In this document: piece by piece, positions 1-64,000 of the stretch | Layout of the letters: the number at the start of each line of letters is the position of its first letter | Position numbering within the stretch: position 1 is the stretch's first letter | Assembly: GCA_003104995.1 (NCBI GenBank) | Contig: PQAO01000024.1 | Span: 62,001 to 126,000 of the forward strand | DNA: 64,000 nt | Reading direction: 5' to 3' | Origin: Dehalococcoidia bacterium | Lineage (GTDB): Bacteria; Chloroflexota; Dehalococcoidia; Tepidiformales; Tepidiformaceae | Notes under the pieces: model-generated | Told to the model about the DNA's origin: nothing | What the model saw: the letters and a program-made list of their open reading frames with translations, nothing else | Database searches by the model: none | Position numbers and translations under genes: made by a program

Positions 1-170
1 TTGGCTGTGTTTGTTTCGCTACGTCATGGACCGCACCTCGGAGCCAGCCTTGAAACGACGACCGACCGAGGTGACGGAGATACTGCTAGCGCGACTTGAG
101 TTGACGGACTTTCGGCTCAACGAACGCGGCGACCGCGGCACGCGGACGGCAACCCCTCATGTCGGCGGGC

Positions 171-1349
171 TCAGGAAGCTTCGTGAGGGTTGGGTCTACC
201 GGGCCGACCGATGACGCTGTCTTCAACTTCAAGAGAGCTGAGAGCGGGGATGGCCCGCTGAGCCACGCGGACGTAGGCCTCATCCAATTCAACCCCAACG
301 CTCTGGTACCCGAGCCACTCGGCGGCCGCGAGCGTAGACCCTGACCCGGCAAAGGGATCCGCCACGATACCTTCACCGAAAGGGAGAATCGCCCTGACCA
401 CCTTCCGCATAAACGACTGCGGCTTCAGTGTCGGATGGGGGGCGAGTTGGCGTTCTCGGCTCCGGGCAGGATGAGACTGAATCACATCACCGAATGGCCG
501 GTCGTCGGACGGACGACGGAGGCCACCAGTCCTCCACTTCCGCAGGTTGTCCGACACTCTGCCTTCGATGGGCTTCCGGAACAACAGCCATGGCTCCCAC
601 ATGGAACGCGGCATCACAGTGACATCGCGGAATTCATTGTGAGCGTTTTTCGGCCGGTCGCCCCCGCGCATCGTCATCACCAATCGGACGATCTCCCCGC
701 GTCGCTCCAGCCCAGCCTTAGCCAATGCGCCACCTGTGATGTGCGACAGAAGCGGGTTGGAGGCAATCAAGACGTGTGCACCCGGAACCAGCTTGGGAAC
801 TAGCGCCCGACCAAAGCGCTCGAAGAAGCGGCTCAGGTTGCCAAGGTCCTCTTCCGATAGGACCGTGAACCTCGGCAGCGGCGAACGTTCATGCCCGTCA
901 AACGAAGGGGGGATCCTCCAAACGCCGCCGTTGCCCGACCGCAGTTTGGCCAGTTGCTCGGGATGGTATTCCAAGAGGCCGTACGGCGGATCAGTCACGA
1001 CAGCCTGCAGCGAACAGTCCGGCTGAGCGCGAAGCCAATTAATCGCGTCGCCGTGAAACAGTCTTGTTCGCCCGAATGAGTAGACCAACGGGGGTTCCGG
1101 CACTCGCGCTTCTGGCGCGTACACAGTGAGCAGAACGTATTGGCCCCGCGCCGTTCGCTCGAACACTGTGCCCTGGTTGAGGCTTAGGTATGATCGCACG
1201 GAAGATGACGACACACCCTCAGGAAATTGCCCACGAACGCCGTCGTATATCTCGGCCAACGAGGCGGGCCCGTCTCGCAGTTCCAAGAAGTCCACGATCG
1301 CATCGCGGATGGATCCTGGCGGATAGCGATCGGCGCTCGTGTTGGACAT
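171..1349 (-). CDS. Winged-helix beta-class DNA (N4-cytosine/N6-adenine) methyltransferase
   Basis: The 392-residue product carries the DPPY catalytic motif (about residues 120-123) ahead of the AdoMet-binding FAGSGS motif (about 333-338). This order defines beta-class amino-methyltransferases. Residues 10-75 look like a small winged-helix domain (an SVRSYLSLN helix followed by a GQYVLL wing), which could bind DNA or the gene's own promoter. No restriction enzyme is adjacent, so it is an orphan methyltransferase or the modification half of a system cut by the window edge. I chose the ATG giving MSNTSADRY; an ATG four codons upstream overlaps the palindrome next to it. Base composition is less GC-rich than the neighbours, suggesting transfer. 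The family is clear; the target base is unknown. Confidence 0.9.
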   Translation of the reverse strand: MSNTSADRYPPGSIRDAIVDFLELRDGPASLAEIYDGVRGQFPEGVSSSSVRSYLSLNQGTVFERTARGQYVLLTVYAPEARVPEPPLVYSFGRTRLFHGDAINWLRAQPDCSLQAVVTDPPYGLLEYHPEQLAKLRSGNGGVWRIPPSFDGHERSPLPRFTVLSEEDLGNLSRFFERFGRALVPKLVPGAHVLIASNPLLSHITGGALAKAGLERRGEIVRLVMTMRGGDRPKNAHNEFRDVTVMPRSMWEPWLLFRKPIEGRVSDNLRKWRTGGLRRPSDDRPFGDVIQSHPARSRERQLAPHPTLKPQSFMRKVVRAILPFGEGIVADPFAGSGSTLAAAEWLGYQSVGVELDEAYVRVAQRAIPALSSLEVEDSVIGRPGRPNPHEAS

Positions 1350-1360
1350 CCTCGGTATCA

Positions 1361-1380
1361 TTTGACGTCTGGACGTCAAA
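1361..1380. promoter_or_regulatory. Perfect 9-bp dyad between divergent genes (operator candidate)
   Basis: The arms TTTGACGTC and GACGTCAAA are perfect inverted repeats separated by TG. Each arm contains a TTGACG hexamer, a good -35 sequence, reading towards the methyltransferase on one strand and the lipoprotein on the other. The site lies 12 bp upstream of the methyltransferase start. A dyad here suggests autorepression, possibly by the methyltransferase's own N-terminal winged helix; that is inference. Confidence 0.6.
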
Positions 1381-1404
1381 GTCAAGCCTGCACGTGCAAA
1401 TCCG

Positions 1405-1986
1405 ATGAACCGCGTGCGCTCAACTGCATTGCTGCTACTCCTGGTGCTCGCCCTGGCCCTTGCCGGTTGCGAGAAGAAGGACGCTTCGTACACGACCTCG
1501 CCTTCGCTGAAGGCGCTGGTGGGCACGACAACGGGGAACGTCGCCTTCCGGCCGGAGGAGCCGGCGCCCGAACCGGTTGAGCCTCCGCAAGACTGGCAGG
1601 TCGAGTTCGCATTGGCCCGATTCACCGAACTGGAGAATGGAAGCCCGGCCCTCGAAATCATCCTGCAGGTCACGACACGGCCGGGCACCGGCATGGAGCT
1701 CTGGATCAGCGACGAGGCCGGCACGGTGGCGCGCTGGTCGGGCGGCTCGACAGCGGTGTACGTGGGCACGGTCTGCTTCCAGCTCGAACTGGAACGGGAA
1801 GGCGAGGCGGTACCGCTCGGGAGCGGCAAGCACACTGCAACCCTCGTCTTCCGCGAGCCGGCCGACGGGGTGATTGCGGCCCGGCAAGTGGAGATCACCC
1901 ACACGACGCCGGTGCTCACAGGCGAGACGCCGGCGCCGGGCAGCACCGTCTTCTCGACCGCGTGGGCCTGCCGCCGGGGGCAATAA
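1405..1986 (+). CDS. Putative lipoprotein
   Basis: The 193-residue protein begins with a type II signal peptide: a Leu-rich hydrophobic stretch ending in the lipobox LAGC (Cys at about residue 22) and a charged EKKD segment. It should be acylated and held on the outer face of the cytoplasmic membrane. After a Pro/Glu-rich linker (about residues 45-65) there is a single beta-rich domain (about 68-165) whose pattern resembles BsuPI-like or Ig-like extracellular modules, but I cannot assign a family. It is transcribed divergently from the methyltransferase and ends just before an inverted-repeat element. Function unknown. Confidence 0.8.
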   Translation: MNRVRSTALLLLLVLALALAGCEKKDASYTTSPSLKALVGTTTGNVAFRPEEPAPEPVEPPQDWQVEFALARFTELENGSPALEIILQVTTRPGTGMELWISDEAGTVARWSGGSTAVYVGTVCFQLELEREGEAVPLGSGKHTATLVFREPADGVIAARQVEITHTTPVLTGETPAPGSTVFSTAWACRRGQ

Positions 1987-1988
1987 GG

Positions 1989-2066
1989 AAACAGGGAGGC
2001 GCGGAGGCACGGAGGGAAGACCCGAATGCAGAACCGAGTTTCTCTGTGCCTCTGCGCCTCCGTGTT
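1989..2066. repeat. Inverted-repeat element, GAGGCGC-type, copy 1
   Basis: Two long arms rich in GAGGCGCGGAGGCAC and its complement are separated by about 25 bp and could fold into a long hairpin. A close relative lies at 40254-40320. Both copies sit between the 3' ends of convergent genes (here the lipoprotein and proB), so they may act as bidirectional terminators. The sharing of arm sequence shows it is a dispersed repeat family and not a one-off terminator. Confidence 0.75.
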
Positions 2067-2142
2067 CGGCCTATCGGCGGCGGAGGGCGAGCAGATGGCA
2101 CAGAGACGCGATTCAGCAAGCCGGCTTACGAGGGTAATGGCC

Positions 2143-3252
2143 TCACAGCAGCACCATGTTGTCGCGGTGGATGACCTCTTCGCCGTAGGCGTAGCCCAGG
2201 GTCTCGGCGATCTTGTCGGAGCGGAGGCCGCGGATCTGGGCAAGCTCTTCGCTGGCGTAGTTCACGGTACCGGCGGCGACCCGGTTGCCTTCGCGGTCGC
2301 GGATCTCGATGGCCTCGCCGCGGCCAAAGGCGCCGTTGACGGCGGCCACACCAGCGGGGAGCAGCGAACGGCCCTGGGCGCGGAGGGCGGCGGACGCCCC
2401 GTCATCCACAACGATGTAGCCGCCGCGGCTGATGTTGCCGAGGATCCAGCGCTTCCGGCTTTCGAGCCGGTCGCCCGGAGCGGGGAAGAACGTGCCGCGC
2501 TGTTCGCCCGAGGCGAGCGCGACCAGCACGCCGGGATCTTTGCCGCTGGCCACGACCACGTCGACACCACCCTGGGTAGCGATATGGGCGGCGCGTAGTT
2601 TCGTGGCCATTCCGCCGGTGCCCGGCCCGTGCGCGCCACCGCCGAGCGACTCGACCGAGAGGTCGATGCGTTCGACGCGAGAGAGGAGCTGCGCTTGCGG
2701 GTTCGCCCGGGGGTCTGAGTCGTAGAGCCCTTCGACATCGGTCAGGATCGCCAGGAGGTCGGCGTCGATGAGGTTCGCGACGTAGGCCGAGAGACTATCG
2801 TTCTCGCCGATGCGCGTCGCCAGGACCTGGTCGAGCGCGACCGCGTCGTTTTCGTTCACGATGGGCACGGTGCCGGCGTCGAGCAGGTCGCGCAGGGTGT
2901 TGCGCGCGTTCAGATACCCGAGCCGGTCGGAGAGGTCGCGGCGGGTAAGGAGCACCTGGGCGACGAAGGTGTCGTGCCAGTCGAAGAGTTCATCCCAGCT
3001 CTGCATGAGGTGGCTCTGGCCGACGGAGGCGATGGCCTGGCGGCTGGGGGAGCGGCCCGGTTCGAGCTTGCCGCGCAGGCGGTGGCGGCCGGCAGCCTGG
3101 GCGCCGCTCGACACCACGACGACCCTGCAGCCCTGTTCGCGAAGGCGGACAACCTGGCCGACAAGCCTCGACATCGCTTCGAGGTCGAGGCGGTCGGACC
3201 CGGCGGTGAGCAGGCTGGTGCCGAACTTTGCGACGATGCGGCGGTAGCGCAT
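2143..3252 (-). CDS. proB: Glutamate 5-kinase
   Basis: ProB phosphorylates L-glutamate with ATP to gamma-glutamyl phosphate, the first and feedback-inhibited step of proline synthesis. The 369-residue protein has the usual two-part layout. An amino-acid-kinase domain starts with KFGTSLLTAG and contains VVVSSGAQAAG, IVNENDAVA and the GTGGMATKLRAA segment near residue 215. A PUA domain fills the last 90 residues or so. Length is normal for a ProB with PUA. No proA lies beside it. It starts directly upstream of a 7-bp repeat array and ends facing the inverted-repeat element. Confidence 0.95.
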   Translation of the reverse strand: MRYRRIVAKFGTSLLTAGSDRLDLEAMSRLVGQVVRLREQGCRVVVVSSGAQAAGRHRLRGKLEPGRSPSRQAIASVGQSHLMQSWDELFDWHDTFVAQVLLTRRDLSDRLGYLNARNTLRDLLDAGTVPIVNENDAVALDQVLATRIGENDSLSAYVANLIDADLLAILTDVEGLYDSDPRANPQAQLLSRVERIDLSVESLGGGAHGPGTGGMATKLRAAHIATQGGVDVVVASGKDPGVLVALASGEQRGTFFPAPGDRLESRKRWILGNISRGGYIVVDDGASAALRAQGRSLLPAGVAAVNGAFGRGEAIEIRDREGNRVAAGTVNYASEELAQIRGLRSDKIAETLGYAYGEEVIHRDNMVLL

Positions 3253-3292
3253 GCGTCAAGAGTAATGAGGAATGCGGTATGGGGGGAGGAGG

Positions 3293-3348
3293 TATGAGGC
3301 ACGAGGCACGAGGCACGAGGCATGAGGCATGAGGCATGAGGCACGGGG
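3293..3348. repeat. Heptanucleotide tandem array (8 units)
   Basis: Eight 7-bp units follow one another: TATGAGG, three CACGAGG, three CATGAGG and CACGGGG. The array fills the short gap between the 3' end of the DUF4352-like gene and the start of proB. Units of the same register and similar sequence flank the four-helix-bundle gene at 17 kb, and purine-rich 7-bp arrays occur at 20.9 and 32.75 kb. Confidence 0.9.
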
Positions 3349-3384
3349 AGGCCGGGCCTCGCGCACGGCCAGTTGCGGGCCTGG

Positions 3385-4083
3385 CTACGGGGCGTCGAAG
3401 TAGAGGTCGTTCGCGAGGAACGGGTTCGGGTCGGCCCGGAGCCACTTGATGCCGGCCGCCTGGTCGACCTCGAAGTAGATCCAGCCGCGCTTCTTCCCGC
3501 CGGGGGTGAGGTCGTGATAGACGATGTCGATCGCGGACCCTTCAGCGCCAGTCCAGGGGGTCCTCTCGTGCTCCTGGTCCGTGGTGTCGCGCAGGGTCCA
3601 GTCGAGAGAGGTGACCTGGGCCGTCCCGACGTTTTCGACTTCGACTTCTAAACCGATCCACTTCTTCCCGGCTGCCGGCTGGATGAACTGGTTGGTGGAC
3701 GGCACGTTATCGACGACCTGGAGGATCGTGACCTTCGACTTCTTGCTGCCGTTCCCTTCGGGTGCGATGGCGCCACTTGCGCCGATGGCGAGCGAGACCC
3801 GGACATCGCCACCGGAATCGGGTGTGTCATCCGTGGCGTCGTTCAGAGCGGCCCCGATGGCGACGATGAGGATCACGAAGAAGATGCCGATGGCCGCCAG
3901 GATGCCGAGACAGCCGAGGAACCCCCACTTGAAGAGCCCGCCGCCCTTCTTCTCCGGGGGCGCGGCCACGTTCCCGGCGATGATCGCGTTCCGGCGTGCT
4001 TCGTACTCCTCCGGGGAGATGCGCCCCTTCGCCGCAAGCCTGTCGAGCTCGTCAAGTAGCTTTTCCGTTGGTGACTTCGCCAT
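3385..4083 (-). CDS. SHOCT and DUF4352-like membrane-anchored protein
   Basis: The 232-residue product starts with a short SHOCT-type helical motif (residues 5-35: KLLDELDRLAAKGRI then SPEEYEARR). One strong transmembrane helix follows (about 52-78). The rest is an extracytoplasmic beta-sandwich with the DUF4352 (telokin-like) signature, for example KWIGLEVEVENVG and the TSLDWTLRD strand. Such proteins are membrane-anchored with the Ig-like domain outside. The ATG giving MAKSPTEKL precedes the SHOCT motif. Role unknown. Confidence 0.82.
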   Translation of the reverse strand: MAKSPTEKLLDELDRLAAKGRISPEEYEARRNAIIAGNVAAPPEKKGGGLFKWGFLGCLGILAAIGIFFVILIVAIGAALNDATDDTPDSGGDVRVSLAIGASGAIAPEGNGSKKSKVTILQVVDNVPSTNQFIQPAAGKKWIGLEVEVENVGTAQVTSLDWTLRDTTDQEHERTPWTGAEGSAIDIVYHDLTPGGKKRGWIYFEVDQAAGIKWLRADPNPFLANDLYFDAP

Positions 4084-4163
4084 TGTTGTGTTTACCACCA
4101 GGTTTTGGCGGGAGCATGACGGGAATGTGCGACAGCTCATGGCGCGATGGCGGCGAGCCAGGG

Positions 4164-6350
4164 TCAGGTGAGGTTTGCAGCCCTGTCCTCGGAGGTCGCG
4201 GCTGCCGGATGGCCGTCGCCCTCGATCGAGATACGCGGGATGATGCGGTCGAGCCAGCGCGGGAGCCACCAGTTCCACTCGCCCATCAGCTCCATGGTGG
4301 CGGGGACGAGGAGGAGCCGGACAACCGTGGCATCGACGAGGACGGCGACGGCAAGCCCCAGGCCGAACTCCTTGACGACCCGCTGGTCGTTCAGCACGAA
4401 GCTGAGGAAGACCACGATCATGATCGCGGCGGCGGCGGTGATGACGCTGGCCGTGGAGGCCAGGCCGCGTGCAACCGACACCGCGTTGTCCTTGCTGCTG
4501 AGGTACTCCTCGTGGATGCGGCTGACGAGGAACACCTCGTAGTCCATGGAGAGGCCAAAGAGCACCGCGAAAAGCATCATCGGCAGGAAGGACTCGATCG
4601 GACCGGTGGACCCGGCGCCCACCAGGCTGCCGCCCCAGCCCCACTGGAACACTGCCACGACGACTCCATAGGCAGCGCCGATGGAGAGCAGGTTCATGAG
4701 CGCGGCTTTCAGCGGAATCATGATCGAACGGAACACCACCATCAGCATCAGGAAGCTAATGCCGATGACGAGGCTGAAGAAGAGCGGCAGGCGTGAGCTG
4801 ATGCGGTCGGCGATATCGATGCCCCGGGCGGTGGCGCCGGCAACATAGGTTTCGACGGCCGAATTCTCCGTCGCCGTGGGCAGGACGTCGTTCCGGAGCG
4901 TGTGGACCAGGTCTGCCGTCTCGGCCGACTGGGGTGAGGTGGCGGGAACGACTGAGAGCACAGCCATGTCGCCCGCGGCATTGACGATCGGGGCGCTGAC
5001 CGAGGCGACGTTCGGGGTCGCGGCGACGGCTTCGCGGATGCCGGCCGCTTGCTCGGCCGAGGCGCCGGAGAGCACCACCTGGAGCGGGCCGTTCATACCG
5101 GGGCCGAACGCGCCGGCGATGTAGTCATAGGCGCGGCGGGTGGTGGTCGAGGTGGGGTTGTTGCCGGCGTCGGCGGAGCCGAGCCGCATATCGAGGAGGG
5201 GGATGCTGAGGACGAGGAGGATGAGGGTGCTGACCCCGAGGAAGACGTACGGCCGCCGCATGATGGCGTGGCCCAGGTGGTACCAGCCGCTCTCTTCGTG
5301 GGCAACGCGCTGGGCGTCCGTCCGGCGCCTGGCGGCCCGGACGATGGCTCCCCCGGTGACTCCGAGGAGCGCCGGGAGCAGGGTGAGGGCGGCCAGAACG
5401 GCCACCGCGACCATCGCGGCGGATGCCAGGCCGATCCAGCCAACAAACGGGATGCCCATCAGTCCGAGCCCCAGAAGAGACACGATCACGACGCCGCCGG
5501 CGAAGGCCACGGATTTCCCGGCCGTGGCGATGGCGATGCCAGCCGCCTCCTCTGCGCTGTGCCCGGAGAAGACGTTTTCGCGGAAGCGGGCAACGATAAA
5601 GAGCGAGTAGTCAATCCCGACGCCCAGGCCGAGCATGGCGGCGATGTTCGGCGCGAACTTGCTCAGGTCGACCGCGGCGGTCATGGAATAGATCACCGCA
5701 AACCCGATGGCCAGCCCGGTCATGGCGCTCACAATCGGGAGGGCCGTCGGCGTGACTGCGCGGAAGAGGATGTAGAGGATGATCAGCGCGGCGATGATCG
5801 CCAGCACGGTCGACTCATTCGGGCCTTCGCGTTCCTGCGCGGCGGGGACGGGTCCGCCGAGCTCGACCGCCAGCGATTCGGAACGGGCTTCTTCGGCGAG
5901 TGTTTCGAGCGCCTTCGCGTCCGCGGCGGGCACGTCATCGGCGCCCTGCGAGTACTGGACGCGAGCGATGGCGACTGTCCGGTCTTCGGAGATGAGCCCC
6001 CCGGTGGGCGCAAAGGGCGAGGAGACCGCGACGACGCCGGGGATGCCGGCGGCCCCGTCCACGAGCGTTTCGATCGCCGCGCGTGTATCCGGAGCCTCGA
6101 TGCCGCCGGGCGCGCTGAACACGACGTCGGCGTAATCGCCGGAGCGCTCCGGGAACGAACTCTTGAGTTCGTCGACCGCAACCTGCGACTCAGCCCCGGG
6201 GAGGGTGAGCGTGTTGGTGGTTCCCTGGGAGATCGCCCGGGCCGTGAGGCCGAGGCCGATCCCGGCGACCAGCCACACCGCCAGTACGTACCAGCGCTTG
6301 CGGAAGGCGAAGCGGCCCCATCGGTCGAGCATGCTGCGTTGTTCGTTCAT
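4164..6350 (-). CDS. MMPL/RND-family transporter
   Basis: This 728-residue protein has the two-fold RND architecture: TM1 at residues 15-38, a large extracytoplasmic loop (about 39-185), five helices, a second TM7/loop unit from about residue 365, and a final helix bundle. The segments GLGVGIDYSLFIVARFRE and FGLSMDYEVFLVSRIHE are the paired MMPL motifs with the conserved Asp-Tyr used for proton coupling. It resembles the actinobacterial YdfJ/MmpL exporters of lipids or drugs. It is divergent from the Crp-type regulator, which may control it. Substrate unknown. Confidence 0.93.
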   Translation of the reverse strand: MNEQRSMLDRWGRFAFRKRWYVLAVWLVAGIGLGLTARAISQGTTNTLTLPGAESQVAVDELKSSFPERSGDYADVVFSAPGGIEAPDTRAAIETLVDGAAGIPGVVAVSSPFAPTGGLISEDRTVAIARVQYSQGADDVPAADAKALETLAEEARSESLAVELGGPVPAAQEREGPNESTVLAIIAALIILYILFRAVTPTALPIVSAMTGLAIGFAVIYSMTAAVDLSKFAPNIAAMLGLGVGIDYSLFIVARFRENVFSGHSAEEAAGIAIATAGKSVAFAGGVVIVSLLGLGLMGIPFVGWIGLASAAMVAVAVLAALTLLPALLGVTGGAIVRAARRRTDAQRVAHEESGWYHLGHAIMRRPYVFLGVSTLILLVLSIPLLDMRLGSADAGNNPTSTTTRRAYDYIAGAFGPGMNGPLQVVLSGASAEQAAGIREAVAATPNVASVSAPIVNAAGDMAVLSVVPATSPQSAETADLVHTLRNDVLPTATENSAVETYVAGATARGIDIADRISSRLPLFFSLVIGISFLMLMVVFRSIMIPLKAALMNLLSIGAAYGVVVAVFQWGWGGSLVGAGSTGPIESFLPMMLFAVLFGLSMDYEVFLVSRIHEEYLSSKDNAVSVARGLASTASVITAAAAIMIVVFLSFVLNDQRVVKEFGLGLAVAVLVDATVVRLLLVPATMELMGEWNWWLPRWLDRIIPRISIEGDGHPAAATSEDRAANLT

Positions 6351-6447
6351 TTCGAGTCAGACTCCGGTTGCGATGGATCCAGCATGCGGTACCAGGGTCG
6401 CCCACACACGGACTTTTGTCGGGTTTTCGGGCCCCTGTTCGGCCTCC

Positions 6448-6598
6448 GGCCAGTAGCCGGCGGTAACCGGGGGCTTCAGTGGCGGGGAGGACCGGCCGGT
6501 GGGCCGCGGGCCCAGCGGGGAATTCCCCCGTTGGCGGAAGGGCGGCGGGCGGTCTTCCCCGGCCAGTCGCCAGGGACGCATGCGTGACCGGGGGCTTC
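6448..6598. repeat. Imperfect tandem duplication in the MMPL/crp intergenic region
   Basis: The 422-bp gap between the divergent MMPL and crp genes contains a module present twice: GGCCAGTNGCC followed by GTNACCGGGGGCTTC, at 6448-6477 and 6561-6598. Between the copies are strong short inverted repeats (for example GGGGAATTCCCC). No convincing ORF is seen. It may be a dispersed repeat or a structured leader RNA of the MMPL gene; I cannot decide from one window. Confidence 0.55.
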
Positions 6599-6760
6599 GG
6601 GACGATGCTGGGGTTCAACAGGGTTCGGCTGGCTGTTCATGGTCGCGCTGCCCTTTTTCGATACAGCCAGCATCGCCGCGGGCCGGGGCTCTCACCCGGA
6701 CTTAAGTCGGTTTGCCTGCCCCGGGAGGGGCGCCAATCGCCGCGGCCCTGCCATTGCCTT

Positions 6761-6766
6761 TACCAT
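6761..6766 (+). promoter_or_regulatory. Candidate leaderless -10 box of the Crp-type gene
   Basis: TACCAT ends 6 nt before the ATG, and no Shine-Dalgarno sequence lies between. This matches the leaderless layout seen at several other genes here. No good -35 is visible, so confidence is low. Confidence 0.35.
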
Positions 6767-6772
6767 TAGGGA

Positions 6773-7456
6773 ATGGTTTCCGGGAGCTCACGGTCGGACT
6801 TCGCCGGGCGGCTCGGCACAATCCCGTTCTTTTCCCGGCTGGAAGAAGGCGGCCTTTCCCAACTCGCCGCGGGGGCCGAGTGGCGTGAATACGCGCCGGG
6901 CGAGGTGATCTTTCTCGAAGCTGAGCCGGCGCCGGGCCTGTTCGTCCTGGACTCCGGTTACGTAAAGATCGTGAAGGCTTCCGCGCAGGGACGGGAGCAG
7001 TCACTCGAATTCATCGCGCCCGGACAGCCGTTCAACACGGTCGCCGTCTTCACGTCGCAGCCGAATCCCGCGACGGCCATCGCCCTGGAGGCCTCGGCAG
7101 CCTGGATGCTGCCCCGCGCCACCGTCTCGCGCCTCTTGCATGAGAGCCCGGCGTTCGCGGAGCAGGTCATCGAGAGCATGGCCGAACGGATGGTGTTCCT
7201 GGTCGGGCTGGTGGCGGACCTTTCGCTGCGATCGGTGATGGAACGGCTCGCGCGGTTGTTGATTGAGCAGGCGGTCGATGGCGTGGTGCAGCGGCCGCGC
7301 TGGTACACCGTGCCGGAACTCGCGTCGCGGTTGGGGACGGTGCCGGACGTGGCGCAGCGCGCGCTGGGGAAGCTTGCCGCCGATGGCATGATCGACGTCA
7401 GCCGGCGCGAGATCCGGATCAAGGACGGGGAAGCGCTCGAAGCCCTGGCGGGCTGA
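6773..7456 (+). CDS. Crp/Fnr-family transcriptional regulator
   Basis: The 227-residue protein has an N-terminal cyclic-nucleotide-binding-type beta-barrel (residues 15-130, with PGEVIFLEAEPAPGLFVLDSG), a long dimerisation helix (about 125-155), and a C-terminal winged helix (about 165-220, YTVPELASRLGTVPDVAQRALGKL). The N-terminal cysteines of Fnr are missing, so an Fnr-type oxygen-sensing cluster is unlikely. The phosphate-binding Arg of true cAMP receptors is also not obvious. It is divergent from the MMPL exporter. It probably senses a small molecule; the ligand cannot be told from sequence. Confidence 0.9.
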   Translation: MVSGSSRSDFAGRLGTIPFFSRLEEGGLSQLAAGAEWREYAPGEVIFLEAEPAPGLFVLDSGYVKIVKASAQGREQSLEFIAPGQPFNTVAVFTSQPNPATAIALEASAAWMLPRATVSRLLHESPAFAEQVIESMAERMVFLVGLVADLSLRSVMERLARLLIEQAVDGVVQRPRWYTVPELASRLGTVPDVAQRALGKLAADGMIDVSRREIRIKDGEALEALAG

Positions 7457-7459
7457 TCC

Positions 7460-7927
7460 TCAGTCCGCCGCCCACTTCGTGTAGGACGGCCAGGCCGAGG
7501 CGGTGCCCCAGTCCTGCCACTTCGTGCGAAGCGCCCGCTCGATGCCCAGTTCGAACAGGGCCTCGAAGTCGTGCAGGCCGAGCCGCCCTCCGGAGGCGGC
7601 AGTGACAGCGGAGCGGGCGCTGGCGTTCTCCACCTGGCGAGCCGGGCCGGTGACGTAGAACTCCTCGCCGCCTTCGGGCGAAGGGGCGGCGTGGAGGGCG
7701 TAGCGTCCATCACGGGCAAGGTCCCTGTACTTCCACGACATACGTACGACGAAGACGTACAGGCGCCCGCCGGCCAGCACGGGCATCACCGGGTGGACGC
7801 GAGGGCCGCCGTCTTTCCGCACGGTCGCAAGGTAGGCAACGCCCTCGCCCGATGGCTGCAGGAGACGTTCTCCCGCTTCGGCTATGGCTGGTTCGGCGCC
7901 CGCCAGGTCTTTCCAGTGGGCCGTCAC
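7460..7927 (-). CDS. PNPOx-like flavin/split-barrel protein, paralogue 2
   Basis: This 155-residue protein belongs to the pyridoxamine-5'-phosphate-oxidase-like split barrel fold, which binds FMN or F420. The core GVAYLATVRKDGGPRVHPVMP is the first strand pair of the barrel. The chosen GTG start overlaps the stop of the upstream paralogue (GTGA), giving a protein that aligns end to end with it. The two are clearly tandem duplicates. Redox substrate unknown. Confidence 0.85.
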   Translation of the reverse strand: MTAHWKDLAGAEPAIAEAGERLLQPSGEGVAYLATVRKDGGPRVHPVMPVLAGGRLYVFVVRMSWKYRDLARDGRYALHAAPSPEGGEEFYVTGPARQVENASARSAVTAASGGRLGLHDFEALFELGIERALRTKWQDWGTASAWPSYTKWAAD

Positions 7928-8394
7928 GGTTGCGCCTGCCACTTCAGGTAGCGCGGCGGCCACTGGGGCTCGACGCCGCGCGGGTTGTAGAGGGAAAGCA
8001 GCGCGCGGTCGATATCGAACTCGAAGGTCCACTCGTCACCGCTCGATGTCGCCCCGGCAGCGTGGTAGACCTCGCTCACGTGGGCGATGGTCGCGGGGTC
8101 TTCGATGCGGCGGGCGGCGCCGGCGAGCATGAATTCGTCGTCGCGATCCTCTGGCGAGAAGGCATGGAGAGCGAAGCGTCCATCGCGGAGGAGATCCTGG
8201 CGTTTTGGCGAATCGATGATCCGGCCGTAGATGCCGCCATCCGTCACGACGGGGCAGAAGGGGTGGATGCGAAGGCCGTGGCCGGAGCGGACCGTGGCGA
8301 GATAGGCGAGGCCGGGTCCGTACTGGTAGAGCAGGGCACGCCCGCCGCGGGCTATCTCCGGCGCTTCGGTTTCGAGTGTTTGCCAGCGGGCCAT
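7924..8394 (-). CDS. PNPOx-like flavin/split-barrel protein, paralogue 1
   Basis: The 156-residue product has the same split-barrel pattern as its downstream neighbour: GLAYLATVRSGHGLRIHPFCP, then a DGRFALHAFSPED segment. The same blocks (RDGRYALHA, DFEALFELGIERAL) occur in the neighbour. The ATG giving MARWQTLETE follows a GGGAG sequence. Stop and next start overlap by 4 bp, so translation is probably coupled. The family includes F420- or FMN-dependent reductases and heme-binding proteins; which one applies is open. Confidence 0.87.
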   Translation of the reverse strand: MARWQTLETEAPEIARGGRALLYQYGPGLAYLATVRSGHGLRIHPFCPVVTDGGIYGRIIDSPKRQDLLRDGRFALHAFSPEDRDDEFMLAGAARRIEDPATIAHVSEVYHAAGATSSGDEWTFEFDIDRALLSLYNPRGVEPQWPPRYLKWQAQP

Positions 8395-8593
8395 GTGGGC
8401 ACTCCCGGGGAGAAATGCCGACAAGGATAGTGTCTTGCCGGCGCGACATCTGCTGTCGGGCGTTCGGCCGGGGCTTGCATGCCACACCGTCGCCTTGCGA
8501 CGGACCGGGAAGAGAAGGCCGGCCCGCAGAGGGCCCCGAGGTCACGCCGGCGATCGGATCTCTGCCGGGGTGAGCGGGGCGGGTAGCCAGGAG

Positions 8594-11071
8594 TTACCAG
8601 GTGATCTTACGAAGACGCGCGTCGCTGAAGATGTAGACCTCGCCATCGCGGACGGCGAAGGCGCTGGCCGCGCGGAAGTCCTTGTGCCTGTACTGGCGGT
8701 CGAAGGCGCCATCGCGGCGGAAGACGACGATGCGGTCGTTGGGGGCATCGAGGAGGCCGATCTCGTTTTTCGAAAGCACCTGGGCCGTTTCGGGCGCTAC
8801 CAGGGGCTTATCGATGCCCGACTGCGAGAGGGTGAGGGCGACCTGGTCGTTGATGAAACGGTGGAGCGTGCCCTGCTCGTCGCTGGTGATGATCTCGGTA
8901 TCGACCATGAGACGGCGGGCGTTGGCCAGGTCATCCGTGGCGAGCGCTTTCGCGGGCGGGTTTGGGAAGCCTGTCTCGTTCTGGGTGTAGCGAAGGACCG
9001 TCTTCTGGGCGGCATCAAGCACGAAGAGGTCGCGGCCGTTGACGGCGATATCGGTGATGGTAAGCCCCGAGCCAGCATTGAACGCGACGGCGCGAAGGCC
9101 GCCATCATCAGAGTAGGCCCAGAGGTGGTTGAGGCTATCGGCGACCAGGAGGACGGGACCGCCGAGGTCGCTCGCATCGAGGTAGGCGATGGCCACGGGC
9201 CGGCCGCGCTGCTGGGCCTTGTCCTCGGTGTAGACGACTCGCGGGTCTCCGCCCACCAGGGGGAGTGCGAGCACCTGGGACGAATTGGTGTCGAGCACGA
9301 AGGCCAGATCCGTTCCGATGGTCATCCGGACTACGGCCACGGCCTTCTCCCCGAACTGTTCGACGGTGGCGATGACTTCGACGTTGGCCGGTTCGATGAC
9401 GTGGTCCATCACCTGGAGGGCGCCGGCGACTTCGTTGAAGAGCTGCTCGGCCTGCTCATTCGACGAGTCGAGTTCGCGCGCCTGGAGGAGCATCGCCTGG
9501 GCTTCGTTGAGGGCGATGCGCTTTTCCGCGGGGTCGGGGACGACACGGGCCGTGGCGAGGCGCTGGGCGGCGTTATCCACGAGCTCGACGTAGCGCTCGG
9601 CATCGTCGCCTTCGAGCATCCGGGGGACGGTGACGATACCCACGAGGAGGAGGAGGATGCCCAGGCCGATGGCGATGACGAGCCAGGTAGGCGGGAGCTG
9701 GGCGCCGGTCGCATGGCGGTTGAAGGTGTGGCTGCTCTTCCAGCGGCCGCCGGCAGAATCGCGCATGCGGACGAGCGAACCGCCGCTGTTCATGGCGGCG
9801 CCAGCCTCGCTGGCGATCGTCTCGGCGGCGGGCGTGGTGGACACCTTCGCCCGGCGGCCGGCTGCCAGGTCATCGACGAGGGGCAGGTCTTCGTTCAGCA
9901 CATCCGGCCGGGTTGGGGGAGCCCCGGGTGGCACGAGGCCACGGGTGAAGCTTTCTCGGCGGAGGCGGCGCGAATCGCCCGGTCCGCCCGCGTTCAGGGG
10001 TGAATTCGTAGGCGCCGCGGCGGATGGCGCTCGCCACACCGGGCGGTTGGCCAGCGGCGCCGAAGGCATGGCCGTTGCCAGCGAGCCCACGGCGGCGCGA
10101 GACACCGCGGCGCGCGCATGGGTATCGGCGGCGATCCGGACGAGCGTTGCAGTTGGCTCTCCCGAGGCGCGTAAGAGCGGTGCGGGCGCCGCTTCCACCG
10201 CCTCGGGGACGATTTGCTCCATCTGCCGCCGGGGCGAGATCTCGAGCAGTTGACGGCGGGCGGTGAAGACAATGTCTTCCCCCCTCTCGTCTTCGATAAA
10301 GAGGCTGGGCTGGTAGGTGGAGGCGTCGTCGGGCTGCCGAACCGCCTGTGGCGGCCCGGCGGGGGTCGTCGCATCGATCAGCACGTCACTCTCGGCCGCC
10401 TGGCCGACTGATTGGGCGGGGGCCTGGCCCGGGCCGGTGACGAGCAGCACGGTCAGGTTGCGAAGGTGCTGAACACGGCGGTAGAGGTCGGGGAGGATCT
10501 GATCCGCAGGCAGCCCCAGGATGCCGCCGATGAGTTCGTCGTCGAGTTCGGCGAGCGCCGGGGTCGAGATCATGAGGAGGCGGTCGCCGGGGGCGAAGGG
10601 GATGCGCGTGAGCAGCGGCTCGGCGTGAGCCGCTCCAATCGGGCGGCCATGCTCCTCGCCGGCGAAATACGGCGTGACGCCGCCGCCGTGGTAGTGGAAC
10701 GCCACGGACGGACCGCCCTGGGCGATGACGGCCTGGTCGCCGCGGCGGCCAAAACAGCTGAGGCCGATGCTCACCCGGTGCTGCGCGATGCTCTTGCGGT
10801 TCCAGTCGGACAGGTTGCGCTCAGCATCGGCGAACAGGCGGCGGAGCGAGCCGGTAAGGCTCATGTCGAGCCCGGTGAACGCCTGTCCGATGGCTGAGAC
10901 GACGTGACCGGCGAACGCCTCGCCCGCCGGCGTTGTGCCTTCAGCCAGGATGAACAGCTCCGCGCGGTCGTCGGCGGGACCCTTGCCGTGGAAGACCCCG
11001 GCGTTGGGTCCCCGGTCGACCGGTTCGTGATCGACGATCGCGAACTGGCCAACCTGGAGTGGCTCGGTCAA
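8594..11071 (-). CDS. PP2C-like domain / transmembrane / beta-propeller protein
   Basis: About 825 residues in three parts. The first 240 or so resemble a PP2C-type phosphatase fold (AELFILAEGTTPAGEAFAGHVVSAI, RHRVSIGLSCFGRRGDQAVIAQGG), but the metal-binding Asp-Gly is replaced by Glu-Gly, so activity is doubtful. A long Pro/Ala-rich low-complexity linker follows, then one TM helix (WLVIAIGLGILLLLVGIV). Next come a helical segment and an extracytoplasmic beta-propeller-like region (ADSLNHLWAYSDDGGLRAVAF repeats). I chose the TTG preceded by AAAGGA; another TTG lies 25 codons upstream. It stands alone between PNPOx genes and the RM cassette. Possibly a signalling or envelope scaffold. Confidence 0.78.
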   Translation of the reverse strand: MTEPLQVGQFAIVDHEPVDRGPNAGVFHGKGPADDRAELFILAEGTTPAGEAFAGHVVSAIGQAFTGLDMSLTGSLRRLFADAERNLSDWNRKSIAQHRVSIGLSCFGRRGDQAVIAQGGPSVAFHYHGGGVTPYFAGEEHGRPIGAAHAEPLLTRIPFAPGDRLLMISTPALAELDDELIGGILGLPADQILPDLYRRVQHLRNLTVLLVTGPGQAPAQSVGQAAESDVLIDATTPAGPPQAVRQPDDASTYQPSLFIEDERGEDIVFTARRQLLEISPRRQMEQIVPEAVEAAPAPLLRASGEPTATLVRIAADTHARAAVSRAAVGSLATAMPSAPLANRPVWRAPSAAAPTNSPLNAGGPGDSRRLRRESFTRGLVPPGAPPTRPDVLNEDLPLVDDLAAGRRAKVSTTPAAETIASEAGAAMNSGGSLVRMRDSAGGRWKSSHTFNRHATGAQLPPTWLVIAIGLGILLLLVGIVTVPRMLEGDDAERYVELVDNAAQRLATARVVPDPAEKRIALNEAQAMLLQARELDSSNEQAEQLFNEVAGALQVMDHVIEPANVEVIATVEQFGEKAVAVVRMTIGTDLAFVLDTNSSQVLALPLVGGDPRVVYTEDKAQQRGRPVAIAYLDASDLGGPVLLVADSLNHLWAYSDDGGLRAVAFNAGSGLTITDIAVNGRDLFVLDAAQKTVLRYTQNETGFPNPPAKALATDDLANARRLMVDTEIITSDEQGTLHRFINDQVALTLSQSGIDKPLVAPETAQVLSKNEIGLLDAPNDRIVVFRRDGAFDRQYRHKDFRAASAFAVRDGEVYIFSDARLRKITW

Positions 11072-11296
11072 AGGAGACCGTCCTTTTGCTACCAGGATTG
11101 GGCACGGGGGAACAGCGTCGGTACCGCCCGCCAGCAAGACTGGCAAGCCCCCGCCAGCACCGAACAGTCACTATACCACCGCGTTTTAGGAGTAGAGCAA
11201 CCGTTTGTGCACGGCGTCACGTGGGGTTTCACCGCCTTTTGGGGGCGCAAGACCCTGACAAGCGCGGCCCCTCCCGGCTCACTCGACAATAACGGC

Positions 11297-11325
11297 TTTA
11301 CGGTGTAGGCAGATCCACCTAGACT
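11297..11325 (+). promoter_or_regulatory. Promoter of the restriction-modification operon
   Basis: TTTACG and TAGACT are separated by exactly 17 bp, 18 bp before the GTG start of the C5-methyltransferase. A GAAGGGGGG ribosome-binding site follows. The TAGACT box recurs before the F420-type gene and the last gene of the window. Confidence 0.6.
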
Positions 11326-11343
11326 CGCGAGAAGGGGGGGCGC

Positions 11344-12516
11344 GTGGGTAATCTCTCGGTCGTGGACTTGTTCGCTGGCGCGGGAGGCCTCTCTGTCGGC
11401 TTCCGCGATGCGGGCTTCAGTATCCTGGCTGCGAACGATTTCGATGAGAATGCCTCCGAAACGTTCATGCTAAACCACCCGGAAACTGCGTTCCTGTCGG
11501 GACCGATTCAACGCATCGGCGCGGAAGACTTCTTGTGCGCGGCGGAGCTTCGCCGGGGCGAACTGGATGTGCTAATTGGCGGGCCGCCGTGCCAAGCATT
11601 CAGCGTCTATAACCATCAACGCGGGATGCATGACGAGCGGTCCGGCCTGTTCCGAGAGTACACGCGCCTGGTGGATGGCCTCATGCCGCGGTTCGTGGTT
11701 ATGGAGAACGTGACCGGCATCACGAGCATCGAAAACGGGCAGGCAGTAGAGGAAATCCACTTGCGCCTCAAGGAACTCGGCTACGCGGTTGAGGCACGCA
11801 TCCTAAAGGCCGAGGAGTACGGCGTACCTCAGGAACGGCGGCGCATCTTCTTCATCGGTGTCCGCGACGGTCAGGCAATCACGTGGCCCGAAACGACCCA
11901 CGGCGCAGGCGACAGCCTGTTCACCCTTCAGCTAAGGCCGCTCGTGACCGTTGCCGATGCCATTTCCGACCTTCCGGCGCTAGGCATGGGCGAGGGGGCC
12001 GAGGAGATGGCTTACACTGCGCAGCCGCAATCCGCGTATCAGGAGCGGCTGCGGCGCGGTTCGCGATGCGTCTACAACCACATCGCGCCGATGCTGGCGG
12101 ACGTGAACCGCGAACGAATGAAGTACATTCCGGTGGGCGGTAGTTGGCGGGATCTGCCGTTCAATCTGCTGCCGACCGGCATGAAAGCGGCCCGGCGCAG
12201 TGACCACACGAAGCGCTACGGGCGGATGGATCCGACGGGCCAGTCCTGCACCATCCTGACGAAGTGCGATCTTCACTGGGGCGCGTATATTCACCCGTTC
12301 CAAGACAGGACTATCACCGTAAGGGAGGCGGCGCGGCTCCAGTCCTTTCCCGACACGTTCCGGTTCGCAGGCAGCCGGGGCGAACAATACAGGCAGGTGG
12401 GGAATGCGGTTCCGCCAACGCTGGCCCGGGCCGTGGCTGATGCTGTGCTCAACATGATGGGGCAGTCGGACGAGAAGCACGAAGGCCAGCTAGTTGGCGC
12501 AGCCGCCTCGGCCTGA
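11344..12516 (+). CDS. DNA (cytosine-5-)-methyltransferase
   Basis: The 390-residue protein shows every key C5-methyltransferase motif in order: motif I VDLFAGAGGLSVGF (7-20), motif IV GGPPCQAFS with catalytic Cys at about 83, motif VI ENV (121), motif VIII QERRR (163) and motif X QVGNAVPP (about 353). The target-recognition region lies between motifs VIII and X. It should protect the host from the adjoining nuclease by 5-methylcytosine. GTG start with a strong purine-rich RBS. Its 3' end overlaps the endonuclease gene by 23 bp, and composition is lower in GC than its surroundings. Confidence 0.96.
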   Translation: MGNLSVVDLFAGAGGLSVGFRDAGFSILAANDFDENASETFMLNHPETAFLSGPIQRIGAEDFLCAAELRRGELDVLIGGPPCQAFSVYNHQRGMHDERSGLFREYTRLVDGLMPRFVVMENVTGITSIENGQAVEEIHLRLKELGYAVEARILKAEEYGVPQERRRIFFIGVRDGQAITWPETTHGAGDSLFTLQLRPLVTVADAISDLPALGMGEGAEEMAYTAQPQSAYQERLRRGSRCVYNHIAPMLADVNRERMKYIPVGGSWRDLPFNLLPTGMKAARRSDHTKRYGRMDPTGQSCTILTKCDLHWGAYIHPFQDRTITVREAARLQSFPDTFRFAGSRGEQYRQVGNAVPPTLARAVADAVLNMMGQSDEKHEGQLVGAAASA

Positions 12517-13300
12517 ACGTCTCATTGGGGAAATCCTAGGCGAGCCCTCGGCCCGCATGAGGAACCCGGCCAACGCCGATTACCAGTGCCCATTCCTGAA
12601 TGGCCAGTGCATCAAGCGTGGGCACCACCTCGCAGGGCCGTATCCCGTTTGCTCTGTCCGCCGCAAAACGAAGCCGAACCTCATTACCGTCTGCCCGAAA
12701 AGGTTTCTTGAGGCTGACATCGTGGCCGACGTGATTAAGCATTGTTGGCCGGGGAAGCCGCCACAGAACCCGCGGATTTCGCATGAGGTGTCGATGGCGA
12801 AGTTCGGGAAGGTCGATCTCGTTATTTGCGACTATGACGCCCAGGCCCACGCCGTTCGCGAGTTCGTTAGCGTCGAACTCCAGGCCGTCGATATTAGCGG
12901 CTCGGTCGAACCGGCCTATACGGGCGTCCTGAACAGCGCCAGTTCCGTCCAGGTGTCCTATGGCATCAACTGGGCGAACGTCCGCAAGCGATATATCGAC
13001 CAATTGGTCGCGAAGTGCTTCTATCACTCGCAATGGAACACGCGCATCGTCGCAGTGATGCAATCGCCCCTTTACGACTACCTACGGGCTCACATGCAGT
13101 TCGATGAAATGTCGCCGGGCGCGGGCGGCGTTGACGTGGCCTTTTTGCTCTACGACTACGTGGAGAGCGACGACCATCACACGCTGATATTCGACCGCGT
13201 CGTCGGGACGAGCCACAGCAGTCTCATGATGAGCACCCTTTACCAAAAGACGCCGCCAAAGTCCGCGTTCACGAAGCGCATCCTTGAGCGGCTTGAGTAG
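12494..13300 (+). CDS. NotI-like type II restriction endonuclease
   Basis: The 268-residue protein matches the NotI family. It has four early cysteines (about 32, 39, 53, 67), as in NotI's metal-binding fold. The catalytic core reads VDLVICD then EFVSVELQAVD, so D108 and E128-x-Q130 correspond to the PD-(D/E)XK variant of NotI, in which Gln replaces Lys. The family cuts GC-rich sites built on CGGCCG; the exact target here is inference. The TTG start is chosen because GAAGG lies 8 nt upstream; translation is probably coupled to the methyltransferase. Its last 32 bp overlap vsr tail to tail. Confidence 0.82.
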   Translation: MAQPPRPERLIGEILGEPSARMRNPANADYQCPFLNGQCIKRGHHLAGPYPVCSVRRKTKPNLITVCPKRFLEADIVADVIKHCWPGKPPQNPRISHEVSMAKFGKVDLVICDYDAQAHAVREFVSVELQAVDISGSVEPAYTGVLNSASSVQVSYGINWANVRKRYIDQLVAKCFYHSQWNTRIVAVMQSPLYDYLRAHMQFDEMSPGAGGVDVAFLLYDYVESDDHHTLIFDRVVGTSHSSLMMSTLYQKTPPKSAFTKRILERLE

Positions 13301-13721
13301 CCCGGAGCCGCTCCAACCGGGCAATTACCCGGCCTGTCCCTGACGCGAGCGAGCATTCCCAAACCGTGGCGGTGGCCCAGCCCATCGCGCGCAACGCTTC
13401 TCGGGCGCGCCGATCCCTTCGGCGGTTGCGGTCTAGTTTGGCTCGCCAGTAGTCCGGATTCGTTGATGGGATGTGGTCACGGCGACAACCGTGCCCATGC
13501 CAGAAACAGCCGTGCACAAACACAGCCAGGCGATACCGCGGAAGCACGATATCCGGACGGCCCGGCAGGTGGCGGGAGTCCACGCGAAATCGGTAGCCAG
13601 CGGCGTGAAGAGCCCGCCGCACAGCGATTTCAGGCTTCGTGTTCCGCGAGCGGATCGCCGCCATGCCGGCACTTCGGCGAGGATCCGGGGGCGCAAAAGG
13701 AGGGAGCGGAAACCGCTTCAC
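13269..13721 (-). CDS. vsr: Very short patch repair endonuclease Vsr
   Basis: Vsr nicks 5' of the T in T:G mismatches that arise when 5-methylcytosine deaminates. The 150-residue product has the family pattern: RSRNTKPEIAVRRALHAAGYRFRVD, PGRPDIVLPRYR with the catalytic Asp, VFVHGCFWHGH with zinc/metal ligands, and YWRAKLDRNRRRD. Its presence is explained by the C5-methyltransferase next door. It is convergent with the endonuclease and the coding sequences overlap by 32 bp, a compact cassette. GTG start; no strong RBS. Confidence 0.95.
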   Translation of the reverse strand: MKRFPLPPFAPPDPRRSAGMAAIRSRNTKPEIAVRRALHAAGYRFRVDSRHLPGRPDIVLPRYRLAVFVHGCFWHGHGCRRDHIPSTNPDYWRAKLDRNRRRDRRAREALRAMGWATATVWECSLASGTGRVIARLERLRATQAAQGCAS

Positions 13722-13807
13722 GAGGTGAGGATAGCCCCTTGGGCTCTTTGTGCAGGATTACGTGTGCTTGTGCAGGGGGCCCCTAATGTGCAAAAACTGC
13801 GTTCAAG

Positions 13808-14284
13808 TCAGCCTCGGGCGAGCGTTGCGAGCGCTTCACCGCTGAGCCGGTAGGTCGTCCACTCATCCATGGGGGCGGCTCCCAGGGCGCGGTAAAACTG
13901 GATCGAGGGCTCGTTCCAATCGAGGACGGCCCATTCCAGGCGGGCGCAGCCTCGTTCGACCGCCAGGCGGGCGAGTTCGGCCAGGAGAGCCTTGCCGTAG
14001 CCCTGGCCGCGGAACTCGGGCCGGACGAAGAGGTCCTCCAGGTAGATGCCGGGTTTGCCTTCCCAGGTGCTGAAGTTGTGGAAGAAGAGCGCGAACCCGG
14101 CGCTCGCACCCTCGCCGGTCTCGGCAAGGATGACTTCGGCATAGGGCCGCGGGCCGAAGAGATGGCGGCGCAGCTCACCGGGCACGAGGCGGACCGCTTC
14201 AGGCTCCCGCTCGTACTCGGCGAGCGCGTGAATGAGCTCGATGATCGTGTCGAGGTCGGCTTCGGTTGCCGGCCGGAGGGGCAC
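13808..14284 (-). CDS. GNAT-family N-acetyltransferase
   Basis: The 158-residue protein has the GNAT fold with acetyl-CoA-binding motif A VRPEFRGQGYGKALL (about residues 92-106) and the C-terminal NEPSIQFYRALGA helix. The order and spacing resemble spermidine/diamine acetyltransferases (FFHNFSTWEGKPGIYLEDLFV), so a small amine is a plausible acceptor. The GTG start lies one base after the thrB stop, so the two are probably co-transcribed. Substrate not proven. Confidence 0.9.
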   Translation of the reverse strand: MPLRPATEADLDTIIELIHALAEYEREPEAVRLVPGELRRHLFGPRPYAEVILAETGEGASAGFALFFHNFSTWEGKPGIYLEDLFVRPEFRGQGYGKALLAELARLAVERGCARLEWAVLDWNEPSIQFYRALGAAPMDEWTTYRLSGEALATLARG

Positions 14285-14285
14285 G

Positions 14286-15194
14286 CTACTCCTCGACCAG
14301 TTCGACTTTCGAGACGGTCGCGCCTTCGCGCGCGATTTTCGTGACGAGCGAGCGGCCTCCGTAACCCGCGGACTCGGCGCAGGCCAGCATGGCGGCCGCC
14401 ACCGCGCGAGCGGGCTCTTCCGGACAGATGGCGGCGATCGAGCTGCCGGCGCCGCTCAGCCAGGCGGCATGGGCGCCCGCGCCCCGGGCGGCGGCGAAGA
14501 TGTCGAACATCGGTGGGAAGAGCGCTGCGCGCTGGCGCTGGTGGATCCGGTCGTCGGTGGCCTCGTTCAGGAGGTCGAGCCGGCCCGCGGCCATCGCCGC
14601 CACGAACAGGGCGGCGCGCCCGGTGTTGTGGACCGCATCGGCCTTCGAATAGACATCCGGAAGGGCTTTGCGCGCTTCCTTGGTCGCCATCGAGTGGTCA
14701 GGGATGAGAATGGCCATGTGGGCATCCTGCGGATACCGGGCGGGGGCATGCAGGTAGCTCCCATCGGCGCCCTGCACGCAAACCTGGAGCCCGCCGAAGA
14801 GCGCCGGGCAGGCATTGTCGCCGTGGCCTTCCAGGTCGCTGGCGATGTCGAGCATCTGGGCTTCGCTGAGCGCGCCGCGCTCGTATTCGTTGACGGCGAC
14901 GACGCCGGCCACGCGGGCCACGGCGCTGGCGCCGAGTCCGCGGCCCAGGGGAATGGCGACGTTGTAGCGCGAGCGGATACCGTGGGGAGCCTGCCTGCCC
15001 AACCGGAGGTACGTCTGCTTGATGGCCGTCAGCACCATCTTTTCGCCGACATCGTCGGTCGGGGGCTGCTCGGCATCCGAGAACGTGACGGTAATTGAGG
15101 CGAACAGGTCGAGCGCGAGGCCGAGGCAGTCGAAACCGGCGCCGAGGTTGGCGCTCGTAGCCGGGACGCGGACGGTGATGGCGGTTGGTTCCAT
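14286..15194 (-). CDS. thrB: Homoserine kinase
   Basis: ThrB phosphorylates homoserine to O-phosphohomoserine on the way to threonine. The 302-residue protein is a GHMP kinase: VRVPATSANLGAGFDCLGLAL at the N-terminus, the ATP loop PLGRGLGASA (about 90-100, with Ala for one usual Ser) and the C-terminal AAWLSGAGSSIAAIC motif. Length is typical. The ATG giving MEPTAITVRV immediately precedes the first GHMP strand; longer forms add unrelated residues. It competes for homoserine with metX at 29.7 kb. Confidence 0.93.
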   Translation of the reverse strand: MEPTAITVRVPATSANLGAGFDCLGLALDLFASITVTFSDAEQPPTDDVGEKMVLTAIKQTYLRLGRQAPHGIRSRYNVAIPLGRGLGASAVARVAGVVAVNEYERGALSEAQMLDIASDLEGHGDNACPALFGGLQVCVQGADGSYLHAPARYPQDAHMAILIPDHSMATKEARKALPDVYSKADAVHNTGRAALFVAAMAAGRLDLLNEATDDRIHQRQRAALFPPMFDIFAAARGAGAHAAWLSGAGSSIAAICPEEPARAVAAAMLACAESAGYGGRSLVTKIAREGATVSKVELVEE

Positions 15195-15342
15195 TGGGGC
15201 GTCTTTCCGGTAGCCGGAGCGTCGATGATAGCAACGGCTGAGTAGCGGGCCACCCGGAGCGGGGCAGACCGCGAGGGAGCCGTATTTTCCGTGACATTTC
15301 GCCGTGAGATAGTGGCGCCGACTTTTGAGGGAGGTCTCTGAT

Positions 15343-16224
15343 ATGCAGTGGAAGAAGCAGATTTCGATTGCCGTGCTTGGCGCCCTGGCGGCCACGGCTC
15401 TCATCACGGTTGCCTGTGGCGACGACGATGATGACGACGACGGCAATGGCGGCGGCGCCGACCTGACCGCGGCCAGCGTGGATTGCAAGGACCTGGGAGT
15501 CACGGCACCGGCGCGGATCAAGGATGCGGGCAAGTTCGTGGTTGCTTCGGACCTGAGCTACGCCCCGATGGAGTTCGTGAAAGAAGGGACGAACACGCCC
15601 ATCGGCGCCGATGTGGACTTCGCGAACTGCATCGCCGCGGCCTGGGGCGTGAAGGCCGAAGTCCAGAACACACCGTTCGACGCGATCATCCCGGCACTCA
15701 CCAGCAAGAAGGCCGACGTCATCATGTCCTCGATGACAGCCTCCGAAGAGCGCAAGAAGGAAGTCGACTTCGTCGAGTACTTCGAGGCAGGCTCGGGCAT
15801 CCTCGTGAAGGAAGGCAACCCGTCGAAGATTGGCGGCATTGCCGACCTCTGCGGCCTGAAGGTTGCCATCCAGGTGGGGACCGTCCAGATCGACGAGGCG
15901 GAAGAACAGAACGCGAAGTGCGGCGATAAGAAGATCGAGACGCAGACCTTCGAACAGAACACCGACACGATCACCGCGGTAAGCACTGGCCGGGCCGATG
16001 CCGCCCTCATGGACTTCCCCGTGGCCGGGTACGGCGCCGCGAAGGTGAAGGGCACCGAGGTCGTCGGCGAGCAGTACAACACCGGCCCCTACGGTATCGC
16101 GGTCCGGAAGGACGACGGCGAGGTGAAGACCGCGCTGGAAGCAGCCGTCAAGGCCATGATGGACAAGGGCCAGTACGACACTATCCTGAAGTACTGGGGC
16201 CTGGAGGCCGGCTCCATCAAGTAG
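15343..16224 (+). CDS. Amino-acid ABC transporter substrate-binding lipoprotein
   Basis: The 293-residue protein has a lipoprotein signal ending in ITVAC, followed by an unusual run of acidic residues (GDDDDDDD) and Gly. The mature part is a family 3 (PBPb) binding protein: GKFVVASDLSYAPMEF, GADVDFANCIAAAWG, FDAIIPALTSKKADVIMSSMT and DAALMDFPVAGYGA. This is the polar or basic amino-acid type. GAGGGAGG precedes the ATG by 7 nt. It heads the operon with permease and ATPase genes, separated from them by a strong hairpin that should keep binding-protein mRNA in excess. Confidence 0.94.
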   Translation: MQWKKQISIAVLGALAATALITVACGDDDDDDDGNGGGADLTAASVDCKDLGVTAPARIKDAGKFVVASDLSYAPMEFVKEGTNTPIGADVDFANCIAAAWGVKAEVQNTPFDAIIPALTSKKADVIMSSMTASEERKKEVDFVEYFEAGSGILVKEGNPSKIGGIADLCGLKVAIQVGTVQIDEAEEQNAKCGDKKIETQTFEQNTDTITAVSTGRADAALMDFPVAGYGAAKVKGTEVVGEQYNTGPYGIAVRKDDGEVKTALEAAVKAMMDKGQYDTILKYWGLEAGSIK

Positions 16225-16232
16225 CGTGATCG

Positions 16233-16260
16233 CGGGAGGGGGTGGTCGCACCCCCTCCCG
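16233..16260 (+). terminator. Perfect 12-bp hairpin between binding protein and permease
   Basis: CGGGAGGGGGTG pairs with CACCCCCTCCCG around a GTCG loop. There is no T-tract after it, so it is more likely a partial terminator or 3' stabiliser that raises the level of the binding-protein mRNA relative to the downstream genes, as in many ABC operons. Confidence 0.65.
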
Positions 16261-16276
16261 TGGCTCCGGAGCCTGC

Positions 16277-17032
16277 ATGACGTTTCTCGCGGTCGACTGG
16301 GGTTACATCGGCGAACACCTCTTTTCGGACATCGTTTTCGAAGGGGTCTGGATGACGCTGCGCCTGACGGCGACCGCGATGTTTTTCGGGGTGGTGCTGG
16401 GGACAGCGTTCGCATTGATGCGGCTGGCGCAGGCGTGGCCGGTCAAAGCGGTCGGGCTCGCGTACATCTGGTTCTTCCGGGGCACGCCGCTCATCGTCCA
16501 GATCGTGTTCTGGTTCTTCGCGCTACCGCAGGTGTGGCCGGGGTGGGCGCCGTGGAACGGGCAGATGTCGCCATTCACCACCGGTGTGTTCGCGCTGGCG
16601 ATCAACGAAGGCGCCTACATGACGGAGATTATGCGGGCGGGCATCCAGAGTGTGGATACCGGGCAGATGGAGGCGGCCAAGAGCCTCGGCATGACGTATC
16701 CGAAGGCCATGCGGCGGATCATCCTCCCGCAGGCGTTGCGGGTGGTGATCCCGCCGACCGGCAACGAGTTCATCGCGTTGCTGAAGAACTCATCGCTCGT
16801 TTCGGTCATCTCGGTGAGCGAGCTCTTCCTGGTGGCAAAGCTCCAATATTCGTCGAGCCTGCTCTACTTCGAGTGGCTGATCATCGCTTCGCTCTGGTAC
16901 CTGGCGCTGACCACGGTGGGGAGTGTCATCCAGGCGTGGATCGAGAGCCGCTACGGCGCGGGGAGCTACGGTCCGGGTGCGGGAGGCGGGGGAGTCGCGC
17001 TCCGGTGGCTGGGATTTGGAGCGCGGGACTAG
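16277..17032 (+). CDS. Amino-acid ABC transporter permease (HisM/GlnP type)
   Basis: The 251-residue inner-membrane protein has the His/Glu/Gln permease signature: GVWMTLRLTATAMFFGVVLG, YIWFFRGTPLIVQIVFWFFALP and the EAA loop EAAKSLGMTYPKAMRRIILPQALRV split around the conserved Gly. About five TM helices are visible. The ATG giving MTFLAVDWG has GGAG 6-7 nt upstream; a longer reading frame would start inside the hairpin. Its stop codon is followed within 4 bp by a 7-bp repeat array. Confidence 0.93.
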   Translation: MTFLAVDWGYIGEHLFSDIVFEGVWMTLRLTATAMFFGVVLGTAFALMRLAQAWPVKAVGLAYIWFFRGTPLIVQIVFWFFALPQVWPGWAPWNGQMSPFTTGVFALAINEGAYMTEIMRAGIQSVDTGQMEAAKSLGMTYPKAMRRIILPQALRVVIPPTGNEFIALLKNSSLVSVISVSELFLVAKLQYSSSLLYFEWLIIASLWYLALTTVGSVIQAWIESRYGAGSYGPGAGGGGVALRWLGFGARD

Positions 17033-17036
17033 TGGG

Positions 17037-17092
17037 TAGCGAGGTGCGAGATGCGAGTTACGAGTGGCGAGATGCGAGTAGCGAGATGCGAG
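17037..17092. repeat. Heptad array NNNCGAG, left arm (8 units)
   Basis: Eight consecutive 7-bp units of the form NNNCGAG (TAGCGAG, GTGCGAG, ATGCGAG, TTACGAG and so on) begin 4 bp after the permease stop and end 13 bp before the four-helix-bundle gene. The inverted equivalent, CTCGNNN, lies on the other side of that gene at 17473-17528. Confidence 0.9.
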
Positions 17093-17105
17093 ACGGGGGC
17101 GGCGC

Positions 17106-17468
17106 GTGACCGGCTTCGAGGAACTCATCGCATGGCAGAAGGCGCGGGCGCTCTGCCGCAACGTGTATCGGGTCAGCCGCAATGGCCGCTTTGCTGACGA
17201 CCGTGACCTCCAGCGCCAGATACGGCGGGCGGCCGTATCGATCGTGTCCAACATCGCAGAGGGATACGAGCGTGGGCGCAAGAACGAGTTTGCCCAGTTC
17301 CTTCTCATCGCCAAGGGGTCTTGCGGCGAGGTGCAGGCACAACCGTACGTAGCCCTCGATGAGGAGTATGTCTCGCGAGAAGAGTTTGAAGGGCTCTACG
17401 CGGCGGCGCTCGAAACGGGCCGCGTCATCGCCGGCCTCCGGCGCTCGATATTGCAGGGCGCGCCATGA
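17106..17468 (+). CDS. Four-helix-bundle protein (23S rRNA intervening-sequence / TIGR02436 family)
   Basis: The 120-residue protein shows the family pattern: [62 protein letters not shown] and a final helix. These small helical proteins were first seen inside 23S rRNA intervening sequences and are related to Avd of diversity-generating retroelements; their biochemical role is not established. Here the gene interrupts an amino-acid ABC operon, flanked by inverted 7-bp arrays, and its TGA overlaps the ATG of the ATPase (ATGA). GTG start with no strong RBS. It is probably a mobile or passenger element. Confidence 0.9.
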
Positions 17469-18280
17469 CCAACTCGCAGCTCCCAACTCGCAACTCGCAA
17501 CTGGAAATGCGCGACTCGCCGCTCCTCGATGTCATCGATGTGTATAAGCGGTTCGGGAAGCTCGAGGTGCTGCGCGGCATCACGATGCCCGTGGCGCAGG
17601 GCGAGGTGGTGGCGATCCTCGGTCCGTCGGGCTCTGGTAAGTCGACCCTGCTGCGCTGCATCAACCACCTGGAGAAGATCGACGGCGGACGCATCCTGTT
17701 CGAGGGGAAGCTCGTCGGCTACCGCGAGGTGAACGGGAAGCTGAAGGAAGAGCGCGAGGGCTCGATCGCGCGGATGCGGGCACAGATGGGCATGGTCTTC
17801 CAGCGCTTCAACCTGTTCCCCCACCTGACGGCCCTGGGGAACGTGATGGAGGCGCCCGTGCAGGTGCTCGGCAAATCGCGGGAAGAAGCGCGTGCGACCG
17901 CGATCGCGATGCTCAATCGCGTCGGGCTGGCCAGCAAACTCCATGTGTATCCCGCGCAGCTTTCGGGCGGCCAGCAACAGCGGGTGGCGATTGCCCGGGC
18001 GCTGGCGATGAACCCGAAGCTGATGCTGTTCGATGAGGCGACGAGCGCGCTCGACCCGGAGCTGGTCGGCGAGGTGCTGGCGGTGATGCGCGACCTGGCG
18101 GCCGAGGGCATGACGATGCTCGCGGTCACGCACGAAATGGGGTTCGCGCGCGAGGCAGCCCATCGCGTGGTGTTCATGGACGAGGGCGTGATCCAGGAAG
18201 AGGCGGCGCCGGCGGAGTTCTTCGGGGCACCGAAGACGGAACGCGCGCGCAACTTCCTCCGGCGAGTGACGCAGACGTAG
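17465..18280 (+). CDS. Amino-acid ABC transporter ATP-binding protein (GlnQ type)
   Basis: The 271-residue ATPase carries Walker [10 protein letters not shown], the Q-loop [13 protein letters not shown], signature [15 protein letters not shown], Walker [13 protein letters not shown] and the His switch AVTHEMGF. It completes the transporter encoded at 15.3-17.0 kb. The first 14 residues ([14 protein letters not shown]) are translated repeat sequence; the ancestral start is probably the ATG at 17507 (MRDSPLLDV), so insertion of the repeat element seems to have extended the protein or shifted its start. Confidence 0.93.
17473..17528. repeat. Heptad array CTCGNNN, right arm
   Basis: About eight 7-bp units of the form CTCGCAA, CTCCCAA, CTGGAAA and so on run from just inside the ATPase reading frame to about residue 20. 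They are the inverse complement of the left array. The units degrade towards the gene interior, consistent with capture of the array into coding sequence. Confidence 0.8.
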
Positions 18281-18325
18281 GCGGCAGCCCTAACGGATAA
18301 CCGGAGCGGCGGGCATACTGCGCGT

Positions 18326-19117
18326 GTGACCACCGGAACGATGACGATACGTACGCCGGGAGAGCGCAGCCTGCGGAGTTCGTTCGAACTCGTGGCGGCG
18401 TTGACGAGCCGGGATTTGCGGCTGCGCTACCAGGGCAGCGTGTTCGGCTGGGCGTGGTCCATGGCGCGGCCGCTCGCCCTTGGCATCATCCTCAGCTTCG
18501 CGCTGGGGAAGGTGCTGGGGACTGGCATCACCGCGGAGTTCCTGCTGGCCGGGCTGTTCCCGTGGTTCTGGTTCCAGGGATCCATCCAGGCGGCAACCAC
18601 CACCTTCGTGGGCAACGGTGGCCTGCTGAAGAAGGTGCGTTTCCCGCGGGCGGTGCTCCCGGTGAGCGTGGTGCTCGGCAATACGATGCAATTCGTGCTT
18701 TCGTTGCCGGTGCTTGCGGGGTTTCTCATCTTTTCGGGCCACGAACCGAACCTGGCGTGGCTGGCCCTGCCGCTCGTTTTCGCGCTGCAGTTGGCGCTGA
18801 TCCTCGGCGCGGCCCTGTTTGTCGCCAGCGTGACCGTGTTCTTCCGCGACGTGGAGCACATCACCGACGTGGTGATGAGCCTGCTCTTCTATGCCACACC
18901 GATCATCTATGCGGCCGACCGGGTGCCTGACAGCTACCGGTGGGTGACCCGCGTGAACCCCCTTGCCCCGCTTGCCGAAGGCTGGCGGGCGATCCTGCTC
19001 GATGGCGAACTCCCCGGCGCCGACCTCGCGATCTCGGGCGGGCTGACCGTGGTATTGCTGGTGGCCGGCTGGTTCACCTTCCGCAAACTCGAGGACTCGT
19101 TCGCCGATGCGATCTGA
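18326..19117 (+). CDS. ABC-2 type polysaccharide export permease (Wzm/TagG-like)
   Basis: The 263-residue membrane protein has six TM helices and the family's N-terminal RSSFELVAALTSRDLRLRYQGSVFGWAWSM amphipathic segment. The C-terminal half has YATPIIYAADRVP and NPLAPLAEGWRAILLDG, typical of ABC-2 exporters for O-antigen, teichoic acid or related glycans. GTG start. Its stop overlaps the ATPase gene by 11 bp, and the glycosyltransferase overlaps in turn, so the three form one operon for assembly and export of a cell-surface polysaccharide. Confidence 0.92.
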   Translation: MTTGTMTIRTPGERSLRSSFELVAALTSRDLRLRYQGSVFGWAWSMARPLALGIILSFALGKVLGTGITAEFLLAGLFPWFWFQGSIQAATTTFVGNGGLLKKVRFPRAVLPVSVVLGNTMQFVLSLPVLAGFLIFSGHEPNLAWLALPLVFALQLALILGAALFVASVTVFFRDVEHITDVVMSLLFYATPIIYAADRVPDSYRWVTRVNPLAPLAEGWRAILLDGELPGADLAISGGLTVVLLVAGWFTFRKLEDSFADAI

Positions 19118-20039
19118 AGCACCCGTGGTGATGTCGGTGCGGGGCGTCTCGAAGCGCTTCCATATGGTAGTCCCCGGCCAGGAGATGAAGACGACGCTCC
19201 TGCACCCGCTGCGAGCGTGGCGCGCCAGCCGCCGCAACCGCGACCTCTGGGCTGTGCGCGATGTCTCGTTCGACGTAGGCCAGGGCGAGTTCTTCTCGAT
19301 TATCGGGGCGAACGGCAGCGGCAAGAGCTCGCTGCTGCGGTTGCTCGCCGGGCTTTCGAAACCAACGGCGGGGACCGTGGAGACCACGGGCCGCCTGAGC
19401 ACGCTGCTCGAACTGGGGAGCGGCTTCCATCCGCAGGTGAGCGGCCGCGAAAACGCCATCCTCAATGGGCTGCTCATCGGGATGACCCGGGCCGAGATGG
19501 AGGCGCTGCTTCCGTCGATCGTCGAGTTCGCCGGGCTCCAGGAGTTCATCGACCAGCCGATGCGGACGTACTCATCGGGTATGTACGTCCGGCTCGGGTT
19601 CGCCATCGCCGCCTTCATGGAGCCCGAGATCCTGCTGGTCGACGAAGTGCTGGCCGTGGGCGACGCGCGCTTCCAGGAGAAGTGCTACGACCACATCGCG
19701 ACGCTCCAGCGCAAAGGCGTGACCATCATCATGGTCTCGCACGACCTCAGTGCGGTGGAGCGTTTCAGCGACCGGGCGGCGCTCATGGAACGCGGGCGCA
19801 TGGTGCTCATCGGGACGCCACAGCAGGTGGTCACGCGCCACCTGGAGCGGCTCGCCGAGACCTCGCCGGAGATCCGGCGGGCCCTTGAAGACGGGATCGA
19901 GGAACTGATCGCGGCGTCGCCGGAAGCCAAGGAGCGGTTCGATGAGGCGCTCAAGGAGCATCCCGAGTTCCTCCGGATGCGGGCAGAGCAACAGGCCCGG
20001 GGGCAGGCCGACGGCACCGGGGAGCCCCCAGCCAGATGA
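19107..20039 (+). CDS. Polysaccharide ABC exporter ATP-binding protein (Wzt/TagH-like)
   Basis: The 310-residue ATPase has Walker A IGANGSGKSSLLRLLAG, the family-typical GRLSTLLELGSGFHPQVSGRENAILNG, signature YSSGMYVRLGFAIAA and Walker B EILLVDEVLAVGD, with an H-loop MVSHDLSA. A short C-terminal tail of about 70 residues replaces the carbohydrate-binding domain of larger Wzt proteins, so substrate recognition of chain ends is probably not done here. It pairs with the permease just upstream. Confidence 0.93.
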   Translation: MRSEAPVVMSVRGVSKRFHMVVPGQEMKTTLLHPLRAWRASRRNRDLWAVRDVSFDVGQGEFFSIIGANGSGKSSLLRLLAGLSKPTAGTVETTGRLSTLLELGSGFHPQVSGRENAILNGLLIGMTRAEMEALLPSIVEFAGLQEFIDQPMRTYSSGMYVRLGFAIAAFMEPEILLVDEVLAVGDARFQEKCYDHIATLQRKGVTIIMVSHDLSAVERFSDRAALMERGRMVLIGTPQQVVTRHLERLAETSPEIRRALEDGIEELIAASPEAKERFDEALKEHPEFLRMRAEQQARGQADGTGEPPAR

Positions 20040-20935
20040 ACCGATCCCCCCACGTCGCCATCCTCACCGTCACCACGAACGCGGCCGGACACCTGGCGGC
20101 CTACCTCGACTCGCTCGATCGCATCTCCTACGCGGACTGGTCGCTGTGGGTGGTCGACAATGCCTCGACCGATGGCTCGGCCACCCTTGTGCGCGAACGA
20201 AGGCCAGATGCACACGTCATCGAAAACGAGCACAACGAGGGGTTCACTGGCGCCTGCAACCGCGCCCTGCTCCAACTCCGCGACATGGAGGGCGTGGACT
20301 TCGTCCTGTTCCTGAACGACGACACCGAGGTCACGCCGGGATTCCTCGAGCCGCTGCTTGCCCTGGCCGGCAGGCACACGATGGTGGCGCCGAAGACGTA
20401 CCTCGCGGGCCAGCCGGGGATCCTCGATGACTCGGTGGGCGAGTTCGACTGGTGGCGCGGCACCTGGCGGAAGCGGGTGCTGGGCCGCCCGGAGGGCCCG
20501 GCGGACAGCTACGCGCACGCGGTTGGCACGGCGAACCTGTCGTGCTTGCTCGTCCCGGTGAGCGCGTTCCACGACGTGGGCCTGCTCGATGACGCGTTCT
20601 TCGTGTATTACGACGACACGGACTTCTGCCGCCGGGCGATCGAGACCGGGTACCGGTTGTTCTACGAGCCGGCCTCGGTGGTGTTCCACCAGAAGGGCGC
20701 GACGCTCGGCGGGCAGATGTCGGCCTTCGGCTGCTACTACCTGGCCCGGAACCGGCCGTACCTGATGCGAAAGCACCTCGGGCGGGTCCGATTCGGCGCG
20801 TTCTTCGCCTACTACCTCGCGACGCGGACCGCGCGGACGGCACTCTGGCTGCGCGAGGGGCGGCGGGATTTGGCCGGGGCGACGTTGGCTGGGGTGCGGG
20901 ATTTCCTGCTCGGGCGGATGGGGCCTAAGAGGTAG
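20036..20935 (+). CDS. Family 2 glycosyltransferase (rhamnosyltransferase-like)
   Basis: The 299-residue enzyme has the GT-A fold: HVAILTVTTNAAGHLAAYLDSL, WVVDNASTDGSATLV and the FLNDDTEV acidic motif that binds the metal and nucleotide sugar, then DDAFFVYYDDTDFCRRA. This pattern is typical of dTDP-rhamnosyl or related transferases. Its ATG overlaps the exporter ATPase stop (ATGA). It probably builds the glycan moved by the upstream ABC exporter. The last codons and stop are inside a 7-bp repeat array. Confidence 0.92.
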   Translation: MNRSPHVAILTVTTNAAGHLAAYLDSLDRISYADWSLWVVDNASTDGSATLVRERRPDAHVIENEHNEGFTGACNRALLQLRDMEGVDFVLFLNDDTEVTPGFLEPLLALAGRHTMVAPKTYLAGQPGILDDSVGEFDWWRGTWRKRVLGRPEGPADSYAHAVGTANLSCLLVPVSAFHDVGLLDDAFFVYYDDTDFCRRAIETGYRLFYEPASVVFHQKGATLGGQMSAFGCYYLARNRPYLMRKHLGRVRFGAFFAYYLATRTARTALWLREGRRDLAGATLAGVRDFLLGRMGPKR

Positions 20936-20960
20936 AAAGAGGAAAGAGGAAAGAGGAAGG
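20927..20960. repeat. Heptad array AAAGAGG overlapping a stop codon
   Basis: Four to five 7-bp purine units (AGAAAGA, GGAAAGA, GGAAAGA and so on) start within the last codons of the glycosyltransferase and continue past its TAG. It is the same period and position (directly at a 3' end) as the arrays at 17037 and 32751. Confidence 0.8.
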
Positions 20961-20977
20961 CGCCCCCCCCTGTTGAC

Positions 20978-21196
20978 CTACGGCGTGCGGTGCATACGCA
21001 GGCCGCGGGCACCCTGGGCGAGCGCAATCACAAGCAGCCCTGCCAGCAGGAGCGTGGCCCAGAGCCCAACGGCCAGGGCGATGACGGCCGCGTCCCGGCT
21101 GGATGGCTGGAGGATGAGGTCGGCCAGGCCGAGGGCCAGGAGCACGGCCATGAACAACAACCACGAACGGACGGAATGGGAGTGAAGGAACGGCAT
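20978..21196 (-). CDS. Small two-helix membrane protein
   Basis: The 72-residue product has two hydrophobic helices (about residues 12-30 and 37-60) joined by QPSSRDA, and a basic C-terminus. An AGGAGGG ribosome-binding site lies 8 nt before the ATG giving MPFLHSHSV, which supports this start over longer frames. It faces the glycosyltransferase. No family recognised. Confidence 0.6.
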   Translation of the reverse strand: MPFLHSHSVRSWLLFMAVLLALGLADLILQPSSRDAAVIALAVGLWATLLLAGLLVIALAQGARGLRMHRTP

Positions 21197-21399
21197 GGGG
21201 GGAGCCCTCCTGCACGGAAATGTAATGCGTTGAATCCACTGGCGGAAGGGGTTGTGGCACTCCATGCGACGGCCAACAAGGGATTCTGTGTCACCGCGGC
21301 CGCTGGCTGGACGAAAACGCGCGGTCAAGGGCGTTTCGCCGCCCCGGCCACGGGATGGTACGTTCCACGTCAACACCGGCCCCAGAGAGGTACGCGTCG

Positions 21400-22092
21400 A
21401 TGGATGGTGAACAAAACAGGGTGCTGCGGGTGCTGCTGGGCCAGTGGGGCATCGCCGCCGGGATCGTGCTGGGCGCGGCCATCATCGCCGGCGCGATCGT
21501 TATCGCGCGGGATGACGACGGCGCGAGCGCTTCCCGGCTCGGGGTGCAGTTGCCGGCGGGCGATACGCTGCGGCAACGCATCCACGAGCACGCCGATTTC
21601 GCCCTCTACATCCGCGGTGAGCGCTTCGACTTCGGCAAGCCGGAGTTCATCGCGACCGAGGACGACGAGAAGAACCCGAACGCCCACATCCACGACCCGC
21701 GGCACACCGTAATCCACGTCCACCGTGAGGCCACCACCTGGGACGAGTTCTTCCTTTCGCTTGGATTCGAGTTGAAGGACCCCACGATGCTGGTCGAACC
21801 GGGACAGGAGTCGCTTAAGCTCCCTTCCGGCGAGGTGCTGCGATCCAATGGGACGGAGACCTTGAAGTTCATCGTCAACGGCGTGCGGGTCGATGGTATT
21901 GCCGGGCAGAACATCGGCGGGCTGACGCGCACGCTCATCAGCTACGGGGACGAGACCGGCGAGGAGCTCATGGCGCAATACCTGACCGTCACGGATGAAG
22001 CATGTATCCCCTCGGGTGTCTGCATCGAACGCGGCGATGGCTCGGGCGAGCACGGGGAGCCGTGTTCGACGGCCGGCGGGCAGTGCAACTGA
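21400..22092 (+). CDS. Membrane-anchored His-rich protein of unknown function
   Basis: The 230-residue protein has a short cytoplasmic N-terminus, one TM helix (about residues 17-37) and an extracytoplasmic region with two related beta units. The first has HEHADFALYIRGERFDF and NAHIHDPRHTVIHVHRE, a cluster of six or more histidines; the second has the KFIVNGVRVDG strand. The tail holds several cysteines (CIPSGVC, CSTAGGQC). A similar HADF...HIHD...IHVH layout is known to me from uncharacterised archaeal and bacterial membrane proteins. Metal binding is plausible but unproven. AGAGAGG precedes the ATG. Confidence 0.78.
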   Translation: MDGEQNRVLRVLLGQWGIAAGIVLGAAIIAGAIVIARDDDGASASRLGVQLPAGDTLRQRIHEHADFALYIRGERFDFGKPEFIATEDDEKNPNAHIHDPRHTVIHVHREATTWDEFFLSLGFELKDPTMLVEPGQESLKLPSGEVLRSNGTETLKFIVNGVRVDGIAGQNIGGLTRTLISYGDETGEELMAQYLTVTDEACIPSGVCIERGDGSGEHGEPCSTAGGQCN

Positions 22093-22159
22093 GCAGCCGC
22101 GCTTCGGGCGCACTCGCGTTTCGGGCATACTTCCCGGGATTGGGCCAGGGAGAGGACCG

Positions 22160-23035
22160 TTGGAGACCGTAAGCGAAGGCAGCTGTGTGTTCCTGGTCGC
22201 CGGCGACGGGTCGATCCTGCTCCAGGAGCGGAGCGACGACGTACCCCCCGCCGGGATAGGCCGCTGGACCCCCCCCGGTGGGGGACGCGAGCCCGGGGAG
22301 GACCCGCGAGCCACGGCGCTGCGCGAGTTCGAAGAGGAGACCGGCGTCCGCCTCGAGCGGCTGCGCTACCTGGAGACCGTGACGCCGGGGGAGGTCGAGG
22401 GACTCCTCGTGGATGTGCTCCACGTGTTCTACGCCGATGACCATGTGCCCCGCGGGCAGATCCAGGTGTTCGAGGGGCTGGACTTCCAGTACCGCCACCC
22501 GCGCGAGTATGGGGCGATGCCGTTCAACCCCGGCACGCGCAACCTGATCGGGCGCTTCCTCGCGAGCGACGCCTACCGGGGGACGCTCGCCATGCTGCAG
22601 CCATATCGGGCCGGGGTCGGTGTCATCGAGATAGACCGCTGGGGGCGGGTGCTGCTCCAGTTGCGCGATGCGGACCTGCCCCCGGAACGCTATCCGAACC
22701 AGTGGTCCATCCCGGGCGGCCTGATCGAAGCGGGGGAGGCGCCCGATGCCGCAGCCTTCCGCGAGTTCGAGGAAGAGACGGGCCACATGCTCGACGACTT
22801 GAAGCTTTTCCGGCTCTACCGCCGCGAACCCGACCTGCCGGCTTCGCTCACTGACGTCTATCACGTCTACTACATCGACGCGGACATCGACGAGGACCGC
22901 ATTGTCGTGGGCGAGGGCCAGGCGTTCCGCTACTTCGCACCGGATGAGCTCGGAGCGCTGGACATGCCGGTCCACGCGCGCAAGGTCCTCGCGGAGTTCC
23001 TCGCAAGCGGCGCCTACCGGGCGATGTTCCACTAG
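22160..23035 (+). CDS. Tandem double-Nudix hydrolase
   Basis: The 291-residue protein holds two complete Nudix domains. Both Nudix boxes fit GX5EX7REUXEEXGU: GGGREPGEDPRATALREFEEETGV-like at about residues 40-63 (shown in two parts: GGGREPGEDP, REFEEETGV) and GGLIEAGE then REFEEETGH near 190-212. Each therefore keeps its metal-binding glutamates. The TTG start is preceded by GGGAGAGG. Such enzymes hydrolyse nucleoside diphosphates linked to another group; substrate unknown. It lies directly before the 158-bp repeat. Confidence 0.88.
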   Translation: METVSEGSCVFLVAGDGSILLQERSDDVPPAGIGRWTPPGGGREPGEDPRATALREFEEETGVRLERLRYLETVTPGEVEGLLVDVLHVFYADDHVPRGQIQVFEGLDFQYRHPREYGAMPFNPGTRNLIGRFLASDAYRGTLAMLQPYRAGVGVIEIDRWGRVLLQLRDADLPPERYPNQWSIPGGLIEAGEAPDAAAFREFEEETGHMLDDLKLFRLYRREPDLPASLTDVYHVYYIDADIDEDRIVVGEGQAFRYFAPDELGALDMPVHARKVLAEFLASGAYRAMFH

Positions 23036-23071
23036 GACGAACCGGGCGGCGGATGTTGTGCTGCGCCGCCG

Positions 23072-23229
23072 TAGTCCATCATGGGCGGCATGTCAGAAAC
23101 CTGGTCAATCGTCCTTGGGCTGGCGGCGCTGGTCCTCCTCATCGCGTTCAATGCGCTGTTCGTGGCTGCGGAGTTCGCGTTTGTCGGTGTACGGCGGACG
23201 CGGGTGGAGCAGCTGGCGGGCGCGGGGCG
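23072..23229. repeat. 158-bp direct repeat, left copy
   Basis: This stretch matches 26881-27038 over 158 bp with a single visible mismatch (CTGGCGGG versus CTCGCGGG). It contains the first bases of the CBS/CNNM gene. The two copies bracket the peptide-transporter genes, with a unit length of 3,809 bp. Confidence 0.93.
23081..23229 (+). pseudogene. Truncated 5' copy of the CBS/CNNM membrane protein gene
   Basis: The first 50 codons reproduce the start of the gene at 26890 (MGGMSETWSIVLGLAALV and onward through VGVRRTRVEQLAGAGR), then run into unrelated sequence. Only the first TM helix remains, so the fragment cannot be functional. It is the left scar of the event that separated this 5' end from the intact gene by 3.8 kb. 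Confidence 0.88.
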
Positions 23230-23241
23230 TGGCGAGCGACT

Positions 23242-23274
23242 ACACCGGTGTGTAGCATATAGGTCCATACACCG
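23242..23274 (+). promoter_or_regulatory. Promoter/operator region of the peptide-transporter SBP
   Basis: A perfect 10-bp palindrome ACACCGGTGT at 23242-23251 is followed by the AT-rich TAGCATATAGG and a further TACACC. This is the first unique sequence after the left repeat and lies 30-60 bp before the AGAAGGAGGG ribosome-binding site. It is a reasonable operator plus -10 region; no start site is proven. Confidence 0.35.
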
Positions 23275-23301
23275 AAGCTATCTCAGAAGGAGGGAGCTGC
23301 T

Positions 23302-24978
23302 ATGACGCGCTCCAGGCAGGTTGGGCGACGCACCGTTCTCCGAGGGGGCCTTACAGGGGCAATCGGTCTTGCCGGATACAGCCTTGTCGGCTGTGGCGAC
23401 GACGACGACGACGATACTGGCGGCCCCACAACCGAACCGTCGGTCAGCGGCAGCCCAACAGCGGCTCCAACGCCAGACACCACCAATGCTCGCCGCGGAG
23501 GAATCCTTCGCCTCGCAGGCGGTCCATTGCAGGCGAACCTCGACGTCCACTCAGTCGTGGGCACCAATATGTACCACTACATCTCCAACCTCCTCGTTCG
23601 CTATCGGCTGGACGGCGTGTTGGAACCTGATGCAGCTGCGGCCCTGCCTGAGCTTACGGATGGCGGGCTCACCCTCATCTTCCAGCTTCGGCCGGAAATC
23701 AAGTGGCAGAACCGGGCGCCGGTCAACGGCCGCGCTCTCGACAGCGAGGACGTGAAGCGGACGTTCGAGCGAATCATGGACCCGCAAACCGCATCCCCGC
23801 GCAAGGCGAACTACGATGTCGTCGAATCCATTCAAACGCCGGACCCGCAGACGGTTACCTTCAAGTTGAAGCGCCCCTCGGCCGGCTTGCTTGCCGCGAT
23901 GGCCGACCAGTACGACTCAATTGTCCCGAAGGAGTGGTTCGGCCAGCAGATCACCCGGGCCGAGCAGGTTGTCGGCATCGGACCTTACGAGTTGACGGAG
24001 TATGCCGTCGGCAAGGGATACAAGCTCCGGCGGCGGGCCGACGGGTATTGGCGCCCCAACACCGCGTGGATCGACGGGGTGGATTACACCGACATCGGCG
24101 CAGAAGGGGCGCCGGTTGTGAACGCTCTGCGTTCAAACCAGATCGACACCGGCGCGATCTCGCCGGACGAGCGTCAAGCCTTCGAAGCCGATGGCAACTT
24201 CACCGTGCATACCTTCGTCGGAAACTCACGCGACCTCATTCAGATCAACCACAAGCGGGCACCGTACACCGACCCGCGTGTGCGGAAGGCGATCTTTCTG
24301 GCGATCGAACGAAAGCGGATCTACGAGACGGTGTTCGGCGGCCTGGGCGCGGTTAACGGTCCAGTCACGGCTGCCGCCAGTTACTGGATACTCCCGGAGG
24401 CAGAGCTTTTGACACTGCCCGGCTTCCGGGCGGACCGGGATGCCGATATCACCGAGGCAAAGCGGTTGATGGAGGCGGCGGGCCTTGGAAGTGGGTACTC
24501 GGACACGATTCGCACGGTATCCCGGGCGCAAGTGAACGAAGTCAATGACATGAATGTCCCGGCCCTCAAGAAGATCGGTTTCGATCTGAAGGTCGATGAT
24601 GTCGGTACGGACTTCGGCCCGCTCATCCAGTTCGAGAGCGCTCGGGACTACAACATCGCTACGAGCGTAAAACAGTCCGGAATCGATCCCGACCTTCAGC
24701 TGTTCCTATACCACCACACCACGGGGAGCCGCAACTACGGCGACTACAGTGATCCGGCGATGGACAAACTGTTGGAACAGCAAAGCATTGAGTTTGACCA
24801 AGAGAAGCGGCGGGAGCTTGTCTATGATATCCAGCGCAAATTGATCGAGAACCCCGGGCCTGGCTGGATCGGGTCCCGCGGCGGTGCAGTGGCGGTGAGG
24901 AAGAACGTCCGCAATTACACGCTTCCGAACTGGGCAGACTCCTACCACAACGCGGAGGATATGTGGCTGGAGGCCTAG
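23302..24978 (+). CDS. Peptide/opine-type ABC transporter substrate-binding lipoprotein (SBP family 5)
   Basis: The 558-residue protein begins with a twin-Arg-like RRTVLRGG signal and lipobox SLVGC followed by six or more Asp. The mature domain is family 5: TDGGLTLIFQLRPEIKW, NGRALDSEDVKRTFERIMDP, the VVGIGPYELTEY block and the DPRVRKAIFLAIERKRI helix. This family binds di/oligopeptides, nickel or sugars. AAGGAGG lies upstream of the ATG. The ORF is visibly less GC-rich than the flanks. It is followed at once by two permeases, but no ATPase is present in the unit. Confidence 0.93.
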   Translation: MTRSRQVGRRTVLRGGLTGAIGLAGYSLVGCGDDDDDDTGGPTTEPSVSGSPTAAPTPDTTNARRGGILRLAGGPLQANLDVHSVVGTNMYHYISNLLVRYRLDGVLEPDAAAALPELTDGGLTLIFQLRPEIKWQNRAPVNGRALDSEDVKRTFERIMDPQTASPRKANYDVVESIQTPDPQTVTFKLKRPSAGLLAAMADQYDSIVPKEWFGQQITRAEQVVGIGPYELTEYAVGKGYKLRRRADGYWRPNTAWIDGVDYTDIGAEGAPVVNALRSNQIDTGAISPDERQAFEADGNFTVHTFVGNSRDLIQINHKRAPYTDPRVRKAIFLAIERKRIYETVFGGLGAVNGPVTAAASYWILPEAELLTLPGFRADRDADITEAKRLMEAAGLGSGYSDTIRTVSRAQVNEVNDMNVPALKKIGFDLKVDDVGTDFGPLIQFESARDYNIATSVKQSGIDPDLQLFLYHHTTGSRNYGDYSDPAMDKLLEQQSIEFDQEKRRELVYDIQRKLIENPGPGWIGSRGGAVAVRKNVRNYTLPNWADSYHNAEDMWLEA

Positions 24979-24979
24979 C

Positions 24980-25927
24980 ATGATTCAGCTCATCGTGCAG
25001 CGATGCCTTCTGTCATTGGTCACGGTGTTCGTCGTCACGGTCATTGTCTTCTCACTCGTCCGGGTCATCCCTGGTGACCCGGCGGTGCAGCTCCTTGGCG
25101 AGTCCTACACCAAGGAGCAGGCGGAGGTTATCCACGAACGGCTGGGCCTGAACAGGCCGTACCTCGAACAGTACTTTCGGTGGATGGCCGACCTCGCCCG
25201 GGGTGACCTGGGTACTTCGTTGCTTCCGAATCAGCAGCCCGTGGGTCCGCAGATCCTCGATCGGATGGAGCCTACCCTGTTACTGATGGTCACCACCATC
25301 GTGACTGCGGTCATCATCGGAATCCCAATCGGCGTCTTAGCTGCGCTTCGGCAGAACACCTGGATCGACTACGTCCTGCGGTCGGTGTCGATCTTCGGCC
25401 TTTCGGTACCAGGGTTCTATCTGGCTACTCAGATCCTTGGCCTGCTGGCCAAGGAGTGGCAGTGGATTCCACCGATCGGTTGGGTGGGAGTAACAGACAA
25501 TCCGTGGGAGGCTTTCCGGCGCCTGTGGATGCCTGCGCTCATCCTCTCCCTCGCAACCGGAGCCCAAATTATGCGCATGTCTCGTTCCATGATGCTCGAG
25601 GTCATGCGACAGGACTACATTCGCACTGCGTGGGCGAAGGGCTTGCAAGAACGAAAGATTGTGGTTCGCCATGCCCTTCGAAATGCGATGCTTCCAGTGG
25701 TGACCATCATCGGCCTTACCGTCGCCTTTCTGGTTGGCGGGACAGTTATCTTTGAATCACTGTTTGGGCTACCCGGAATGGGCACGTACATGATCAATTC
25801 TGTAATCGCCAGAGACTACGTTGCCGTGCAAAGCATCACGGTTGTATTCGCCATTGGCGTCGTCCTCGTGAACTTACTGGTTGATATCGGGTACGTCCTT
25901 CTTGATCCGAGGTTAAGGGGGAGCTGA
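24980..25927 (+). CDS. ABC transporter permease, DppB type
   Basis: The 315-residue protein has the DppB/OppB signature: an N-terminal TM with VTVIVFSLVRVIPGDPA, then GLNRPYLEQYFRWMADLARGDLGTS and the EAA loop MRQDYIRTAWAKGLQERKIVVRHALRNAMLP (around the conserved Gly). Six TM helices fit. The SBP stop is one base upstream, with GGAGG inside the SBP 3' end as its RBS. It forms the channel with the next permease. Confidence 0.94.
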   Translation: MIQLIVQRCLLSLVTVFVVTVIVFSLVRVIPGDPAVQLLGESYTKEQAEVIHERLGLNRPYLEQYFRWMADLARGDLGTSLLPNQQPVGPQILDRMEPTLLLMVTTIVTAVIIGIPIGVLAALRQNTWIDYVLRSVSIFGLSVPGFYLATQILGLLAKEWQWIPPIGWVGVTDNPWEAFRRLWMPALILSLATGAQIMRMSRSMMLEVMRQDYIRTAWAKGLQERKIVVRHALRNAMLPVVTIIGLTVAFLVGGTVIFESLFGLPGMGTYMINSVIARDYVAVQSITVVFAIGVVLVNLLVDIGYVLLDPRLRGS

Positions 25928-26829
25928 TGTCCGTTAGTCGCAATGAGACATCCTCCATTCCCGTCGTGCCAAGTCGCCGGGTGCGCTTGCAGAAGCATCC
26001 GCTCGTCTCGTTCGCGCGCAGTCAACCCCTGGGAGCAGCCTCGCTCCTCGTCATCCTCGGGCTGATAACCATCGCCCTGATTGGGCCCACCATCGCACCT
26101 TACGATCCGGCAGCGCCCGATTTCGATCGCTTGCAGGGCCCAAACGGATCCAACTGGTTTGGCACTGACGAACTCGGGCGCGACACGTTCAGCCGGACCC
26201 TCTACGGAGCCCGGGTTTCCATTACGGTGGGGTTCGGCGCCACGCTCATCTCGATCTCGCTCGCCTGCCTAATCGGCCTAGTTTCAGGGTATTTTGGCGG
26301 CTGGGTGGATATTGTGATCCAACGGCTCGTCGACGGTGTAATGGCCTTTCCGACGCTTGTGTTGCTCATGGCGCTTGTGGTCATCACCGGGTCAGGCCTG
26401 ATTCAGTTGATCATCATTCTCGGCTTGATTGGTTCCGCTGGAACAAGCCGTGTAGTGCGGTCGGCAGTCCTCGTGGTTCGGCAACAACAGTACATCGAGG
26501 CCGCCCGCTCCGTGGGCGTCCCTACTCGCAGGATCCTCATGTTGCATGTGCTTCCGAATTGCTTTGCGCCGATCATGGTGGCCGCAACCGTCGGGCTTGG
26601 TGGCGTAATCCTTGCGGAAGCTGCGCTTTCGTTCCTCGGCGTCGGCATCAACGATCCCAACCAGCCGACCTGGGGACAAATGCTTAACCGTGCACAACGT
26701 TTCGTGAACGTTGTCCCAATGCAGGCGTTCTGGCCGGGAATGGCGATCGCGCTGGCGGTCTTCAGCTTCAACATGCTGGGAGACGCACTGCGCGACGTGC
26801 TGGACCCGCGCCTGCGCGGAACCAGGTAG
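25927..26829 (+). CDS. ABC transporter permease, DppC type
   Basis: The 300-residue protein is the partner permease: a short cytoplasmic N-terminus, TM1 at about residues 38-60, the DELGRDTFSRTLYGARVSI block typical of DppC, and the EAA loop EAARSVGVPTRRILMLHVLPN. The ATG overlaps the stop of DppB (TGATG). After its stop, only 50 bp remain before the right 158-bp repeat. The missing DppD/DppF ATPases must be supplied from elsewhere if the system works. Confidence 0.94.
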   Translation: MSVSRNETSSIPVVPSRRVRLQKHPLVSFARSQPLGAASLLVILGLITIALIGPTIAPYDPAAPDFDRLQGPNGSNWFGTDELGRDTFSRTLYGARVSITVGFGATLISISLACLIGLVSGYFGGWVDIVIQRLVDGVMAFPTLVLLMALVVITGSGLIQLIIILGLIGSAGTSRVVRSAVLVVRQQQYIEAARSVGVPTRRILMLHVLPNCFAPIMVAATVGLGGVILAEAALSFLGVGINDPNQPTWGQMLNRAQRFVNVVPMQAFWPGMAIALAVFSFNMLGDALRDVLDPRLRGTR

Positions 26830-26880
26830 GGGGCTCTCCCGTATCGGGACGGCCAGGCCCAGATTGTGCCGTGGCGCGTT

Positions 26881-27038
26881 TAGTCCATCATGGGCGGCAT
26901 GTCAGAAACCTGGTCAATCGTCCTTGGGCTGGCGGCGCTGGTCCTCCTCATCGCGTTCAATGCGCTGTTCGTGGCTGCGGAGTTCGCGTTTGTCGGTGTA
27001 CGGCGGACGCGGGTGGAGCAGCTCGCGGGCGCGGGGCG
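26881..27038. repeat. 158-bp direct repeat, right copy
   Basis: This is the copy that continues into an intact gene. It includes 9 bp before the first ATG of the CBS/CNNM gene and its first 149 coding bases. Sequence upstream of it (26830-26880) is unrelated to the sequence upstream of the left copy, so the promoter of the intact gene differs from that of the ancestral locus. Confidence 0.93.
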
Positions 27039-28239
27039 GCCACGGGCGCGGCTGCTGCTGCGGACGCTTTCGAATCTCGAAGGCACGATCGCCGCGACCC
27101 AGCTCGGCATCACGATGGCGGGCCTCGCCCTCGGCTGGATCGGCGAGCCGGTCCTCGCGAGCATCCTGGAGCCGGGCATCGACCGGGTCCTCTGGTTCGC
27201 CGGGGCCCGCGCGGCCGGGATCGCGGCGACGGCCGTCGCGTTCCTGCTGGTGACCTCGCTGGTGATCATCTTCGCCGAACTCGCCCCGAAGTCGATCGCG
27301 CTGGCGAAGACCGAGCAGGTGGCGTTCTTCGTCGCGCCGCCGGTCGCGGTCTTCTCCCAGATGTTCCGGCCGTTCGTGTGGTTCCTCCACAAGAGCGGCG
27401 CGCTGGTGGTGCGGCCGCTGGGCATTCGCCCCCGCGGCGGCGAGGGCGAGTCGCTCGAACCGGAGGAGCTGGAGCTGGTCATCGAGGCGAGCGCCCGGGC
27501 CGGGTTCCTCTCGACCTCCGAGCTGATGCTGGCAAGACGGGCGCTGGAGTTCAGCGCCATCCAGGCCGACCAGATCATGGTGCCGCGCACGGAGGTGGTC
27601 GCGCTTGACTCGTCGGCGACCCTCGACGAAGTGCTCGACATCGTTGAGCGCCACCAGCACACGCGTTACCCGGTCTTCGAGGAAGACCTCGACCACATCC
27701 TGGGGATGCTGGACGCCAAGGCGCTGCTGCGGCTGGTCCGGTCGGGCGAGCGGGACTGGCGGTCGCTCATCCTGCCGGCGGTCGCCATCCCCGAGTCGGT
27801 GAGCGTTGAGGTCGCCGTCCAGGCGATGCGGGCGAAGCAGGTCCAGACGGTGGTCCTCATCGACGAACACGGCGGCACGAGCGGCATCCTGACCGCTGAC
27901 GAAGTGCTGTACCGCCTCCTCGGGCGGTGGCTGGGGGGCGGACGGCAGGGGGGCGGCGAGAGCGTGCGCACCCTCCCGGCCGGGAACCTGCTGGTCAGCG
28001 GTCTCGCACTCATCGCCGACGTGGAGGACGCCACCGGCGCCGAGCTGGCCAATGAGGACTACGACACCGTCGGGGGCTTCATCATGACGAAACTCGGGCG
28101 CATCCCCCGGGTTGGCGACCGCGTGGACGTGCCGGGCTACCAGTTTCGTGTGATGGCCATGGACGGCCGGCGGGTGGACCGGGTACTGGTGGTGAAGCTG
28201 CAGGAGCCGCACGGAACAGCGCGGGAGGAGCGCTACTAG
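26890..28239 (+). CDS. CNNM/CBS-pair membrane protein (TlyC/CorC-like, DUF21)
   Basis: The 449-residue protein has an N-terminal DUF21 domain with four TM helices (residues 1-190), two CBS domains (about 205-330: IMVPRTEVVALDSSATLDEVLDIV, RYPVFEEDLDHILGMLDAK, VVLIDEHGGTSGILTADEVL) and a C-terminal CorC_HlyC domain (TVGGFIMTKLGRIPRVGD). These proteins act in magnesium/cobalt efflux or metal homeostasis and are often mislabelled hemolysins. A second ATG three codons in is an alternative start. Its 5' end is duplicated 3.8 kb upstream. Confidence 0.93.
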   Translation: MGGMSETWSIVLGLAALVLLIAFNALFVAAEFAFVGVRRTRVEQLAGAGRPRARLLLRTLSNLEGTIAATQLGITMAGLALGWIGEPVLASILEPGIDRVLWFAGARAAGIAATAVAFLLVTSLVIIFAELAPKSIALAKTEQVAFFVAPPVAVFSQMFRPFVWFLHKSGALVVRPLGIRPRGGEGESLEPEELELVIEASARAGFLSTSELMLARRALEFSAIQADQIMVPRTEVVALDSSATLDEVLDIVERHQHTRYPVFEEDLDHILGMLDAKALLRLVRSGERDWRSLILPAVAIPESVSVEVAVQAMRAKQVQTVVLIDEHGGTSGILTADEVLYRLLGRWLGGGRQGGGESVRTLPAGNLLVSGLALIADVEDATGAELANEDYDTVGGFIMTKLGRIPRVGDRVDVPGYQFRVMAMDGRRVDRVLVVKLQEPHGTAREERY

Positions 28240-28318
28240 GGGCGACGGTACCCGGCCGCCGCCAATCATTGCAGGCCGTGGCAGGGGGATTGGCCGGTCT
28301 TCGTTTCGCCCGATTAAC

Positions 28319-29720
<1,402 letters not shown>

Positions 29721-29728
29721 GGGATCGC

Positions 29729-30793
29729 GTGGAACACACGGTGCGCCAGGTTGCGCCGATCGGCGACCTCCCCCTCGAGTGTGGTAACGCGCTCCGGGGG
29801 GTGGAGGTGGCGTACGAGTTGTACGGCCACATGTCGCCGGCTGCGGACAACGTGGTGCTGGTCTGTCACGCGCTGACGGGGAGCGCCGGGGCGGGCGGGC
29901 CCGCGGGCTGGTGGGAACCGCTGATCGGCCGGGGGCGGGCGATAGATACGGACCGTTACGCGGTGCTGTGCTCGAACATCCTGGGGAGCTGCTACGGCAC
30001 GACGGGTCCGACCTCGATCAACCCGGCGACGGGGCGCAAGTACGGCGCTGCGTTCCCTGAGATCACCGTCGGCGACATGGTGGCAGCCCAGCGCGCCCTG
30101 GTCCGGGACCTCGGGATCACCCGGCTCGCGAGCGTGGCCGGCGGGTCGCTTGGCGGCCTGCAGGTGCTGGAGTGGGCCGCGCAGGCTCCAGAGATGGTGG
30201 GGTCGATCATCCCGATCGGGTGCGGGATCGCGCACCAGTCGTGGCAAATCGCCTTCAACGAGGTCGCCCGCCAGGCGATCCGGACCGACCCGGCCTGGAA
30301 CTGCGGGAGCTACACGGATCAGCCCACCCAGGGGATGGCCCTCGCGCGGATGATCGCGATGATTAGCTACCGTTCGGCGGAATCGTTCCAGGGGAGGTTC
30401 GGGCGCGCCCGGGGGCGGGGCGAGGGCGGCCGCGGCCAGTTCGACGTGGCTGGCTACCTCTACGGGCAGGGCGACAAGCTGGTGAGGCGCTTCGATGCGA
30501 ACGCGTACATGCGGATCACGACCGCGATGGATGGCTTCGACGTTGGCGCCGGGCGAGGCGGCGCGGTGAAGGCGCTGGCCGCATTCACCGGCCCGGCACT
30601 GGTCATGGGCATCGACTCGGACGTCCTCTACCCGGTCGCAGACCAGCTGGAGATCGCCGGGACGCTTCGCGAGAACGGCAACCAGGTGGAGTACCGCGAG
30701 ATCGCGTCCATGCACGGCCACGACGCGTTCCTGATGGAGTGGGACCAGCTGACCGAGGAGATCGGCCCGTTCCTGGTGCGCGCCGGGGGGTAG
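29729..30793 (+). CDS. metX: Homoserine O-acetyltransferase
   Basis: MetX transfers an acetyl (or succinyl) group from CoA to homoserine, feeding MetY. The 354-residue alpha/beta-hydrolase-fold protein has the family signature CSNILGSCYGTTGPTS, the nucleophile elbow GGSLGGLQ (Ser at about 140), catalytic Asp in SDVLYPVADQ and His in GHDAFL. Length is normal. The GTG start follows GGGGAT. Together with thrB at 14.3 kb it competes for homoserine at the threonine/methionine branch. Confidence 0.93.
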   Translation: MEHTVRQVAPIGDLPLECGNALRGVEVAYELYGHMSPAADNVVLVCHALTGSAGAGGPAGWWEPLIGRGRAIDTDRYAVLCSNILGSCYGTTGPTSINPATGRKYGAAFPEITVGDMVAAQRALVRDLGITRLASVAGGSLGGLQVLEWAAQAPEMVGSIIPIGCGIAHQSWQIAFNEVARQAIRTDPAWNCGSYTDQPTQGMALARMIAMISYRSAESFQGRFGRARGRGEGGRGQFDVAGYLYGQGDKLVRRFDANAYMRITTAMDGFDVGAGRGGAVKALAAFTGPALVMGIDSDVLYPVADQLEIAGTLRENGNQVEYREIASMHGHDAFLMEWDQLTEEIGPFLVRAGG

Positions 30794-30798
30794 AACAC

Positions 30799-31515
30799 TT
30801 ACTCTCCGCCGAGGTGCTCCGCGAAGAACGTTTCGACCCGCCGCCAGCTATCCTCGGCGGCCGCCGGGTCGAAGCCCACCTTCATCGGTCCCCACGAGGC
30901 GAGCTTCGCCATGAGCCCGGTGTGCTCGCTCATGTAGCTGTGGCCGGCATCCGGGTAGAGCTTGATGTCGTTCTCGACGCCGAGGACGTTCAGGTGGTCT
31001 TCGAGGCGGGCGGCGAACCTGCCGAACACGGCATCGCGGCCGCCGTAGCCCGCGACCACCGGGCAGGAGGCCTCCAGGGGCGTTTCGTCCTTCGGCACGT
31101 CGCCATAGAACACCGCGGCTGCGCCGAGCGGCGCCCTCGCGGCGAACAAGAGGGCGAATCCGCCACCCATGCAGAAGCCGATAACGCCGATGCGCGAGGC
31201 ATCGACATCCGGGCGCGCAGCGAGCCAGCCGCGCGCGGCTTCGAGACCTTCGAAGGCGGGGCCATCGTTCCGGCGCAGCGATTGCATCGCACGGACCACG
31301 CAGAGCGGCTTGCGGCCGAGGATGCTGAAGAGGTCGGGCGCAACCGCCACGTAACCGCGCCCGGCGAGGTGCTCGGCCTTGGCGCGAATGTCGTCGTTCA
31401 GGCCGAAGATCTCGTGGATGACGATGACCGCCGCATGGGGACCGTCGCCCGCGGGTGTTGCGACCTCCGCGCGCATGGACTTGCCGCCCGGGACCGAAAT
31501 GGAGACCTCTTCCAT
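30799..31515 (-). CDS. Dienelactone hydrolase family protein
   Basis: The 238-residue alpha/beta hydrolase has the dienelactone-hydrolase pattern: IHEIFGLND with its conserved Glu (about 36), nucleophile motif GFCMGGGF with Cys at about 115, and the late AGHSYMSEH with catalytic His. The Cys-Asp-His triad sets the family apart from Ser esterases. It is convergent with metX. A TAGAAT box ends 7 nt before its ATG with no RBS between, suggesting a leaderless message. Substrate unknown. Confidence 0.92.
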   Translation of the reverse strand: MEEVSISVPGGKSMRAEVATPAGDGPHAAVIVIHEIFGLNDDIRAKAEHLAGRGYVAVAPDLFSILGRKPLCVVRAMQSLRRNDGPAFEGLEAARGWLAARPDVDASRIGVIGFCMGGGFALLFAARAPLGAAAVFYGDVPKDETPLEASCPVVAGYGGRDAVFGRFAARLEDHLNVLGVENDIKLYPDAGHSYMSEHTGLMAKLASWGPMKVGFDPAAAEDSWRRVETFFAEHLGGE

Positions 31516-31522
31516 GGGCAGG

Positions 31523-31528
31523 ATTCTA
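31523..31528 (-). promoter_or_regulatory. Leaderless -10 box of the dienelactone hydrolase gene
   Basis: On the minus strand TAGAAT is followed by CCTGCCC and then the ATG. A CTGACG hexamer lies 18 bp upstream of the -10. Transcription would start at or next to the A of the start codon. Confidence 0.5.
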
Positions 31529-31548
31529 GCCGCAGCGCGAGAAGTCCG

Positions 31549-32088
31549 TCAGTTCCCGTCGGAGGCGACGCCGAGGCTGACCGCGCAGCCGACCCAGGTG
31601 CAGTTCGAGGGGCGCACCGGCGTCGGCGTGGGCGGCGGGCCGGGGGTGGCTGTTGGCGTGGGCGTGGGGGTGGGAGCTTCTTTCGAACAACTCACCTGGC
31701 CGGCGTTCGATGTCTTGGGCGTGGAGATGGTGACGAAGTCGCCGAACTCGGAGTAGTAGAGGTAGTTGCCGCCGGCATCGAACCGCAACGGCGAGGCTGA
31801 GGTCTCGCCGGGCTTGAGCGTCTGGTCAAAGGCAGGCGGCAACCCGCCAAAGCCGGGGATGTAGACGCGGATAGGCGCGTTCCCGGCGTTCTTGAACACC
31901 ACCGCATCGCCGCGATTGATGTTGCAGGTGCGAGGGTTGAAGCCCTCCTGGTTCACTTCGACGGTGTAGGTGTTGTAGGCGCTGGCCGGGGTCTGGCTCC
32001 CGCCAAAGAGGGCCACCGAGAGCGCCCCGAGGAGCGCCATCGCGAGCGCGGCGGCCGCGAAGAGCGGCCGGAAGGATGCAATGGTCAT
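31549..32088 (-). CDS. Secreted cupredoxin-like domain protein
   Basis: The 179-residue protein has a signal peptide (hydrophobic to about residue 30, cleavage near TPASA) and one beta-sandwich of the cupredoxin type (YTVEVNQEGFNPRTCNINRGD, VVFKNAGNAPIRVYI, FDAGGNYLYYS). The usual copper ligands (His, Cys, His, Met) are not in place, so it is probably a non-metal structural domain. A Thr-Pro repeat linker (about 130-155) leads to a short Cys-containing tail (NCTWVGC), an unusual order for an exported protein. The ATG giving MTIASF is preferred over a GTG eight codons earlier. Confidence 0.72.
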   Translation of the reverse strand: MTIASFRPLFAAAALAMALLGALSVALFGGSQTPASAYNTYTVEVNQEGFNPRTCNINRGDAVVFKNAGNAPIRVYIPGFGGLPPAFDQTLKPGETSASPLRFDAGGNYLYYSEFGDFVTISTPKTSNAGQVSCSKEAPTPTPTPTATPGPPPTPTPVRPSNCTWVGCAVSLGVASDGN

Positions 32089-32260
32089 GCCAACCCCACC
32101 AGGAATCCCCACCCCGCCAGGGGCGCAGTAACCGTACCGCAGGGGCTGGCTTGGGGCTACGTAACGAGACCCCGAAAGGTTAAGGCCGTCCGCCGCCGCC
32201 GTGAACGGCCACTATTGACGAACCACAGCCACTTCCCTCCGACGCAGGGAGCGGTAGCAT

Positions 32261-32449
32261 GTGCGCATGCAGCAATCACTGATGGAAATCCTCTGCTGCC
32301 CCCTCTGCAAGGGCGACCTGGAACTACAGGTCGCGAAGGAAGAAGGCGGCGAAATCATCGAGGGGACGCTGGTCTGCACGCAGTGCCGCGAGCGCTACCC
32401 GATCGAAGACGGCATCCCGAACATGCTCCCGCCGGACCAGCGCGGCTGA
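32261..32449 (+). CDS. Trm112-family zinc-ribbon protein
   Basis: The 62-residue protein has the Trm112 pattern: MEILCCPLCKGDLEL, then LVCTQCRERYPIEDGIPNMLP. The two CxxC pairs should bind one zinc. In yeast Trm112 activates several methyltransferases; bacterial homologues are small stand-alone proteins of unclear partner. The GTG start is favoured because GGGAG lies 9 nt upstream; an ATG two codons later is possible. Its stop overlaps the next ATG (TGATG). Confidence 0.85.
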   Translation: MRMQQSLMEILCCPLCKGDLELQVAKEEGGEIIEGTLVCTQCRERYPIEDGIPNMLPPDQRG

Positions 32450-32751
32450 TGGCTCACCAACACGAGCACGGGCACGACAGGGATAGGCATGGGGCGGACG
32501 GCGAACTCCCGCACCCGCCGGCGCCGCCCGAGCCGCGCCGCATCGTCCCGGAACGCCCGATGCTGGTGCGGGGGCTGGGCATGGCAGCGCTTGCGGGTGG
32601 GCTGCTCTGGGCGGGGTGGAACACGGCCGGGAAGACCTGGCTGCTCGCGCCCGCGGGGTTGCTGCTCGGCGCCGGGGGGCTCCTCTCCGCGTGGGCTGCA
32701 GCTATCCACCTGACCGGCGGCGAGCGCTTCGACGACCATCCGTTTGTGTAG
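32449..32751 (+). CDS. Small His-rich two-helix membrane protein
   Basis: The 100-residue product starts with a hydrophilic His/Asp-rich tail (MAHQHEHGHDRDRHG) and a Pro-rich stretch, then two TM helices (about 43-58 and 65-85). Start and upstream stop overlap, so it is translationally coupled to the Trm112-like gene. The His cluster might bind metal. No family recognised. Its stop codon lies in a 7-bp purine array and a strong terminator follows. Confidence 0.65.
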   Translation: MAHQHEHGHDRDRHGADGELPHPPAPPEPRRIVPERPMLVRGLGMAALAGGLLWAGWNTAGKTWLLAPAGLLLGAGGLLSAWAAAIHLTGGERFDDHPFV

Positions 32752-32778
32752 AGGAAAGAGAAAAGCGAAAAGCAAAGG
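32751..32778. repeat. Heptad array at a stop codon
   Basis: Four 7-bp units (GAGGAAA, GAGAAAA, GCGAAAA, GCAAAGG) begin on the last base of the preceding stop codon. Period, purine richness and position match the array at 20927-20960. Confidence 0.65.
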
Positions 32779-32799
32779 GGCCCCTCGATGAGGGGCCCC
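32777..32799. terminator. Bidirectional terminator between convergent genes
   Basis: GGGGCCCCTC and GAGGGGCCCC form a 10-bp stem with a GAT loop, preceded by an A-rich stretch that reads as a T-rich tail for the hsp20 direction. It separates the membrane-protein operon from hsp20. Confidence 0.75.
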
Positions 32800-32828
32800 C
32801 TGCGTTCAGGCTGCTTCGCCCGGACCGG

Positions 32829-33320
32829 TTAGTTGGTTGAGGGCTTCTCGGCTTCGAGCACGCCCTGGGGCGTGATCTTGATGGAGCGGGCGCGGGCCTC
32901 TGGCTTCTTCGGGAGCGAGAGGCGGAGCATGCCGTGCTCGAAGGCGGCCTCGGCCTTCTCGGCCTCGACGGTCGGGGGAAGGCGGAGCTGGCGCTGGAAG
33001 GTGCCGTAGCGGATTTCGCGGCGGAGGTAGTTCTCCTCGCTGGCCTCTTCCTTGTGCTCGAACTCGCCCTTGATGGTGAGGACATCGTCCTCGACGGAGA
33101 TATCGACATCCTTCGGGTCGACCCCGGGGATGGCGGCCTTGATGACGAAGCTGTCGCCAGTCTCGATGACATCGAAGGCGAGGTTAGCGGGGCCAAGGTC
33201 TTCGCCGCCGTTGCGGAAGACGGGGACACGCGGGAAGTTTCCTTCGAAGACGCGGTCCATCAGGCTGCGCATCGCGGCGAAGTCGGCTGCGGGGTCCCAG
33301 CGGGTCAGTGCGGTTGCCAT
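32829..33320 (-). CDS. Hsp20/alpha-crystallin small heat-shock protein
   Basis: The 163-residue protein has a short N-terminal arm (RWDPAADFAAMRSLMDRVF), the alpha-crystallin domain (about 45-140, with NLAFDVIETGDSFVIKAAIPG, VDISVEDDVLTIKGE and the GMLRLSLPKK strand), and a C-terminal ARSIKI motif of the I-x-I type that binds neighbouring subunits. It holds unfolding proteins without ATP. GGAGGTG lies 8 nt before the ATG. It is divergent from dnaJ-hspR, and the shared 146-bp region is probably under HspR control. Confidence 0.95.
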   Translation of the reverse strand: MATALTRWDPAADFAAMRSLMDRVFEGNFPRVPVFRNGGEDLGPANLAFDVIETGDSFVIKAAIPGVDPKDVDISVEDDVLTIKGEFEHKEEASEENYLRREIRYGTFQRQLRLPPTVEAEKAEAAFEHGMLRLSLPKKPEARARSIKITPQGVLEAEKPSTN

Positions 33321-33430
33321 TGGTGATACACCTCCAGAGCTTGTGTTGTGCTGCTGACCACGATAGCAGCTGTAGCAGAGGCCGTGCAACTACTCTGACA
33401 ATTTCTTTATCAAGTCTCTTCACGCGGCGG

Positions 33431-33460
33431 TTGTTGCCGAGGCTGCTTACCCTGTAGAGT
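33431..33460 (+). promoter_or_regulatory. dnaJ promoter, leaderless type
   Basis: TTGTTG and TAGAGT are separated by 18 bp, and the -10 box ends 6 nt before the dnaJ ATG with no ribosome-binding site. An imperfect dyad (ACTTGA... TCAGAGT on the minus strand, 33392-33415) just upstream could be a diverged HspR site. Confidence 0.5.
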
Positions 33461-33466
33461 AAATTC

Positions 33467-34465
33467 ATGGCGAAGGACCTCTACGACGCGCTCGGTGTGC
33501 CCCGCACTGCCTCGGCAAAAGACATCAAAGCGGCCTACCGGCGGCTCGCCCGCAAGTTCCACCCCGATGTGAACCCAAACGACAAGGCTGCCGAGTCCCG
33601 CTTCAAGGAAGTCAACGCCGCCCACGAGGTCCTCTCCGACCCAGACAAGCGCAAGAAGTACGACAAGTGGGGCGACCGGTGGGAGATGGCCGACCAGCTG
33701 GAAGCAGCGCAGGCTGGCCGCGGCGCCGGTGCCGCCTTCCGGGGCAACGGGGGCGAGGCCTTCGGCGACTTCGGCTCCATCTTCGATTCCTTCTTCCGGC
33801 GCGAACGGGGCGGGCCGCGCGCCCAGGCCGGCAACCGTCGCGGCCAGGACGTGGAAACGTCCGTGGAGGTCAGCCTGGAGGAGGCGTTTCACGGCACCAG
33901 CCGCACGGTGAACCTGCAGACCCAGGAGGTCTGCCCCACGTGTGGTGGCTCGGGCGAAATCGCGGGTGCGATCTGCCACACCTGCGAGGGCATGGGCGCA
34001 GTCGCCCGGCCGCGCCGTCTCGAAGTCCGCATACCGGCAGGCGTGAAGACCGGCTCGCGCGTGCGCGTCGCTGGCGAGGGCCGCCCGGGCTCGGGCAAAG
34101 GGGCCGCGGGCGACCTCTACCTGGTGGTCACGGTCCTCCCGCACGGGCGCTTCGAACGAAAAGGCGACGACCTCCACACCGAGGCTGAGGTGCCGTTTCT
34201 CGACGCCATCCTTGGCGGCGAGGTGACCGTGAACACGATCGATGGCCGCGTGGCGCTCCGCATCCCGGAGCTCACCCAGAATGGCCGCCAGATCCGGCTG
34301 GGCGGGAAGGGCATGCCCGTCCTGGGCGCCCAGGGCAAGCGCGGCGACCTCTTCGTGAAGGTCCGCGTGAGCCTGCCGGATGCCCTCACGCCCGAAGAGC
34401 GGGAACACCTTGAAGCCCTCCGCAAACTGCGGCAGGGCGCCGCCAGCCACCAGGAAGGGAGGTGA
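33467..34465 (+). CDS. dnaJ: DnaJ-type co-chaperone with a reduced zinc region
   Basis: The 332-residue protein has a J domain (residues 2-70, with the HPD motif in [11 protein letters not shown] that stimulates DnaK ATPase), a Gly/Phe-rich linker (about 85-115), and the substrate-binding C-terminal domains. Only two CxxCxGxG repeats are present (CPTCGGSGE and CHTCEGMG), where classic DnaJ has four, so it can bind just one zinc. It is shorter than E. coli DnaJ (376). hspR follows 3 bp later; dnaK and grpE are not in the window. Confidence 0.93.
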
Positions 34466-34468
34466 CAC

Positions 34469-34840
34469 ATGGCCCGAAACCGATCGCGTGAACCCATGGA
34501 CGAGAACGTCGAAGACGACGAGCCGATGTATGTCATCTCGATTGCTGCCCGGCTGGTCGGCATGCACCAGCAGACCCTCCGCTACTACGAACGCGCCGGC
34601 CTCATCGAGCCCAAGCGCACCGGCGGAAACATCCGGATGTACTCGAACACCGACATCCAGCGCATCCGCCAGGCCCAGCGCCTCGTCGATGAACTCGGCG
34701 TCAACCTCGCCGGTGTCGACATCATCATCCGGATGAGCGAGCAGATCCGCGCGCTCCAGGAAGAACTCGCGGCCACCCGCGCCGAACTGGACAAGCTGCG
34801 CTCGACGCGGCTGCCCGCACCCTACCGGGGCGGAGGCTAA
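34469..34840 (+). CDS. hspR: HspR-like MerR-family heat-shock repressor
   Basis: The 123-residue protein is a MerR-type regulator: YVISIAARLVGMHQQTLRYYERAGL, then GGNIRMYSNTDIQRIRQAQRL, and a C-terminal coiled coil (about 85-115). The sequence MYVISIAARLVGMHQQTLR is close to HspR, which represses dnaK, clpB and hsp20 operons through HAIR elements and uses DnaK as corepressor. The location after dnaJ is the classic one. It has an extra acidic 19-residue N-terminal tail. Confidence 0.92.
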   Translation: MARNRSREPMDENVEDDEPMYVISIAARLVGMHQQTLRYYERAGLIEPKRTGGNIRMYSNTDIQRIRQAQRLVDELGVNLAGVDIIIRMSEQIRALQEELAATRAELDKLRSTRLPAPYRGGG

Positions 34841-34842
34841 CC

Positions 34843-35700
34843 GTGGCAGTCGAGACCACCTTTTCACGATCTCAGGGGAATGGCGCCCTTGACTGGCTTG
34901 AGGAGTTCGTCGGCGGACCAGCCGTCGCCAAGCTCGGTGACCGCCACCCCTTGACCATCGCGCTACGCGCACGCGAGCGACGAAGCAACGGGGGCATGCT
35001 CACCCTGGCCCAAGAGCGGGCCGTTGCCCTCGTCGAGGGAGCCGCTCTTGCCCTTCGAAGGCATGAAGGCGATTGGACTGATCATACGGACGACCTCAGG
35101 AAACTGCTGACCTCCGAAGGGGATCTCGGAGCCATCATTTTCGAACTAGAGGTCGGAGACTACCTCGAAAGTGCGGCCCCAAGGACTTACCGATGGTCTC
35201 GGTTCGAGGAGGGCGCCCCCGACTGGGTCGACGACGGCGGCGGAGTCGGAGTTGAGTGCCACCGCGCGATGTCCACCACAAAGCTGACGGACTACGGTAA
35301 GACGCTCTCAACCAAGGCAAAGCAGCATCAGAACTGGACTGGCGCTCTGGTCATCGCCCTTGGATTCAACGGGACCGCAACCGCCGAACAAGCCCAGTCC
35401 ATGCACAAAGAGGCCAAGCGGCATCTTCCGTGGATGACCCGGCATCGCGAGGTCTCTGCCGTTTTGATCTTTGGATCTCAGCGAGCCGGCAAGCGAAGGA
35501 CAACCGCCTCCGGAATTCCGGGGCTTGAGTTCCGCGCAGCCCAGGTCATCGAGATCCGGAACCACAACGCGTTCCGCCCAATTCCTCCGGGGCAGCTCGG
35601 GGACGGACCAGAACTGTCGCGGCGCACGTTCCCATCAGCGATGCAGTCGCTGACACAACCGGTCATCCCAGCACCCACCCCAAGGAGACCCCACCCATGA
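34843..35700 (+). CDS. Putative PD-(D/E)XK nuclease-like protein in the heat-shock operon
   Basis: I do not recognise a named family. The 285-residue protein has a helical N-terminal half and a central segment [19 protein letters not shown] (near residues 122-142) that reads like the PD...(D/E)XK core of restriction-type nucleases, with Glu-Cys-His where Glu-x-Lys is usual, so activity may be altered. The GTG start has CGGAGG upstream. Its stop overlaps the clpC ATG (ATGA), and the clpC ribosome-binding site AAGGAG lies inside its 3' end. Composition is less GC-biased than hspR and clpC. Probably acquired defence-type cargo. Confidence 0.75.
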
Positions 35701-38180
35701 TGCGACAAGACCGTTTCACCGAGCAGGCCCAACAGGTGCTCGCCAACTCGCAGGAGATCGTGCGCCAGCAGCGCAACTCGCAGTGGGGCGTGCCCCATGT
35801 GCTGGCCGCCCTCGTTACGTTCGAAGGGGGGCTCGCCCAGCAAGTCCTCGAAAAGCTCAACGTCGACATGAACCGCCTGCGCGACCGTGTCGGGAAGGCT
35901 GTCGCCGGCCTGCCGAAGCTCGCCTATGACGTCGTCCAGATCTACACGACCCCCGAAGTCGTGCGGATGCTCGAGGTCGCCAACGCCGAGGCCGAGCGGC
36001 TGAAAGACGACTATGTCGGCGTCGAGCACCTGCTGATCGCCATCGCCGATAACGAAGAGAGCGGGGCGACGCGCCTGCTCGCCGAGTTCAAGGTCAACAA
36101 AGAGAGCATCTACCGCGCGCTGCAGGACATCCGCGGGAAGCAACGCGTGACCAGCCAGACCGCCGAGAGCCGCTACCAGTCGCTTGAGAAGTACTCCACG
36201 GACCTGACGGAGCTGGCGAAGGCCGGCAAGCTCGACCCGGTCATCGGGCGCGACACGGAAGTCCGGCGCGTGATGCAGATCCTCAACCGGCGGACAAAGA
36301 ACAACCCGGTCATCATCGGCGAAGCGGGTGTCGGCAAGACGGCTATCGTCGAAGGGCTCGCCCAGCGCATCGCCGCCGGCGACGTACCCGAGAACCTGCA
36401 GGACAAGCGCGTGCTCTCGCTCGACATGGGCGCACTGGTCGCGGGCTCGAAGTTCCGCGGCGAGTTCGAAGAGCGCCTGAAGGCTGTCATGGACGAGGTG
36501 AAGCAGTCGGAAGGGGAGATCATCCTCTTTATCGACGAGCTGCACACGGTGATGGGCGCAGGCGGGGCGGAGGGCGCGATCGACGCTTCGAACCTGATGA
36601 AGCCGGCGCTGGCCCGGGGCGAACTGCACGCGATCGGCGCGACCACCCTCGACGAATACCGCACGCGCATCGAGAAGGACCCCGCACTGGAGCGGCGGTT
36701 CGCCCCGGTGTACGTCGATGAGCCGAGCGTGGACGACACGATCGCCATCCTCAAGGGCTTGCGTCCCCGTTACGAAGCGCACCACAAGGTGGAGATCACC
36801 GACGACGCGATCGAAGCGGCAGCGCGCCTTTCGAGCCGCTACGTCACCGAGCGGCACCTGCCCGACAAGGCGATCGACCTCATCGACGAGGCAGCGAGCA
36901 AGCACGTCATCGACGCGCAGGCGATGCCGGACAACATCCGTGACCTGCAGCAGGAGCTCGACGAGCTCGCGCTGGAGACCGAGGCGGCCGTCCAGAAGGA
37001 AGACTACGAAGGCGCCGCCCGGATCAAGCAGCGCATCGTGCAGCTCCAGGATGAGTACAACCGGCGCAAGGCGGAGTGGGCCACCGAGCACCCGGAGGTC
37101 GACATGCGCGTCACCGCCGAGGACATCGCCCGGCTCGTTGGCCAGATGACCGGCATCCCGGTGTCGCGCCTCGAAGAGACGGAACAGGACAAGCTCCTGA
37201 AGATGGAGGATTACCTCCACGAGCGCGTCATCGGCCAGGACAAGGCCATCGTGGCCGTCTCCGACGCCATCCGGCGCGCGCGGGCGGGGCTCAAGGACCC
37301 GACCCGGCCAATCGGCTCGTTCATCTTCCTCGGGCCGACGGGCGTCGGGAAGACAGAGCTTGCCAAGACGCTCGCCGAGTACCTGTTCGACGACGAAGAC
37401 GCGATGATCCGGATCGACATGTCGGAGTACCAGGAGCGGCACACGGTGAGCCGCCTGATCGGCGCGCCTCCGGGCTACGTGGGCTACGACGAAGGCGGGA
37501 GCCTGACCGAGGCGGTCCGCCGCCGGCCGTACCGGGTCATCCTCTTCGACGAGATCGAGAAGGCGCACCCGGACGTCTTCAACACGCTCCTCCAGGTGTT
37601 GGACGACGGCCGCCTGACGGACGGCCACGGACGGACCGTGGACTTCCGCAACACAGTCATCATCATGACGAGCAACCTGGGCACGGGGGCGCAGGAGAAG
37701 GCCACCTTCGGCTTCACCCGCCGCAGCGACGACATGACCGACCACGAGCTGCTCCAGGGCTCGATCGAGAAGGCGCTGCGCGAGTTCTTCCGGCCCGAGT
37801 TCCTGAACCGGATCGACGAGATCGTCATCTTCGAGCCGCTGACCCACGCCGAACTGACCCGCATCGTCGACATCCTGGCGGCCGAAGTGCGCGAACGTCT
37901 GAGCGACCGCAAGCTCGACTTCGAGCTCACCCCGGCGGCCATCGCCGAGCTGGTACGCGAGGGCTTCGACCCGACGTACGGCGCGCGGCCCCTGCGGCGC
38001 ACTATTCAGCGCCGGGTGGAGAACGAGCTGGCTCGGCGCGTGCTGGCCGGCGAGTTCCGCGACGGCCAGAAGGTCACGGTCGACTTCCGCGACGGGGCCT
38101 ACGAGTTTACCGTCACTGACTCGCCGGCCGCGGCGGAGAGCGGCGACGTGGTCGAGGGTGAGGTGGTGGAGGTTGGCTAA
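35697..38180 (+). CDS. clpC: ClpC-type AAA+ unfoldase
   Basis: The 827-residue protein has an N-terminal Clp repeat domain (1-145), NBD1 with Walker [14 protein letters not shown], a short middle region with a UVR-like helix ([17 protein letters not shown], near 440) and NBD2 with [13 protein letters not shown]. It lacks the long coiled-coil M domain of ClpB. The segment ATFGFT near residue 680 sits where Clp unfoldases carry the (I/L/V)-G-F loop that docks on ClpP. Both points favour ClpC (protein degradation) over ClpB (disaggregation). Ends before a strong terminator; probably driven by the dnaJ-hspR promoter. Confidence 0.93.
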
Positions 38181-38208
38181 AGCCGCCCCTCGCGGGGTAC
38201 GAAGTCCG

Positions 38209-38242
38209 AAGGCCGGGTGCGCATCGCCCGGCCTTCTTCTTT
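38209..38242 (+). terminator. Rho-independent terminator after clpC
   Basis: AAGGCCGGG pairs with CCCGGCCTT across a 9-nt loop, followed by CTTCTTT. It closes the heat-shock operon. Confidence 0.85.
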
Positions 38243-38283
38243 CCAGGGGGAACCGGGCGAGGGCGGTGTACGTTGTACTGAGT

Positions 38284-39834
38284 ATGAAGACGGCGATTGT
38301 CGCTGGGATACTGGCGTTGATGCTCGCCGGGTGTTCGGGGGACGACCAGGCACCCGATGTCACGCCTTCGAGCACGGCCACAGCCGCTGCATCTCCCACC
38401 GGTACACCGGATGGCACACCCGATCCGGCATTCCTCGAAGCGGTGCCATCGCCACTTCAGAAGTCGACGCACCAGGCAGGCGAATTGCTCAGCGAGGACA
38501 CCGGGATCGCGTTCATGGACGCCGCCAGCGGCGCCATCGAGTTCTGGTCGCTGGTCGACCCTGCGGGCGCGCAAGAGTGGCCCCAGCTCTCGCCCACCAG
38601 GGATGGCAAGCTCCTCGTCCTTCACCGCGGCAACTCGCCAGCCCGCCACTACGTTATCCGGAGGGACACGGGGGCAGCGTACGAACTGAAGGGCGGCTGG
38701 GCGCCCGACACGTCGATCGGTTTCGGCGACGTGATTGGCGTATGGAAGGGCACCGACTACGCCACGCTGGGGCTGCTCGATCTCGCCAGCGGCACCATGA
38801 CCCGGACGGGAATCACGCGGGATGGGCGCTCCAACTCGAGTCTTACTTCGAGCCCTGATGGCACCGTATTCGTCTTTGGCAACGGGTCCGAGTTCGTCCT
38901 GGTTAGCGCGAAAACCGGCGCATCGAGGCTCGTGAAGGACGGACTCTACAACCACCTGGTGTCGCCATTGCCGCATGGCAGGGGGTTCGCGGTCGGCCCG
39001 GAGGGCCCGGGTGAATCGTTGAACTTCGACTGGGACGGCAACCCGCTCCCACCCGGCAATGCCTTCGGGCTGTCTCCGGACGGCTCGCTGCGCGCCATCC
39101 CCGGTTCCCCCGGTCGGCTCGCCAGCTACGGGATGGGAGCGTTCCCGGTGATCGACACGATCACCATCGTCGATGCGGCGACGGGCGTGCCGCGAGTCCG
39201 GTTCCTGGGCGCCTCGTTCCATGGTTGGGCGGCGGATAACTACACGCTGATGGTCGGCGGCGAGGACGGCGGGGAGCGGATCATCGACATCGACGGCCGA
39301 GAGATTGCCCGCGTTCCCTTCCCGGGCCTCGTGCAGGGCGGCACACAGTTTTCCCCGGTGGACGCATCGCTCGTCATCACGAACCGGGCAATCCTGGATC
39401 TCCAGAGCGGCCGGAAGCTGGAGCTCGTCGTTGGCAACAATATCTCGACCTCCGGCAGATGGAACGCGGATGGCACGGAGGTGGCGTTCTGGATCTTCCC
39501 GACGCCGGGCAAGGGCGGCGGCGTGCCGGTGCAGCTCCTGCCGCTGAAATACCAGGAGGCCCCGTTCACCGGCGAAGTGGCTTTGAAGGTGTCGGCGGGA
39601 GGGGACTGCCTCAACCTTCGCGATGCCCCCGAAGCGGCAGCCACGGTGATCGCCTGCCTGGTTGACGGCACGCGGCTCACGTTCGAGACCGTCCTCCTGA
39701 CGACGAACCCGAAGGAACCACCACACGAGTTCATCGGCCAACGGAGCGAGGACTCGAGCATCTGGCTGCATGTGAAGACGGGAGACGGACGGACCGGCTG
39801 GGTGAATGCCACGTACGTGGCATGGGTAGACTGA
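38284..39834 (+). CDS. Lipoprotein with beta-propeller-like domain and SH3b domain
   Basis: The 516-residue protein has a lipobox LAGC (Cys at about 17), a Thr/Ser/Pro linker with GTPDGTPDP, and a large domain of repeated short beta units (WPQLSPTRDGKLLVLH, LTSSPDGTVFVFGNG, FGLSPDGSLRAI), as in WD40/TolB-type propellers. The last 80 residues form a bacterial SH3 domain (CLNLRDAPEAAATVIACL, WLHVKTGDGRTGWV), which often binds peptidoglycan. The ATG follows TACGTT/TACTGA without an RBS. It likely acts on the outer membrane-proximal face; function unknown. Confidence 0.85.
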   Translation: MKTAIVAGILALMLAGCSGDDQAPDVTPSSTATAAASPTGTPDGTPDPAFLEAVPSPLQKSTHQAGELLSEDTGIAFMDAASGAIEFWSLVDPAGAQEWPQLSPTRDGKLLVLHRGNSPARHYVIRRDTGAAYELKGGWAPDTSIGFGDVIGVWKGTDYATLGLLDLASGTMTRTGITRDGRSNSSLTSSPDGTVFVFGNGSEFVLVSAKTGASRLVKDGLYNHLVSPLPHGRGFAVGPEGPGESLNFDWDGNPLPPGNAFGLSPDGSLRAIPGSPGRLASYGMGAFPVIDTITIVDAATGVPRVRFLGASFHGWAADNYTLMVGGEDGGERIIDIDGREIARVPFPGLVQGGTQFSPVDASLVITNRAILDLQSGRKLELVVGNNISTSGRWNADGTEVAFWIFPTPGKGGGVPVQLLPLKYQEAPFTGEVALKVSAGGDCLNLRDAPEAAATVIACLVDGTRLTFETVLLTTNPKEPPHEFIGQRSEDSSIWLHVKTGDGRTGWVNATYVAWVD

Positions 39835-39900
39835 CCTCGCCATTTGTCGAGCGGCACACGTGCGGTACGCTGGAAGCTCACCCTCAATCACAGGAATCGA

Positions 39901-40206
39901 GTGCCCATGCCCGTCATCTCTTATTTCCCCATCTCGCTCCCGCCCGAGGCCCGCGCCGGTTTCGAACAGACCTGGAAGTCGCGCGTCGGCGCGGTCGATA
40001 CCTTCCCGGGCTTCATCAGCACCGAGCTCTTGGCCCTGCCCGACCGGGGCGAATACGTGGTGCTCAGCCGCTTCGAGGACGAGAAGTCGTTCGAGGCCTG
40101 GATCACCTCGGACAACTTCACGAAGGGCCACCGGGGCGAGAGCTACGACAGTTACAAGGACAACCCGGCGATGAAAAGCCACAAGCTCTTCGAGGTGCTG
40201 GGCTAA
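39901..40206 (+). CDS. Antibiotic-biosynthesis-monooxygenase (ABM) domain protein
   Basis: About 101 residues forming one ferredoxin-like ABM domain: ISYFPISLPPEARAGFEQTWKSRVG, FPGFISTELLAL, GEYVVLSRFEDEKSFEAWI. Members include small monooxygenases and heme-degrading proteins that work without cofactors as dimers. The GTG is favoured by AGGA 5 nt upstream; an ATG two codons later is possible. Heme-contact residues cannot be judged by eye. It is followed by the second GAGGCGC-type inverted repeat. Confidence 0.83.
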   Translation: MPMPVISYFPISLPPEARAGFEQTWKSRVGAVDTFPGFISTELLALPDRGEYVVLSRFEDEKSFEAWITSDNFTKGHRGESYDSYKDNPAMKSHKLFEVLG

Positions 40207-40253
40207 CCGCCAGGACGCCAGGGGCGCCGGGGGCGCGCTATGGCCAACAGGTT

Positions 40254-40320
40254 GAACACAGAGGCGCGGAGGCGCAGAGGATCCTCAAAGAGACCCTCCG
40301 CGCCTCCGCGCCTCGTTGTT
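40254..40320. repeat. Inverted-repeat element, GAGGCGC-type, copy 2
   Basis: The arms GAGGCGCGGAGGCGC and the matching GCGCCTCCGCGCCTC are about 20 bp each, with a 15-bp loop. Again the element lies between convergent genes (ABM protein and a lipoprotein). Sequence AACAC(A/G)GAGGCGC is shared with copy 1 at 1989-2066. Confidence 0.8.
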
Positions 40321-40345
40321 GGGCTTCGTTGCCGCCCGGTAGGGG

Positions 40346-41089
40346 TTAGCCGATGAGCGGGTAGGGCGGCTCGAAGAGCTTGCCGTCGACCTTCGTCGAG
40401 ATCTCCGTCGCCTTGAACTTGGTCGACGTGCTGTCGATGAGGGTGAGGATTCCCTCGCCCTTATCGATGCAGAAGAGGCCCTCCTCCTCCGTGTCCGGGA
40501 ACTTGCCCTCGAAGCAGCGCGAGTCGCGGCCGGCGATCTTCTGGCCGGAGACTTCCTTGATGTCCTTGTCCTCTCTCACCCGCGCGAGCACGCGTTTGAC
40601 GTCGAACAGGGTGAAGTTGTCCCCCAGGCCACCGGTGGCGCCGGACTTCAGGCACTGGCCCGAATCCCCGGACTTGAAGCAGGTGAACGAGCTCGTCCCG
40701 TCCTCGATGAGGATGAGCTCTTCGAACTCCGCGTTGTCGCCGAGGGAGATTTCCATGCGGGACTTGGGCGGCTCCTGGGCGAAGGTGACCGAGCCCTGCT
40801 GGGTCTTGCCATCATTGACGATCTCGATCTCGTAGGTCACGAGGTAAGTCTTGTCCGAGGCGTCGGCCAGGAGGTCGGAGAAGTCATCGTCGCCGCCGTC
40901 CGCGCCCCGGGTCGCGGTAGCGTCGCTGCCACCGTTACCGCCCGAGGGTGTTTGCCCCGTGGTTGTCTGGGTGGCGTCTGCGCCGCCGTTACCGTTCGCG
41001 TCGTCTCCCTTGTCATCGTCGTCGCCGCCACATGCCGCGGCGGTGAGCATCGCGGCAAGGGCCGCGGCCATCAAGAATCGAAACTTCAC
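40346..41089 (-). CDS. Putative lipoprotein with acidic linker
   Basis: The 247-residue protein has a lipoprotein signal (FLMAAALAAMLTAAAC) followed by an Asp/Gly/Asn/Thr-rich low-complexity linker (about 20-65) and a beta-rich domain with YLVTYEIEIVNDGKTQQGSVTFAQ. Four cysteines (FTCFKSGDSGQC, RCFEGK, FCIDKG) suggest two disulfides. The pattern is compatible with a LolA/LppX-like lipid-binding half-barrel, but this is a guess. The GTG start has GGAGGG just upstream. It is divergent from the esterase at 41.3 kb. Confidence 0.82.
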   Translation of the reverse strand: MKFRFLMAAALAAMLTAAACGGDDDDKGDDANGNGGADATQTTTGQTPSGGNGGSDATATRGADGGDDDFSDLLADASDKTYLVTYEIEIVNDGKTQQGSVTFAQEPPKSRMEISLGDNAEFEELILIEDGTSSFTCFKSGDSGQCLKSGATGGLGDNFTLFDVKRVLARVREDKDIKEVSGQKIAGRDSRCFEGKFPDTEEEGLFCIDKGEGILTLIDSTSTKFKATEISTKVDGKLFEPPYPLIG

Positions 41090-41280
41090 GTTCCCTCCCA
41101 TCCCCTGTCGCAGGGGTCCAGCCCATTGTGGGACGGCGTTGGCTGCGAGCCAGCAGCCTGGTTCACAGAAGGGCAAGGCATCTTCACCTGGCATCCGGTC
41201 CACGGGAGACCCCATCCCGAACACGGTTCGCACCGGTTATAGTTTGCGTCCAGCGAAATACCTACCGGAGTGCCCCCACC

Positions 41281-42450
41281 TTGACCACCCTTGAGACAGC
41301 CCTGAACAGCAAGGTCCACCAGTTGCTTCTCGACCAGATCGCGCGCGGAATGCAGCTCGGGTCGCAGGTCTGCGCCTACCGCTACGGCGAGAAGATCGTC
41401 GATACCCGGGCCGGGCAGATGGGGCCCCAGGACTCCCGGCCGGTGGCGGCGGATACCCTGTTCAACAGCTTTTCGACCACGAAAGGGGTTGCCGCCACCG
41501 CCCTGCATATCCTCGCCGACCGGGGCATCATCGAATATGAGCAGCCGGTGGCGAAGTACTGGCCGGGCTTCGCGAAGAACGGCAAGGGGAAGATCACCGT
41601 CGCCCAGGCGATGAGCCACCAGGCGGGCCTCCACGCGATGCCGGAAGACCCGGTGTTCGCGAGGACGCTGCTGAACTGGGAGAACGGCCTGGCCTACATC
41701 GAGAACGGCACCCCCGCGTGGGAACCTGGCACGGCGACCGGCTACCACGCGGTGACCTTCGCCTGGGTCGCGGGGGGCATCATCCAGCACGCCAGCGGAC
41801 GCCACATCAAGGAAGTCCTGGCCGAGGACATCGCCGGGCCGCTCGGCTGCGGCGGCGAGATGTTCATCGGCATCCCGGACGGCGTGGAAGAACGGCTGGC
41901 GACGCTCCAGACCGCCGAAGAACAGACCACCGGGGGCGGCGCGCGCAGGCCGCAGATGCAGATCCCGCCCGACCACGACTTCTTCAAGGCGATGCGGCCC
42001 AACCTGGGCTGGAACTTCAACGACATGGAAGTGCGGAAGGCCTGTATCCCCTCGGCGAACGGGCACTTCAGCGCACGCGCGCTCGCCCGGATGTATGGCG
42101 CGCTGGCCAACGGCGGCCAGGTCGACGGCGTGCGCCTGATGTCCGCGGAACGCATCCCGCTGATGACCACCGTCCAGGTGGACACGCCCGACCGCGTCAT
42201 TGTGATGCCGCTTGTGAAGAGCATCGGTTTTTTCAACGGCGGCAAGACGATGGGGATGCATGGCGCGACGGGCCCGCGGCGGACCGCCTTCGGCCACCCC
42301 GGCGCGGGCGGCTCCATCGCATTTGCCGACCCGGAGGTTGGGCTCTCGGTCGCGGTTACCATCAACAAGATGCAGACGACCCTCCAGGCTGAAGGGCCGA
42401 CGTTCGAGGTGTGCGAGCTCATCCGCAACGAGCTGGGCGTCAACCAGTAG
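41281..42450 (+). CDS. Serine hydrolase, class C beta-lactamase/esterase family (1)
   Basis: The 389-residue enzyme has the SxxK nucleophile motif SFSTTKG (about residues 61-67), a Tyr motif YHAVTF in place of YxN, and a late HPGAGGS that replaces KTG. This combination is usual for EstB-type esterases rather than true beta-lactamases. No signal peptide is visible, so it should be cytoplasmic. TTG start, with CCGGAG about 10 nt upstream. Substrate unknown; a second member lies at 46.7 kb. Confidence 0.9.
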   Translation: MTTLETALNSKVHQLLLDQIARGMQLGSQVCAYRYGEKIVDTRAGQMGPQDSRPVAADTLFNSFSTTKGVAATALHILADRGIIEYEQPVAKYWPGFAKNGKGKITVAQAMSHQAGLHAMPEDPVFARTLLNWENGLAYIENGTPAWEPGTATGYHAVTFAWVAGGIIQHASGRHIKEVLAEDIAGPLGCGGEMFIGIPDGVEERLATLQTAEEQTTGGGARRPQMQIPPDHDFFKAMRPNLGWNFNDMEVRKACIPSANGHFSARALARMYGALANGGQVDGVRLMSAERIPLMTTVQVDTPDRVIVMPLVKSIGFFNGGKTMGMHGATGPRRTAFGHPGAGGSIAFADPEVGLSVAVTINKMQTTLQAEGPTFEVCELIRNELGVNQ

Positions 42451-42483
42451 CCGGCAAAGACGGAGCGGAGCGCGGCCGCCGGG

Positions 42484-42489
42484 TAGAAT
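42484..42489 (+). promoter_or_regulatory. Leaderless -10 box of the HAD gene
   Basis: TAGAAT ends 6 nt before the ATG, with only TGGGAT between and no ribosome-binding site. Confidence 0.5.
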
Positions 42490-42495
42490 TGGGAT

Positions 42496-43131
42496 ATGAC
42501 CCAGTTGCAGGCCGCCATCTTCGACATCGGCGGGGTGCTGACGCACTCGCCCGTTACCCGGATCAAGGACTTCTGCCGCGAATACGGCATCCCCGACGAA
42601 GTCCGCGTCGCCATCTTCGGACCGGAGGACGGGCCGTGGTCGCGCTTTGAACGGAGCGAGCTGACGCCCGCGGGCTTCGCCGGCGAATTCGACCGCCAGA
42701 TCGAGCCGGCGGGGACGGCCACCAGCGGGCGCTACTTCCTTGAGTGGTTCTTCCAGGGCTTTGGCGAGCGCCCGGAGATGGTGGCGGTGGTGAAGCACCT
42801 GCGGGGGCGGGTAAAGCTCGGGAGCATCACGAACAACGTCGCGCGCGAGGAGCCGGCCCAGCGCCGCACCTCCGGGATCGACGTCCACAGCCTGTTCGAC
42901 ATCGTGGTCGAGTCGGCGATTGTGGGTGTCCGGAAGCCGGAGCCGCGGATCTATCAGATCGCCTGCGAGCACCTGGGGATCGAACCGCACCAGGCGGTGT
43001 TCCTCGACGACATGGGGGCGAACCTGAAGGGCGCGAAGGCCCTCGGCATGCGCACGATCAAGGTCGACCACACCACCAGCGCGATCGACGAACTGGAAGA
43101 AGCGCTGGGGATACCGCTGCCGCGGCTGTAG
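42496..43131 (+). CDS. HAD-IA family hydrolase
   Basis: The 211-residue protein begins with the nucleophile motif AIFDIGGVLTHSP (Asp10) and ends with motif IV VFLDDMGANLKGAKALGM. Motif II is SITNNVA and the conserved Lys is in VGVRKPEPRIY. The DxGGV form, with Gly in place of the second Asp of phosphatases, is seen in epoxide-hydrolase N-domain-like and dehalogenase-like members. The cap is the small helical C1 type. Substrate unknown. Confidence 0.9.
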   Translation: MTQLQAAIFDIGGVLTHSPVTRIKDFCREYGIPDEVRVAIFGPEDGPWSRFERSELTPAGFAGEFDRQIEPAGTATSGRYFLEWFFQGFGERPEMVAVVKHLRGRVKLGSITNNVAREEPAQRRTSGIDVHSLFDIVVESAIVGVRKPEPRIYQIACEHLGIEPHQAVFLDDMGANLKGAKALGMRTIKVDHTTSAIDELEEALGIPLPRL

Positions 43132-43205
43132 GCGCCGGCATACGGCACGATTCGAAATCCGATACCCTTCCGCCTCAGGCCAAGAAACAGGAGCGACTCG
43201 ACGGC

Positions 43206-44447
43206 ATGGAACAGTGGGAACTCGACCTCATCGCAAAGGTGCGTGACCTCGCCCGCGGGCCCTGGACCGAACGCGCCGCCCGCTACGACCGCGAGGGCTC
43301 CTTCCCTCGCGAGAACCTGGACGAACTCCAGGCGCTCAAGGTCCCCCAGATGGCGCTCGCGCCCGCGATCGGCGGCCTCGGTATCAGCGCCGAAGCCCAG
43401 ATGCGCGTGATGGAAGAGGTGGCCTACGGCGACGGCTCGACGGCGGTCGCGCTCAACATGCACGTCCTCGTCGCCAGTTTTCTCGAGTCGATGCCGCCCT
43501 TCGCCCGCCGTGATGCGGTCCTCAAGGACATGGGCCAGGACGGCGCGCTCATCTGCGGGCCCGGCTCGGTGCCCACGGGTGAGGTCGACAACCGCAAGGC
43601 CGGCTTCCACTTCACCGAAGACGGCGACTTTGTGGTCGGCTCGGGCAAGGCGGGGTTCGCGAGCATGAGCGAGGGTGCGAAGTACGCGCTCATGGGCGGC
43701 CAGATCGACCGTGGCGAAGGCAACGAGCCCGACGTGGTCCTGAGCATTCCCGAGCTGAGCACGCCGGGCATTACCAACCTCATGAACTGGGACTCCATGG
43801 GCCTGCGGGCAACATCGAGCCACGACATCGTGGCCGAGAACATGCGCCTGCCGAAGTCCGAGGTGCTGATTATCCCGGCGGCGATGCTGCGGATGGTGCT
43901 GCAGGCCCAGGCGAACGTCGTGAACGTGCAGACGCAGATGCGGGCACGGGGCGCGCTCGGCATCCTGGCCATCTGGCTCGGGCTGGGCCAGGCGGCATTC
44001 GACTTCACCATCGACTACGTGAAGGAGCGCCACGGCTACCTGGCCGGCCCCACGGCCAGCGTCGGTGGCGCGCAGGTGGGCTACCGCGCCGACCAGCCCT
44101 GGGCCCAGTTTGGCATCGGCAACATGGAACACTGGCTCGAAACGGGGCGGATCGTGCTCTACGACACCATCCGCCGGCTGGAGACGCCGTTCGAAAGCTC
44201 GCAGGCGTTCACGCGCCACCTGGTCCGCACCGTCTACCATCTCCGCCGCATGAGCGAGGAGGTCTCGGCGGGTGCGATGCGCGTGTGCGGGGCCCACGCC
44301 TACGTGCGCAACCGCCCGCTCGAACGGATCTACCGCGACATGGTCGGCGGCAACGTGATGGCCTGGAAGACGGATGAACTGCTGCACTCGCTCGGGCTTT
44401 CGGCCCTCGGGCGGGAGATCACGTTTGTCGGCCCGGCCGGGACGTAG
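43206..44447 (+). CDS. Acyl-CoA dehydrogenase family protein (1)
   Basis: The 413-residue flavoprotein has the all-alpha N-domain (FPRENLDELQALKVPQMALAP, GISAEAQMRVMEEVAYGDGS), the FAD-binding middle beta-domain (GFHFTEDGDFVVGSGKAGFAS) and the C-terminal helical domain with the typical ACAD ending AHAYVRNRPLERIYRDMVGG. It should oxidise an acyl-CoA at alpha-beta with FAD, but the catalytic Glu is not clear by eye. AGGAG is upstream of the ATG. The SDR follows 17 bp later. A related gene lies at 58 kb. Confidence 0.9.
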   Translation: MEQWELDLIAKVRDLARGPWTERAARYDREGSFPRENLDELQALKVPQMALAPAIGGLGISAEAQMRVMEEVAYGDGSTAVALNMHVLVASFLESMPPFARRDAVLKDMGQDGALICGPGSVPTGEVDNRKAGFHFTEDGDFVVGSGKAGFASMSEGAKYALMGGQIDRGEGNEPDVVLSIPELSTPGITNLMNWDSMGLRATSSHDIVAENMRLPKSEVLIIPAAMLRMVLQAQANVVNVQTQMRARGALGILAIWLGLGQAAFDFTIDYVKERHGYLAGPTASVGGAQVGYRADQPWAQFGIGNMEHWLETGRIVLYDTIRRLETPFESSQAFTRHLVRTVYHLRRMSEEVSAGAMRVCGAHAYVRNRPLERIYRDMVGGNVMAWKTDELLHSLGLSALGREITFVGPAGT

Positions 44448-44464
44448 GCGCGGGAGGGATGTAA

Positions 44465-45139
44465 ATGCCAGGCAGACTCGCAGGCAAGCGCGTGCTCATC
44501 ACCCAGGCCCCGGACTACATGGGCCCGGCCATCATCGAGCTCTTCCGGGAGGAAGGCGCCGCCGTCATTGCCGATTCCAGCGACCTCACCCCGGCCGACG
44601 CGCCGGCACGGGTGGTCGCGGCCGCGGGCGAAATCGACGTGCTGGTTGCCAACCTGGCACTGCGGCCCCGCCGCGCCCCGGTCCAGGCGATCGATGATGC
44701 GGACTGGCTGGCCCTGTTCGACACGCTGGTCCATCCCCTGATGCGCCTTGTCCGTGCCGCCCTCCCCCAAATGATCGAGCGGCGCGCCGGGAAGATTGTG
44801 GCGGTCACCAGCGCGGCGCCGCTACGGGGCATTCCCAACGTTGCGGGCTACGTCGCGGCCCGGGGCGCCCAGAACGCGTTCATCAAGACGGTTGGGCTGG
44901 AAGTGGCGCGCCACAACATCCAGGTCAACGCGATCGCACAGAACTACGTGGAAAACAACTTCTACTATCCGCCGGAGCTGACCGGCGACCCGGAGATGCT
45001 CGCCCGGATGGAGGCTGCCATCCCGCTCGGCCGGCTCGCCAAAGCGCGCGAATCGGCCGAACTCGCGCTGTACCTTGCGTCCGATGCCTCGGACTTCATG
45101 GCCGGCCAAGTCATTCCGTTCGCGGGCGGCTGGGCCTGA
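44465..45139 (+). CDS. Halohydrin-dehalogenase-like SDR
   Basis: The 224-residue protein has the SDR fold but not the SDR active site. The catalytic triad reads Ser116, Tyr129, Arg133 (S-x12-Y-x3-R), the halohydrin dehalogenase signature, where SDR oxidoreductases have Y-x3-K. The NAD-binding TGxxxGxG is replaced by TQAPDYMG, which fits the T-x4-F-x-G halide-site motif with Tyr for Phe. The later NYVENNFYYPPEL and FAGGWA segments also recall HheC. Such enzymes cleave vicinal haloalcohols to epoxides, cofactor-free. GGAGGG precedes the ATG; it is probably co-transcribed with the acyl-CoA dehydrogenase. Confidence 0.8.
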   Translation: MPGRLAGKRVLITQAPDYMGPAIIELFREEGAAVIADSSDLTPADAPARVVAAAGEIDVLVANLALRPRRAPVQAIDDADWLALFDTLVHPLMRLVRAALPQMIERRAGKIVAVTSAAPLRGIPNVAGYVAARGAQNAFIKTVGLEVARHNIQVNAIAQNYVENNFYYPPELTGDPEMLARMEAAIPLGRLAKARESAELALYLASDASDFMAGQVIPFAGGWA

Positions 45140-45142
45140 GGT

Positions 45143-45601
45143 TCAGATCGGGAAGTGCACCCAGGTCCGCCACTTCGCCGGGTCGGGTTCGCGCTCGGGA
45201 TCGGTCTCGTAAACCTCCCACATGGCGCCCGTGACGACCTTGCCGTTCTCGCCGAGCCACTCCGTCACCGCCGTGTAGGCGGCTTCCATCCCATCGTATG
45301 GGCCGACGTACAGTGTCTTCGCGACCGTCGTAGCCGGGCGGATCCCGGCGATGATTGGGCTGCTCGCTTCGACCAGGGCCGCGACGGGTACGCCCACCTC
45401 GAACTCGACCTCCTCGGGGCCGACGCCCAGGTAGCGCGCCCAGGGCGGCCCGATAGGGGTCACGCTGTTCGCTTCGAGCCAGCCGAAGAGCTGTCCGAAG
45501 AGCAGGCCCATGTGCTGGCCGATGTCCGCCATGCGGACGGTGGTGCGGACGGCGACATATGGTTGCCGCGGCTGTTGTTCGACTTCGATGGTGTACGTCA
45601 T
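45143..45601 (-). CDS. GyrI-like small-molecule-binding protein
   Basis: The 152-residue protein is a stand-alone GyrI-like/AraC effector-binding domain: YTIEVEQQPRQPYVAVRTTVRM at the N-terminus, GPPWARYLG, FEVGVPVAA, and a KTLYVGPYDGMEAAYTAVTEWLGE stretch split by the conserved Tyr-x-Gly. No HTH is attached. Members bind drugs or metabolites, or inhibit gyrase. GAGGT lies upstream of the ATG. Convergent with the SDR, whose stop is 3 bp away. Confidence 0.87.
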   Translation of the reverse strand: MTYTIEVEQQPRQPYVAVRTTVRMADIGQHMGLLFGQLFGWLEANSVTPIGPPWARYLGVGPEEVEFEVGVPVAALVEASSPIIAGIRPATTVAKTLYVGPYDGMEAAYTAVTEWLGENGKVVTGAMWEVYETDPEREPDPAKWRTWVHFPI

Positions 45602-45639
45602 GAAGGACCTCGGCGCGGATGGGCGCGTGCGTGATTATC

Positions 45640-45753
45640 CCCGTGCCAGGGGGCCCGCCGGCAGGTGCAACGGGCTCTCCCTCGGGGTCCGGTTGGCCGG
45701 ACTGAAGGACGCCGGGGAATAGGGAAGGCCCGGTGGAGCGGACACCGGGCCTT
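45640..45753 (+). other. Candidate structured RNA between divergent genes
   Basis: The 311-bp gap between gyrI-like and sirtuin genes contains three successive inverted repeats: TGCC...GGCA, GTCCGG-TTGG-CCGGAC, and a perfect 11-bp stem AAGGCCCGGTG/CACCGGGCCTT at 45725-45753 followed by CTTCG. A terminator-like hairpin is unexpected between divergent genes, so a short RNA may end here. No known riboswitch motif was recognised. Confidence 0.3.
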
Positions 45754-45877
45754 CGCGGCCGGAGACTGAGTCGTCCGGCTAATGGATCGGCGGGAGCCAC
45801 GAGCGGAATGGCGTCCCGCGCCGTTGCGGAAAGTACCGAAACCGGGTGCCGCTCGTCAATCGTTAACGACGAAATCT

Positions 45878-45905
45878 TTGCATTTTGCGGCAGTCCGGGT
45901 AGCCT
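45878..45905 (+). promoter_or_regulatory. Sirtuin promoter, leaderless type
   Basis: TTGCAT and TAGCCT are 16 bp apart; the -10 box ends 7 nt before the GTG start and no ribosome-binding site lies between. The surrounding TTAACGACGAAATC stretch is AT-rich against its neighbours. Confidence 0.6.
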
Positions 45906-45912
45906 TCTTATC

Positions 45913-46677
45913 GTGACAGATCTGGAAACCATCGAGCGCGTCGCCGGCTGGCTGCGCGAATCGTCGTACACGGTAGTGCTCACCGGCGCCGGGATCAGCA
46001 CGGAGTCCGGGATCCCGGACTTCCGCGGCCCGCAGGGCGTATGGACCAAGAACCCTGGTGCCGAGCGGGCTGCCACCATCCAGAACTTCATGGCAAACCG
46101 CGACTCGCGCGTACGCTCCTGGCAGAATCGCATCTCCAACAACACCTGGGCGGACGCGCAGCCGAACGCCGGGCACATCGCCCTCGCCACCCTCGAGCGC
46201 AAGGGCAAGCTCGACACGCTTGTGACGCAGAACATCGACAGCCTCCACCTGAAGGCCGGCAGCTCCCAGTCGCGCATCATCGAAATCCATGGGACGGTGC
46301 GGGATTTCGTATGCATGGGCTGCGGTGAACGCGGCCCGATCGAGCGCGTCCTCGACCGGGTGCGGGCCGGTGAGGAAGATCCGCCCTGCCGGACCTGCGG
46401 CGGGATCCTCAAGTCCGCCACCATCTCGTTCGGGCAGAACCTGGTGCCAGAGGACCTCGAACGCGCCGAACGGGCCGCCTCCGAGTGCGAATGCTTCCTG
46501 GCGGTCGGCACGTCGCTGACGGTGTACCCGGTGGCGCTCCTTCCCGAAATGGCCCTCCGCAACGGCGCCCGGCTCGTCATCCTGAACGCGCAGGACACGC
46601 CGTACGACCAGATCGCCCACGAGGTCATCAGCGAACAGATCGGCGACGTGCTTCCCCGGATCGTCGACGCGGTCTGA
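45913..46677 (+). CDS. NAD-dependent protein deacylase (sirtuin)
   Basis: The 254-residue enzyme has the Sir2 motifs [16 protein letters not shown] (NAD site), [19 protein letters not shown] with the catalytic His, and a zinc ribbon of two Cys pairs (CMGCGERG and CRTCGG). The late motifs [14 protein letters not shown] and [10 protein letters not shown] complete the Rossmann fold. It removes acyl groups from lysines using NAD. The GTG is supported by the leaderless promoter; upstream in-frame sequence is not Sir2-like. Confidence 0.93.
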
Positions 46678-46732
46678 CCCCGCGGGACCGGTTCTGGTAC
46701 GCTCCGGCGCAAGTTCGCTGGAGGATTCCCCC

Positions 46733-47959
46733 ATGGCCATCGCCGAAGCATCCGCCCCAACCGAGTTGGGCCTCGATCCCACCCGTCTGGGCTACCTCGA
46801 CGCTCACCTCAAGGGGTACGTCGACTCTGGCAAGATGGCCGGGACCCTCGCCCTCGTAGCACGGGGCGGAGAAATCGGACACCTTGCGGCGTACGGGCTG
46901 GCCGATCGCGAACGCAACAAGCCCATGGCGCGCGACACGATCTTCCGGATCTACTCGATGTCCAAGCCGATCACCTCGATAGCGCTCATGCAGCTGTACG
47001 AGCGCGGCCTCTTCCAGGTCGACGACCCGGTGGACAAGTACATCCCCGAGTGGAAGAACCAGCGCGTCTATGTGATGGGCAACGGCCCGGCGATGGTGAC
47101 GAAGCCGGTGACGCGCCCGATGACCATCCGGGACCTGCTCTCGCACCAGTCGGGGCTCACCTATGGCTTCCTCGAACGTACGAACGTCGACGCGATGTAT
47201 CGAAACAACGGCATCGGCCAGATCGAGACGCGCGGCACCCTGCGCGAGATGGTCCAGGCGCTGGCGGAGTTGCCCCTGGAGTTCTCTCCGGGCGACGCCT
47301 GGAACTATTCGGTCTCGACCGACATCTGCGGCTACCTGGTCGAGGCGATCAGCGGTCAACGTTTCGATGACTACCTCCAGGCAAACATCTTCGGCCCGCT
47401 TGGCATGGGCGATACCGGCTTCCACGTCCCGCAGGCGAAAGCCCACCGGCTGGCTGCGAACTACGGTGTCGCCCCGGACGGCATCCGCCTCATCGATGAC
47501 CCGGCGACAAGCACCTACCTCACGCCGCCCACCTTCCTTTCCGGCGGGGGCGGGCTCGTCTCGACGATCGACGACTACCTGGTGTTCTGCCAGGCGCTCG
47601 TCAACGGCGGCGAGGTCAACGGCACGCGCATCATCGGGCGGAAGACGCTCGAACTCATGACCTCGAACCACCTGCCGGAGGGCAAAGACCTGGCCGCCCA
47701 CGCCATGGGCCGCTGGGCCGAGACGACGTTCTCCGGGATCGGGTTTGGGCTCGGATTTTCGGTGACGCTCGACCCGGCGAAGTCGCAGATCTCGGGTACT
47801 CCGGGCGAGTTTTCCTGGGGCGGCGCGGCCAGCACGGTGTTCTGGATCGACCCGATCGAGGACCTGGTCTTCATCTTCATGACGCAGTTGATGCCATCGT
47901 CGCACTACAACATCCGGCGGGAGCTGCGGGCGATCGTGTACTCGGCCCTGGCGGACTGA
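46733..47959 (+). CDS. Serine hydrolase, class C beta-lactamase/esterase family (2)
   Basis: The 408-residue enzyme carries the SxxK motif YSMSKPITS (about residues 77-83), the Tyr motif YSVSTDI (about 195) and the late [13 protein letters not shown] in place of KTG/HxG. It is an EstB-type carboxylesterase or peptidase-like hydrolase without a signal peptide. TGGAGGA lies 8 nt before the ATG. Only about a third of it resembles the family member at 41.3 kb, so they are old paralogues. A REP-like repeat starts at its stop codon. Confidence 0.92.
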
Positions 47960-48011
47960 CGGCCGGATCTATGTTTCCGGGGGTTTGGAGCGGCTGGGAA
48001 AGCACTTCGAC
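47956..48011 (+). repeat. REP-like element A
   Basis: The stretch CTGACGGCCGGATCTATGT, then CCGGGGGTTTGGAGCGGCTGG and ACTTCGAC-like sequence, is shared with element C at 48671-48756 with few changes. It begins at the stop codon of the hydrolase gene. Same orientation as C and D. Confidence 0.8.
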
Positions 48012-48099
48012 ACCGCGGCCGTTTACCGTCAGGGTGGGCCGGTGTGCGAACGATGACCTATCTTCCGCACGTCCTCCGGCTGCCGTAGCGTTCCCACCA

Positions 48100-48540
48100 A
48101 TGGGATTCCGTAACCTGTCCGCCGAAGAGATCGACCTCGTGCTCGACAAGGAGCGCATTGTCCGCATCGCGTTTGCCGCCGATGGCGAGCAGTTCGTGGT
48201 GCCCGTGTTCTACGCCTGGTACAGCGACACGCTGTGCGGATTGACCACCCCCGGCCGCAAGACGGCCATGGCCGCGCGGAACGCGGACGTGGGCTTCCAG
48301 GTCGACAGCACGGTCATGACGGGACCGTGGGAGTGGGCGAGCGTGGTGGGGCAGGGCACGTTCGAACAGGTAACCGACCCGGGGGAGTACGGCCCGTTCG
48401 CGGCTGTACTCCAGAGGAAGCTCGTGGATGCGCCGCGGTGGGCGGCGACGATGCTCCAGGCGCGTTTCGAGGAACTGGGGGTGTATGCGTGGCGGATCAG
48501 GCCGGCCAACCTCCACGGCCGCGCCCACGGACCGGAGTGA
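48100..48540 (+). CDS. PNPOx-like FMN-binding split-barrel protein
   Basis: The 146-residue protein is a pyridoxamine-phosphate-oxidase-like barrel: LSAEEIDLVLDKERIVRIAFAADG, FVVPVFYAWYSDTLCGLTTPGRKTAMAARNADV. The GRKTAMAARN segment, after the third strand, is typical of the FMN-phosphate contact in this group. It is not close to the pair at 7.5-8.4 kb. A TAGCGT box ends 8 nt before the ATG and no RBS is visible. Boxed in by REP-like elements on both sides. Confidence 0.88.
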   Translation: MGFRNLSAEEIDLVLDKERIVRIAFAADGEQFVVPVFYAWYSDTLCGLTTPGRKTAMAARNADVGFQVDSTVMTGPWEWASVVGQGTFEQVTDPGEYGPFAAVLQRKLVDAPRWAATMLQARFEELGVYAWRIRPANLHGRAHGPE

Positions 48541-48574
48541 AGGCGCTCTTGGATCCGAAAACCGGCCGCCGCCC

Positions 48575-48606
48575 GGGCACATAGATCCGACCGTCAGGGA
48601 GGTGCG
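48575..48606 (-). repeat. REP-like element B (inverted)
   Basis: This is the core CACCTCCCTGACGGTCGG plus ATCTATGT on the minus strand. Together with element C it forms a pair of inverted REPs about 85 bp apart, as in REP doublets. Confidence 0.85.
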
Positions 48607-48670
48607 CTTTCGGCACGCCCGGGACGCTGGCCATCCAGGCATGCTGAGCTTGGGGCCGGATGTGGACGCG

Positions 48671-48756
48671 AGGGGTGGGAGCGACATCGCACCTCCCTGA
48701 CGGTCGGATCTATGTCGCCGGGGGGTTTGGAGCGGCTGGAGCAGTACTTCGACAGG
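48671..48756 (+). repeat. REP-like element C
   Basis: The 86-bp unit holds AGGGGTGGGAGCGACATCGC, then the core CACCTCCCTGACGGTCGG, then the GGGGGTTTGGAGCGGCTGG tail shared with element A. Its first 47 bases are repeated exactly at the start of D, giving an 86-bp tandem period. Confidence 0.88.
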
Positions 48757-48809
48757 AGGGGTGGGAGCGACATCGCACCTCCCTGACGGTCGGATCTATG
48801 TCCCCGGGA
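48757..48809 (+). repeat. REP-like element D
   Basis: Direct tandem copy of C, identical over the first 47 bases and then ending in CCCCGGGAG 10 bp from the stop codon of the tyrosine transposase gene. Confidence 0.88.
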
Positions 48810-48818
48810 GTGGTCAGG

Positions 48819-49340
48819 CTACATCTCCGTGGTCCACCGGAGGCCGCCAATGTCCGGGCCCTGGCCTTCCAGCACGTACGTTGCTGCGTCGAGGATGTCG
48901 CGCTCGGTCCAGAGGTATCTTGTACTCCCGTGCCGTGTCCACACCTTCTCCTGGGAACCTACGAGCCGGGCTTCGCGGAGGCGGCGTGTTGCCCAGGACT
49001 TGAACGCGTTCATCATCCTTTCGGGCGTTGCGGGCCCGGACACGACGATGTGCACGTGGTTGGTCCGGACGTTGAGCGCATGGAGGCGCCAGTTGTGGTG
49101 TGAACAAACCCCGCGGGCGGCATCCGCGACAGCTTGGCGTTGTTCTCCATGGAGCGTCATCGCCGTCGAAAGCAGAACTTGCCGCTCGCGGCCCTCACGG
49201 CCCTGGTCTGGCAAGAGTTCGCGGACTCCCGCGCCGGCAGCGCGAAGCCGCTCGACCGAGCCGCGCTCGTCGCCGTGGAGGCGCTCACCGTAAGTCGTGA
49301 ACGTGATGAAGTAGCCTGCCGGGGAGTTGGCGTGGGTCAT
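48819..49340 (-). CDS. REP-associated tyrosine transposase (RAYT, Y1/HUH family)
   Basis: The 173-residue protein has the single HUH motif NHVHIVVSG (about 94-102) and a catalytic-type Tyr in DAATYVLEG (Tyr155) close to the C-terminus. The order and the YFITFTTYGERLHGD start are those of the TnpA_REP/IS200-like RAYT group. RAYTs nick and join single strands at REP sequences and are thought to spread REPs. REP-like elements lie on both sides (A-D downstream, E upstream), which strongly supports the pairing. A TTG two codons earlier is an alternative start. The gene appears intact. Confidence 0.92.
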   Translation of the reverse strand: MTHANSPAGYFITFTTYGERLHGDERGSVERLRAAGAGVRELLPDQGREGRERQVLLSTAMTLHGEQRQAVADAARGVCSHHNWRLHALNVRTNHVHIVVSGPATPERMMNAFKSWATRRLREARLVGSQEKVWTRHGSTRYLWTERDILDAATYVLEGQGPDIGGLRWTTEM

Positions 49341-49348
49341 ACCCAAAG

Positions 49349-49375
49349 GCCTCCCTTTCGGTCGGATCCACGGCC
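49349..49375 (+). repeat. REP-like element E (diverged)
   Basis: GCCTCCCTTTCGGTCGGATC matches the REP core CACCTCCCTGACGGTCGG with three differences. It lies 9 bp upstream of the transposase start, so the gene is bracketed by REP copies. Confidence 0.65.
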
Positions 49376-49385
49376 TGGCGGCGCG

Positions 49386-50426
49386 TTACACCGGGAGCCA
49401 GTAGAGCTTGCCGGCGCGCATCACCTTCGAGACGCGGCCGGTCTCGAACAGGTATTCCATGTGGGCGATCGTCTCGCCGACGGCGGCGCGCTGCATGTGG
49501 GCCTCGAAGTCGGCGAGAGAACCGGTGGCCCACTTGACTCTGCCGGCGACTTCCCACGCGGTCGAGCCCCCGCGGTCGACGCAGTTCACCATCTCATCGA
49601 GGCGGACTTTGTGGTGATCTTCGATTTCGCGGAGGCGCTTCTTGAGGTCGTGGATTTCGAATTCGTGCGCCGGGAGGACGATCTCGACATCCAGGTCTTC
49701 GAGGAGTTCGAGGGAGCGCATGTAGTCGCCGAGCGGGCTGCCGTGGGTCTGGGCGTGGATGCTCACGTTGGGGGTGATGGTCGGGAGCACGTGGTCGCCG
49801 GTGAGGAGGATCTTGCGGTTCGGCTCGTAGAGGCAGATGTGCCCGGGCGAGTGGCCCGGCGTCCAGATGATCTCGAAGTCGAAGTCGCCGACCTTGAACG
49901 TCTCGCCGCCCTTCACCTCGGTGTCGGCGGGGACCGGGGCCACGTTTCCAAGCATGCCCATCGAACCGCGGGCCATGGTCGGGGTGTCCATCGCGGGGAC
50001 GCCGTTGGTCTCCATGAATTTGCCCATCTCGTCCATCAGGCCTTTGGGGGCGAAGTAGCGGGCCGTGATGACTTCGGCGTCCTTTTCGTGGAGGACGATC
50101 TCGCAGCTGGAGAGCTGCTTCAGGCGTCCGGCCATGCCGTAGTGGTCGGGGTGGACGTGGGTGACGACGAGCTTATTGATGTCGTTGGGATGGGAGCCGT
50201 GCTCCTTCATCCCCTCTTCGAGGGCCTGGTAGGCGGTGTCGGTGTTCCAGCCGCAGTCAACCAGGACCGTGTCGTCCCCATCCTTGAGGAGGTAGGGGAG
50301 GACGTAGGGAAGGCCCTTGGTGACGCGGGGGTGCTCCTGGAGGTCGTGGCGGAGGGCCTTAGCGTCGGCGATGGTGAACTGGGGGAACGGCGTAAGCAGC
50401 TGGTAGATGCCGTCGATGATGCGCAT
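49386..50426 (-). CDS. MBL-fold metallo-hydrolase
   Basis: The 346-residue protein has the metallo-beta-lactamase fold: HxHxDH in VVTHVHPDHYGMAG (about residues 86-99), a second ligand His in IIWTPGHSPGHICLYE, Asp in LLTGDHVLP, and a later His in LPAHEFEIHDLKKRL. A C-terminal helical domain of about 80 residues follows, as in the lactonase/thioesterase-like LACTB2 subgroup. It should bind two zinc ions. Substrate unknown. It lies upstream (on the minus strand) of the REP-RAYT cluster. Confidence 0.93.
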   Translation of the reverse strand: MRIIDGIYQLLTPFPQFTIADAKALRHDLQEHPRVTKGLPYVLPYLLKDGDDTVLVDCGWNTDTAYQALEEGMKEHGSHPNDINKLVVTHVHPDHYGMAGRLKQLSSCEIVLHEKDAEVITARYFAPKGLMDEMGKFMETNGVPAMDTPTMARGSMGMLGNVAPVPADTEVKGGETFKVGDFDFEIIWTPGHSPGHICLYEPNRKILLTGDHVLPTITPNVSIHAQTHGSPLGDYMRSLELLEDLDVEIVLPAHEFEIHDLKKRLREIEDHHKVRLDEMVNCVDRGGSTAWEVAGRVKWATGSLADFEAHMQRAAVGETIAHMEYLFETGRVSKVMRAGKLYWLPV

Positions 50427-50520
50427 GTGAACGTTGCCTTCGGGTTGGCTCGCCGCCCCACGCGGGGGTTGGCGGCTGAGGCCGATACTACGCGAGGTTG
50501 TTCACGCGAGGCAAAACACC

Positions 50521-51432
50521 TCAGTTCGAAGAGACGGCGATCGCGAGCGCCAGCAGGAGCCCCAGCATGAGATTGAACCGGGCGGTGGCCTTGAGGACCG
50601 GGTTGAGGGCGCCGCCGGTAGTGCCGCCGATGATGGCCCGGAAGGGACGGACCGCCCAGGGGAGGCTGGCGGGCGCCGCTGCCCATGCCCACTCGGCGGT
50701 GGACAGTATCGAGATGGCGACAGGCACGGCCAGCGCCACCAGCAACAGGATCACGAACCAGGCGCGCGTACCACGATCGCCGAGGATGACTCCGAGGGTG
50801 GTCTTCCCGGTCTTACGGTCGGTCGGAATATCGCGCAGGTTGTTGACCACCAGGATCTGGGTGACGGTGCAGCCCACGGGAACGGCCGCGGCGACAGCGA
50901 GCGCGGGGACGTCACCGGCCTGGACGTAGTACGTGCCCACAACGGCGACGAGCCCGAAGAAGACGAACACGAAAATATCGCCGAGGGCGTGGTAGCCGAT
51001 GGGCCACGGCCCACCCGTGTAGATGATCGCGGCGGCGATGCTCGCGAGCCCCACCGCGACGATCGGCCAGCCGCCGACGTACACGAGATAGACGCCGACG
51101 GCCATGGCAAGGGCGAAGGTCAGCCACATGCCGATGAGCATCTGGCGGGCGCTCACGAAGCCCATCTGGGTCGCGCGCGGCGGGCCGAGACGCTCGCTGG
51201 TATCGGCGCCCTTCTTGAAATCGAAGACATCGTTGGCGAAATTGGCGCCGACCTGGAGGAGGAGGGCGCCAGCGAGGGCAGCCAATGCCGGGAAGAAGTC
51301 GAACACGTCGAGGTGGATGGCCACGCCGATGCCGACCGCGACTGGTGCGACCGCCGCGGTAAGGGTGGGAAGGCGGGTGGCGAGTTTCCACACCTGGAAG
51401 GTGGACGGGCGAGCCGGGGCAACAGCGGTCAC
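50521..51432 (-). CDS. menA: UbiA-family prenyltransferase (MenA-like)
   Basis: The 303-residue membrane enzyme has eight or nine TM helices and both Asp-rich loops: NFANDVFDFKKGAD (NDxxD type, about residues 65-78) and NNLRDIPTDRKTGK (about 195-208). MenA attaches a polyprenyl chain to 1,4-dihydroxy-2-naphthoate. The GTG start overlaps the stop of the UbiE gene (GTGA). Pairing with UbiE strongly suggests menaquinone synthesis, although UbiA homologues with other substrates exist. Confidence 0.88.
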   Translation of the reverse strand: MTAVAPARPSTFQVWKLATRLPTLTAAVAPVAVGIGVAIHLDVFDFFPALAALAGALLLQVGANFANDVFDFKKGADTSERLGPPRATQMGFVSARQMLIGMWLTFALAMAVGVYLVYVGGWPIVAVGLASIAAAIIYTGGPWPIGYHALGDIFVFVFFGLVAVVGTYYVQAGDVPALAVAAAVPVGCTVTQILVVNNLRDIPTDRKTGKTTLGVILGDRGTRAWFVILLLVALAVPVAISILSTAEWAWAAAPASLPWAVRPFRAIIGGTTGGALNPVLKATARFNLMLGLLLALAIAVSSN

Positions 51433-52136
51433 GCGAGCACCGCGCTGACGGACTGGATGGCGCCGAACATGGGCGAGCGCTTCCTGGTGCGGGCGAACCC
51501 GGCCGCCTCGAGCATGGCGCGGAGCTCGGCCTCGGGGGGGAGGTAGGAGGCGGACTGGGGCAAGTACCGGTAGGCCTTGCGGTCGGCGATCAGCCCGCCG
51601 ACGAGGGGGACGACCCGGTTGAAGTAGAGGCCATGGCCGGCGGCGACCATCGGGTTGCGGGGCTTGTCGACTTCGAGCAGGCCGAGGCGGCCACCCGGCT
51701 TGAGCACGCGCGCGAGTTCTTCGAGCACGGGCGGGATGGCAACGAAGTTCCGGAGAGCGAAGCCGGAGACGGCCACGGTGAACGACCCGCCGGCGAAGGG
51801 GAGGCGGAGGGCATCGCCCTGGACGAAGATACCGAGACCGGGGAAGCGCCGGTTGGCAGCATTCAGCATCCCGCGCGAGAAATCGAGGCCAACCGTGGTG
51901 GCGCCGGCCTTACGGCAGATCTCGGCGAAGTCGCCGGTACCGCAGGCGAGGTCGAGGACGAGGTCGCCGGGCCCAACGCGCAGGCGGCGCACGAGCTCGC
52001 GCCGCCAGCGCTGGTCGGCATTGAAGGTCATCAGCCGGTTCACCCGGTCATAGCCCGGCGAGATACGGTCGAACATGTCGCGGACGGCGGCTGCCTTTTC
52101 GGCGGGAGGTGGAAGGGCGGACATCGGTACATTCAT
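51429..52136 (-). CDS. ubiE: Demethylmenaquinone methyltransferase
   Basis: The 235-residue class I methyltransferase has the UbiE/MenG signature: VRDMFDRISPGYDRVNRLMTF at the N-terminus, AdoMet motif VLDLACGTGDFAEI, the SGFALRNF segment and RVLKPGGRLGLLEVDKP, with a C-terminal Y-x-Y-LPQSA-S block. It methylates the ring of demethylmenaquinone in the last step. Translation is coupled to menA by a 4-bp overlap. No ribosome-binding site is obvious before the ATG. Confidence 0.94.
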   Translation of the reverse strand: MNVPMSALPPPAEKAAAVRDMFDRISPGYDRVNRLMTFNADQRWRRELVRRLRVGPGDLVLDLACGTGDFAEICRKAGATTVGLDFSRGMLNAANRRFPGLGIFVQGDALRLPFAGGSFTVAVSGFALRNFVAIPPVLEELARVLKPGGRLGLLEVDKPRNPMVAAGHGLYFNRVVPLVGGLIADRKAYRYLPQSASYLPPEAELRAMLEAAGFARTRKRSPMFGAIQSVSAVLA

Positions 52137-52181
52137 ACCCGATTTCGGGCGTACAGCGTGTGGGCGTGGCGGGAGGCCGCG

Positions 52182-52625
52182 TTAGCCGACGCGTTCAGCG
52201 ATCTTCTTCGGGTTGATGATGCGGGAGAGGAAGAAGCTCACCAGGCTGATGATGACCGCTCCCCAGAAGGCAGCCCAGAAGCTATCGATATCGAACCGGA
52301 TGCTGTCGAACTTCCCGGCGATCCAGGCGGTAAGAGCGAGAAGGGCGGTGTTGATCAGGATGAGGAAGAGGCCGAGGGTGAGGACCAGGGCCGGCAGCGA
52401 GCCGAAAACCATGAGCGGCTTCAGGTAGGCGTTGAGGAGACCGAGGATGAGGGCGACCGCGAGGGTACTCCCCCAGCCTTCGAGGTGGATGCCGCCCACG
52501 AGTCCGGCGGCGACCCACACGGCCACCGCTGTGGTGAGCCAGCGGACGACGAACGCCGCGACCCGGCCCGCACCAGAGGGCTCGCGGTTGCGGCCGCCGA
52601 CAGTCACGACGACGAAATCAGGCAT
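52182..52625 (-). CDS. Four-helix membrane protein, phage-holin-4_2 family
   Basis: The 147-residue protein has a hydrophilic N-terminus and four TM helices (about residues 22-44, 53-72, 78-102, 112-135), with GLLNAYLKPLMVFGSLPALVLTLGLF typical of the holin_4_2/YvlD group. These are chromosomal membrane proteins of unknown function and are not prophage markers. It lies 37 bp after the last signalling gene and may share its transcript. Confidence 0.88.
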   Translation of the reverse strand: MPDFVVVTVGGRNREPSGAGRVAAFVVRWLTTAVAVWVAAGLVGGIHLEGWGSTLAVALILGLLNAYLKPLMVFGSLPALVLTLGLFLILINTALLALTAWIAGKFDSIRFDIDSFWAAFWGAVIISLVSFFLSRIINPKKIAERVG

Positions 52626-52661
52626 CAGCGCCAGTTAACCACGGCGCGGGCGATCTGGCGA

Positions 52662-53462
52662 TCAGGCGGCCTGGCGGAGCATGGCGAGCATGGTCTGCTG
52701 GAAGCGGACGCGCTTATCGGTATCACGGATTTCGCCGCTGATGCGTTCGGCCAGCGAGGCGACGGCGTCGCGCGGGAGCGTGGCACGGGTGAAGCCGAGA
52801 TCTTCGACCGCGTCATCGATGATGATTTCGGCGAGCGGGCCGAGGGCAAGAGCGACGGCGCCAGTGAGCGCCTGGAAAAACTGGGCGCCGGCAAGCTGGC
52901 GGACCGGGGCCGGGGCAGCCTGGGGCGCGGTGAGGTCGATGAGCCCGGCGAGCCGGAGGCGGTAGAGACGGCGGACGGCCTCGAAGTCATCGACGCCCAG
53001 GCCGGCGGCGATGCTGGCTGCGGTGGCCTGCCCGTCGATGAGCGCGAGGACTTCCCAGTCCATCGCTTCGATGGTGACCGACGGGGCCGGGGCCTTGCGG
53101 ACGAGCCGGGGGAGGGTATCCATGGAGGGGATGACGCGGCGCATGGCCTCTCGCTCACCGGCGGCGCGAGCAGAATCGGCGAGGAGCGCGTCGAGGGGTT
53201 TGTCGATGGTACGGTCGGGGGGCGGCACGCCTGGCTCGAAGCGGAACTGGCCGTTGGGCCAGGCGACGAGCCGAAGAAAGGCCTGCTCTCCCCAGTGTGG
53301 ACCGGACTCGGCATGGACGACCGCGCCGCCGGCCAGGTAGATATCGGCCGTATCGAGACCGGAGGTGAGCTCGAGGCGGCCGTTCTGGCCACCCGCCGCG
53401 AGCATCTTGAGCAGGTCGGCAAGCGGCAACTGGGCCAGGCTCCCGGTCAATCCTTCAGGCAT
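52662..53462 (-). CDS. DUF4388 (PATAN-like) protein A
   Basis: The 266-residue protein starts with a DUF4388 domain: LTGSLAQLPLADLLKMLAAGGQNGRLELTS, IYLAGGAVVHAESGPHWGEQAFLRLVAWPNGQFRFEPG (shown across two strands). A winged-helix-like segment (about 130-175, MDWEVLALIDGQATAASIAAGLG) and a helical C-terminus follow. DUF4388 domains are associated with two-component and GTPase-type signalling and are thought to mediate protein interactions. It is the last gene of the HAMP-roadblock cluster. Confidence 0.83.
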   Translation of the reverse strand: MPEGLTGSLAQLPLADLLKMLAAGGQNGRLELTSGLDTADIYLAGGAVVHAESGPHWGEQAFLRLVAWPNGQFRFEPGVPPPDRTIDKPLDALLADSARAAGEREAMRRVIPSMDTLPRLVRKAPAPSVTIEAMDWEVLALIDGQATAASIAAGLGVDDFEAVRRLYRLRLAGLIDLTAPQAAPAPVRQLAGAQFFQALTGAVALALGPLAEIIIDDAVEDLGFTRATLPRDAVASLAERISGEIRDTDKRVRFQQTMLAMLRQAA

Positions 53463-53495
53463 GATGTCCCTCCCTTGCGCCCGGACTGGGGCGCG

Positions 53496-53945
53496 TTAGC
53501 TCCCACGCGATTGGATGATGGCCCAGGAGCTCCACGAGCCCTGGTCGAGGGCGGCGCGGCTTACCAGCGACGAACGCTCGGCGCGGTGGCGCTGCAACCG
53601 CTTCTGGGCGGCGTTGTCCCTCTGCCAGCCCCCGATGACCACGTCCGCGCTCATGCGGACCATGGCCATGCTGGTATCGGGCTGGCAGACGACAAACAGG
53701 ACAGCATCTCCGATGTCCTGGGCGAGAAGGCGCCAGCCGTCGTAGACAAACTCGATCTTCGAAGCCGGCTGGCCGGCGGTTTCGAGGGCGACGAACGCGC
53801 GGCCGACTTCCCGGCCGATGGTGTTCATTGTCACGGTGGCGAGGACGGCCGGGTCGGAGCTCACGATCACGTCGCCGCGGTTGTCGCAGAGAAACGACCC
53901 ACCGACACCGGGCACCGTACTGATCTGCTCCAGTTCCTTTTCCAT
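53496..53945 (-). CDS. Roadblock/LC7-like protein A
   Basis: The 149-residue protein has a roadblock/LC7 fold pattern: the helix ELEQISTVPGVGGSFLCDNRGDVIVSS, a paired helix with TMNTIGREVGRAFVALET, and KIEFVYDGWRLLAQDIGDAVLFVVCQ strands. Such proteins (MglB type) act as GTPase-activating or scaffolding partners of small Ras-like GTPases. No GTPase is encoded in this operon. A helical C-terminal tail of about 45 residues is extra. Confidence 0.75.
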   Translation of the reverse strand: MEKELEQISTVPGVGGSFLCDNRGDVIVSSDPAVLATVTMNTIGREVGRAFVALETAGQPASKIEFVYDGWRLLAQDIGDAVLFVVCQPDTSMAMVRMSADVVIGGWQRDNAAQKRLQRHRAERSSLVSRAALDQGSWSSWAIIQSRGS

Positions 53946-53957
53946 GCCGACCTCTAT

Positions 53958-54992
53958 TCAGGCAACGAGTTCGATGAAGTCATCGCGGAGGCCAAACCGG
54001 TCAACGACGGGTGCGTGCTTTTCGCTGAGGCCTTCGAGCCGGGCGCGGACCCGTTGTTCGAGGTCGGAGCGCTTGAGCTGGAAGGCGAGCTTGGAGACGG
54101 TGTCGCTGAGGCAGTCGCCGAGCGCCTTGCTGAAATCGTCGGGAAGGGGACCGTCGAACTCGATGTGCGAGCCGGTGTACTCGAACTCCGCGGCGAACGG
54201 ATCCAGGAACGGATAGGTGACAGCCCGGGAGACAAGGACCTCTTTGAAGGCAAGCGAGAAGCGGCCGGGACGGGAGAGGCCGTCGGCGACCGCTTCGACG
54301 CCGGCGAGCACTTCGTCCCAGAAGGCGAGGAGCGCCTCGCGGTGGGATTCCTGGGCTGAGCCCGGGGCCGCGGGACGAGAGGCGGAAGCGCCCGGCGCCG
54401 ATTCCGCTTCGACGAAGACGTTGAAGGAGCCGCCGGTGGCGCCGACCATCTGGACGATCGCGTTGAGCGCCTCCTGGCCGGCAACAAACTCGGATTGCGT
54501 GGAGAGGACGCTTTCGACCGGTTCGCCGGCCGAGAGGTAGATCACGCCGGCGCCCATGCCGTCGGACACCTGGACCTCCACGTATCCGGTGAGGCCGTCG
54601 GTCCGGAGCTTGGCGATGAGCCGGTCGAGGCTGGTGAAGGCGCTGGTGAGGTCTTTGTAGAGGGGCCTGCTATCCATCAGGCGGTGGAGGAGCAGCACCA
54701 CATCCGGGAAGGCGGAGAAGACGTTGACGATGCCGTCCTTCTCGGCTGCGCGGGCACAGATGGCGCGGACGGCGGGGGCCCCGGTGATGCGGCCGGTGGC
54801 AGCCTCTTCGCAGGCGTTGACGATTTCACCTTCGGAAACGAGCAGTGTGCCGGTGTAGCCGGCGAAGGTGAGCTCCACGTAGCCGGTCAGTCTGCGGGCC
54901 TTGAGATCCGCGAGGAGCGCCTCGAACGAGGTGAACGAGGTGTTCAGGTTGGCATAGATGGTCCGGTCCTTGGGGAACATCATCTTGATCAT
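53958..54992 (-). CDS. Double DUF4388-like protein B
   Basis: The 344-residue protein has two related modules: YANLNTSFTSFEALLADL through VSEGEIVNACEE (about 12-62) and YKDLTSAFTSLDRLIAKL through YLSAGEPVESVL (about 108-155). Both follow the DUF4388-like pattern TGYVE(L/V). The third part (about 200-344) is an alpha-rich domain of unknown family. The ATG overlaps the stop of the roadblock gene upstream (ATGA), so translation is coupled; ATG codons 3 and 4 codons later are alternatives. Confidence 0.8.
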   Translation of the reverse strand: MIKMMFPKDRTIYANLNTSFTSFEALLADLKARRLTGYVELTFAGYTGTLLVSEGEIVNACEEAATGRITGAPAVRAICARAAEKDGIVNVFSAFPDVVLLLHRLMDSRPLYKDLTSAFTSLDRLIAKLRTDGLTGYVEVQVSDGMGAGVIYLSAGEPVESVLSTQSEFVAGQEALNAIVQMVGATGGSFNVFVEAESAPGASASRPAAPGSAQESHREALLAFWDEVLAGVEAVADGLSRPGRFSLAFKEVLVSRAVTYPFLDPFAAEFEYTGSHIEFDGPLPDDFSKALGDCLSDTVSKLAFQLKRSDLEQRVRARLEGLSEKHAPVVDRFGLRDDFIELVA

Positions 54993-55408
54993 CTCCTCGT
55001 GGCGGTATTGGGGGTGAGTGCGTGGCGGCGAAGCACCTGGGCGATTGCCGGCAGGATGGCGGCGGAGCGGCCACTGGCCACGGCGAGGGCAATGTAGGTC
55101 TGCCCCGCGACGCCGCAAATGAGCCTGTCGATGGCGCCAGGGCCCGAGATGAGCACATGGTCGAGGCGGCTGCCGGCGAGCTGGCGGCCCATGCCGCGGA
55201 GGTCGCCATCAACCGGGAGTGCCTCCGCGCGGAGGGCCACGAAACTGGCGAGGGCAGCATCGCGCGCCGGTTCGGTCGAGCCGGATGCCGCGAGGGCCGT
55301 ACCGGCGGCGTCGCAGACGAGGGCCGACCGCACGCCATCGATGGCGGCAACTGCCGAGGCGAGCCGTGACGCCACGGCCCGATCCAGGGTTGCAGTTGAA
55401 GTCGCCAT
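54989..55408 (-). CDS. Roadblock/LC7-like protein B
   Basis: The 139-residue protein repeats the roadblock layout: LASAVAAIDGVRSALVCDAAGTALAASG, a helix DAALASFVALRAEAL, then LDHVLISGPGAIDRLICGVAGQTYIALAVASG. The ATG giving MATSTATLD has GGAGG 8 nt upstream, which favours it over an ATG five codons earlier. It lies 34 bp after the HAMP sensor gene and overlaps the next gene. With roadblock A it could form a homo- or heterodimer. Confidence 0.72.
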   Translation of the reverse strand: MATSTATLDRAVASRLASAVAAIDGVRSALVCDAAGTALAASGSTEPARDAALASFVALRAEALPVDGDLRGMGRQLAGSRLDHVLISGPGAIDRLICGVAGQTYIALAVASGRSAAILPAIAQVLRRHALTPNTATRR

Positions 55409-55442
55409 CTCGTCGGCCTCCATGTGATTACGCTACTTCCGC

Positions 55443-56669
55443 TCAGGCCGCGGCCCGGCGCTGGCGCAGCCGCTCGATGGCGGAGCGCAGGCTGGCCTGC
55501 ATGCGGCGGAGCGATTCGGCGAGCTGGCCGACCTCGTTGCGTCCTTCGACGTCGATGTCGACATCGAGTTCGCCAAGGCTCATGCGGTCCGCGACTTCGG
55601 CGAGGTGCTTGAGCGGGCGCGTGATGGTGGCCGAGATGAAGACGGCGAGGGCGAGGGCGAGCGTGACGATGAGGGCGGCGGCACTGCCGTAGGTCACGAA
55701 TTCCTGCTGGGCCTCGCTGGTGCGCTCGGCGAACCGGGCATCGAGCGTCTCCTGGGCGGCCGCGAGCAGCTGGTTGGACGTGTCGATGGCGCTGCCGCCC
55801 AGGAGGAAGTATCCCTCGGCCCCGGTGGGCGAGAGGGCGGCGGCTTCGATGATGCCAGTGCTGGTGGAGTCGGCGAAGACAGAGCGCGACGTTTCGGCGC
55901 GGCGGGCAATGGGGCGGAGGGTGGCCTCGAAGTCGGGGTTCGCGCGCATGGCGGTTTCGAGGGAGCGGGCGAGCGCATCGGCGTGGGCGGCGGCGATGCT
56001 CATCTGGGCGGTGAGGAACTGCTTCTGTTCGGCGGTGGCGGCGAGGCCCTGGCGCGAAATGAGCGCGGCCGTGCCATAGCTACGGGACTGGGAGAGCGCC
56101 TCGGTGAGCCGTGGGAGGGAGTCGGTGAGGGCGATGATGACACTGCGGCCATCGAGGTCGGGGTCGAGGACGAGCTTCGACTCGATGGCGACGGTGGAGA
56201 GGAGGGGGAAGATGCCCTGTTGGATGATGCGCGTGTGGGCGTCGTTTGCTTCGGTCGCGCTGGACTGCATTTCCTTGACCTTCGGCCACTCGGCGTTGAG
56301 GAACTGGACGAGGGCGGATGTCTGGAAATCTTCGCCGTGGCGGGAGTCGAGGTCGTTGATGACGGCAAGAGCCGAGTCGGCGGCGGCGGCGGTGCGGACC
56401 ATATTGTCGCGGGAGAACTCGTCACCGCTGAGGACGCGCTGGACGAGCCCGCGATGGACCTGGACTTCGCGGAGGAAGGGGATGATGGCGGAGACATAGT
56501 CGAGGCCATCGGCTTCGGCACTTGCCTGGTCCTGGGTATCGGCCCTCTGCTGGTACTGGACGAACAGAAGCGCCGCGATGGGCAGCGCAAGCACGACCAC
56601 GATCAGGCCGAGTTTGCTGGAGATCCCGAGGTTCGCGATAGCGGAAAAGCCGGGCAAGTGACGTCGCAT
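55443..56669 (-). CDS. Nitrate-sensor-like/HAMP membrane sensor lacking an output domain
   Basis: The 408-residue protein has TM1 (residues 18-38), a long extracytoplasmic helical domain (about 39-320) with the FLREVQVHRGLVQRVLSGD pattern of NIT-type sensors, TM2 (about 325-347) and a HAMP domain (348-400, ITRPLKHLAEVADRMSLGELDV). The protein ends right after HAMP; no kinase, methyl-accepting or cyclase domain follows. GGAGGG lies just before the ATG. It should signal by contact to the roadblock/DUF4388 proteins of the same operon. Confidence 0.87.
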   Translation of the reverse strand: MRRHLPGFSAIANLGISSKLGLIVVVLALPIAALLFVQYQQRADTQDQASAEADGLDYVSAIIPFLREVQVHRGLVQRVLSGDEFSRDNMVRTAAAADSALAVINDLDSRHGEDFQTSALVQFLNAEWPKVKEMQSSATEANDAHTRIIQQGIFPLLSTVAIESKLVLDPDLDGRSVIIALTDSLPRLTEALSQSRSYGTAALISRQGLAATAEQKQFLTAQMSIAAAHADALARSLETAMRANPDFEATLRPIARRAETSRSVFADSTSTGIIEAAALSPTGAEGYFLLGGSAIDTSNQLLAAAQETLDARFAERTSEAQQEFVTYGSAAALIVTLALALAVFISATITRPLKHLAEVADRMSLGELDVDIDVEGRNEVGQLAESLRRMQASLRSAIERLRQRRAAA

Positions 56670-56855
56670 GTTCCCTCCAAGGTGGCCCGGGCGCAGTGTG
56701 AAAGGGGATCCCGGGCAAGGCCGGGCGCGCAATTGCCCGGCAAATCCCTGCTATTTCCAGAATCGACGCCCGGCGTACACGCATAAGGTGGCAAGTGCGT
56801 GGCGTAGCGGGCGCAGGAGCGGTAGCAGTGATCGGCGGGGCGCCGGGAGCGGCAG

Positions 56856-57125
56856 TCAGCCGTGGAGGTAGGTGTCCGGGAGCATCTCGGTCACTTCAGA
56901 GACTTCATCGCAAGGGATGCGCGAAACGCGGGCGTGTTCTTCCAGCTGCTCGGCGTTCACAGCTTCGTAAATGCAATCCAGGCGGCCGCCGAACCTGTCC
57001 CAATAGGAGCGGACCCACTTGAGGCCGGGGAACTGGGGGGCGCAAACGATCGCCCTGAACGATGCCGCATCGAGGTCTTCCTGAGAGATTTCTCCGACAT
57101 CGCGGCGAATCCGGTACAGCGGCAT
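56856..57125 (-). CDS. DUF4242 protein
   Basis: The 89-residue protein is a DUF4242 (SCO4226-type, nickel-binding-like) domain: PLYRIRRDVGEISQEDLDAASFRA, GLKWVRSYWDRFGGRLDCIYEAVNAEQLEEHA. The core is a ferredoxin-like fold; the SYW and CIYEA segments are family hallmarks. Metal binding has been shown only for one relative. The ATG giving MPLYRIRRD starts directly at the first strand; no strong RBS. Confidence 0.85.
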   Translation of the reverse strand: MPLYRIRRDVGEISQEDLDAASFRAIVCAPQFPGLKWVRSYWDRFGGRLDCIYEAVNAEQLEEHARVSRIPCDEVSEVTEMLPDTYLHG

Positions 57126-57202
57126 TGGCCGATACTCCAATGAGATAAGGGACAGTCTAGCGTGCGGGTGCAACTTTTTTGCCGGGCGGATCGCAGGCGA
57201 AG

Positions 57203-57883
57203 CTAGATTTCCGAGGCATCGACGGGTTCGAGGACGGACTGGAGGTCGCTGGCGCGGATGCGCAGGGCGCGCTGACCAGCGAGGCGGCTCGCGCGGAGGC
57301 GGCCCGAGCGGATCCAGGCGCGGACGGTCTGGACATGGACACCGAGGTAGTCGGCTGCCTCTTCGGGCGAGTACAGCTTTTCGGGGCCGGTGGGGCTGGC
57401 TTTCTGGTCACGGGCGAAGGCCTCGACCTGCTCGGGGGTGACACCGAGTTCACCGAAGACGCGTGCGGGCAGGCCTTCCTTCCAGCGCATGAAGGCAAGG
57501 AGGTAGACGAGCTCATCGATGCGCTTGCGGCCGCTGCGGCGCGCCTCATCGGTGAGGGCGCGCGAAAAGCGGACCACATCATCGCCAAGGACGACCTTGC
57601 CGGCCGGGCCGCGCGGAAGGGTCCGTTCGACAGCGTCCTCGATCAGGCTGACGTCGATGGTGAGCGGCCCGAACTGGAAGAAGCCGAAGCGGGCGAAGCG
57701 GCGGAGAAAGACGAGGAAGTGGAGGTCGACCGTGACCTGGTTGGCGCCGAGACGGAGAGCCTCGTGGGCGCATTCAAGTCCGAGCTCTTCGAGGAATCTG
57801 TCGTTCGCCTCGCCCAGGGAAGAGGATTCAACCCACCGCAGCGTTTGTTCGCGTACATCTGGCATCCATGGCCAGTGTGACAT
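57203..57883 (-). CDS. DNA-binding protein with excisionase-type HTH
   Basis: The 226-residue protein ends with a MerR/excisionase-family HTH (about residues 165-212): KLYSPEEAADYLGVHVQTVRAWIRSGRLRASRLAGQRALRI. The N-terminal 150 residues are mainly helical, with a central block (VVRFSRALTDEARRSGRKRIDELVYLLAFMRW) that looks like a Clp-N-type helical repeat unit. It is divergent from the acyl-CoA dehydrogenase at 58 kb and may regulate it. The start ATG giving MSHWPWMPD could also be the Met seven codons in. Confidence 0.8.
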   Translation of the reverse strand: MSHWPWMPDVREQTLRWVESSSLGEANDRFLEELGLECAHEALRLGANQVTVDLHFLVFLRRFARFGFFQFGPLTIDVSLIEDAVERTLPRGPAGKVVLGDDVVRFSRALTDEARRSGRKRIDELVYLLAFMRWKEGLPARVFGELGVTPEQVEAFARDQKASPTGPEKLYSPEEAADYLGVHVQTVRAWIRSGRLRASRLAGQRALRIRASDLQSVLEPVDASEI

Positions 57884-57994
57884 GGGTCACGTAGCGGCAC
57901 AACCGCGTGCAACGTTATACGACACTAAACTCTTGAAAACGCTCTTTTTGGTGCTACGGTGTCTGGAGCTTCCAACCACAGGAGATGGGGACCC

Positions 57995-59170
57995 ATGACT
58001 GCGACGATGAGCCGCGACGTACTGACTACGGAGATGATCGACCGGTTCGGTGAACGCGCCGGGACCTACGACCGGGAGAACCGGTTCTTCAGCGAGGACT
58101 TCGAGGAACTCCGCGCGAGCGGATACCTGAAGATGGCGATCCCGGAGGGATTCGGGGGGCTTGGCTACACGCTTGCGCAGGTTTGCGAGCAGCAGCGGCG
58201 GCTGGCGTACCGGGCGCCGGCGACAGCGCTCGCAACAAACATGCACCTGTACTGGACAGGTGTAGCCGCCGACATGCGACGGATGGGCGACAGCAGCCTG
58301 GAGTGGATCCTGAAAGAAGCGGCCGCGGGCGAAGTGTTCGCCGCCGGCCATGGGGAGGCGGGCAACGACATGCCGCTGTTCCTCTCGACGGCCCGTGCCG
58401 AGAAGGTGGACGGCGGCTACCGGTATTACGGCCGCAAGCAATTCGGCAGCCTGACCCCGGTGTGGACGCGGCTCGGGATGCATGCGATGGACGCGAGCGA
58501 TCCAAAAGCGCCCCGGATCATCCACGCGTTCATGCCGCGTGATACAACCGGCTACCGCATCGAGGAGACCTGGGACACACTCGGAATGCGGGCGACCCGG
58601 AGCGACGACACGGTACTGGATGGGGCGTTCGTCCCGGACCGGTACATCGCGCGGGTGATCCCGGCGGGCCAGGCGGACCTGTTTGTGTTGAGCATTTTCG
58701 CCTGGGCCGAACCGACCTTCGCGAGCATCTACATGGGGATTGCCCGGCGCGCGATAGACCTGGCGGTGCAAACGGCGCACAAGCGGACGTCGCTCGCGCT
58801 GACGCGGCCGATGGCCTACAACCCGGAGGTCCAGCACGCCGTCGCGGAGATGACATTCGCCTTCGACGGGGCCGAGGCGCAGGTCGAGAAAGTTGCGGAC
58901 GAGTGGTCGCGCGGCGTGGACCATGGGCACGCCTGGCCCGGCAAGCTCGTCTCGGCGAAGCACAATGCTGTTGAGGCCGCGAAGCTCGTGGTGGACAAGG
59001 CGATGGCCATTTCCGGCGGCAGCGGGATGTTCAAGGGGAGCGAGCTCGAACGGCTCTACCGCGATGTCCGCTGCGGTGGATTTCACCCGGCGAGCAGTCT
59101 CCTGGCCCCGGAGATCGTGGGGAAGGTGACACTCGGGATCGACCTCGGAGAGGCGCCCCGCTGGGGGTAA
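57995..59170 (+). CDS. Acyl-CoA dehydrogenase family protein (2)
   Basis: The 391-residue flavoprotein shows the ACAD layout: FSEDFEELRASGYLKMAIPEGFGG, the LATNMHLYWTG helix, the middle domain RYYGRKQFGSLTPVWTRLGMHAM, and the C-terminal four-helix bundle with FKGSELERLYRDVRCGGFHP. CAGGAG lies 12 nt before the ATG giving MTATMSRDV. It is alone in its transcript, with a perfect 12-bp hairpin after the stop. Substrate unknown. Confidence 0.9.
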   Translation: MTATMSRDVLTTEMIDRFGERAGTYDRENRFFSEDFEELRASGYLKMAIPEGFGGLGYTLAQVCEQQRRLAYRAPATALATNMHLYWTGVAADMRRMGDSSLEWILKEAAAGEVFAAGHGEAGNDMPLFLSTARAEKVDGGYRYYGRKQFGSLTPVWTRLGMHAMDASDPKAPRIIHAFMPRDTTGYRIEETWDTLGMRATRSDDTVLDGAFVPDRYIARVIPAGQADLFVLSIFAWAEPTFASIYMGIARRAIDLAVQTAHKRTSLALTRPMAYNPEVQHAVAEMTFAFDGAEAQVEKVADEWSRGVDHGHAWPGKLVSAKHNAVEAAKLVVDKAMAISGGSGMFKGSELERLYRDVRCGGFHPASSLLAPEIVGKVTLGIDLGEAPRWG

Positions 59171-59199
59171 GCCACCGGCGCGTGTGCCGTCCTCCTGCA

Positions 59200-59230
59200 G
59201 TGGCCCCGCCGTGCGAACCGGCGGGGCCAC
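59200..59230 (+). terminator. Perfect 12-bp hairpin after acyl-CoA dehydrogenase (2)
   Basis: GTGGCCCCGCCG pairs with CGGCGGGGCCAC around a 7-nt loop, 29 bp after the stop codon. The lack of a T-run makes it a weak intrinsic terminator; it may stabilise the 3' end. Confidence 0.7.
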
Positions 59231-59268
59231 ACTGGTTGCGCGAGCAAGGGGCGAGTATTGTCGCCTCC

Positions 59269-60366
59269 ATGGTGACCCTGCTGATCAACGGCCACACGTC
59301 AGTGACCCCGGCCGGGGCCCCCGGCCCCGGGCCGTGGGTGCCTGTGAGCCAAATGGCGGCTCTGACCGGGTGGGACCTGAAGCCCGAAGGCGCGTGCCTG
59401 GGCGAGCGGTGCGTGCCGATCCCTCCGGGTCGTTCGGACGAGTTCGAACGCGAAGGCTGGTTCAATATGGCAGCGCTGGCCGCCCATCTTGGACAGCCGC
59501 TGGCCGAAGACGCGGAAACGGAGACGTGGTGCATCGGCGAAGCTCCGGCGGACCGGGCAACGGCACTGAATTCGGCGATCGCGCCCGACTTCAGGCTTCC
59601 GGACTACCGGGGGACGGAGTACACGCTCAGCCAGTTCAGGGGACGGAAGGTGTTCCTCGTTTCGTGGGCATCGTGGTGAGGATGCCGCCATGACCTGCCC
59701 GTGTGGCAGGCGCTGACCGAGGAGTTGGCCGATACCGGCCTCACAATCGTGGCGGTGGCGCTCGAGTCGCGCGGCCTCGATGCAGCCTTGCCGTACATCG
59801 AGGCCGCCAACCCGACCTACCCGTGCCTCGTCGATCGGCAGCACGTGGTGGCCGAACTGTTCGGGATGGTGAACGTGCCGACAGCCGTCTGGATCAACGA
59901 GGAGGGCCGGATCGTTAGGCCGCCGGAGCCCGCGGGGACGAACGACGCGTTCCGCAAGATGGACCCGGCGACGGGCCGGCTCGCAGCGGAAGACCGGCAG
60001 GCGCTGCGAGACGAACGGCAACGGTACCTCGATGGCGTTCGTGACTGGGCGCGCCGTGGGGATGAGTCGCCGTGGGCGCTCGACGAAGCGGTCGTCCGGA
60101 GCCGGCTCGCCCGGCCCAGGGGGGAGCATGAACTCGCCCGCGTCCACTTCCGGCTTGGCGAGCATCTCTGGGAGCTGGGGCACGGCGACCGCGCACAGGC
60201 TCACTTCGCCCAGGCAGTGCGCCTCCACCCCGAGAGCTGGGCGTACCGGCGCCAGGCGCTGGACCTGGAACAGCAAGGCAAATCCATGGGGCGGGAGTAC
60301 TGGGAGGCGGTGACCGCTCTCGGCGACCGGCACTACTACCCGCCGATCATCGCGCCCGAGAGTTAA
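59269..60366 (+). CDS. Redoxin with in-frame UGA at the active-site Cys position (probable selenoprotein)
   Basis: Read through the TGA at 59677-59679, the ORF is 365 codons, all in one frame. Residues 1-100 form an N-terminal domain (LTGWDLKPEGACLGERCVPIP). Residues 108-245 are a thioredoxin/TlpA-like domain: APDFRLPDYRGTEYTLSQFRGRKVFLVSWASW, then U137, GCRHDLPVWQALTEEL, and the cis-Pro segment GMVNVPTAVWINEEG. The C-terminal third is helical with a TPR-like unit. Close relatives have Cys where UGA stands here (WASWCGCR-type), so selenocysteine is the simplest reading. A TATTGT box ends 7 nt before the ATG. A recent nonsense mutation is the alternative. Confidence 0.78.
59680..59710 (+). promoter_or_regulatory. 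Candidate bacterial SECIS hairpin
   Basis: Starting 14 nt after the UGA, CCTGCC pairs with GGCAGG around a CGTGT loop. Distance and size fit the SelB-binding upper stem-loop of bacterial SECIS elements, and the loop contains GU. The sequence also encodes the conserved DLPVWQ, so the hairpin must be read as a double-use region. Confidence 0.5.
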
Positions 60367-60425
60367 TCGGCCCTCAGCCGAAAGGGCCCTTGCGCGGACG
60401 ACGCGGGGAGCCACAGATGGCAGAG

Positions 60426-60458
60426 CCGGCTGTGGCGCGCGCCACAAGCCGGTAGACT
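60426..60458 (+). promoter_or_regulatory. Dyad overlapping the -10 box of the F420-type oxidoreductase gene
   Basis: CCGGCTGTGGC pairs with GCCACAAGCCGG (one bulged A), and the second arm runs directly into a TAGACT -10 box (60453-60458). A GGAGG site precedes the start codon. A repressor or an RNA hairpin could act here; no partner is identifiable. Confidence 0.4.
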
Positions 60459-60478
60459 CGCGGCCACGGAGGACAGTG

Positions 60479-61516
60479 ATGCGCATTGCGATTGGCTTTG
60501 GAGGCGGCGCCGACTGGGCGCGGGCAGCAACATTCGTGCAGGAAGCGGAAAAGCTCGGCGTGGACTTCTGCTGGACCGCGGAGACCTGGGGGTTCGACGC
60601 AGCGACGCCGATTGGCTACCTCGCCGGGAGGACTGAGAAGATCCGGCTGGGCACGGGGATCATGCAGCTCGGGTCGCGCTCGCCGGCGATGCTGGGGATG
60701 ACGGCGATGACCCTGAACTCGCTGTCGAACGGGCGGTTCACGCTGGGCCTGGGGGCAAGCGGTCCGCAGGTGGTGGAGGGCTGGCACGGGGTGCGGTTCG
60801 CGCACACGCTTCCGCGCATCCGCGACGCTGTCAACATCGTGAGGATGGTGACGCGCGGGGAGCGGGTGGCCTACAAGGGCGAGTACTACGAGCTCCCGCT
60901 GCCGGGCGGCGAAGGCAAGGCACTCAAGAGCTCGGCGCCGCCGATGCAGATCCCGGTCTACCTGGCGACACTCAGCCCGAAGGCGCTCGAACTCACGGGC
61001 GAGATCGCGGACGGGTGGATCGGCACGTCGTTCATGCCGGAACACGCGGATGTGTTCTTCGAGCACATGCGCAGGGGCGCGGAGCGGGCGGGGCGCAGCC
61101 TGGCGGACATCGACGTCCAGGCGGCGGGGGGCGTCGTCCAGTTCTCGGACGACCTGGAGCGCATCATCCCGCCGCGGAAGCCCGGGCTGGCCTTCACGCT
61201 GGGGGCGATGGGCTCGCGCCAGCACAACTTCTACAACGCGGCTTACCGGCGGGCCGGGTATGCGGATGAGGCGGTCGCAGTCCAGAAGCTCTGGCTCGAT
61301 GGGAAGCGCGACGAGGCCGCCGCGCTCGTGCCGGATGAGATGGTGTTGCAGACCAACCTGCTCGGCACCGAGCAGATGATCCGGGAGCGGATCCGCGTGC
61401 ATCGCGACGCCGGCGTGAACACCATCCGGGTACAGCCGGAGGGGTCGAACATGGACGAGCGTCTCGAGACGCTCGCCCGGGTCGTGCGCATCGTGCGGGA
61501 GGAAGCGCCGGAGTAG
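60479..61516 (+). CDS. LLM-class F420-dependent oxidoreductase
   Basis: The 345-residue TIM-barrel protein belongs to the luciferase-like monooxygenase family: MRIAIGFGGGADWARAATFVQEAEKLGVDFCWTAE at the first strand, GYLAGRTEKIRLGTGIMQLGSRSPAMLGMTAMTL, RFTLGLGASGPQVVEGWHGV and EIADGWIGTSF. The length and GASGPQVVEGWHG block are those of F420-dependent reductases/dehydrogenases. GGAGG lies 6 nt before the ATG. Substrate unknown. Presence implies F420 in the organism. Confidence 0.92.
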   Translation: MRIAIGFGGGADWARAATFVQEAEKLGVDFCWTAETWGFDAATPIGYLAGRTEKIRLGTGIMQLGSRSPAMLGMTAMTLNSLSNGRFTLGLGASGPQVVEGWHGVRFAHTLPRIRDAVNIVRMVTRGERVAYKGEYYELPLPGGEGKALKSSAPPMQIPVYLATLSPKALELTGEIADGWIGTSFMPEHADVFFEHMRRGAERAGRSLADIDVQAAGGVVQFSDDLERIIPPRKPGLAFTLGAMGSRQHNFYNAAYRRAGYADEAVAVQKLWLDGKRDEAAALVPDEMVLQTNLLGTEQMIRERIRVHRDAGVNTIRVQPEGSNMDERLETLARVVRIVREEAPE

Positions 61517-61638
61517 CCAGCCTGTTCGCCGACGGCACCTCGCGCGTCACCAGGCCAGCCCGTCCCCCGGGAGACGCCGTCCGAGCTTCGGCCATACCGG
61601 GCATGTCGCCGTAGCGCCCGGCGCGCCGCCTGGCGGCT

Positions 61639-62544
61639 CTATTTCGCTGCTTGATGGCGCAGCGACTCCATCTGGGGCAGGTGGGTACGCTCGTGCGAGG
61701 CGAAATAGGAGACCTGTTGCCTGATGGACACTTCGCCAAATTCCTCATGGAAGCCGGTGCGCCACCACTCGGCGATGGGAAGTGCTTCAAGCATTGCCAG
61801 GATCTTGTGGCGGGTGGCTTGATAGTCCTCGAAGAGCTCGTGCGTGGTGGGCGGCCGTTCCGCTTCTTGCGTTGCCCAGGTCCACACCGCCTTCGATGCC
61901 AGGACCGGATGCTCTTCCCCGGCAAACAATTCGAGGCGATGGTCCAGCACCTCCTGCGCATCGCGCAGATGCTGGACGACGTTCCGGAGCGCCCAGCCGC
62001 CATCCCCGAGTTCCCGGGTCATCGCCTCTTCTGATAGCCCGCCAAGAAGAGCGGCCACCTGTGGCGGTGTCCGGCGCAGCGTCTCCAGGGCGGCGGGGGG
62101 ATCGAGCGCCTCGAACCAGTAATTCGGGGCAAACCACTGGAACGTATCCGGCCATGCCCCGCAAGTGGGGCACGTTTCCTCCACCGCCCCGACCACCAGG
62201 TGGCCGCATGTGCGGCAGACAAACGGGTGGGGCGTCTCACTGATAGATGGGATGCGATTCCCGGCCAGGGCGTTTGCGCCGCGCCGCAATGCAGCGGTCA
62301 GTTCCTCACTCAGCCCCAGGCGCGACACCGCCTCGGTGACCTGCTCGATCTCTCCGGCGAGATCCTGCCATTCGGCGGCACGAACGGCCTCATAGGCGGC
62401 ACGCCGCCCCATGGCATCAGCCGCGGCCCGAGCCAGCTTCGCCAGGTTGTAGTGACCTTCATCCTCCAGACGCGAAGCCAGAGCGAGAAGGCTGATGAGC
62501 GTTGAAGCCCATTCGGGCGTGTGCGATTGCATGGTGATGCCCAT
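61639..62544 (-). CDS. Rubredoxin-type zinc knuckle fused to a DinB-like domain
   Basis: The 301-residue protein has three parts: an N-terminal helical segment (1-100) that resembles a rubrerythrin/ferritin-like half, a four-Cys knuckle VCRTCGHLVVGAVEETCPTCGA (Cys at about 110, 113, 125, 128) as in rubrerythrins, and a C-terminal DinB four-helix domain (150-301, with GGWALRNVVQHLRDAQEVLDHRL and the SHERTHLPQMESLRHQ ending). DinB proteins bind a divalent metal through three His and often act as thiol-S-transferases. The fusion is uncommon to me. The start ATG giving MGITMQS could also be four codons later. Confidence 0.85.
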   Translation of the reverse strand: MGITMQSHTPEWASTLISLLALASRLEDEGHYNLAKLARAAADAMGRRAAYEAVRAAEWQDLAGEIEQVTEAVSRLGLSEELTAALRRGANALAGNRIPSISETPHPFVCRTCGHLVVGAVEETCPTCGAWPDTFQWFAPNYWFEALDPPAALETLRRTPPQVAALLGGLSEEAMTRELGDGGWALRNVVQHLRDAQEVLDHRLELFAGEEHPVLASKAVWTWATQEAERPPTTHELFEDYQATRHKILAMLEALPIAEWWRTGFHEEFGEVSIRQQVSYFASHERTHLPQMESLRHQAAK

Positions 62545-62677
62545 TCCCCAGGGATGTTGGGTCTGGTGCACGTTGCCAACCTGGGAGGTGTGATTGTGGC
62601 GATACGCGGGGGGCGCGTCGAGGGCATTTTCGGCAGGTTTCCCAGACAAACCTCTTTCGCCGGGAGCCCGGCCCTCG

Positions 62678-63616
62678 CTAACTCCCGGCCAGGAAGCGGC
62701 GGGGCACCTCGCGCATCATGAGGTCGACCGTCTCCTGGGGAACGCCCTGTGCCAGCAGGGCCGGGATGGCAACGGTGCTGACAAAGAGGTAGCGGGTTGG
62801 GCCGCTGCTGGCGGGCGCCTGCTCGCCGCGGACGACAGCCATGGGCGCATAGTCGTGCCCGAGCATGAGCCTGGCGGCCCAGCCGCGGTCGATAAGCGCC
62901 TTCACGGTGGCGTTGCGCTGCTCCCAGTTCGGGCGGCCGGCGGCCCCGGGGTAACGGTCCATGGAGAGGTAGACGCCGGTGTTCAGCAGATCTTCGAGAT
63001 AGGCGAGATCGGTGGTGTCGGCGCTGTGGCCGATGGCGATGCGGTCCATCGGGGCGCCTTCGTCCAGGAAAATCTCGACCTGGCGGCGGCCGACCTCTTC
63101 GGGTGCCCAGTGGTGGGTGCTGATGGGGCAGCCCGTCCTCTTGAGTGCGCGGGCCGCGCCCCGGAGGATGCGTTCGCCTTCAGGGGAGACACCGCCGACA
63201 TCGTTGGCCACCTTGATGCAGCCTGCCTTGATGCCGGAATCACCGATCCCGACTTCGATCTCGCGGACGAAGATGTCGGCAATCTCGTCGATGTCGCGCG
63301 TCCAGAAGGACCGGGGGATATCGCGCCAGATGCCGGTGGCGACGACGACGTTCATACCCGAGGCGCGGGAGACATCGCGGACGAACTCCACATCGCGGCC
63401 GAGGTCGGGGGTGGTGAGGTCGATGAGGGTATCGATGCCGCCCTGCTTCGCCTCGGTCAGCTCGCGGATGGCGTTGGCGCGGGTGGCGTCCCAGTCGTAG
63501 CGCCAGGGGTAGTGGTGATTGTCCTCGCCCATGCTGACGAGGACGTGCTCGTGACTGAGGACAGTGCCGAGGCGGGCGGCGTCGATCGGGCCGAGGGCAG
63601 TTTCGATGGTGGACAT
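62678..63616 (-). CDS. Phosphotriesterase-family (amidohydrolase) protein
   Basis: The 312-residue TIM-barrel enzyme has the PTE-family layout: VLSHEHVLVSMG (HxH metal ligands at about residues 22-24), DLTTPDLGRDVEFVRDVSRASGMNVVVATGIW, the KVANDVGGVSPEGERIL segment with the bridging-Lys position, GCPISTHHW, the IAIGHSADTTDLAYLE His ligand, and LMLGHDYA-like late Asp. It should hold two metal ions and act as a lactonase or esterase; true phosphotriesterase activity is rare. Start at MSTIETALG; upstream sequence is unlike the family. Confidence 0.92.
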   Translation of the reverse strand: MSTIETALGPIDAARLGTVLSHEHVLVSMGEDNHHYPWRYDWDATRANAIRELTEAKQGGIDTLIDLTTPDLGRDVEFVRDVSRASGMNVVVATGIWRDIPRSFWTRDIDEIADIFVREIEVGIGDSGIKAGCIKVANDVGGVSPEGERILRGAARALKRTGCPISTHHWAPEEVGRRQVEIFLDEGAPMDRIAIGHSADTTDLAYLEDLLNTGVYLSMDRYPGAAGRPNWEQRNATVKALIDRGWAARLMLGHDYAPMAVVRGEQAPASSGPTRYLFVSTVAIPALLAQGVPQETVDLMMREVPRRFLAGS

Positions 63617-63711
63617 GGAATGCTCCGACTTCCGGGGTGTGCAGATTGTGGCGGGCTCGGCTATACGCGTCGAGCATTTGCAGTGACGTTTCCCCGGCAA
63701 CCATCAATGGA

Positions 63712-63740
63712 CTGACAACCGTTCGACCGTGCGGTAGACT
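63712..63740 (+). promoter_or_regulatory. Promoter of the terminal gene
   Basis: CTGACA and TAGACT are separated by exactly 17 bp. The same TAGACT -10 box is used at 11320 and 60453. A leader of about 60 nt and a GGAGG site precede the start codon. Confidence 0.6.
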
Positions 63741-63806
63741 CCCCGGCACGAAGCCGCGCCCGGAATCCCGGCGTCCCGTCGCATTCGTTACTCATGGAGG
63801 TGCCCA

Positions 63807-64000
63807 ATGCCTGAGTTTCCATCATTGGAATGGTTCAAGACTGCTGCCGACCTGCTGAACAAATCCGATAGTTTCAAGCGGCTCGGCACCTGCGACTCCG
63901 CGATGGGGGTGCAGGTCGACAACAAGTACTACGAGATAGACTTCGAAGCGTTCGAAATAAGCGACGTGAAGGAAATCGACGCGCGGCGTGCGGAAGAACT
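63807..64000 (+). CDS. Partial gene, possible SCP2-like protein (cut by window end)
   Basis: The reading frame from the ATG, with GGAGG 8 nt upstream, is open to the window edge for 64 codons. The visible part (MPEFPSLEWFKTAADLL, FKRLGTCDSAMGVQVDNKYY, IDFEAFEISDVKEID) resembles the start of sterol-carrier-protein-2-like or lipid-transfer domains of actinobacterial and Chloroflexi type. The family is a guess from a short stretch; the coding call is firm. Confidence 0.75.
   Translation, partial: MPEFPSLEWFKTAADLLNKSDSFKRLGTCDSAMGVQVDNKYYEIDFEAFEISDVKEIDARRAEE

Follow-up and report, generated by a model that had tools for sequence, protein, structure and literature searches.

A probable class-3 REPtron in a Dehalococcoidia genome and a candidate hairpin design for class-3 repeats across phyla

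The closest described relatives of the locus analyzed here are the class 3 TnpA_Y1 enzymes, reported as rare and from Planctomycetes, Acidobacteria, and Proteobacteria in the main text of Quentin 2018 (PMC6006769). That text gives the class one paragraph and about two dozen sequences, lists its motifs in Table 1 (NHVH, W[TSA], and YV---Q in proteins of ~178 aa), describes its repeats as having "atypical secondary structures" and a CnGA foot, and suggests that the class may represent a step between selfish IS200 transposases and domesticated REP-associated tyrosine transposases (RAYTs) (PMC6006769). Biochemistry on class 3 was not found in the literature searched. The RAYTs of E. coli and Stenotrophomonas read one hairpin strand through a 5' tetranucleotide and irregular features, cut alongside it, and rejoin it, and the stem mismatch AA/GC of E. 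coli REPs is required by their RAYT (PMC8266576). GTAG REPs were already known in Chloroflexi from T. roseum in 2013 (PMC3733652) and class 3 was defined in 2018 (PMC6006769); thus, an earlier sequence-only reading of our locus, which held such a system to be undescribed in Chloroflexota, was too strong. For Dehalococcoidia, the literature searched makes no mention of class 3 and its repeats, which are apparently new there.

The locus lies in a stretch of 64,000 nucleotides (the window; positions 62001-126000 of contig C24) of G000, a 3.24-Mb draft genome in 39 contigs; labels C12 to C35 denote contigs of G000, and G001 to G004 are its congeners. Its near relatives are Dehalococcoidia MAGs, in agreement with the Chloroflexota host proposed earlier. 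The predicted RAYT gene lies between a metallo-beta-lactamase-fold gene and two genes that are beta-lactamase-like and pyridoxamine-oxidase-like, and it is surrounded by four good REPs (B-E) and a degenerate inverted pair (A/A').

47956..47981, minus strand: REP A, degenerate, with CTGACGGCCGGATCTATG on the plus strand, at the stop codon of the upstream beta-lactamase-like gene
47982..47997, plus strand: spacer motif GGTTTGGAGCGGCTGG adjoining REP A
48025..48040, plus strand: REP A', degenerate, ACCGTCAGGGTGGGCC, inverted partner of REP A
48572..48612, plus strand: REP B, hairpin core CC-GA-CC-GTCA-GG-GA-GG at 48587-48602, 5' foot TAGA(T)
48682..48725, minus strand: REP C, core 48692-48707, opposite in orientation to REP B
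48724..48739, plus strand: spacer motif GGTTTGGAGCGGCTGG adjoining REP C
48768..48808, minus strand: REP D, core 48778-48793, in tandem with REP C at 86 bp
48819..49346, minus strand: predicted class-3 TnpA_Y1/RAYT gene, 175 aa, likelier start ATG at 49340, Pfam Y1_Tnp
49350..49375, minus strand: REP E, core 49350-49365 (CCGACC-GAAA-GGGAGG), just upstream of the RAYT start

The RAYT reading frame is open, as first read, and its product matches Pfam Y1_Tnp (E 2.9e-8). It carries an HUH motif NHVH (H97 and H99, in RTNHVHIVV), a WT motif (W136, in VWTRHGST), and a Y motif Y157-V-L-E-G-Q162 that conforms to the Y----Q and YV patterns of class 3. Across 30 relatives, no variation was seen at H97, H99, W136, Y157, or Q162, nor at T15, G20, H24, or G25 of the extended conserved N-terminal region of class 3. 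A classical GTAG RAYT (class 2) would have Y---NP instead of YVLEGQ, together with a GT[AG]G foot, which is lacking here; a RAYT was recognized correctly at the outset, but it is not the classical gamma-proteobacterial kind and carries class 3 TnpA_Y1 motifs. By these motifs, the window RAYT is a predicted member of class 3 and a new locus for it. The window protein scored under the cut-off for both the NCBIfam REP_Tyr and IS200 models, and the same two models match the relatives. The best PDB fold matches of an AlphaFold (AF2) model (pLDDT 80.4, pTM 0.74) were IS200 TnpA (2f4f), which ranked top, and the E. coli RAYT-REP complex 4ER8; a sequence search matched no solved structure, the E. coli RAYT structure included.

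The repeats corresponded in part to the five elements with one shared core that had been proposed. The exact 18-mer CACCTCCCTGACGGTCGG occurs in B (48587-48604, minus), C (48690-48707, plus), and D (48776-48793, plus) and is absent from A and E; REP E carries CCGACCGAAAGGGAGG at 49350-49365, and A matches CTGACGGCCGGATCTATG alone and forms, together with 48025-48040, an inverted pair that has decayed. A/A' is a decayed REPIN. The inverted pairing of B with C and the C/D period of 86 bp were both confirmed: the B/C arms (48569-48612 and 48682-48725) are 44 nt long, 89% complementary, and 69 nt apart, this pair is a REPIN, and the region folded as DNA at -59.6 kcal/mol. The window REPs have a lower stem of just 2 bp, and the bare core reaches -0.4 kcal/mol at standard energies. 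The proposed conserved tail GGTTTGGAGCGGCTGG was seen at A and C alone (47982 and 48724), and since both lie inside a 34-nt duplication, it belongs to a spacer common to the two rather than to the elements themselves; with two copies in all, it was rejected as a defining feature.

The core is not confined to this locus but dispersed genome-wide, with 29 sites when ≤3 mismatches are allowed, compared with 5 when the pattern is reversed. The 16-mer CCGACCGTSAGGGAGG at ≤1 mismatch had 16 sites in G000 (C12, C14, C24, C32, and C33) and none for the reversed pattern; copy counts come from searches of the genome and from selected stretches and, because G000 is a draft in 39 contigs, are lower bounds. 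The same search gave 38 sites in G002, 12 in G003, 14 in G004, and 0 in G001, with 0 for the reversed control throughout; the remaining relatives had 0-2, except G020, which had 21 in different variants and has its own class-3 genes. The repeats also showed an intergenic bias: across 20 sampled regions, 69 of the 76 copies lay outside genes predicted by a simple codon-usage gene caller (80% of bases coding), with a nominal 3e-40 that overstates significance because REP copies cluster. The repeats often form inverted pairs. One orthologous intergenic site is without a REP in G003, has an inverted REP pair in ~150 extra bp in G000, and has one REP and one C31-type REP in G004; its edges are too unclean to fix the exact insertion point. 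In region C32, relatives' contigs are broken or rearranged near the REPs. We also observed, on comparing L219 (G000 C32:118500-126500) with G001 and G002, that gene segments flanking opposed REP arrays differ in relative orientation, a hint of rearrangement close to REPs.

The RAYT locus is syntenic in G004, where the RAYT is 76% identical and the neighboring metallo-beta-lactamase 96.5%. Here and in G004 and G002 the active site is undamaged; it is lost in G003 alone, whose RAYT (L042/L110) is cut short near codon 113, where it is fused to REP B, and lacks Y157. Together, the G003 truncation and the G004 identities indicated that the RAYT gene can decay and evolves faster than most of its neighbors. 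The G003 fusion, via a deletion of ~400 bp, is a natural loss-of-function case. In G001 and G002, the metallo-beta-lactamase homology ends at window position 49387 and the RAYT is absent; as a clean empty site this leaves insertion unproven, because gene order on the other side differs.

G000 has five class-3 genes, the four others being 42-52% identical to the window copy and three of those four standing at contig ends. At least four of the five sit within their own repeat arrays (C24, C14L, C31, and C14R), the C35 gene, at a contig end, having been left out of this count. The repeats are as follows.

C24 (window) paralogue: CCGACCGTCAGGGAGGTG
C14L paralogue: CCGACCGTGAGGGAGGG
C31 paralogue: CCGAGGCGCGCCAGGGATGGCGCGC
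C14R paralogue: CCGAACCGCGACNGGCAGGGAGCGG

The window RAYT and C14L form one clade (support 96/80) and have a REP core common to both; their cores are related and their flanks different. With its own REP type, flanking REPs, and inverted pairs, the window RAYT has the organization of a REPtron, as the sequence-only reading had recognized, and the repeats occur in multiple copies in G000, as described for class 3 hosts. The C31 family (CCGAGGCGCGCCAGGGATGGCGCGC) is far larger than the window's own, with 85 copies at ≤3 mismatches in G000, and 31 and 18 in G004 and G003. It has Watson-Crick pairs where other families have a 2x2 mismatch, 73 of 75 loops are GGGA, GTCA, GGAA, GGCA, or GTGA, and the stem covaries too. 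High GC content produces many short dyads, and such repeats might be chance GC-rich dyads in a GC-rich genome; however, the copies in G000 number 16 (P1 core), 85 (C31), and 9 (C14R) against 0 for each reversed control, and the window 18-mer at up to 3 mismatches still has 3 sites against 0.17 expected from shuffles of the window. The controls refute this account, to which we assign a negligible probability. Five paralogues with distinct REP families offer a natural system for RAYT specificity and coexistence.

The window gene might instead belong to an ordinary IS200/IS605 insertion sequence, in which TnpA moves itself and the repeats are ends or internally deleted copies. In its favor are a Y----Q motif like that of class 1, the first rank of IS200 TnpA 2f4f among the fold matches, and REPs that flank the gene in a mostly inverted arrangement: around the class-3 genes gathered across phyla (below), the nearest upstream copy lies on the gene strand in 46/63 cases and the nearest downstream copy on the opposite strand in 46/60. 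However, near-identical copies of the window RAYT gene, as a multi-copy IS200/IS605 element would have, were absent from G000, where the four paralogues are only 42-52% identical, and the IS200 model match is under cut-off. In addition, tens of gene-free REPs are dispersed in pairs and arrays, and the locus is syntenic in G004 and also, with a truncated gene, in G003. We therefore consider an ordinary insertion sequence very improbable and favor a REPtron.

At E≤1e-10, the only class-3 match in a sample of 301 Chloroflexota genomes was the window's own genome, and class 3 was present in 13 of 37 genomes of the window's family, its own included. The single match in the 301-genome sample indicated that class 3 is, within the phylum, concentrated in the window's family.

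We addressed the hairpin design around class-3 genes with 80 loci gathered from named genomes, several hundred relatives having been found (448 hits). At distances up to 450 bp from the genes, hairpins with a GA/GA 2x2 internal loop numbered 117 (53 loci), 29-fold more than in DNA lying 1.5-4 kb off; GC/AA hairpins were 20-fold enriched, and the loops were mainly GTGA, GTCA, and GTAA (GTNA). An element with GA/GA, GC/AA, AA/GC, or GA/AA and a GNNA loop lay within 700 bp at 67 of the 80 loci. As this search imposes pairing, it was repeated with a sequence anchor and three pair positions left free. Pairing at the free positions reached 100, 97, and 88% of loci, whereas permuted data gave 58, 49, and 55% (p=0.0005 for each position, an optimistic value because related loci are non-independent); C-G, G-C, and A-T were all seen at two of the free pairs, and shifted control pairs gave no signal. 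Of 16 genomes from other groups that carry class-3 genes, 13 contained dispersed copies of the 14-mer CGACCGTNAGGGAG (4-338 per genome, control 0), so that the core, earlier called unusual, is not peculiar to G000. As the earlier reading had suggested comparing, REP stem distance tracked RAYT distance (Mantel r=0.42, p=0.0005), a correlation that does not separate co-evolution from shared descent. The window foot is YRGA-T, unlike the CnGA of the class 3 description, and the C31 and C14R feet are CCGA; among 65 named loci, CCGA, CAGA, and ACGA dominate, with CAGT/CCGT also present. The IS608 rule, by which a ..GA foot predicts a TC cleavage dinucleotide, was unsupported as a predictor because TC, though common beside the foot, is as frequent with ..GT feet as with ..GA.

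Side observations concerned individual loci. Across L108-L187 the mismatch switches among GA/GA, GC/AA, and AA/GC, sometimes around one gene (for example, L113 and L148). The mismatch element is missing from a minority of loci (L151, L187, L184, and L181), and at L187 the hairpins are instead paired throughout and carry a GTAA loop, like the C31 family.

The hairpin is built from a foot, a stem, a 2x2 mismatch rich in purines, two further pairs, and a GNNA tetraloop, and may be new as a cross-phylum design, possibly partly drawn earlier. The main text of PMC6006769 does not mention this design, but the figures and supplements of that paper may partly show it; a literature search with the core string gave no relevant paper, Rfam no relevant family for the repeats, and phage records no match. 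On balance, we lean slightly toward the view that class-3 REPs of Planctomycetota, Acidobacteriota, Chloroflexota, and further phyla belong to a single ancient substrate family with one recognition code: a foot [C/A]NG[A/T], a variable GC stem, a 2x2 mismatch (GA/GA, GC/AA, or AA/GC), two pairs, and GNNA. If so, AA/GC being common to E. coli REPs, mismatch readout either predates the split of class 2 and class 3 or is convergent. The stability of G.A pairs and GNNA loops is well known. Tandem sheared G.A pairs with a GNNA loop would give a hairpin undervalued by standard folding, which could explain the "atypical, weaker" structures, and this stability and the foot together point to the foot/GNNA strand as the probable active strand.

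Alternatively, the repeats could be regulatory RNA or DNA hairpins (terminators or mRNA stabilizers) serving the host, with RAYT proximity incidental. Their intergenic placement fits this account, as does REP E, which abuts the RAYT start and may cover the ribosome site. Against it, the anchor motif is enriched beside class-3 genes across phyla (0.95/kb near vs 0.03/kb far), REP type follows RAYT clade, and a conserved unpaired foot and mismatch are foreign to terminators; we hold this account to be very improbable. The REP E 3' arm GGGAGG, 9 nt before the ATG at 49340, resembles a Shine-Dalgarno sequence of the RAYT (window 49340-49366), and G004 and G003 have a REP at the equivalent position. 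By overlapping this putative ribosome-binding site, the REP E hairpin may dampen expression of its own enzyme, a form of self-regulation.

Taken together, the results suggest that the locus is very probably a class-3 REPtron, an HUH-Y1 single-strand endonuclease with the flanking REPs as cognate substrates. On one strand, each REP would form a hairpin whose foot (NNGA or similar) is followed by a GC stem, a purine-rich 2x2 loop with non-Watson-Crick geometry, two pairs, and a GNNA tetraloop. In single-stranded DNA, the enzyme would be expected to bind the hairpin via foot, mismatch, and loop; Y157 would nick beside the hairpin and then rejoin the strand, and REPs or REPINs would be copied to new intergenic positions, with the gene itself remaining in place. 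Binding, cleavage, and copying are inferences here, as is any benefit to the host. Because class-3 repeats have AA/GC, GC/AA, or GA/GA in the stem, we infer by analogy that class 3 may use the same kind of mismatch and foot readout as the E. coli and Stenotrophomonas RAYTs. Given so compact a hairpin design, the origin of genome-resident REP copiers from single-strand transposases could be tested directly with a single small protein and short oligonucleotides.

Compared with the class 3 REPtrons presented in the main text of PMC6006769, the locus is alike in NHVH, W[TA], YV---Q, several flanking atypical repeats, an NNGA-type 5' foot, and genome dispersal, but differs in its Dehalococcoidia host, five paralogues, foot YRGA-T, and 2-bp lower stem. 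It shares with the E. coli REPtron (TnpA_REP, class 2.2; PMC8266576) a single-strand hairpin, a 5' tetranucleotide, a 2x2 mismatch, and inverted REP pairs, and the E. coli mismatch AA-GC is one of the three types around class-3 genes; however, the E. coli system has the foot GTAG and YIHYNP and belongs to another sequence class, and the enzymes match by fold and not by sequence. The GTAG-23 REPs of Thermomicrobium roseum (Di Nocera 2013, PMC3733652) are from the same phylum but GTAG-tagged, with another foot. Finally, the IS200/IS605 transposases (IS608 and ISDra2) resemble the window enzyme in fold, HUH-Y1 chemistry, and the Y----Q motif, whereas the window gene has no multi-copy identical form and scores under the model cut-off.

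Follow-up and report, generated by a model that had tools for sequence, protein, structure and literature searches.

A conserved operon of an output-less HAMP receptor, roadblock and DUF4388/PATAN proteins without a detectable GTPase in the Tepidiformaceae

Conservons link four proteins, namely a sensor histidine kinase (CvnA), an MglB-type roadblock protein (CvnB), a DUF742 protein (CvnC) and a Ras-like GTPase (CvnD). In MglA/MglB systems, MglA is the GTPase and the roadblock protein MglB its GAP, and PATAN genes occur close to some of the MglA genes, according to PMC4316618, which cites Makarova 2006 for the latter point. The same paper describes orphan MglBs that lie next to conservon genes and have lost mglA. 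PATAN (DUF4388) domains are also found in PATAN-receiver proteins of Synechocystis, which bind PilB1 (PMC9090330, PMC7690835). Finally, the membrane protein Af1503 of Archaeoglobus fulgidus has a HAMP domain but no output domain on its cytoplasmic side (PMC3585426).

The locus described here combines parts of these systems. It comes from a metagenome-assembled genome (MAG) of 3.24 Mb in the family Tepidiformaceae, which includes Tepidiforma, and was found in a window of 64,000 nucleotides, that is, the whole stretch of DNA that was analyzed (contig PQAO01000024.1, positions 62,001 to 126,000). Five tightly spaced open reading frames (ORFs) run from position 56669 to 52662 on the minus strand in the order HAMP receptor, RB1, DUFa2, RB2 and DUFb1:

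55443..56669, minus strand: receptor, 408 aa, assigned from the Pfam HAMP match, hydropathy and alignments of orthologues, with the conserved tail SLRSAIERLRQRRAAA
55443..55490, minus strand: codons of the receptor tail SLxxAIERLRxRR, a proposed docking element based on conservation across groups
54989..55423, minus strand: RB1, divergent roadblock protein, 144 aa, assigned from an AlphaFold2 model and Robl_LC7 matches in orthologues
53958..54983, start at 54983 or 54992, minus strand: DUFa2, 341 aa, two DUF4388/PATAN modules and a C-terminal domain
53496..53945, minus strand: RB2, divergent roadblock protein with a C-terminal helical extension, 149 aa, assigned from an AlphaFold2 model
52662..53462, minus strand: DUFb1, 266 aa, DUF4388/PATAN, a winged-helix-like region at about residues 130-180 and a conserved C-terminal domain

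According to the ORF coordinates, the gaps along the operon measure 19, 5, 12 and 33 nt, and no terminator-like site occurs in any of the four. No kinase, CheA or receiver gene was found within the five-gene operon. A menaquinone link, in which the downstream UbiE and MenA genes would be part of the module, was rejected, as neither gene lies beside the operon in other genera.

As in conservons, a HAMP-bearing membrane sensor is joined to a roadblock protein, with two roadblock folds providing the CvnB-type feature. However, the remaining three of the four defining features are missing: the operon has no histidine kinase, no protein of the five matches DUF742 at E <= 1, and no CvnD-type GTPase was found in the operon, the window or any of 38 Tepidiformaceae genomes. 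The operon instead combines DUF4388 proteins with a second roadblock and a winged-helix protein. Conservon membership was rejected on these grounds. A reading made from the sequence alone had proposed five co-directional, closely spaced genes forming a conservon-like module without kinase or GTPase; the gene layout and both absences hold, but the module is not a conservon, and its kin are HAMP-PATAN-roadblock modules. The operon resembles MglA/MglB systems in its clustering of roadblock and PATAN genes, and its distant relatives hold MglA and MglB-like proteins. It differs from them in lacking MglA, and the passages of PMC4316618 on PATAN genes near MglA do not mention an output-less HAMP receptor with a tail.

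Hydropathy places transmembrane segments of the receptor at about residues 8-41 and 323-353, with an extracytoplasmic sensor region between them. The HAMP domain spans residues 344-395 (Pfam E 2e-15), and the polypeptide stops 13 residues past it, as do its orthologues. The receptor has no HATPase domain, no histidine-kinase H-box motif and no Pfam domain other than HAMP, and a Pfam scan of 11 receptor orthologues yielded no NIT match. In alignments of orthologues, invariant residues lie mostly within the HAMP domain and the tail, and the sensor region is variable. The tail SLxxAIERLRxRR is conserved in Tepidiformaceae, Ca. Aquidulcis and Desulfobacterota, and in a looser form in Coatesbacteria. 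A combined HAMP and tail profile separated tail receptors (at least 83 bits) from other HAMP proteins (at most 59 bits) and scored 117.9 bits in the window genome; among 350 sampled genomes of Chloroflexota, the matches to the tail pattern outside Tepidiformaceae were not HAMP receptors. The receptor profile also matches the HAMP domain of Af1503, which resembles the operon receptor as an output-less HAMP in a membrane protein. To our knowledge, Af1503 has no roadblock or PATAN partners.

Both roadblock proteins are divergent. RB1 matches Pfam Robl_LC7 at E 0.27 and 11.4 bits, below the gathering score of 23, although 9 of its 11 orthologues match Robl_LC7 (best 5e-4). RB2 alone has no Pfam match, and a Robl_LC7 search found a Pfam-level roadblock gene in none of the 38 Tepidiformaceae genomes. 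Searches of the RB1, RB2 and DUFa2 sequences against solved structures gave no significant match, and a profile comparison of RB1 with RB2 gave a probability of 25%. Given this divergence, the fold rather than the Pfam score was taken as decisive. AlphaFold2 models, which were built from family alignments, have the roadblock topology alpha-beta-beta-alpha-beta-beta-beta-alpha (pLDDT 82.9 for RB1 and 89.9 for RB2). The best match of both is the Streptomyces roadblock 3kye (VIA-align Z 16.4 and rmsd 2.1 over 116 residues for RB1; Z 14.9 and rmsd 2.2 over 112 residues for RB2), RB2 also matches MglB 6hjm (Z 14.6), and chains of roadblock/LC7, MglB and Ragulator proteins head the Foldseek and VIA-align results. 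In addition, a roadblock HMM made from other loci only matched just RB1 and RB2 among 390 window ORFs (1.5e-16 and 3.4e-5). The models confirm the roadblock fold of RB1 and RB2, so that the first condition named as refuting the sequence-only reading, small proteins with another fold, does not hold. Ragulator/LAMTOR and archaeal roadblock dimers, in which roadblock folds act as scaffolds, are among the top fold matches; Ragulator scaffolds Rag GTPases, whereas searches of Tepidiformaceae turned up none that is comparable.

Both DUF4388 proteins exceed the Pfam cut-off of 25 bits, DUFa2 over two stretches (E 6.5e-6, 26.6 bits) and DUFb1 with E 1.2e-19 and 70.9 bits. The assignments made from the sequence alone, namely a membrane sensor ending after HAMP, two small roadblock-like proteins and two DUF4388 proteins of which one has two modules, all proved sound. 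The winged-helix region of DUFb1 (HTH matches in orthologues, best 2.8e-5) and its C-terminal domain had escaped that reading. Possibly, the winged helix functions solely in contacts between proteins. Like the receiver-PATAN pilus regulators PixE, PixG and LsiR, the operon has DUF4388/PATAN as a protein-binding module downstream of a sensor; unlike them, its proteins lack a receiver, and PATAN is duplicated in DUFa2 and fused to a winged helix in DUFb1. The C-terminal domain of DUFa2 was also considered as a decayed GTPase. This was rejected, as it has no Walker A motif and DUFa2 homologues occur alongside MglA in other phyla.

Conservation in the family was surveyed by DUFb1 and DUFa2 searches over 38 Tepidiformaceae genomes and tblastn on fetched regions. 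The full five-gene order is present in 12 of the 38, from five genera: the window genome and 11 others (G002, G003, G004, G006, G017, G018, G021, G022, G024, G025 and G026). In G005 the operon is divided between contig ends, in G007 it is fragmentary, G014 and G019 hold only a lone DUFa2 homologue, and no operon homologue was found in the other genomes surveyed. Protein identities fall to 31-48% in the most distant full-order genomes, and the flanking genes differ between genomes whereas the five-gene order persists. The order is thus not due to chance, and the genome-context search suggested by the sequence-only reading supports it; the second refuting condition, a gene order without conservation, fails as well. 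Relative to the two nearest genomes, dN/dS of the operon genes was 0.025-0.22, with RB1 the highest, and that of the neighboring UbiE and MBL genes was 0.027-0.084; values at larger distances were saturated and were left out. Judging from these ratios, the operon is under purifying selection.

Relatives outside the family were sought with the DUFa2 profile in genomes of 84,980 species, and were found in Ca. Aquidulcis, Desulfobacterales/Deltaproteobacteria and Coatesbacteria. On contigs of sufficient length, these loci encode a HAMP protein together with roadblock and DUF4388 proteins, as well as a GTPase of 194-201 aa with nucleotide-binding motifs. The HAMP proteins likewise end directly past HAMP with a tail similar to SLxxAIERLRxRR. 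A profile search located the HAMP and tail receptor in 35 of 317 Desulfobacterota genomes. Within 9 kb of 23 tail-receptor loci, for which neighbor lists stop where contigs end, there are DUFa2/DUFb1-type genes in 19, a roadblock gene in 16 and MglA in 15, each MglA lying on the same strand. At the level of whole genomes, MglA was found in 36 of 40 tail-positive genomes outside Tepidiformaceae and in none of nine tail-positive Tepidiformaceae; among 20 tail-negative genomes from the phylum of the Desulfobacterota relative, 11 had it. We propose to group these loci as HAMP-PATAN-roadblock modules with an AIERLR-tail receptor, a grouping into which the window operon falls by its tail receptor and the neighboring PATAN and roadblock genes, but without MglA.

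The MglA profile matched none of the 38 Tepidiformaceae genomes, and the same profile, as a positive control, matched 102 of 400 Chloroflexota. The search for an MglA-like GTPase elsewhere, another check put forward with the original reading, therefore found none. MAGs are incomplete, but the genomes without MglA include three single-contig ones (G021, G022 and G026). Because most relatives' modules do have MglA, the absence is better explained by loss in a single lineage than by an original GTPase-free design. The DUFa2 tree unites the Tepidiformaceae (99/99) and, with weak support, places them close to Desulfobacterota and Ca. Aquidulcis that bear MglA; several of its inner branches are weak, and as the tree is unrooted, loss is the simpler but unproven reading. 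The orphan MglBs beside conservon genes offer a precedent for GTPase loss in itself. In several MglA-bearing clusters (L228, L230 and L231), the gene directly before DUFa2 encodes a receiver-PATAN-roadblock protein, and in Tepidiformaceae this position is taken by the bare roadblock RB1. RB1, which scores only 10.9 bits against one such protein, may be the roadblock end left over from a receiver-PATAN-roadblock protein like those at this position in Desulfobacterota. The bare RB1 position and the absence of MglA and MglB point to a module that has shed its GTPase, GAP and receiver parts.

We give a probability of roughly 55% to the reading in which the five genes form one Tepidiformaceae-specific derivative of a HAMP-PATAN-roadblock-MglA module, free of GTPase, kinase and receiver, that signals directly from receptor to scaffold with DUFb1 as the output. 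HAMP domains relay signals via coiled-coil changes. An extracytoplasmic signal would alter the HAMP coiled coil of the receptor, and the SLxxAIERLRxRR tail would then dock on and alter a scaffold of RB1/RB2 and DUFa2/DUFb1. The tail, which belongs to the most strongly conserved section of a receptor with a variable sensor region, is taken as the docking element. Output would most likely pass through DUFb1, in the simplest form by membrane-controlled release or sequestration of the winged helix, with an effect on transcription; a PATAN partner could serve as output instead. A broader proposal, which we put forward tentatively and at somewhat less than even odds, is that of GTPase-independent roadblock signaling in which the AIERLR tail contacts a roadblock/PATAN scaffold controlling a winged-helix regulator, and which evolved by stripping GTPase, GAP and receiver from a widespread, undescribed HAMP-PATAN-roadblock-MglA system. 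In the open-licence literature searched, we found no description of the tail SLxxAIERLRxRR of a HAMP receptor, of a family-wide GTPase-free five-gene module or of an MglA-linked HAMP-tail receptor.

The main alternative output is a pilus or secretion ATPase, since several Desulfobacterota clusters hold a co-directional large ATPase of 780-800 aa adjoining the HAMP receptor; the one that was scanned reads TPR-MshEN-T2SSE and is followed by a PilZ protein. The module would then drive a type IV pilus or related secretion motor, its PATAN proteins binding a PilB-like ATPase under receptor control, and its output would not be transcription. The binding of PilB1 by the Synechocystis proteins favors such a role, but those proteins carry a receiver domain that is missing from DUFa2 and DUFb1, and no pilus gene adjoins the operon in the neighborhoods of the Tepidiformaceae loci examined, making this alternative unlikely.

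Dependence on a divergent small GTPase encoded elsewhere in the genome and serving RB1/RB2 is in our judgment improbable. Roadblock proteins are generally viewed as NTPase regulators (PMC4316618), and very divergent GTPases can escape profiles; against this stand the MglA result with its strong positive control and a Roc-family search that gave only weak matches in frames of 465-1099 aa, of which the three that were read are Der or IF-2. The family's lack of a Pfam-level roadblock gene likewise argues against it, as this is expected if RB1 and RB2 drifted after loss of the GTPase.

HAMP domains are exchangeable between receptors, and among solved structures the receptor profile fits chemoreceptor HAMPs best. 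The receptor could act in trans with a histidine kinase or chemoreceptor array encoded at another locus, perhaps as a HAMP-only partner in mixed dimers, with the other genes as adaptors. We hold this to be very improbable, given that the family-specific tail accompanies roadblock/PATAN genes across phyla and that the operon itself encodes neither kinase, CheA nor receiver. That the operon is a decaying, functionless remnant of an MglA system would agree with its having lost the GTPase, the MglB and the receiver parts that its relatives possess, but is hardly credible in view of the intact frames, an order conserved in 12 genomes and dN/dS values within or somewhat above the UbiE/MBL range.

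What is known of bacterial roadblocks is their partnership with Ras-like GTPases; PMC4316618 reports no characterized orphan of the MglB type, and a function without GTPase would thus be unprecedented among studied cases. Our preferred reading, a GTPase-free derivative of an MglA-linked module, bears on this directly: in Tepidiformaceae, a receptor, roadblocks and PATAN proteins are retained by selection without a detectable GTPase, which constitutes a natural experiment on the roles of roadblock and PATAN proteins on their own. Beyond the family, the receptor consisting of HAMP and a short tail occurs in about one in nine of the sampled Desulfobacterota genomes and usually adjoins MglA, for which it would be an input that works without a chemosensory array or its own histidine kinase.

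In the window, a redoxin-like frame at 59182-60366 is broken by a stop near 59679-59701, and may represent either an assembly frameshift or two genes. Two plus-strand ORFs of 908 aa (51633-54359) and 478 aa (49134-50570) lie antisense to real genes and are most likely not genes but a by-product of the high GC content. In Tepidiforma flava, what looks like an ECF-type sigma factor is encoded on the minus strand (L036:11960-12598), facing the operon end, with a proline-rich protein encoded upstream; this gene has no counterpart at the same place in the window genome.

In Ca. Aquidulcis, a single protein (L091:6177-7334) encoded just upstream of the PATAN-roadblock cluster combines a receiver domain with an apparent Rab/Ras-like GTPase domain C-terminal to it. 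Three-domain receiver-PATAN-roadblock proteins are encoded at four Desulfobacterota loci, in three of which a homologue of the DUF4388/PATAN protein DUFa2 is encoded immediately downstream:

L228:3028-4182, receiver-PATAN-roadblock protein
L231:4642-5796, receiver-PATAN-roadblock protein
L230:6048-7244, receiver-PATAN-roadblock protein
L240:9295-10437, receiver-PATAN-roadblock protein

At L230 (8194-9452) the HAMP-tail receptor occurs in tandem, and short frames of 121-122 aa with HAMP and tail, such as that at L231:6670-7035, lie close to contig ends.

Output-less HAMP receptors with the SLxxAIERLRxRR tail were found in 35 of 317 Desulfobacterota genomes, where their genes (loci L227-L246, L092 and L093) are mostly clustered co-directionally with MglA, roadblock and PATAN genes. 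Several of these clusters also encode a 780-800 aa ATPase, with a TPR-MshEN-T2SSE domain make-up in the one protein scanned. The Desulfobacterota HAMP-tail receptors seem to constitute a receptor-type input to MglA systems, one that is apparently undescribed.

Follow-up and report, generated by a model that had tools for sequence, protein, structure and literature searches.

A redoxin gene with an in-frame UGA in a Dehalococcoidia genome very probably encodes a selenoprotein of the WAxxUGC family

Redoxins with a UGC motif have been described in selenoprotein surveys: a 'Prx-like (UGC-containing)' family with 46 selenoproteins and 855 Cys homologues was given for the GOS samples (PMC2398784, 2008), and a UGC selenoprotein family appears again in the selenoproteome reviews PMC9312934 (2022) and PMC13188914 (2026), the former of which, like the 2008 paper, files it as Prx-like. 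The published entries, named UGC-containing Prx-like or TlpA disulfide reductase selenoproteins, resemble the protein analyzed here in joining a PF00578 or cd02966 redoxin domain to UGC (PMC2398784, PMC9312934, PMC13188914); this comparison covers motif and domain, the long form with a CX4C domain and a tail not being given in the tables of those papers. Judged by motif and domain, the published UGC entries and the NCBIfam family NF041054 are likely one family. The string 'Chloroflex' is absent from the main text of both reviews (PMC9312934, PMC13188914). Our literature search found no functional study of the UGC/WAxxUGC redoxin family, and the name 'WAxxUGC' was not found. ResA and TlpA have a CxxC active site. 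They share with our protein the thioredoxin-like fold (1st9 and 2f9s for ResA, 1jfu for TlpA) and the position of Pro204, and match it in sequence too, whereas its UxC motif is one residue shorter than CxxC, and its N-terminal CX4C domain and tail lie outside the domain aligned with ResA/TlpA. By fold the protein thus belongs with ResA/TlpA, but by its active site (U-G-C, not CxxC) it does not, and it scored 66.6 bits against the curated ResA model NF002854, whose cut-off is 170.

We analyzed a window of 64,000 nucleotides from a Dehalococcoidia bacterium, in which a single reading frame for a redoxin (Table 1) is, on translation, interrupted solely by a TGA at codon 137. The program-made list of open reading frames divides the gene into two (59182-59679 and 59701-60366). 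The original prediction placed this TGA where redoxins have their catalytic residue, and the data agree: the Pfam AhpC-TSA match (E 7e-16) runs across the TGA, related proteins have Cys or TGA there, and the motif WASW-U-GC-RHDLPVW is present as given, WASWUGC being residues 133-139. From base composition alone, the chance that the downstream codons stay open is ~0.012, so that the open frame taken alone is suggestive only and homology decides. An Rfam scan of the gene gave nothing besides a Guanidine-III riboswitch match on the other strand, which at 16.7 bits against a gathering score of 36 was taken as chance.

Table 1 Features of the redoxin gene in the window (positions of the window; residues of the read-through protein)
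Feature	Position	Strand	Remarks
Whole redoxin gene	59269..60366	+	365 residues with Sec predicted at 137, TAA stop; NCBIfam NF041054
N-terminal domain, ~residues 1-92	59269..59544	+	Conserved CX4C: Cys43 (59395-59397), Cys48 (59410-59412)
AhpC-TSA/redoxin domain (TlpA/ResA-like thioredoxin fold), residues 104-216	59578..59916	+	Pfam; Pro204 at presumed cis-Pro position
Predicted Sec137 codon, in-frame TGA	59677..59679	+	Same column TGA in 40 loci, counting the window copy, and TGC/TGT in 6
Cys139 codon, presumed resolving residue of U-G-C	59683..59685	+	Cys in 31/31 long and 9/9 short alignment rows; role inferred
Putative SECIS hairpin	59694..59710	+	Stem 59694-59699 with 59705-59710; loop 59700-59704 CGUGU, G second
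TPR-like helical tail, residues 290-322	60136..60234	+	Sub-threshold Pfam matches; predicted structure

Against NF041054.1 (WAxxUGC_long, ResA-like WAxxUGC motif-containing protein), the window protein scored 346.2 bits over residues 24-359, the cut-off being 300. It has the motif, the N-terminal part, the redoxin domain and the tail of that family, and by this score the gene adds a member to an already named family; the UGC motif, which the original prediction regarded as unusual, is in fact what that family is known by. The window protein is a divergent member, as the Cys forms L054 and L056 reach 535 and 536 bits and L025 reaches 476, while a TGA form (L053, 294 bits) and a Cys form (L055, 295 bits) fall just under the cut-off. 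Short-form redoxins with WASW-U-(G/R)-C (L035-L042 and L044) share the UxC motif, the hairpin and the tail motif with the window gene but have no N-terminal CX4C domain; the three of these nine that were scanned (L038, L040 and L042) scored 151-153 bits to NF041054, under 300, and passed no other listed NCBIfam cut-off.

Full-length relatives are 36-52% identical to the window protein, one of them 90%, and the TGA is kept in the same column except in six loci, where Cys (a CGC motif) stands in its place, as expected of a Sec/Cys family. Some match at E <= 1e-10 was found in 231 of 400 genomes of the window's phylum; most of the phylum matches listed comprise the redoxin domain only, without a stop, and among them are at least 12 full-length relatives (own copy excluded) with 40-47% identity and one TGA each. 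The nine short forms belong to the same phylum. Eight other loci that were read (L043, L045-L051) have CxxC, one residue longer. A contig scan yielded six loci, namely L052 (90%, TGA), L053 (TGA) and the Cys forms L054, L055, L056 and L057; L052 is recorded as Chloroflexota, L053 as Chloroflexi and the genome of L054 as Actinomycetota. In the phylum of L054, 20 of 396 genomes had a match at E <= 1e-25, 15 with TGA at the motif and three with Cys (L091, L092 and L079, the last being the L054 gene again and counted once); as for the remaining two, the G642 copy looks frameshifted and the G528 match begins after the motif. The apparent frameshift of the G642 relative (L089, G642:C1:2560995-2562017) lies around the motif; this genome, which has SelA, holds a second place with both TGA and TAG. 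Among the loci read, 40 thus have the Sec form and 6 the Cys form, in a sample found with a Sec-form query; at least eight further TGA places among the phylum matches listed (two in G302, the others in G153, G093, G252, G113, G105 and G002) lie outside this tally. In the alignment, UxC is found in 35 Sec rows, CxC in 5 Cys rows and CxxC in 7 outgroup rows, and the tree was built from these 47 rows (L050, a CxxC form, L052 and L092-L096 are in neither the tree nor the column counts). The Cys rows fall at four separate places in the tree, albeit with long-branch warnings, and the simplest reading is that Sec and Cys have been exchanged repeatedly.

An internal stop looks like a pseudogene, and one relative (L089) does appear frameshifted, so the TGA might be a nonsense mutation, or a miscalled TGC or TGT, in a Cys redoxin. 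We give this reading next to no credence and regard it as already refuted by conservation: not counting the window gene, 39 loci found in searches of two phyla have TGA at this column. One of them is the 90%-identical gene of a second MAG (L052) and 38 are further loci, which speaks against the sequencing error that the original prediction had named as a possible refutation. Between the window gene and L052, dN is 0.057 and dS 0.362 on the 3' side of the TGA, and this dN/dS of ~0.16 indicates that purifying selection acts downstream of the TGA. The covarying hairpin and the co-occurrence with SelA, both described below, argue against a pseudogene as well.

SelA and SelD make Sec-tRNA, and SelB brings Sec-tRNA to the ribosome at UGA by binding a hairpin. 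The window's genome (G000, 3.24 Mb, 91% complete) has all of the genes for which the original prediction proposed a search, each above its cut-off: tRNA-Sec (69.3 bits, anticodon TCA), SelB (302 bits), SelA (512 bits) and SelD (358 bits). A second match to tRNA-Sec above the cut-off (51 bits) was rejected, being tRNA-Ser(GCT) according to ARAGORN. The SelD gene (L019, G000:C21:74792-75727) itself contains one in-frame TGA, read TTCGGUASK, with a hairpin predicted downstream, and a peroxiredoxin gene near a contig end (L059, G000:C8:91-462) has an in-frame TGA within a TGGU motif and is probably an additional selenoprotein of this genome; we take the TGAs of both to sit at catalytic positions, as in the known families.

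An in-frame TGA alone cannot separate Sec from other readings, for example reassignment of UGA throughout the genome or its leaky reading as Trp or Cys, with no Sec involved. We consider this very improbable. TGA serves as an ordinary stop at the end of 4 of 11 chosen frames in the window, and it stops the redoxin gene itself in L052, L026, L030 and L034, L052 having TGA both inside the gene and as its stop. The full sel set in the genome and the state of the hairpin in the two forms also oppose reassignment or leaky reading, since the five inner stem pairs are intact in 40/40 TGA forms, whereas 4/6 Cys forms have them broken.

The 6-bp hairpin that the original prediction had placed 14 nt past the UGA is present there. 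Its stem is CCUGCC/GGCAGG and its 5-nt loop has G second and U third, the spacing from the TGA being 14 nt to the stem and 20 nt to the loop. The isolated hairpin folds at -10.6 kcal/mol and is present in folds of 59671-59720 and 59650-59730, while 40-, 45- and 64-nt stretches starting at the TGA have a different minimum-energy fold. The bSECIS model quoted in PMC13188914 has a loop of 3-9 nt, a stem of 4-16 bp, G among the first two loop nucleotides, a spacing of 16-37 nt and an MFE <= -7.5, and the hairpin lies within every one of these quoted limits; the comparison with a bSECIS model suggested in the original prediction therefore came out in its favour, and the hairpin covaries besides. 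The five inner pairs were formed in 36/36 TGA forms, compared with 13.0 expected if synonymous codons are picked at random according to the usage of each gene, and in 2/5 Cys forms, compared with 1.3 expected. In the loci added later they were formed in 4/4 TGA forms and 0/1 Cys form, and among all Cys forms L056 and L057 keep every inner pair. These tallies cover neither the frameshifted L089, the CxxC loci L043 and L045-L051 and unread loci, nor, in the phylum of L054, a second place in each of G551, G578 and G642 and the G528 match. All 40 TGA forms have the loop G. The covariation score was 0.216 compared with 0.085 for shuffled alignments and was reached in 0/500 shuffles; when the partner was slid by 1-3 columns, the score was at most 0.054. 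In 39 distinct rows, pairing was seen in 97.9% of cells and a change on both sides in 12 cells, the latter falling in three of the six stem pairs. In L095 (L095:490-534), EVPVWD replaces DLPVWQ and two pairs, a C-G and a G-C, are inverted together, which leaves the stem in place though the peptide is rewritten; SelA was not found in the genome of L095. Protein constraint accounts for part of the conservation of the stem, which overlaps the codons of a conserved peptide. At residue 145, the 40 TGA forms have Val or Gly and the six Cys forms Leu, Ala or Gly. The hairpin fits the published model as a SECIS element, with SelB binding and Sec insertion predicted.

SelA was above the cut-off in 35/39 genomes with a TGA form vs 0/6 with a Cys form (Fisher p 2.6e-5, uncorrected for the relatedness of the genomes). 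By group, it was found in the window's own genome (1/1), in 11/12 genomes with the long form in its phylum, in that of L052 (1/1) but not L053 (0/1), in 8/9 with the short form and in 14/15 TGA-form genomes of the phylum of L054. The four TGA-form genomes in which SelA was not above the cut-off are G217 (86% complete), G329 (77% complete), G401, which holds L053, and G441. The tally omits G642 (copies that look frameshifted or have TAG), G528 (whose match begins past the motif) and five non-carriers (G146, G226, G356, G121 and G382). Three further genomes from the window's family in the phylum search lack the long form, and one of them has SelA. Because the Sec genes are present, the catalytic TGA is conserved, the hairpin covaries and Cys occurs in relatives from genomes without SelA above the cut-off, the product of the gene is very probably a selenoprotein that belongs to the WAxxUGC (NF041054) redoxins, with Sec at UGA137, the decoding of this codon as Sec being, from these comparisons, close to certain.

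An AlphaFold2 model from seven sequences (pLDDT 77.8, pTM 0.76) matches ResA and its relatives over residues 97-268, for example 1st9 (Z 16.8, rmsd 2.2, 136 aligned). The selenoprotein could instead be chiefly a peroxidase of the peroxiredoxin or GPx type: the top Pfam family is AhpC-TSA, a GSHPx match appears below its cut-off, Prx and Bcp chains align to the model at Z 14-15, and the UGC family is filed as Prx-like in PMC2398784 and PMC9312934. We consider this rather unlikely, since the top matches in both sequence and structure are thiol-disulfide oxidoreductases of the ResA/TlpA/DsbE type, and WASW-U-G-C occupies the place of WAxxCxxC, with another Cys following two residues later in the manner of a dithiol site. 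The TPR-like tail proposed in the original prediction is helical in the model, but the Pfam matches within residues 290-328 stay below their cut-offs (TPR_2 24.4 of 27 bits, TPR_16 20.4 of 32.7 bits).

The CX4C of the N-terminal domain is found in 29/31 long alignment rows; of the two others, L086 is cut by a contig end, and L057, which lay outside the aligned range in this count, shows both Cys in other comparisons. Seven N-terminal pieces matched no Pfam family at E <= 1, a Foldseek search of this domain against the PDB gave a best E of 1.2, and comparison with 150 chains gave a best Z of 2.1 (rmsd 3.6, 47 aligned) with a Paenibacillus Cu/Zn SOD. The model of the domain alone, from six sequences, is mediocre (pLDDT 72.9, pTM 0.60), and the domain may therefore have a known fold; its strand-helix-strand pattern may resemble that of copper amine oxidase N-terminal repeats. 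The window's protein is probably cytoplasmic, no leader peptide being seen by eye. The Cys forms L055 (L055:2857-2920) and L057 (L057:2680-2745) start with a hydrophobic leader, also by eye, so that some Cys relatives may be exported.

The gene lies between an acyl-CoA dehydrogenase gene (57959-59170) and a luciferase-like monooxygenase gene (60476-61516). A comparison of a 12-kb part of the window with 12 long-form regions (L065-L076) and L052-L057 revealed no widely conserved neighbor gene and no functional clue. Beyond frames belonging to the redoxin locus, L052 has the same downstream genes as the window, a luciferase-like relative lies a few kb off in L068, L054 and L056 have neighbors in common, and some other families come up in two or three regions. 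Substrate and partner are guesses because no neighbor gene is widely conserved.

In the reaction that we propose for the selenoprotein, SelB would deliver Sec at UGA137 via the hairpin and translation would continue to the TAA; the Sec137 selenolate would attack a substrate disulfide (a peroxide less likely) in a ResA-like fold, Cys139 would resolve the site through a U-x-C selenenylsulfide, which a thioredoxin-type donor would re-reduce, possibly via the N-terminal CX4C pair, and the TPR-like tail may serve in partner binding. Judging from fold and motif, attack by Sec137, resolution by Cys139 and disulfide reduction in the cytoplasm, as opposed to a mainly peroxidatic role, are probable. More tentatively, the long WAxxUGC proteins may constitute a two-center selenoenzyme unlike the known TlpA/ResA, in which the N-terminal CX4C would donate electrons to, or keep a metal beside, the shortened U-x-C site, the tail would be a docking platform and the SECIS would constrain the protein, residue 145 being Val or Gly because the loop base must be G.

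The window thus appears to hold a well supported selenoprotein gene, divided in two by a program-made list of reading frames, in a phylum without mention in the main text of PMC9312934 and PMC13188914. The Sec:Cys ratio of 40:6 found here is the reverse of the 46:855 in the GOS samples (PMC2398784), though our query was a Sec form and the GOS counts may rest on a broader grouping. The family offers a natural test of a SECIS lying within a conserved peptide, including, in L095, a case in which peptide and stem have changed jointly.
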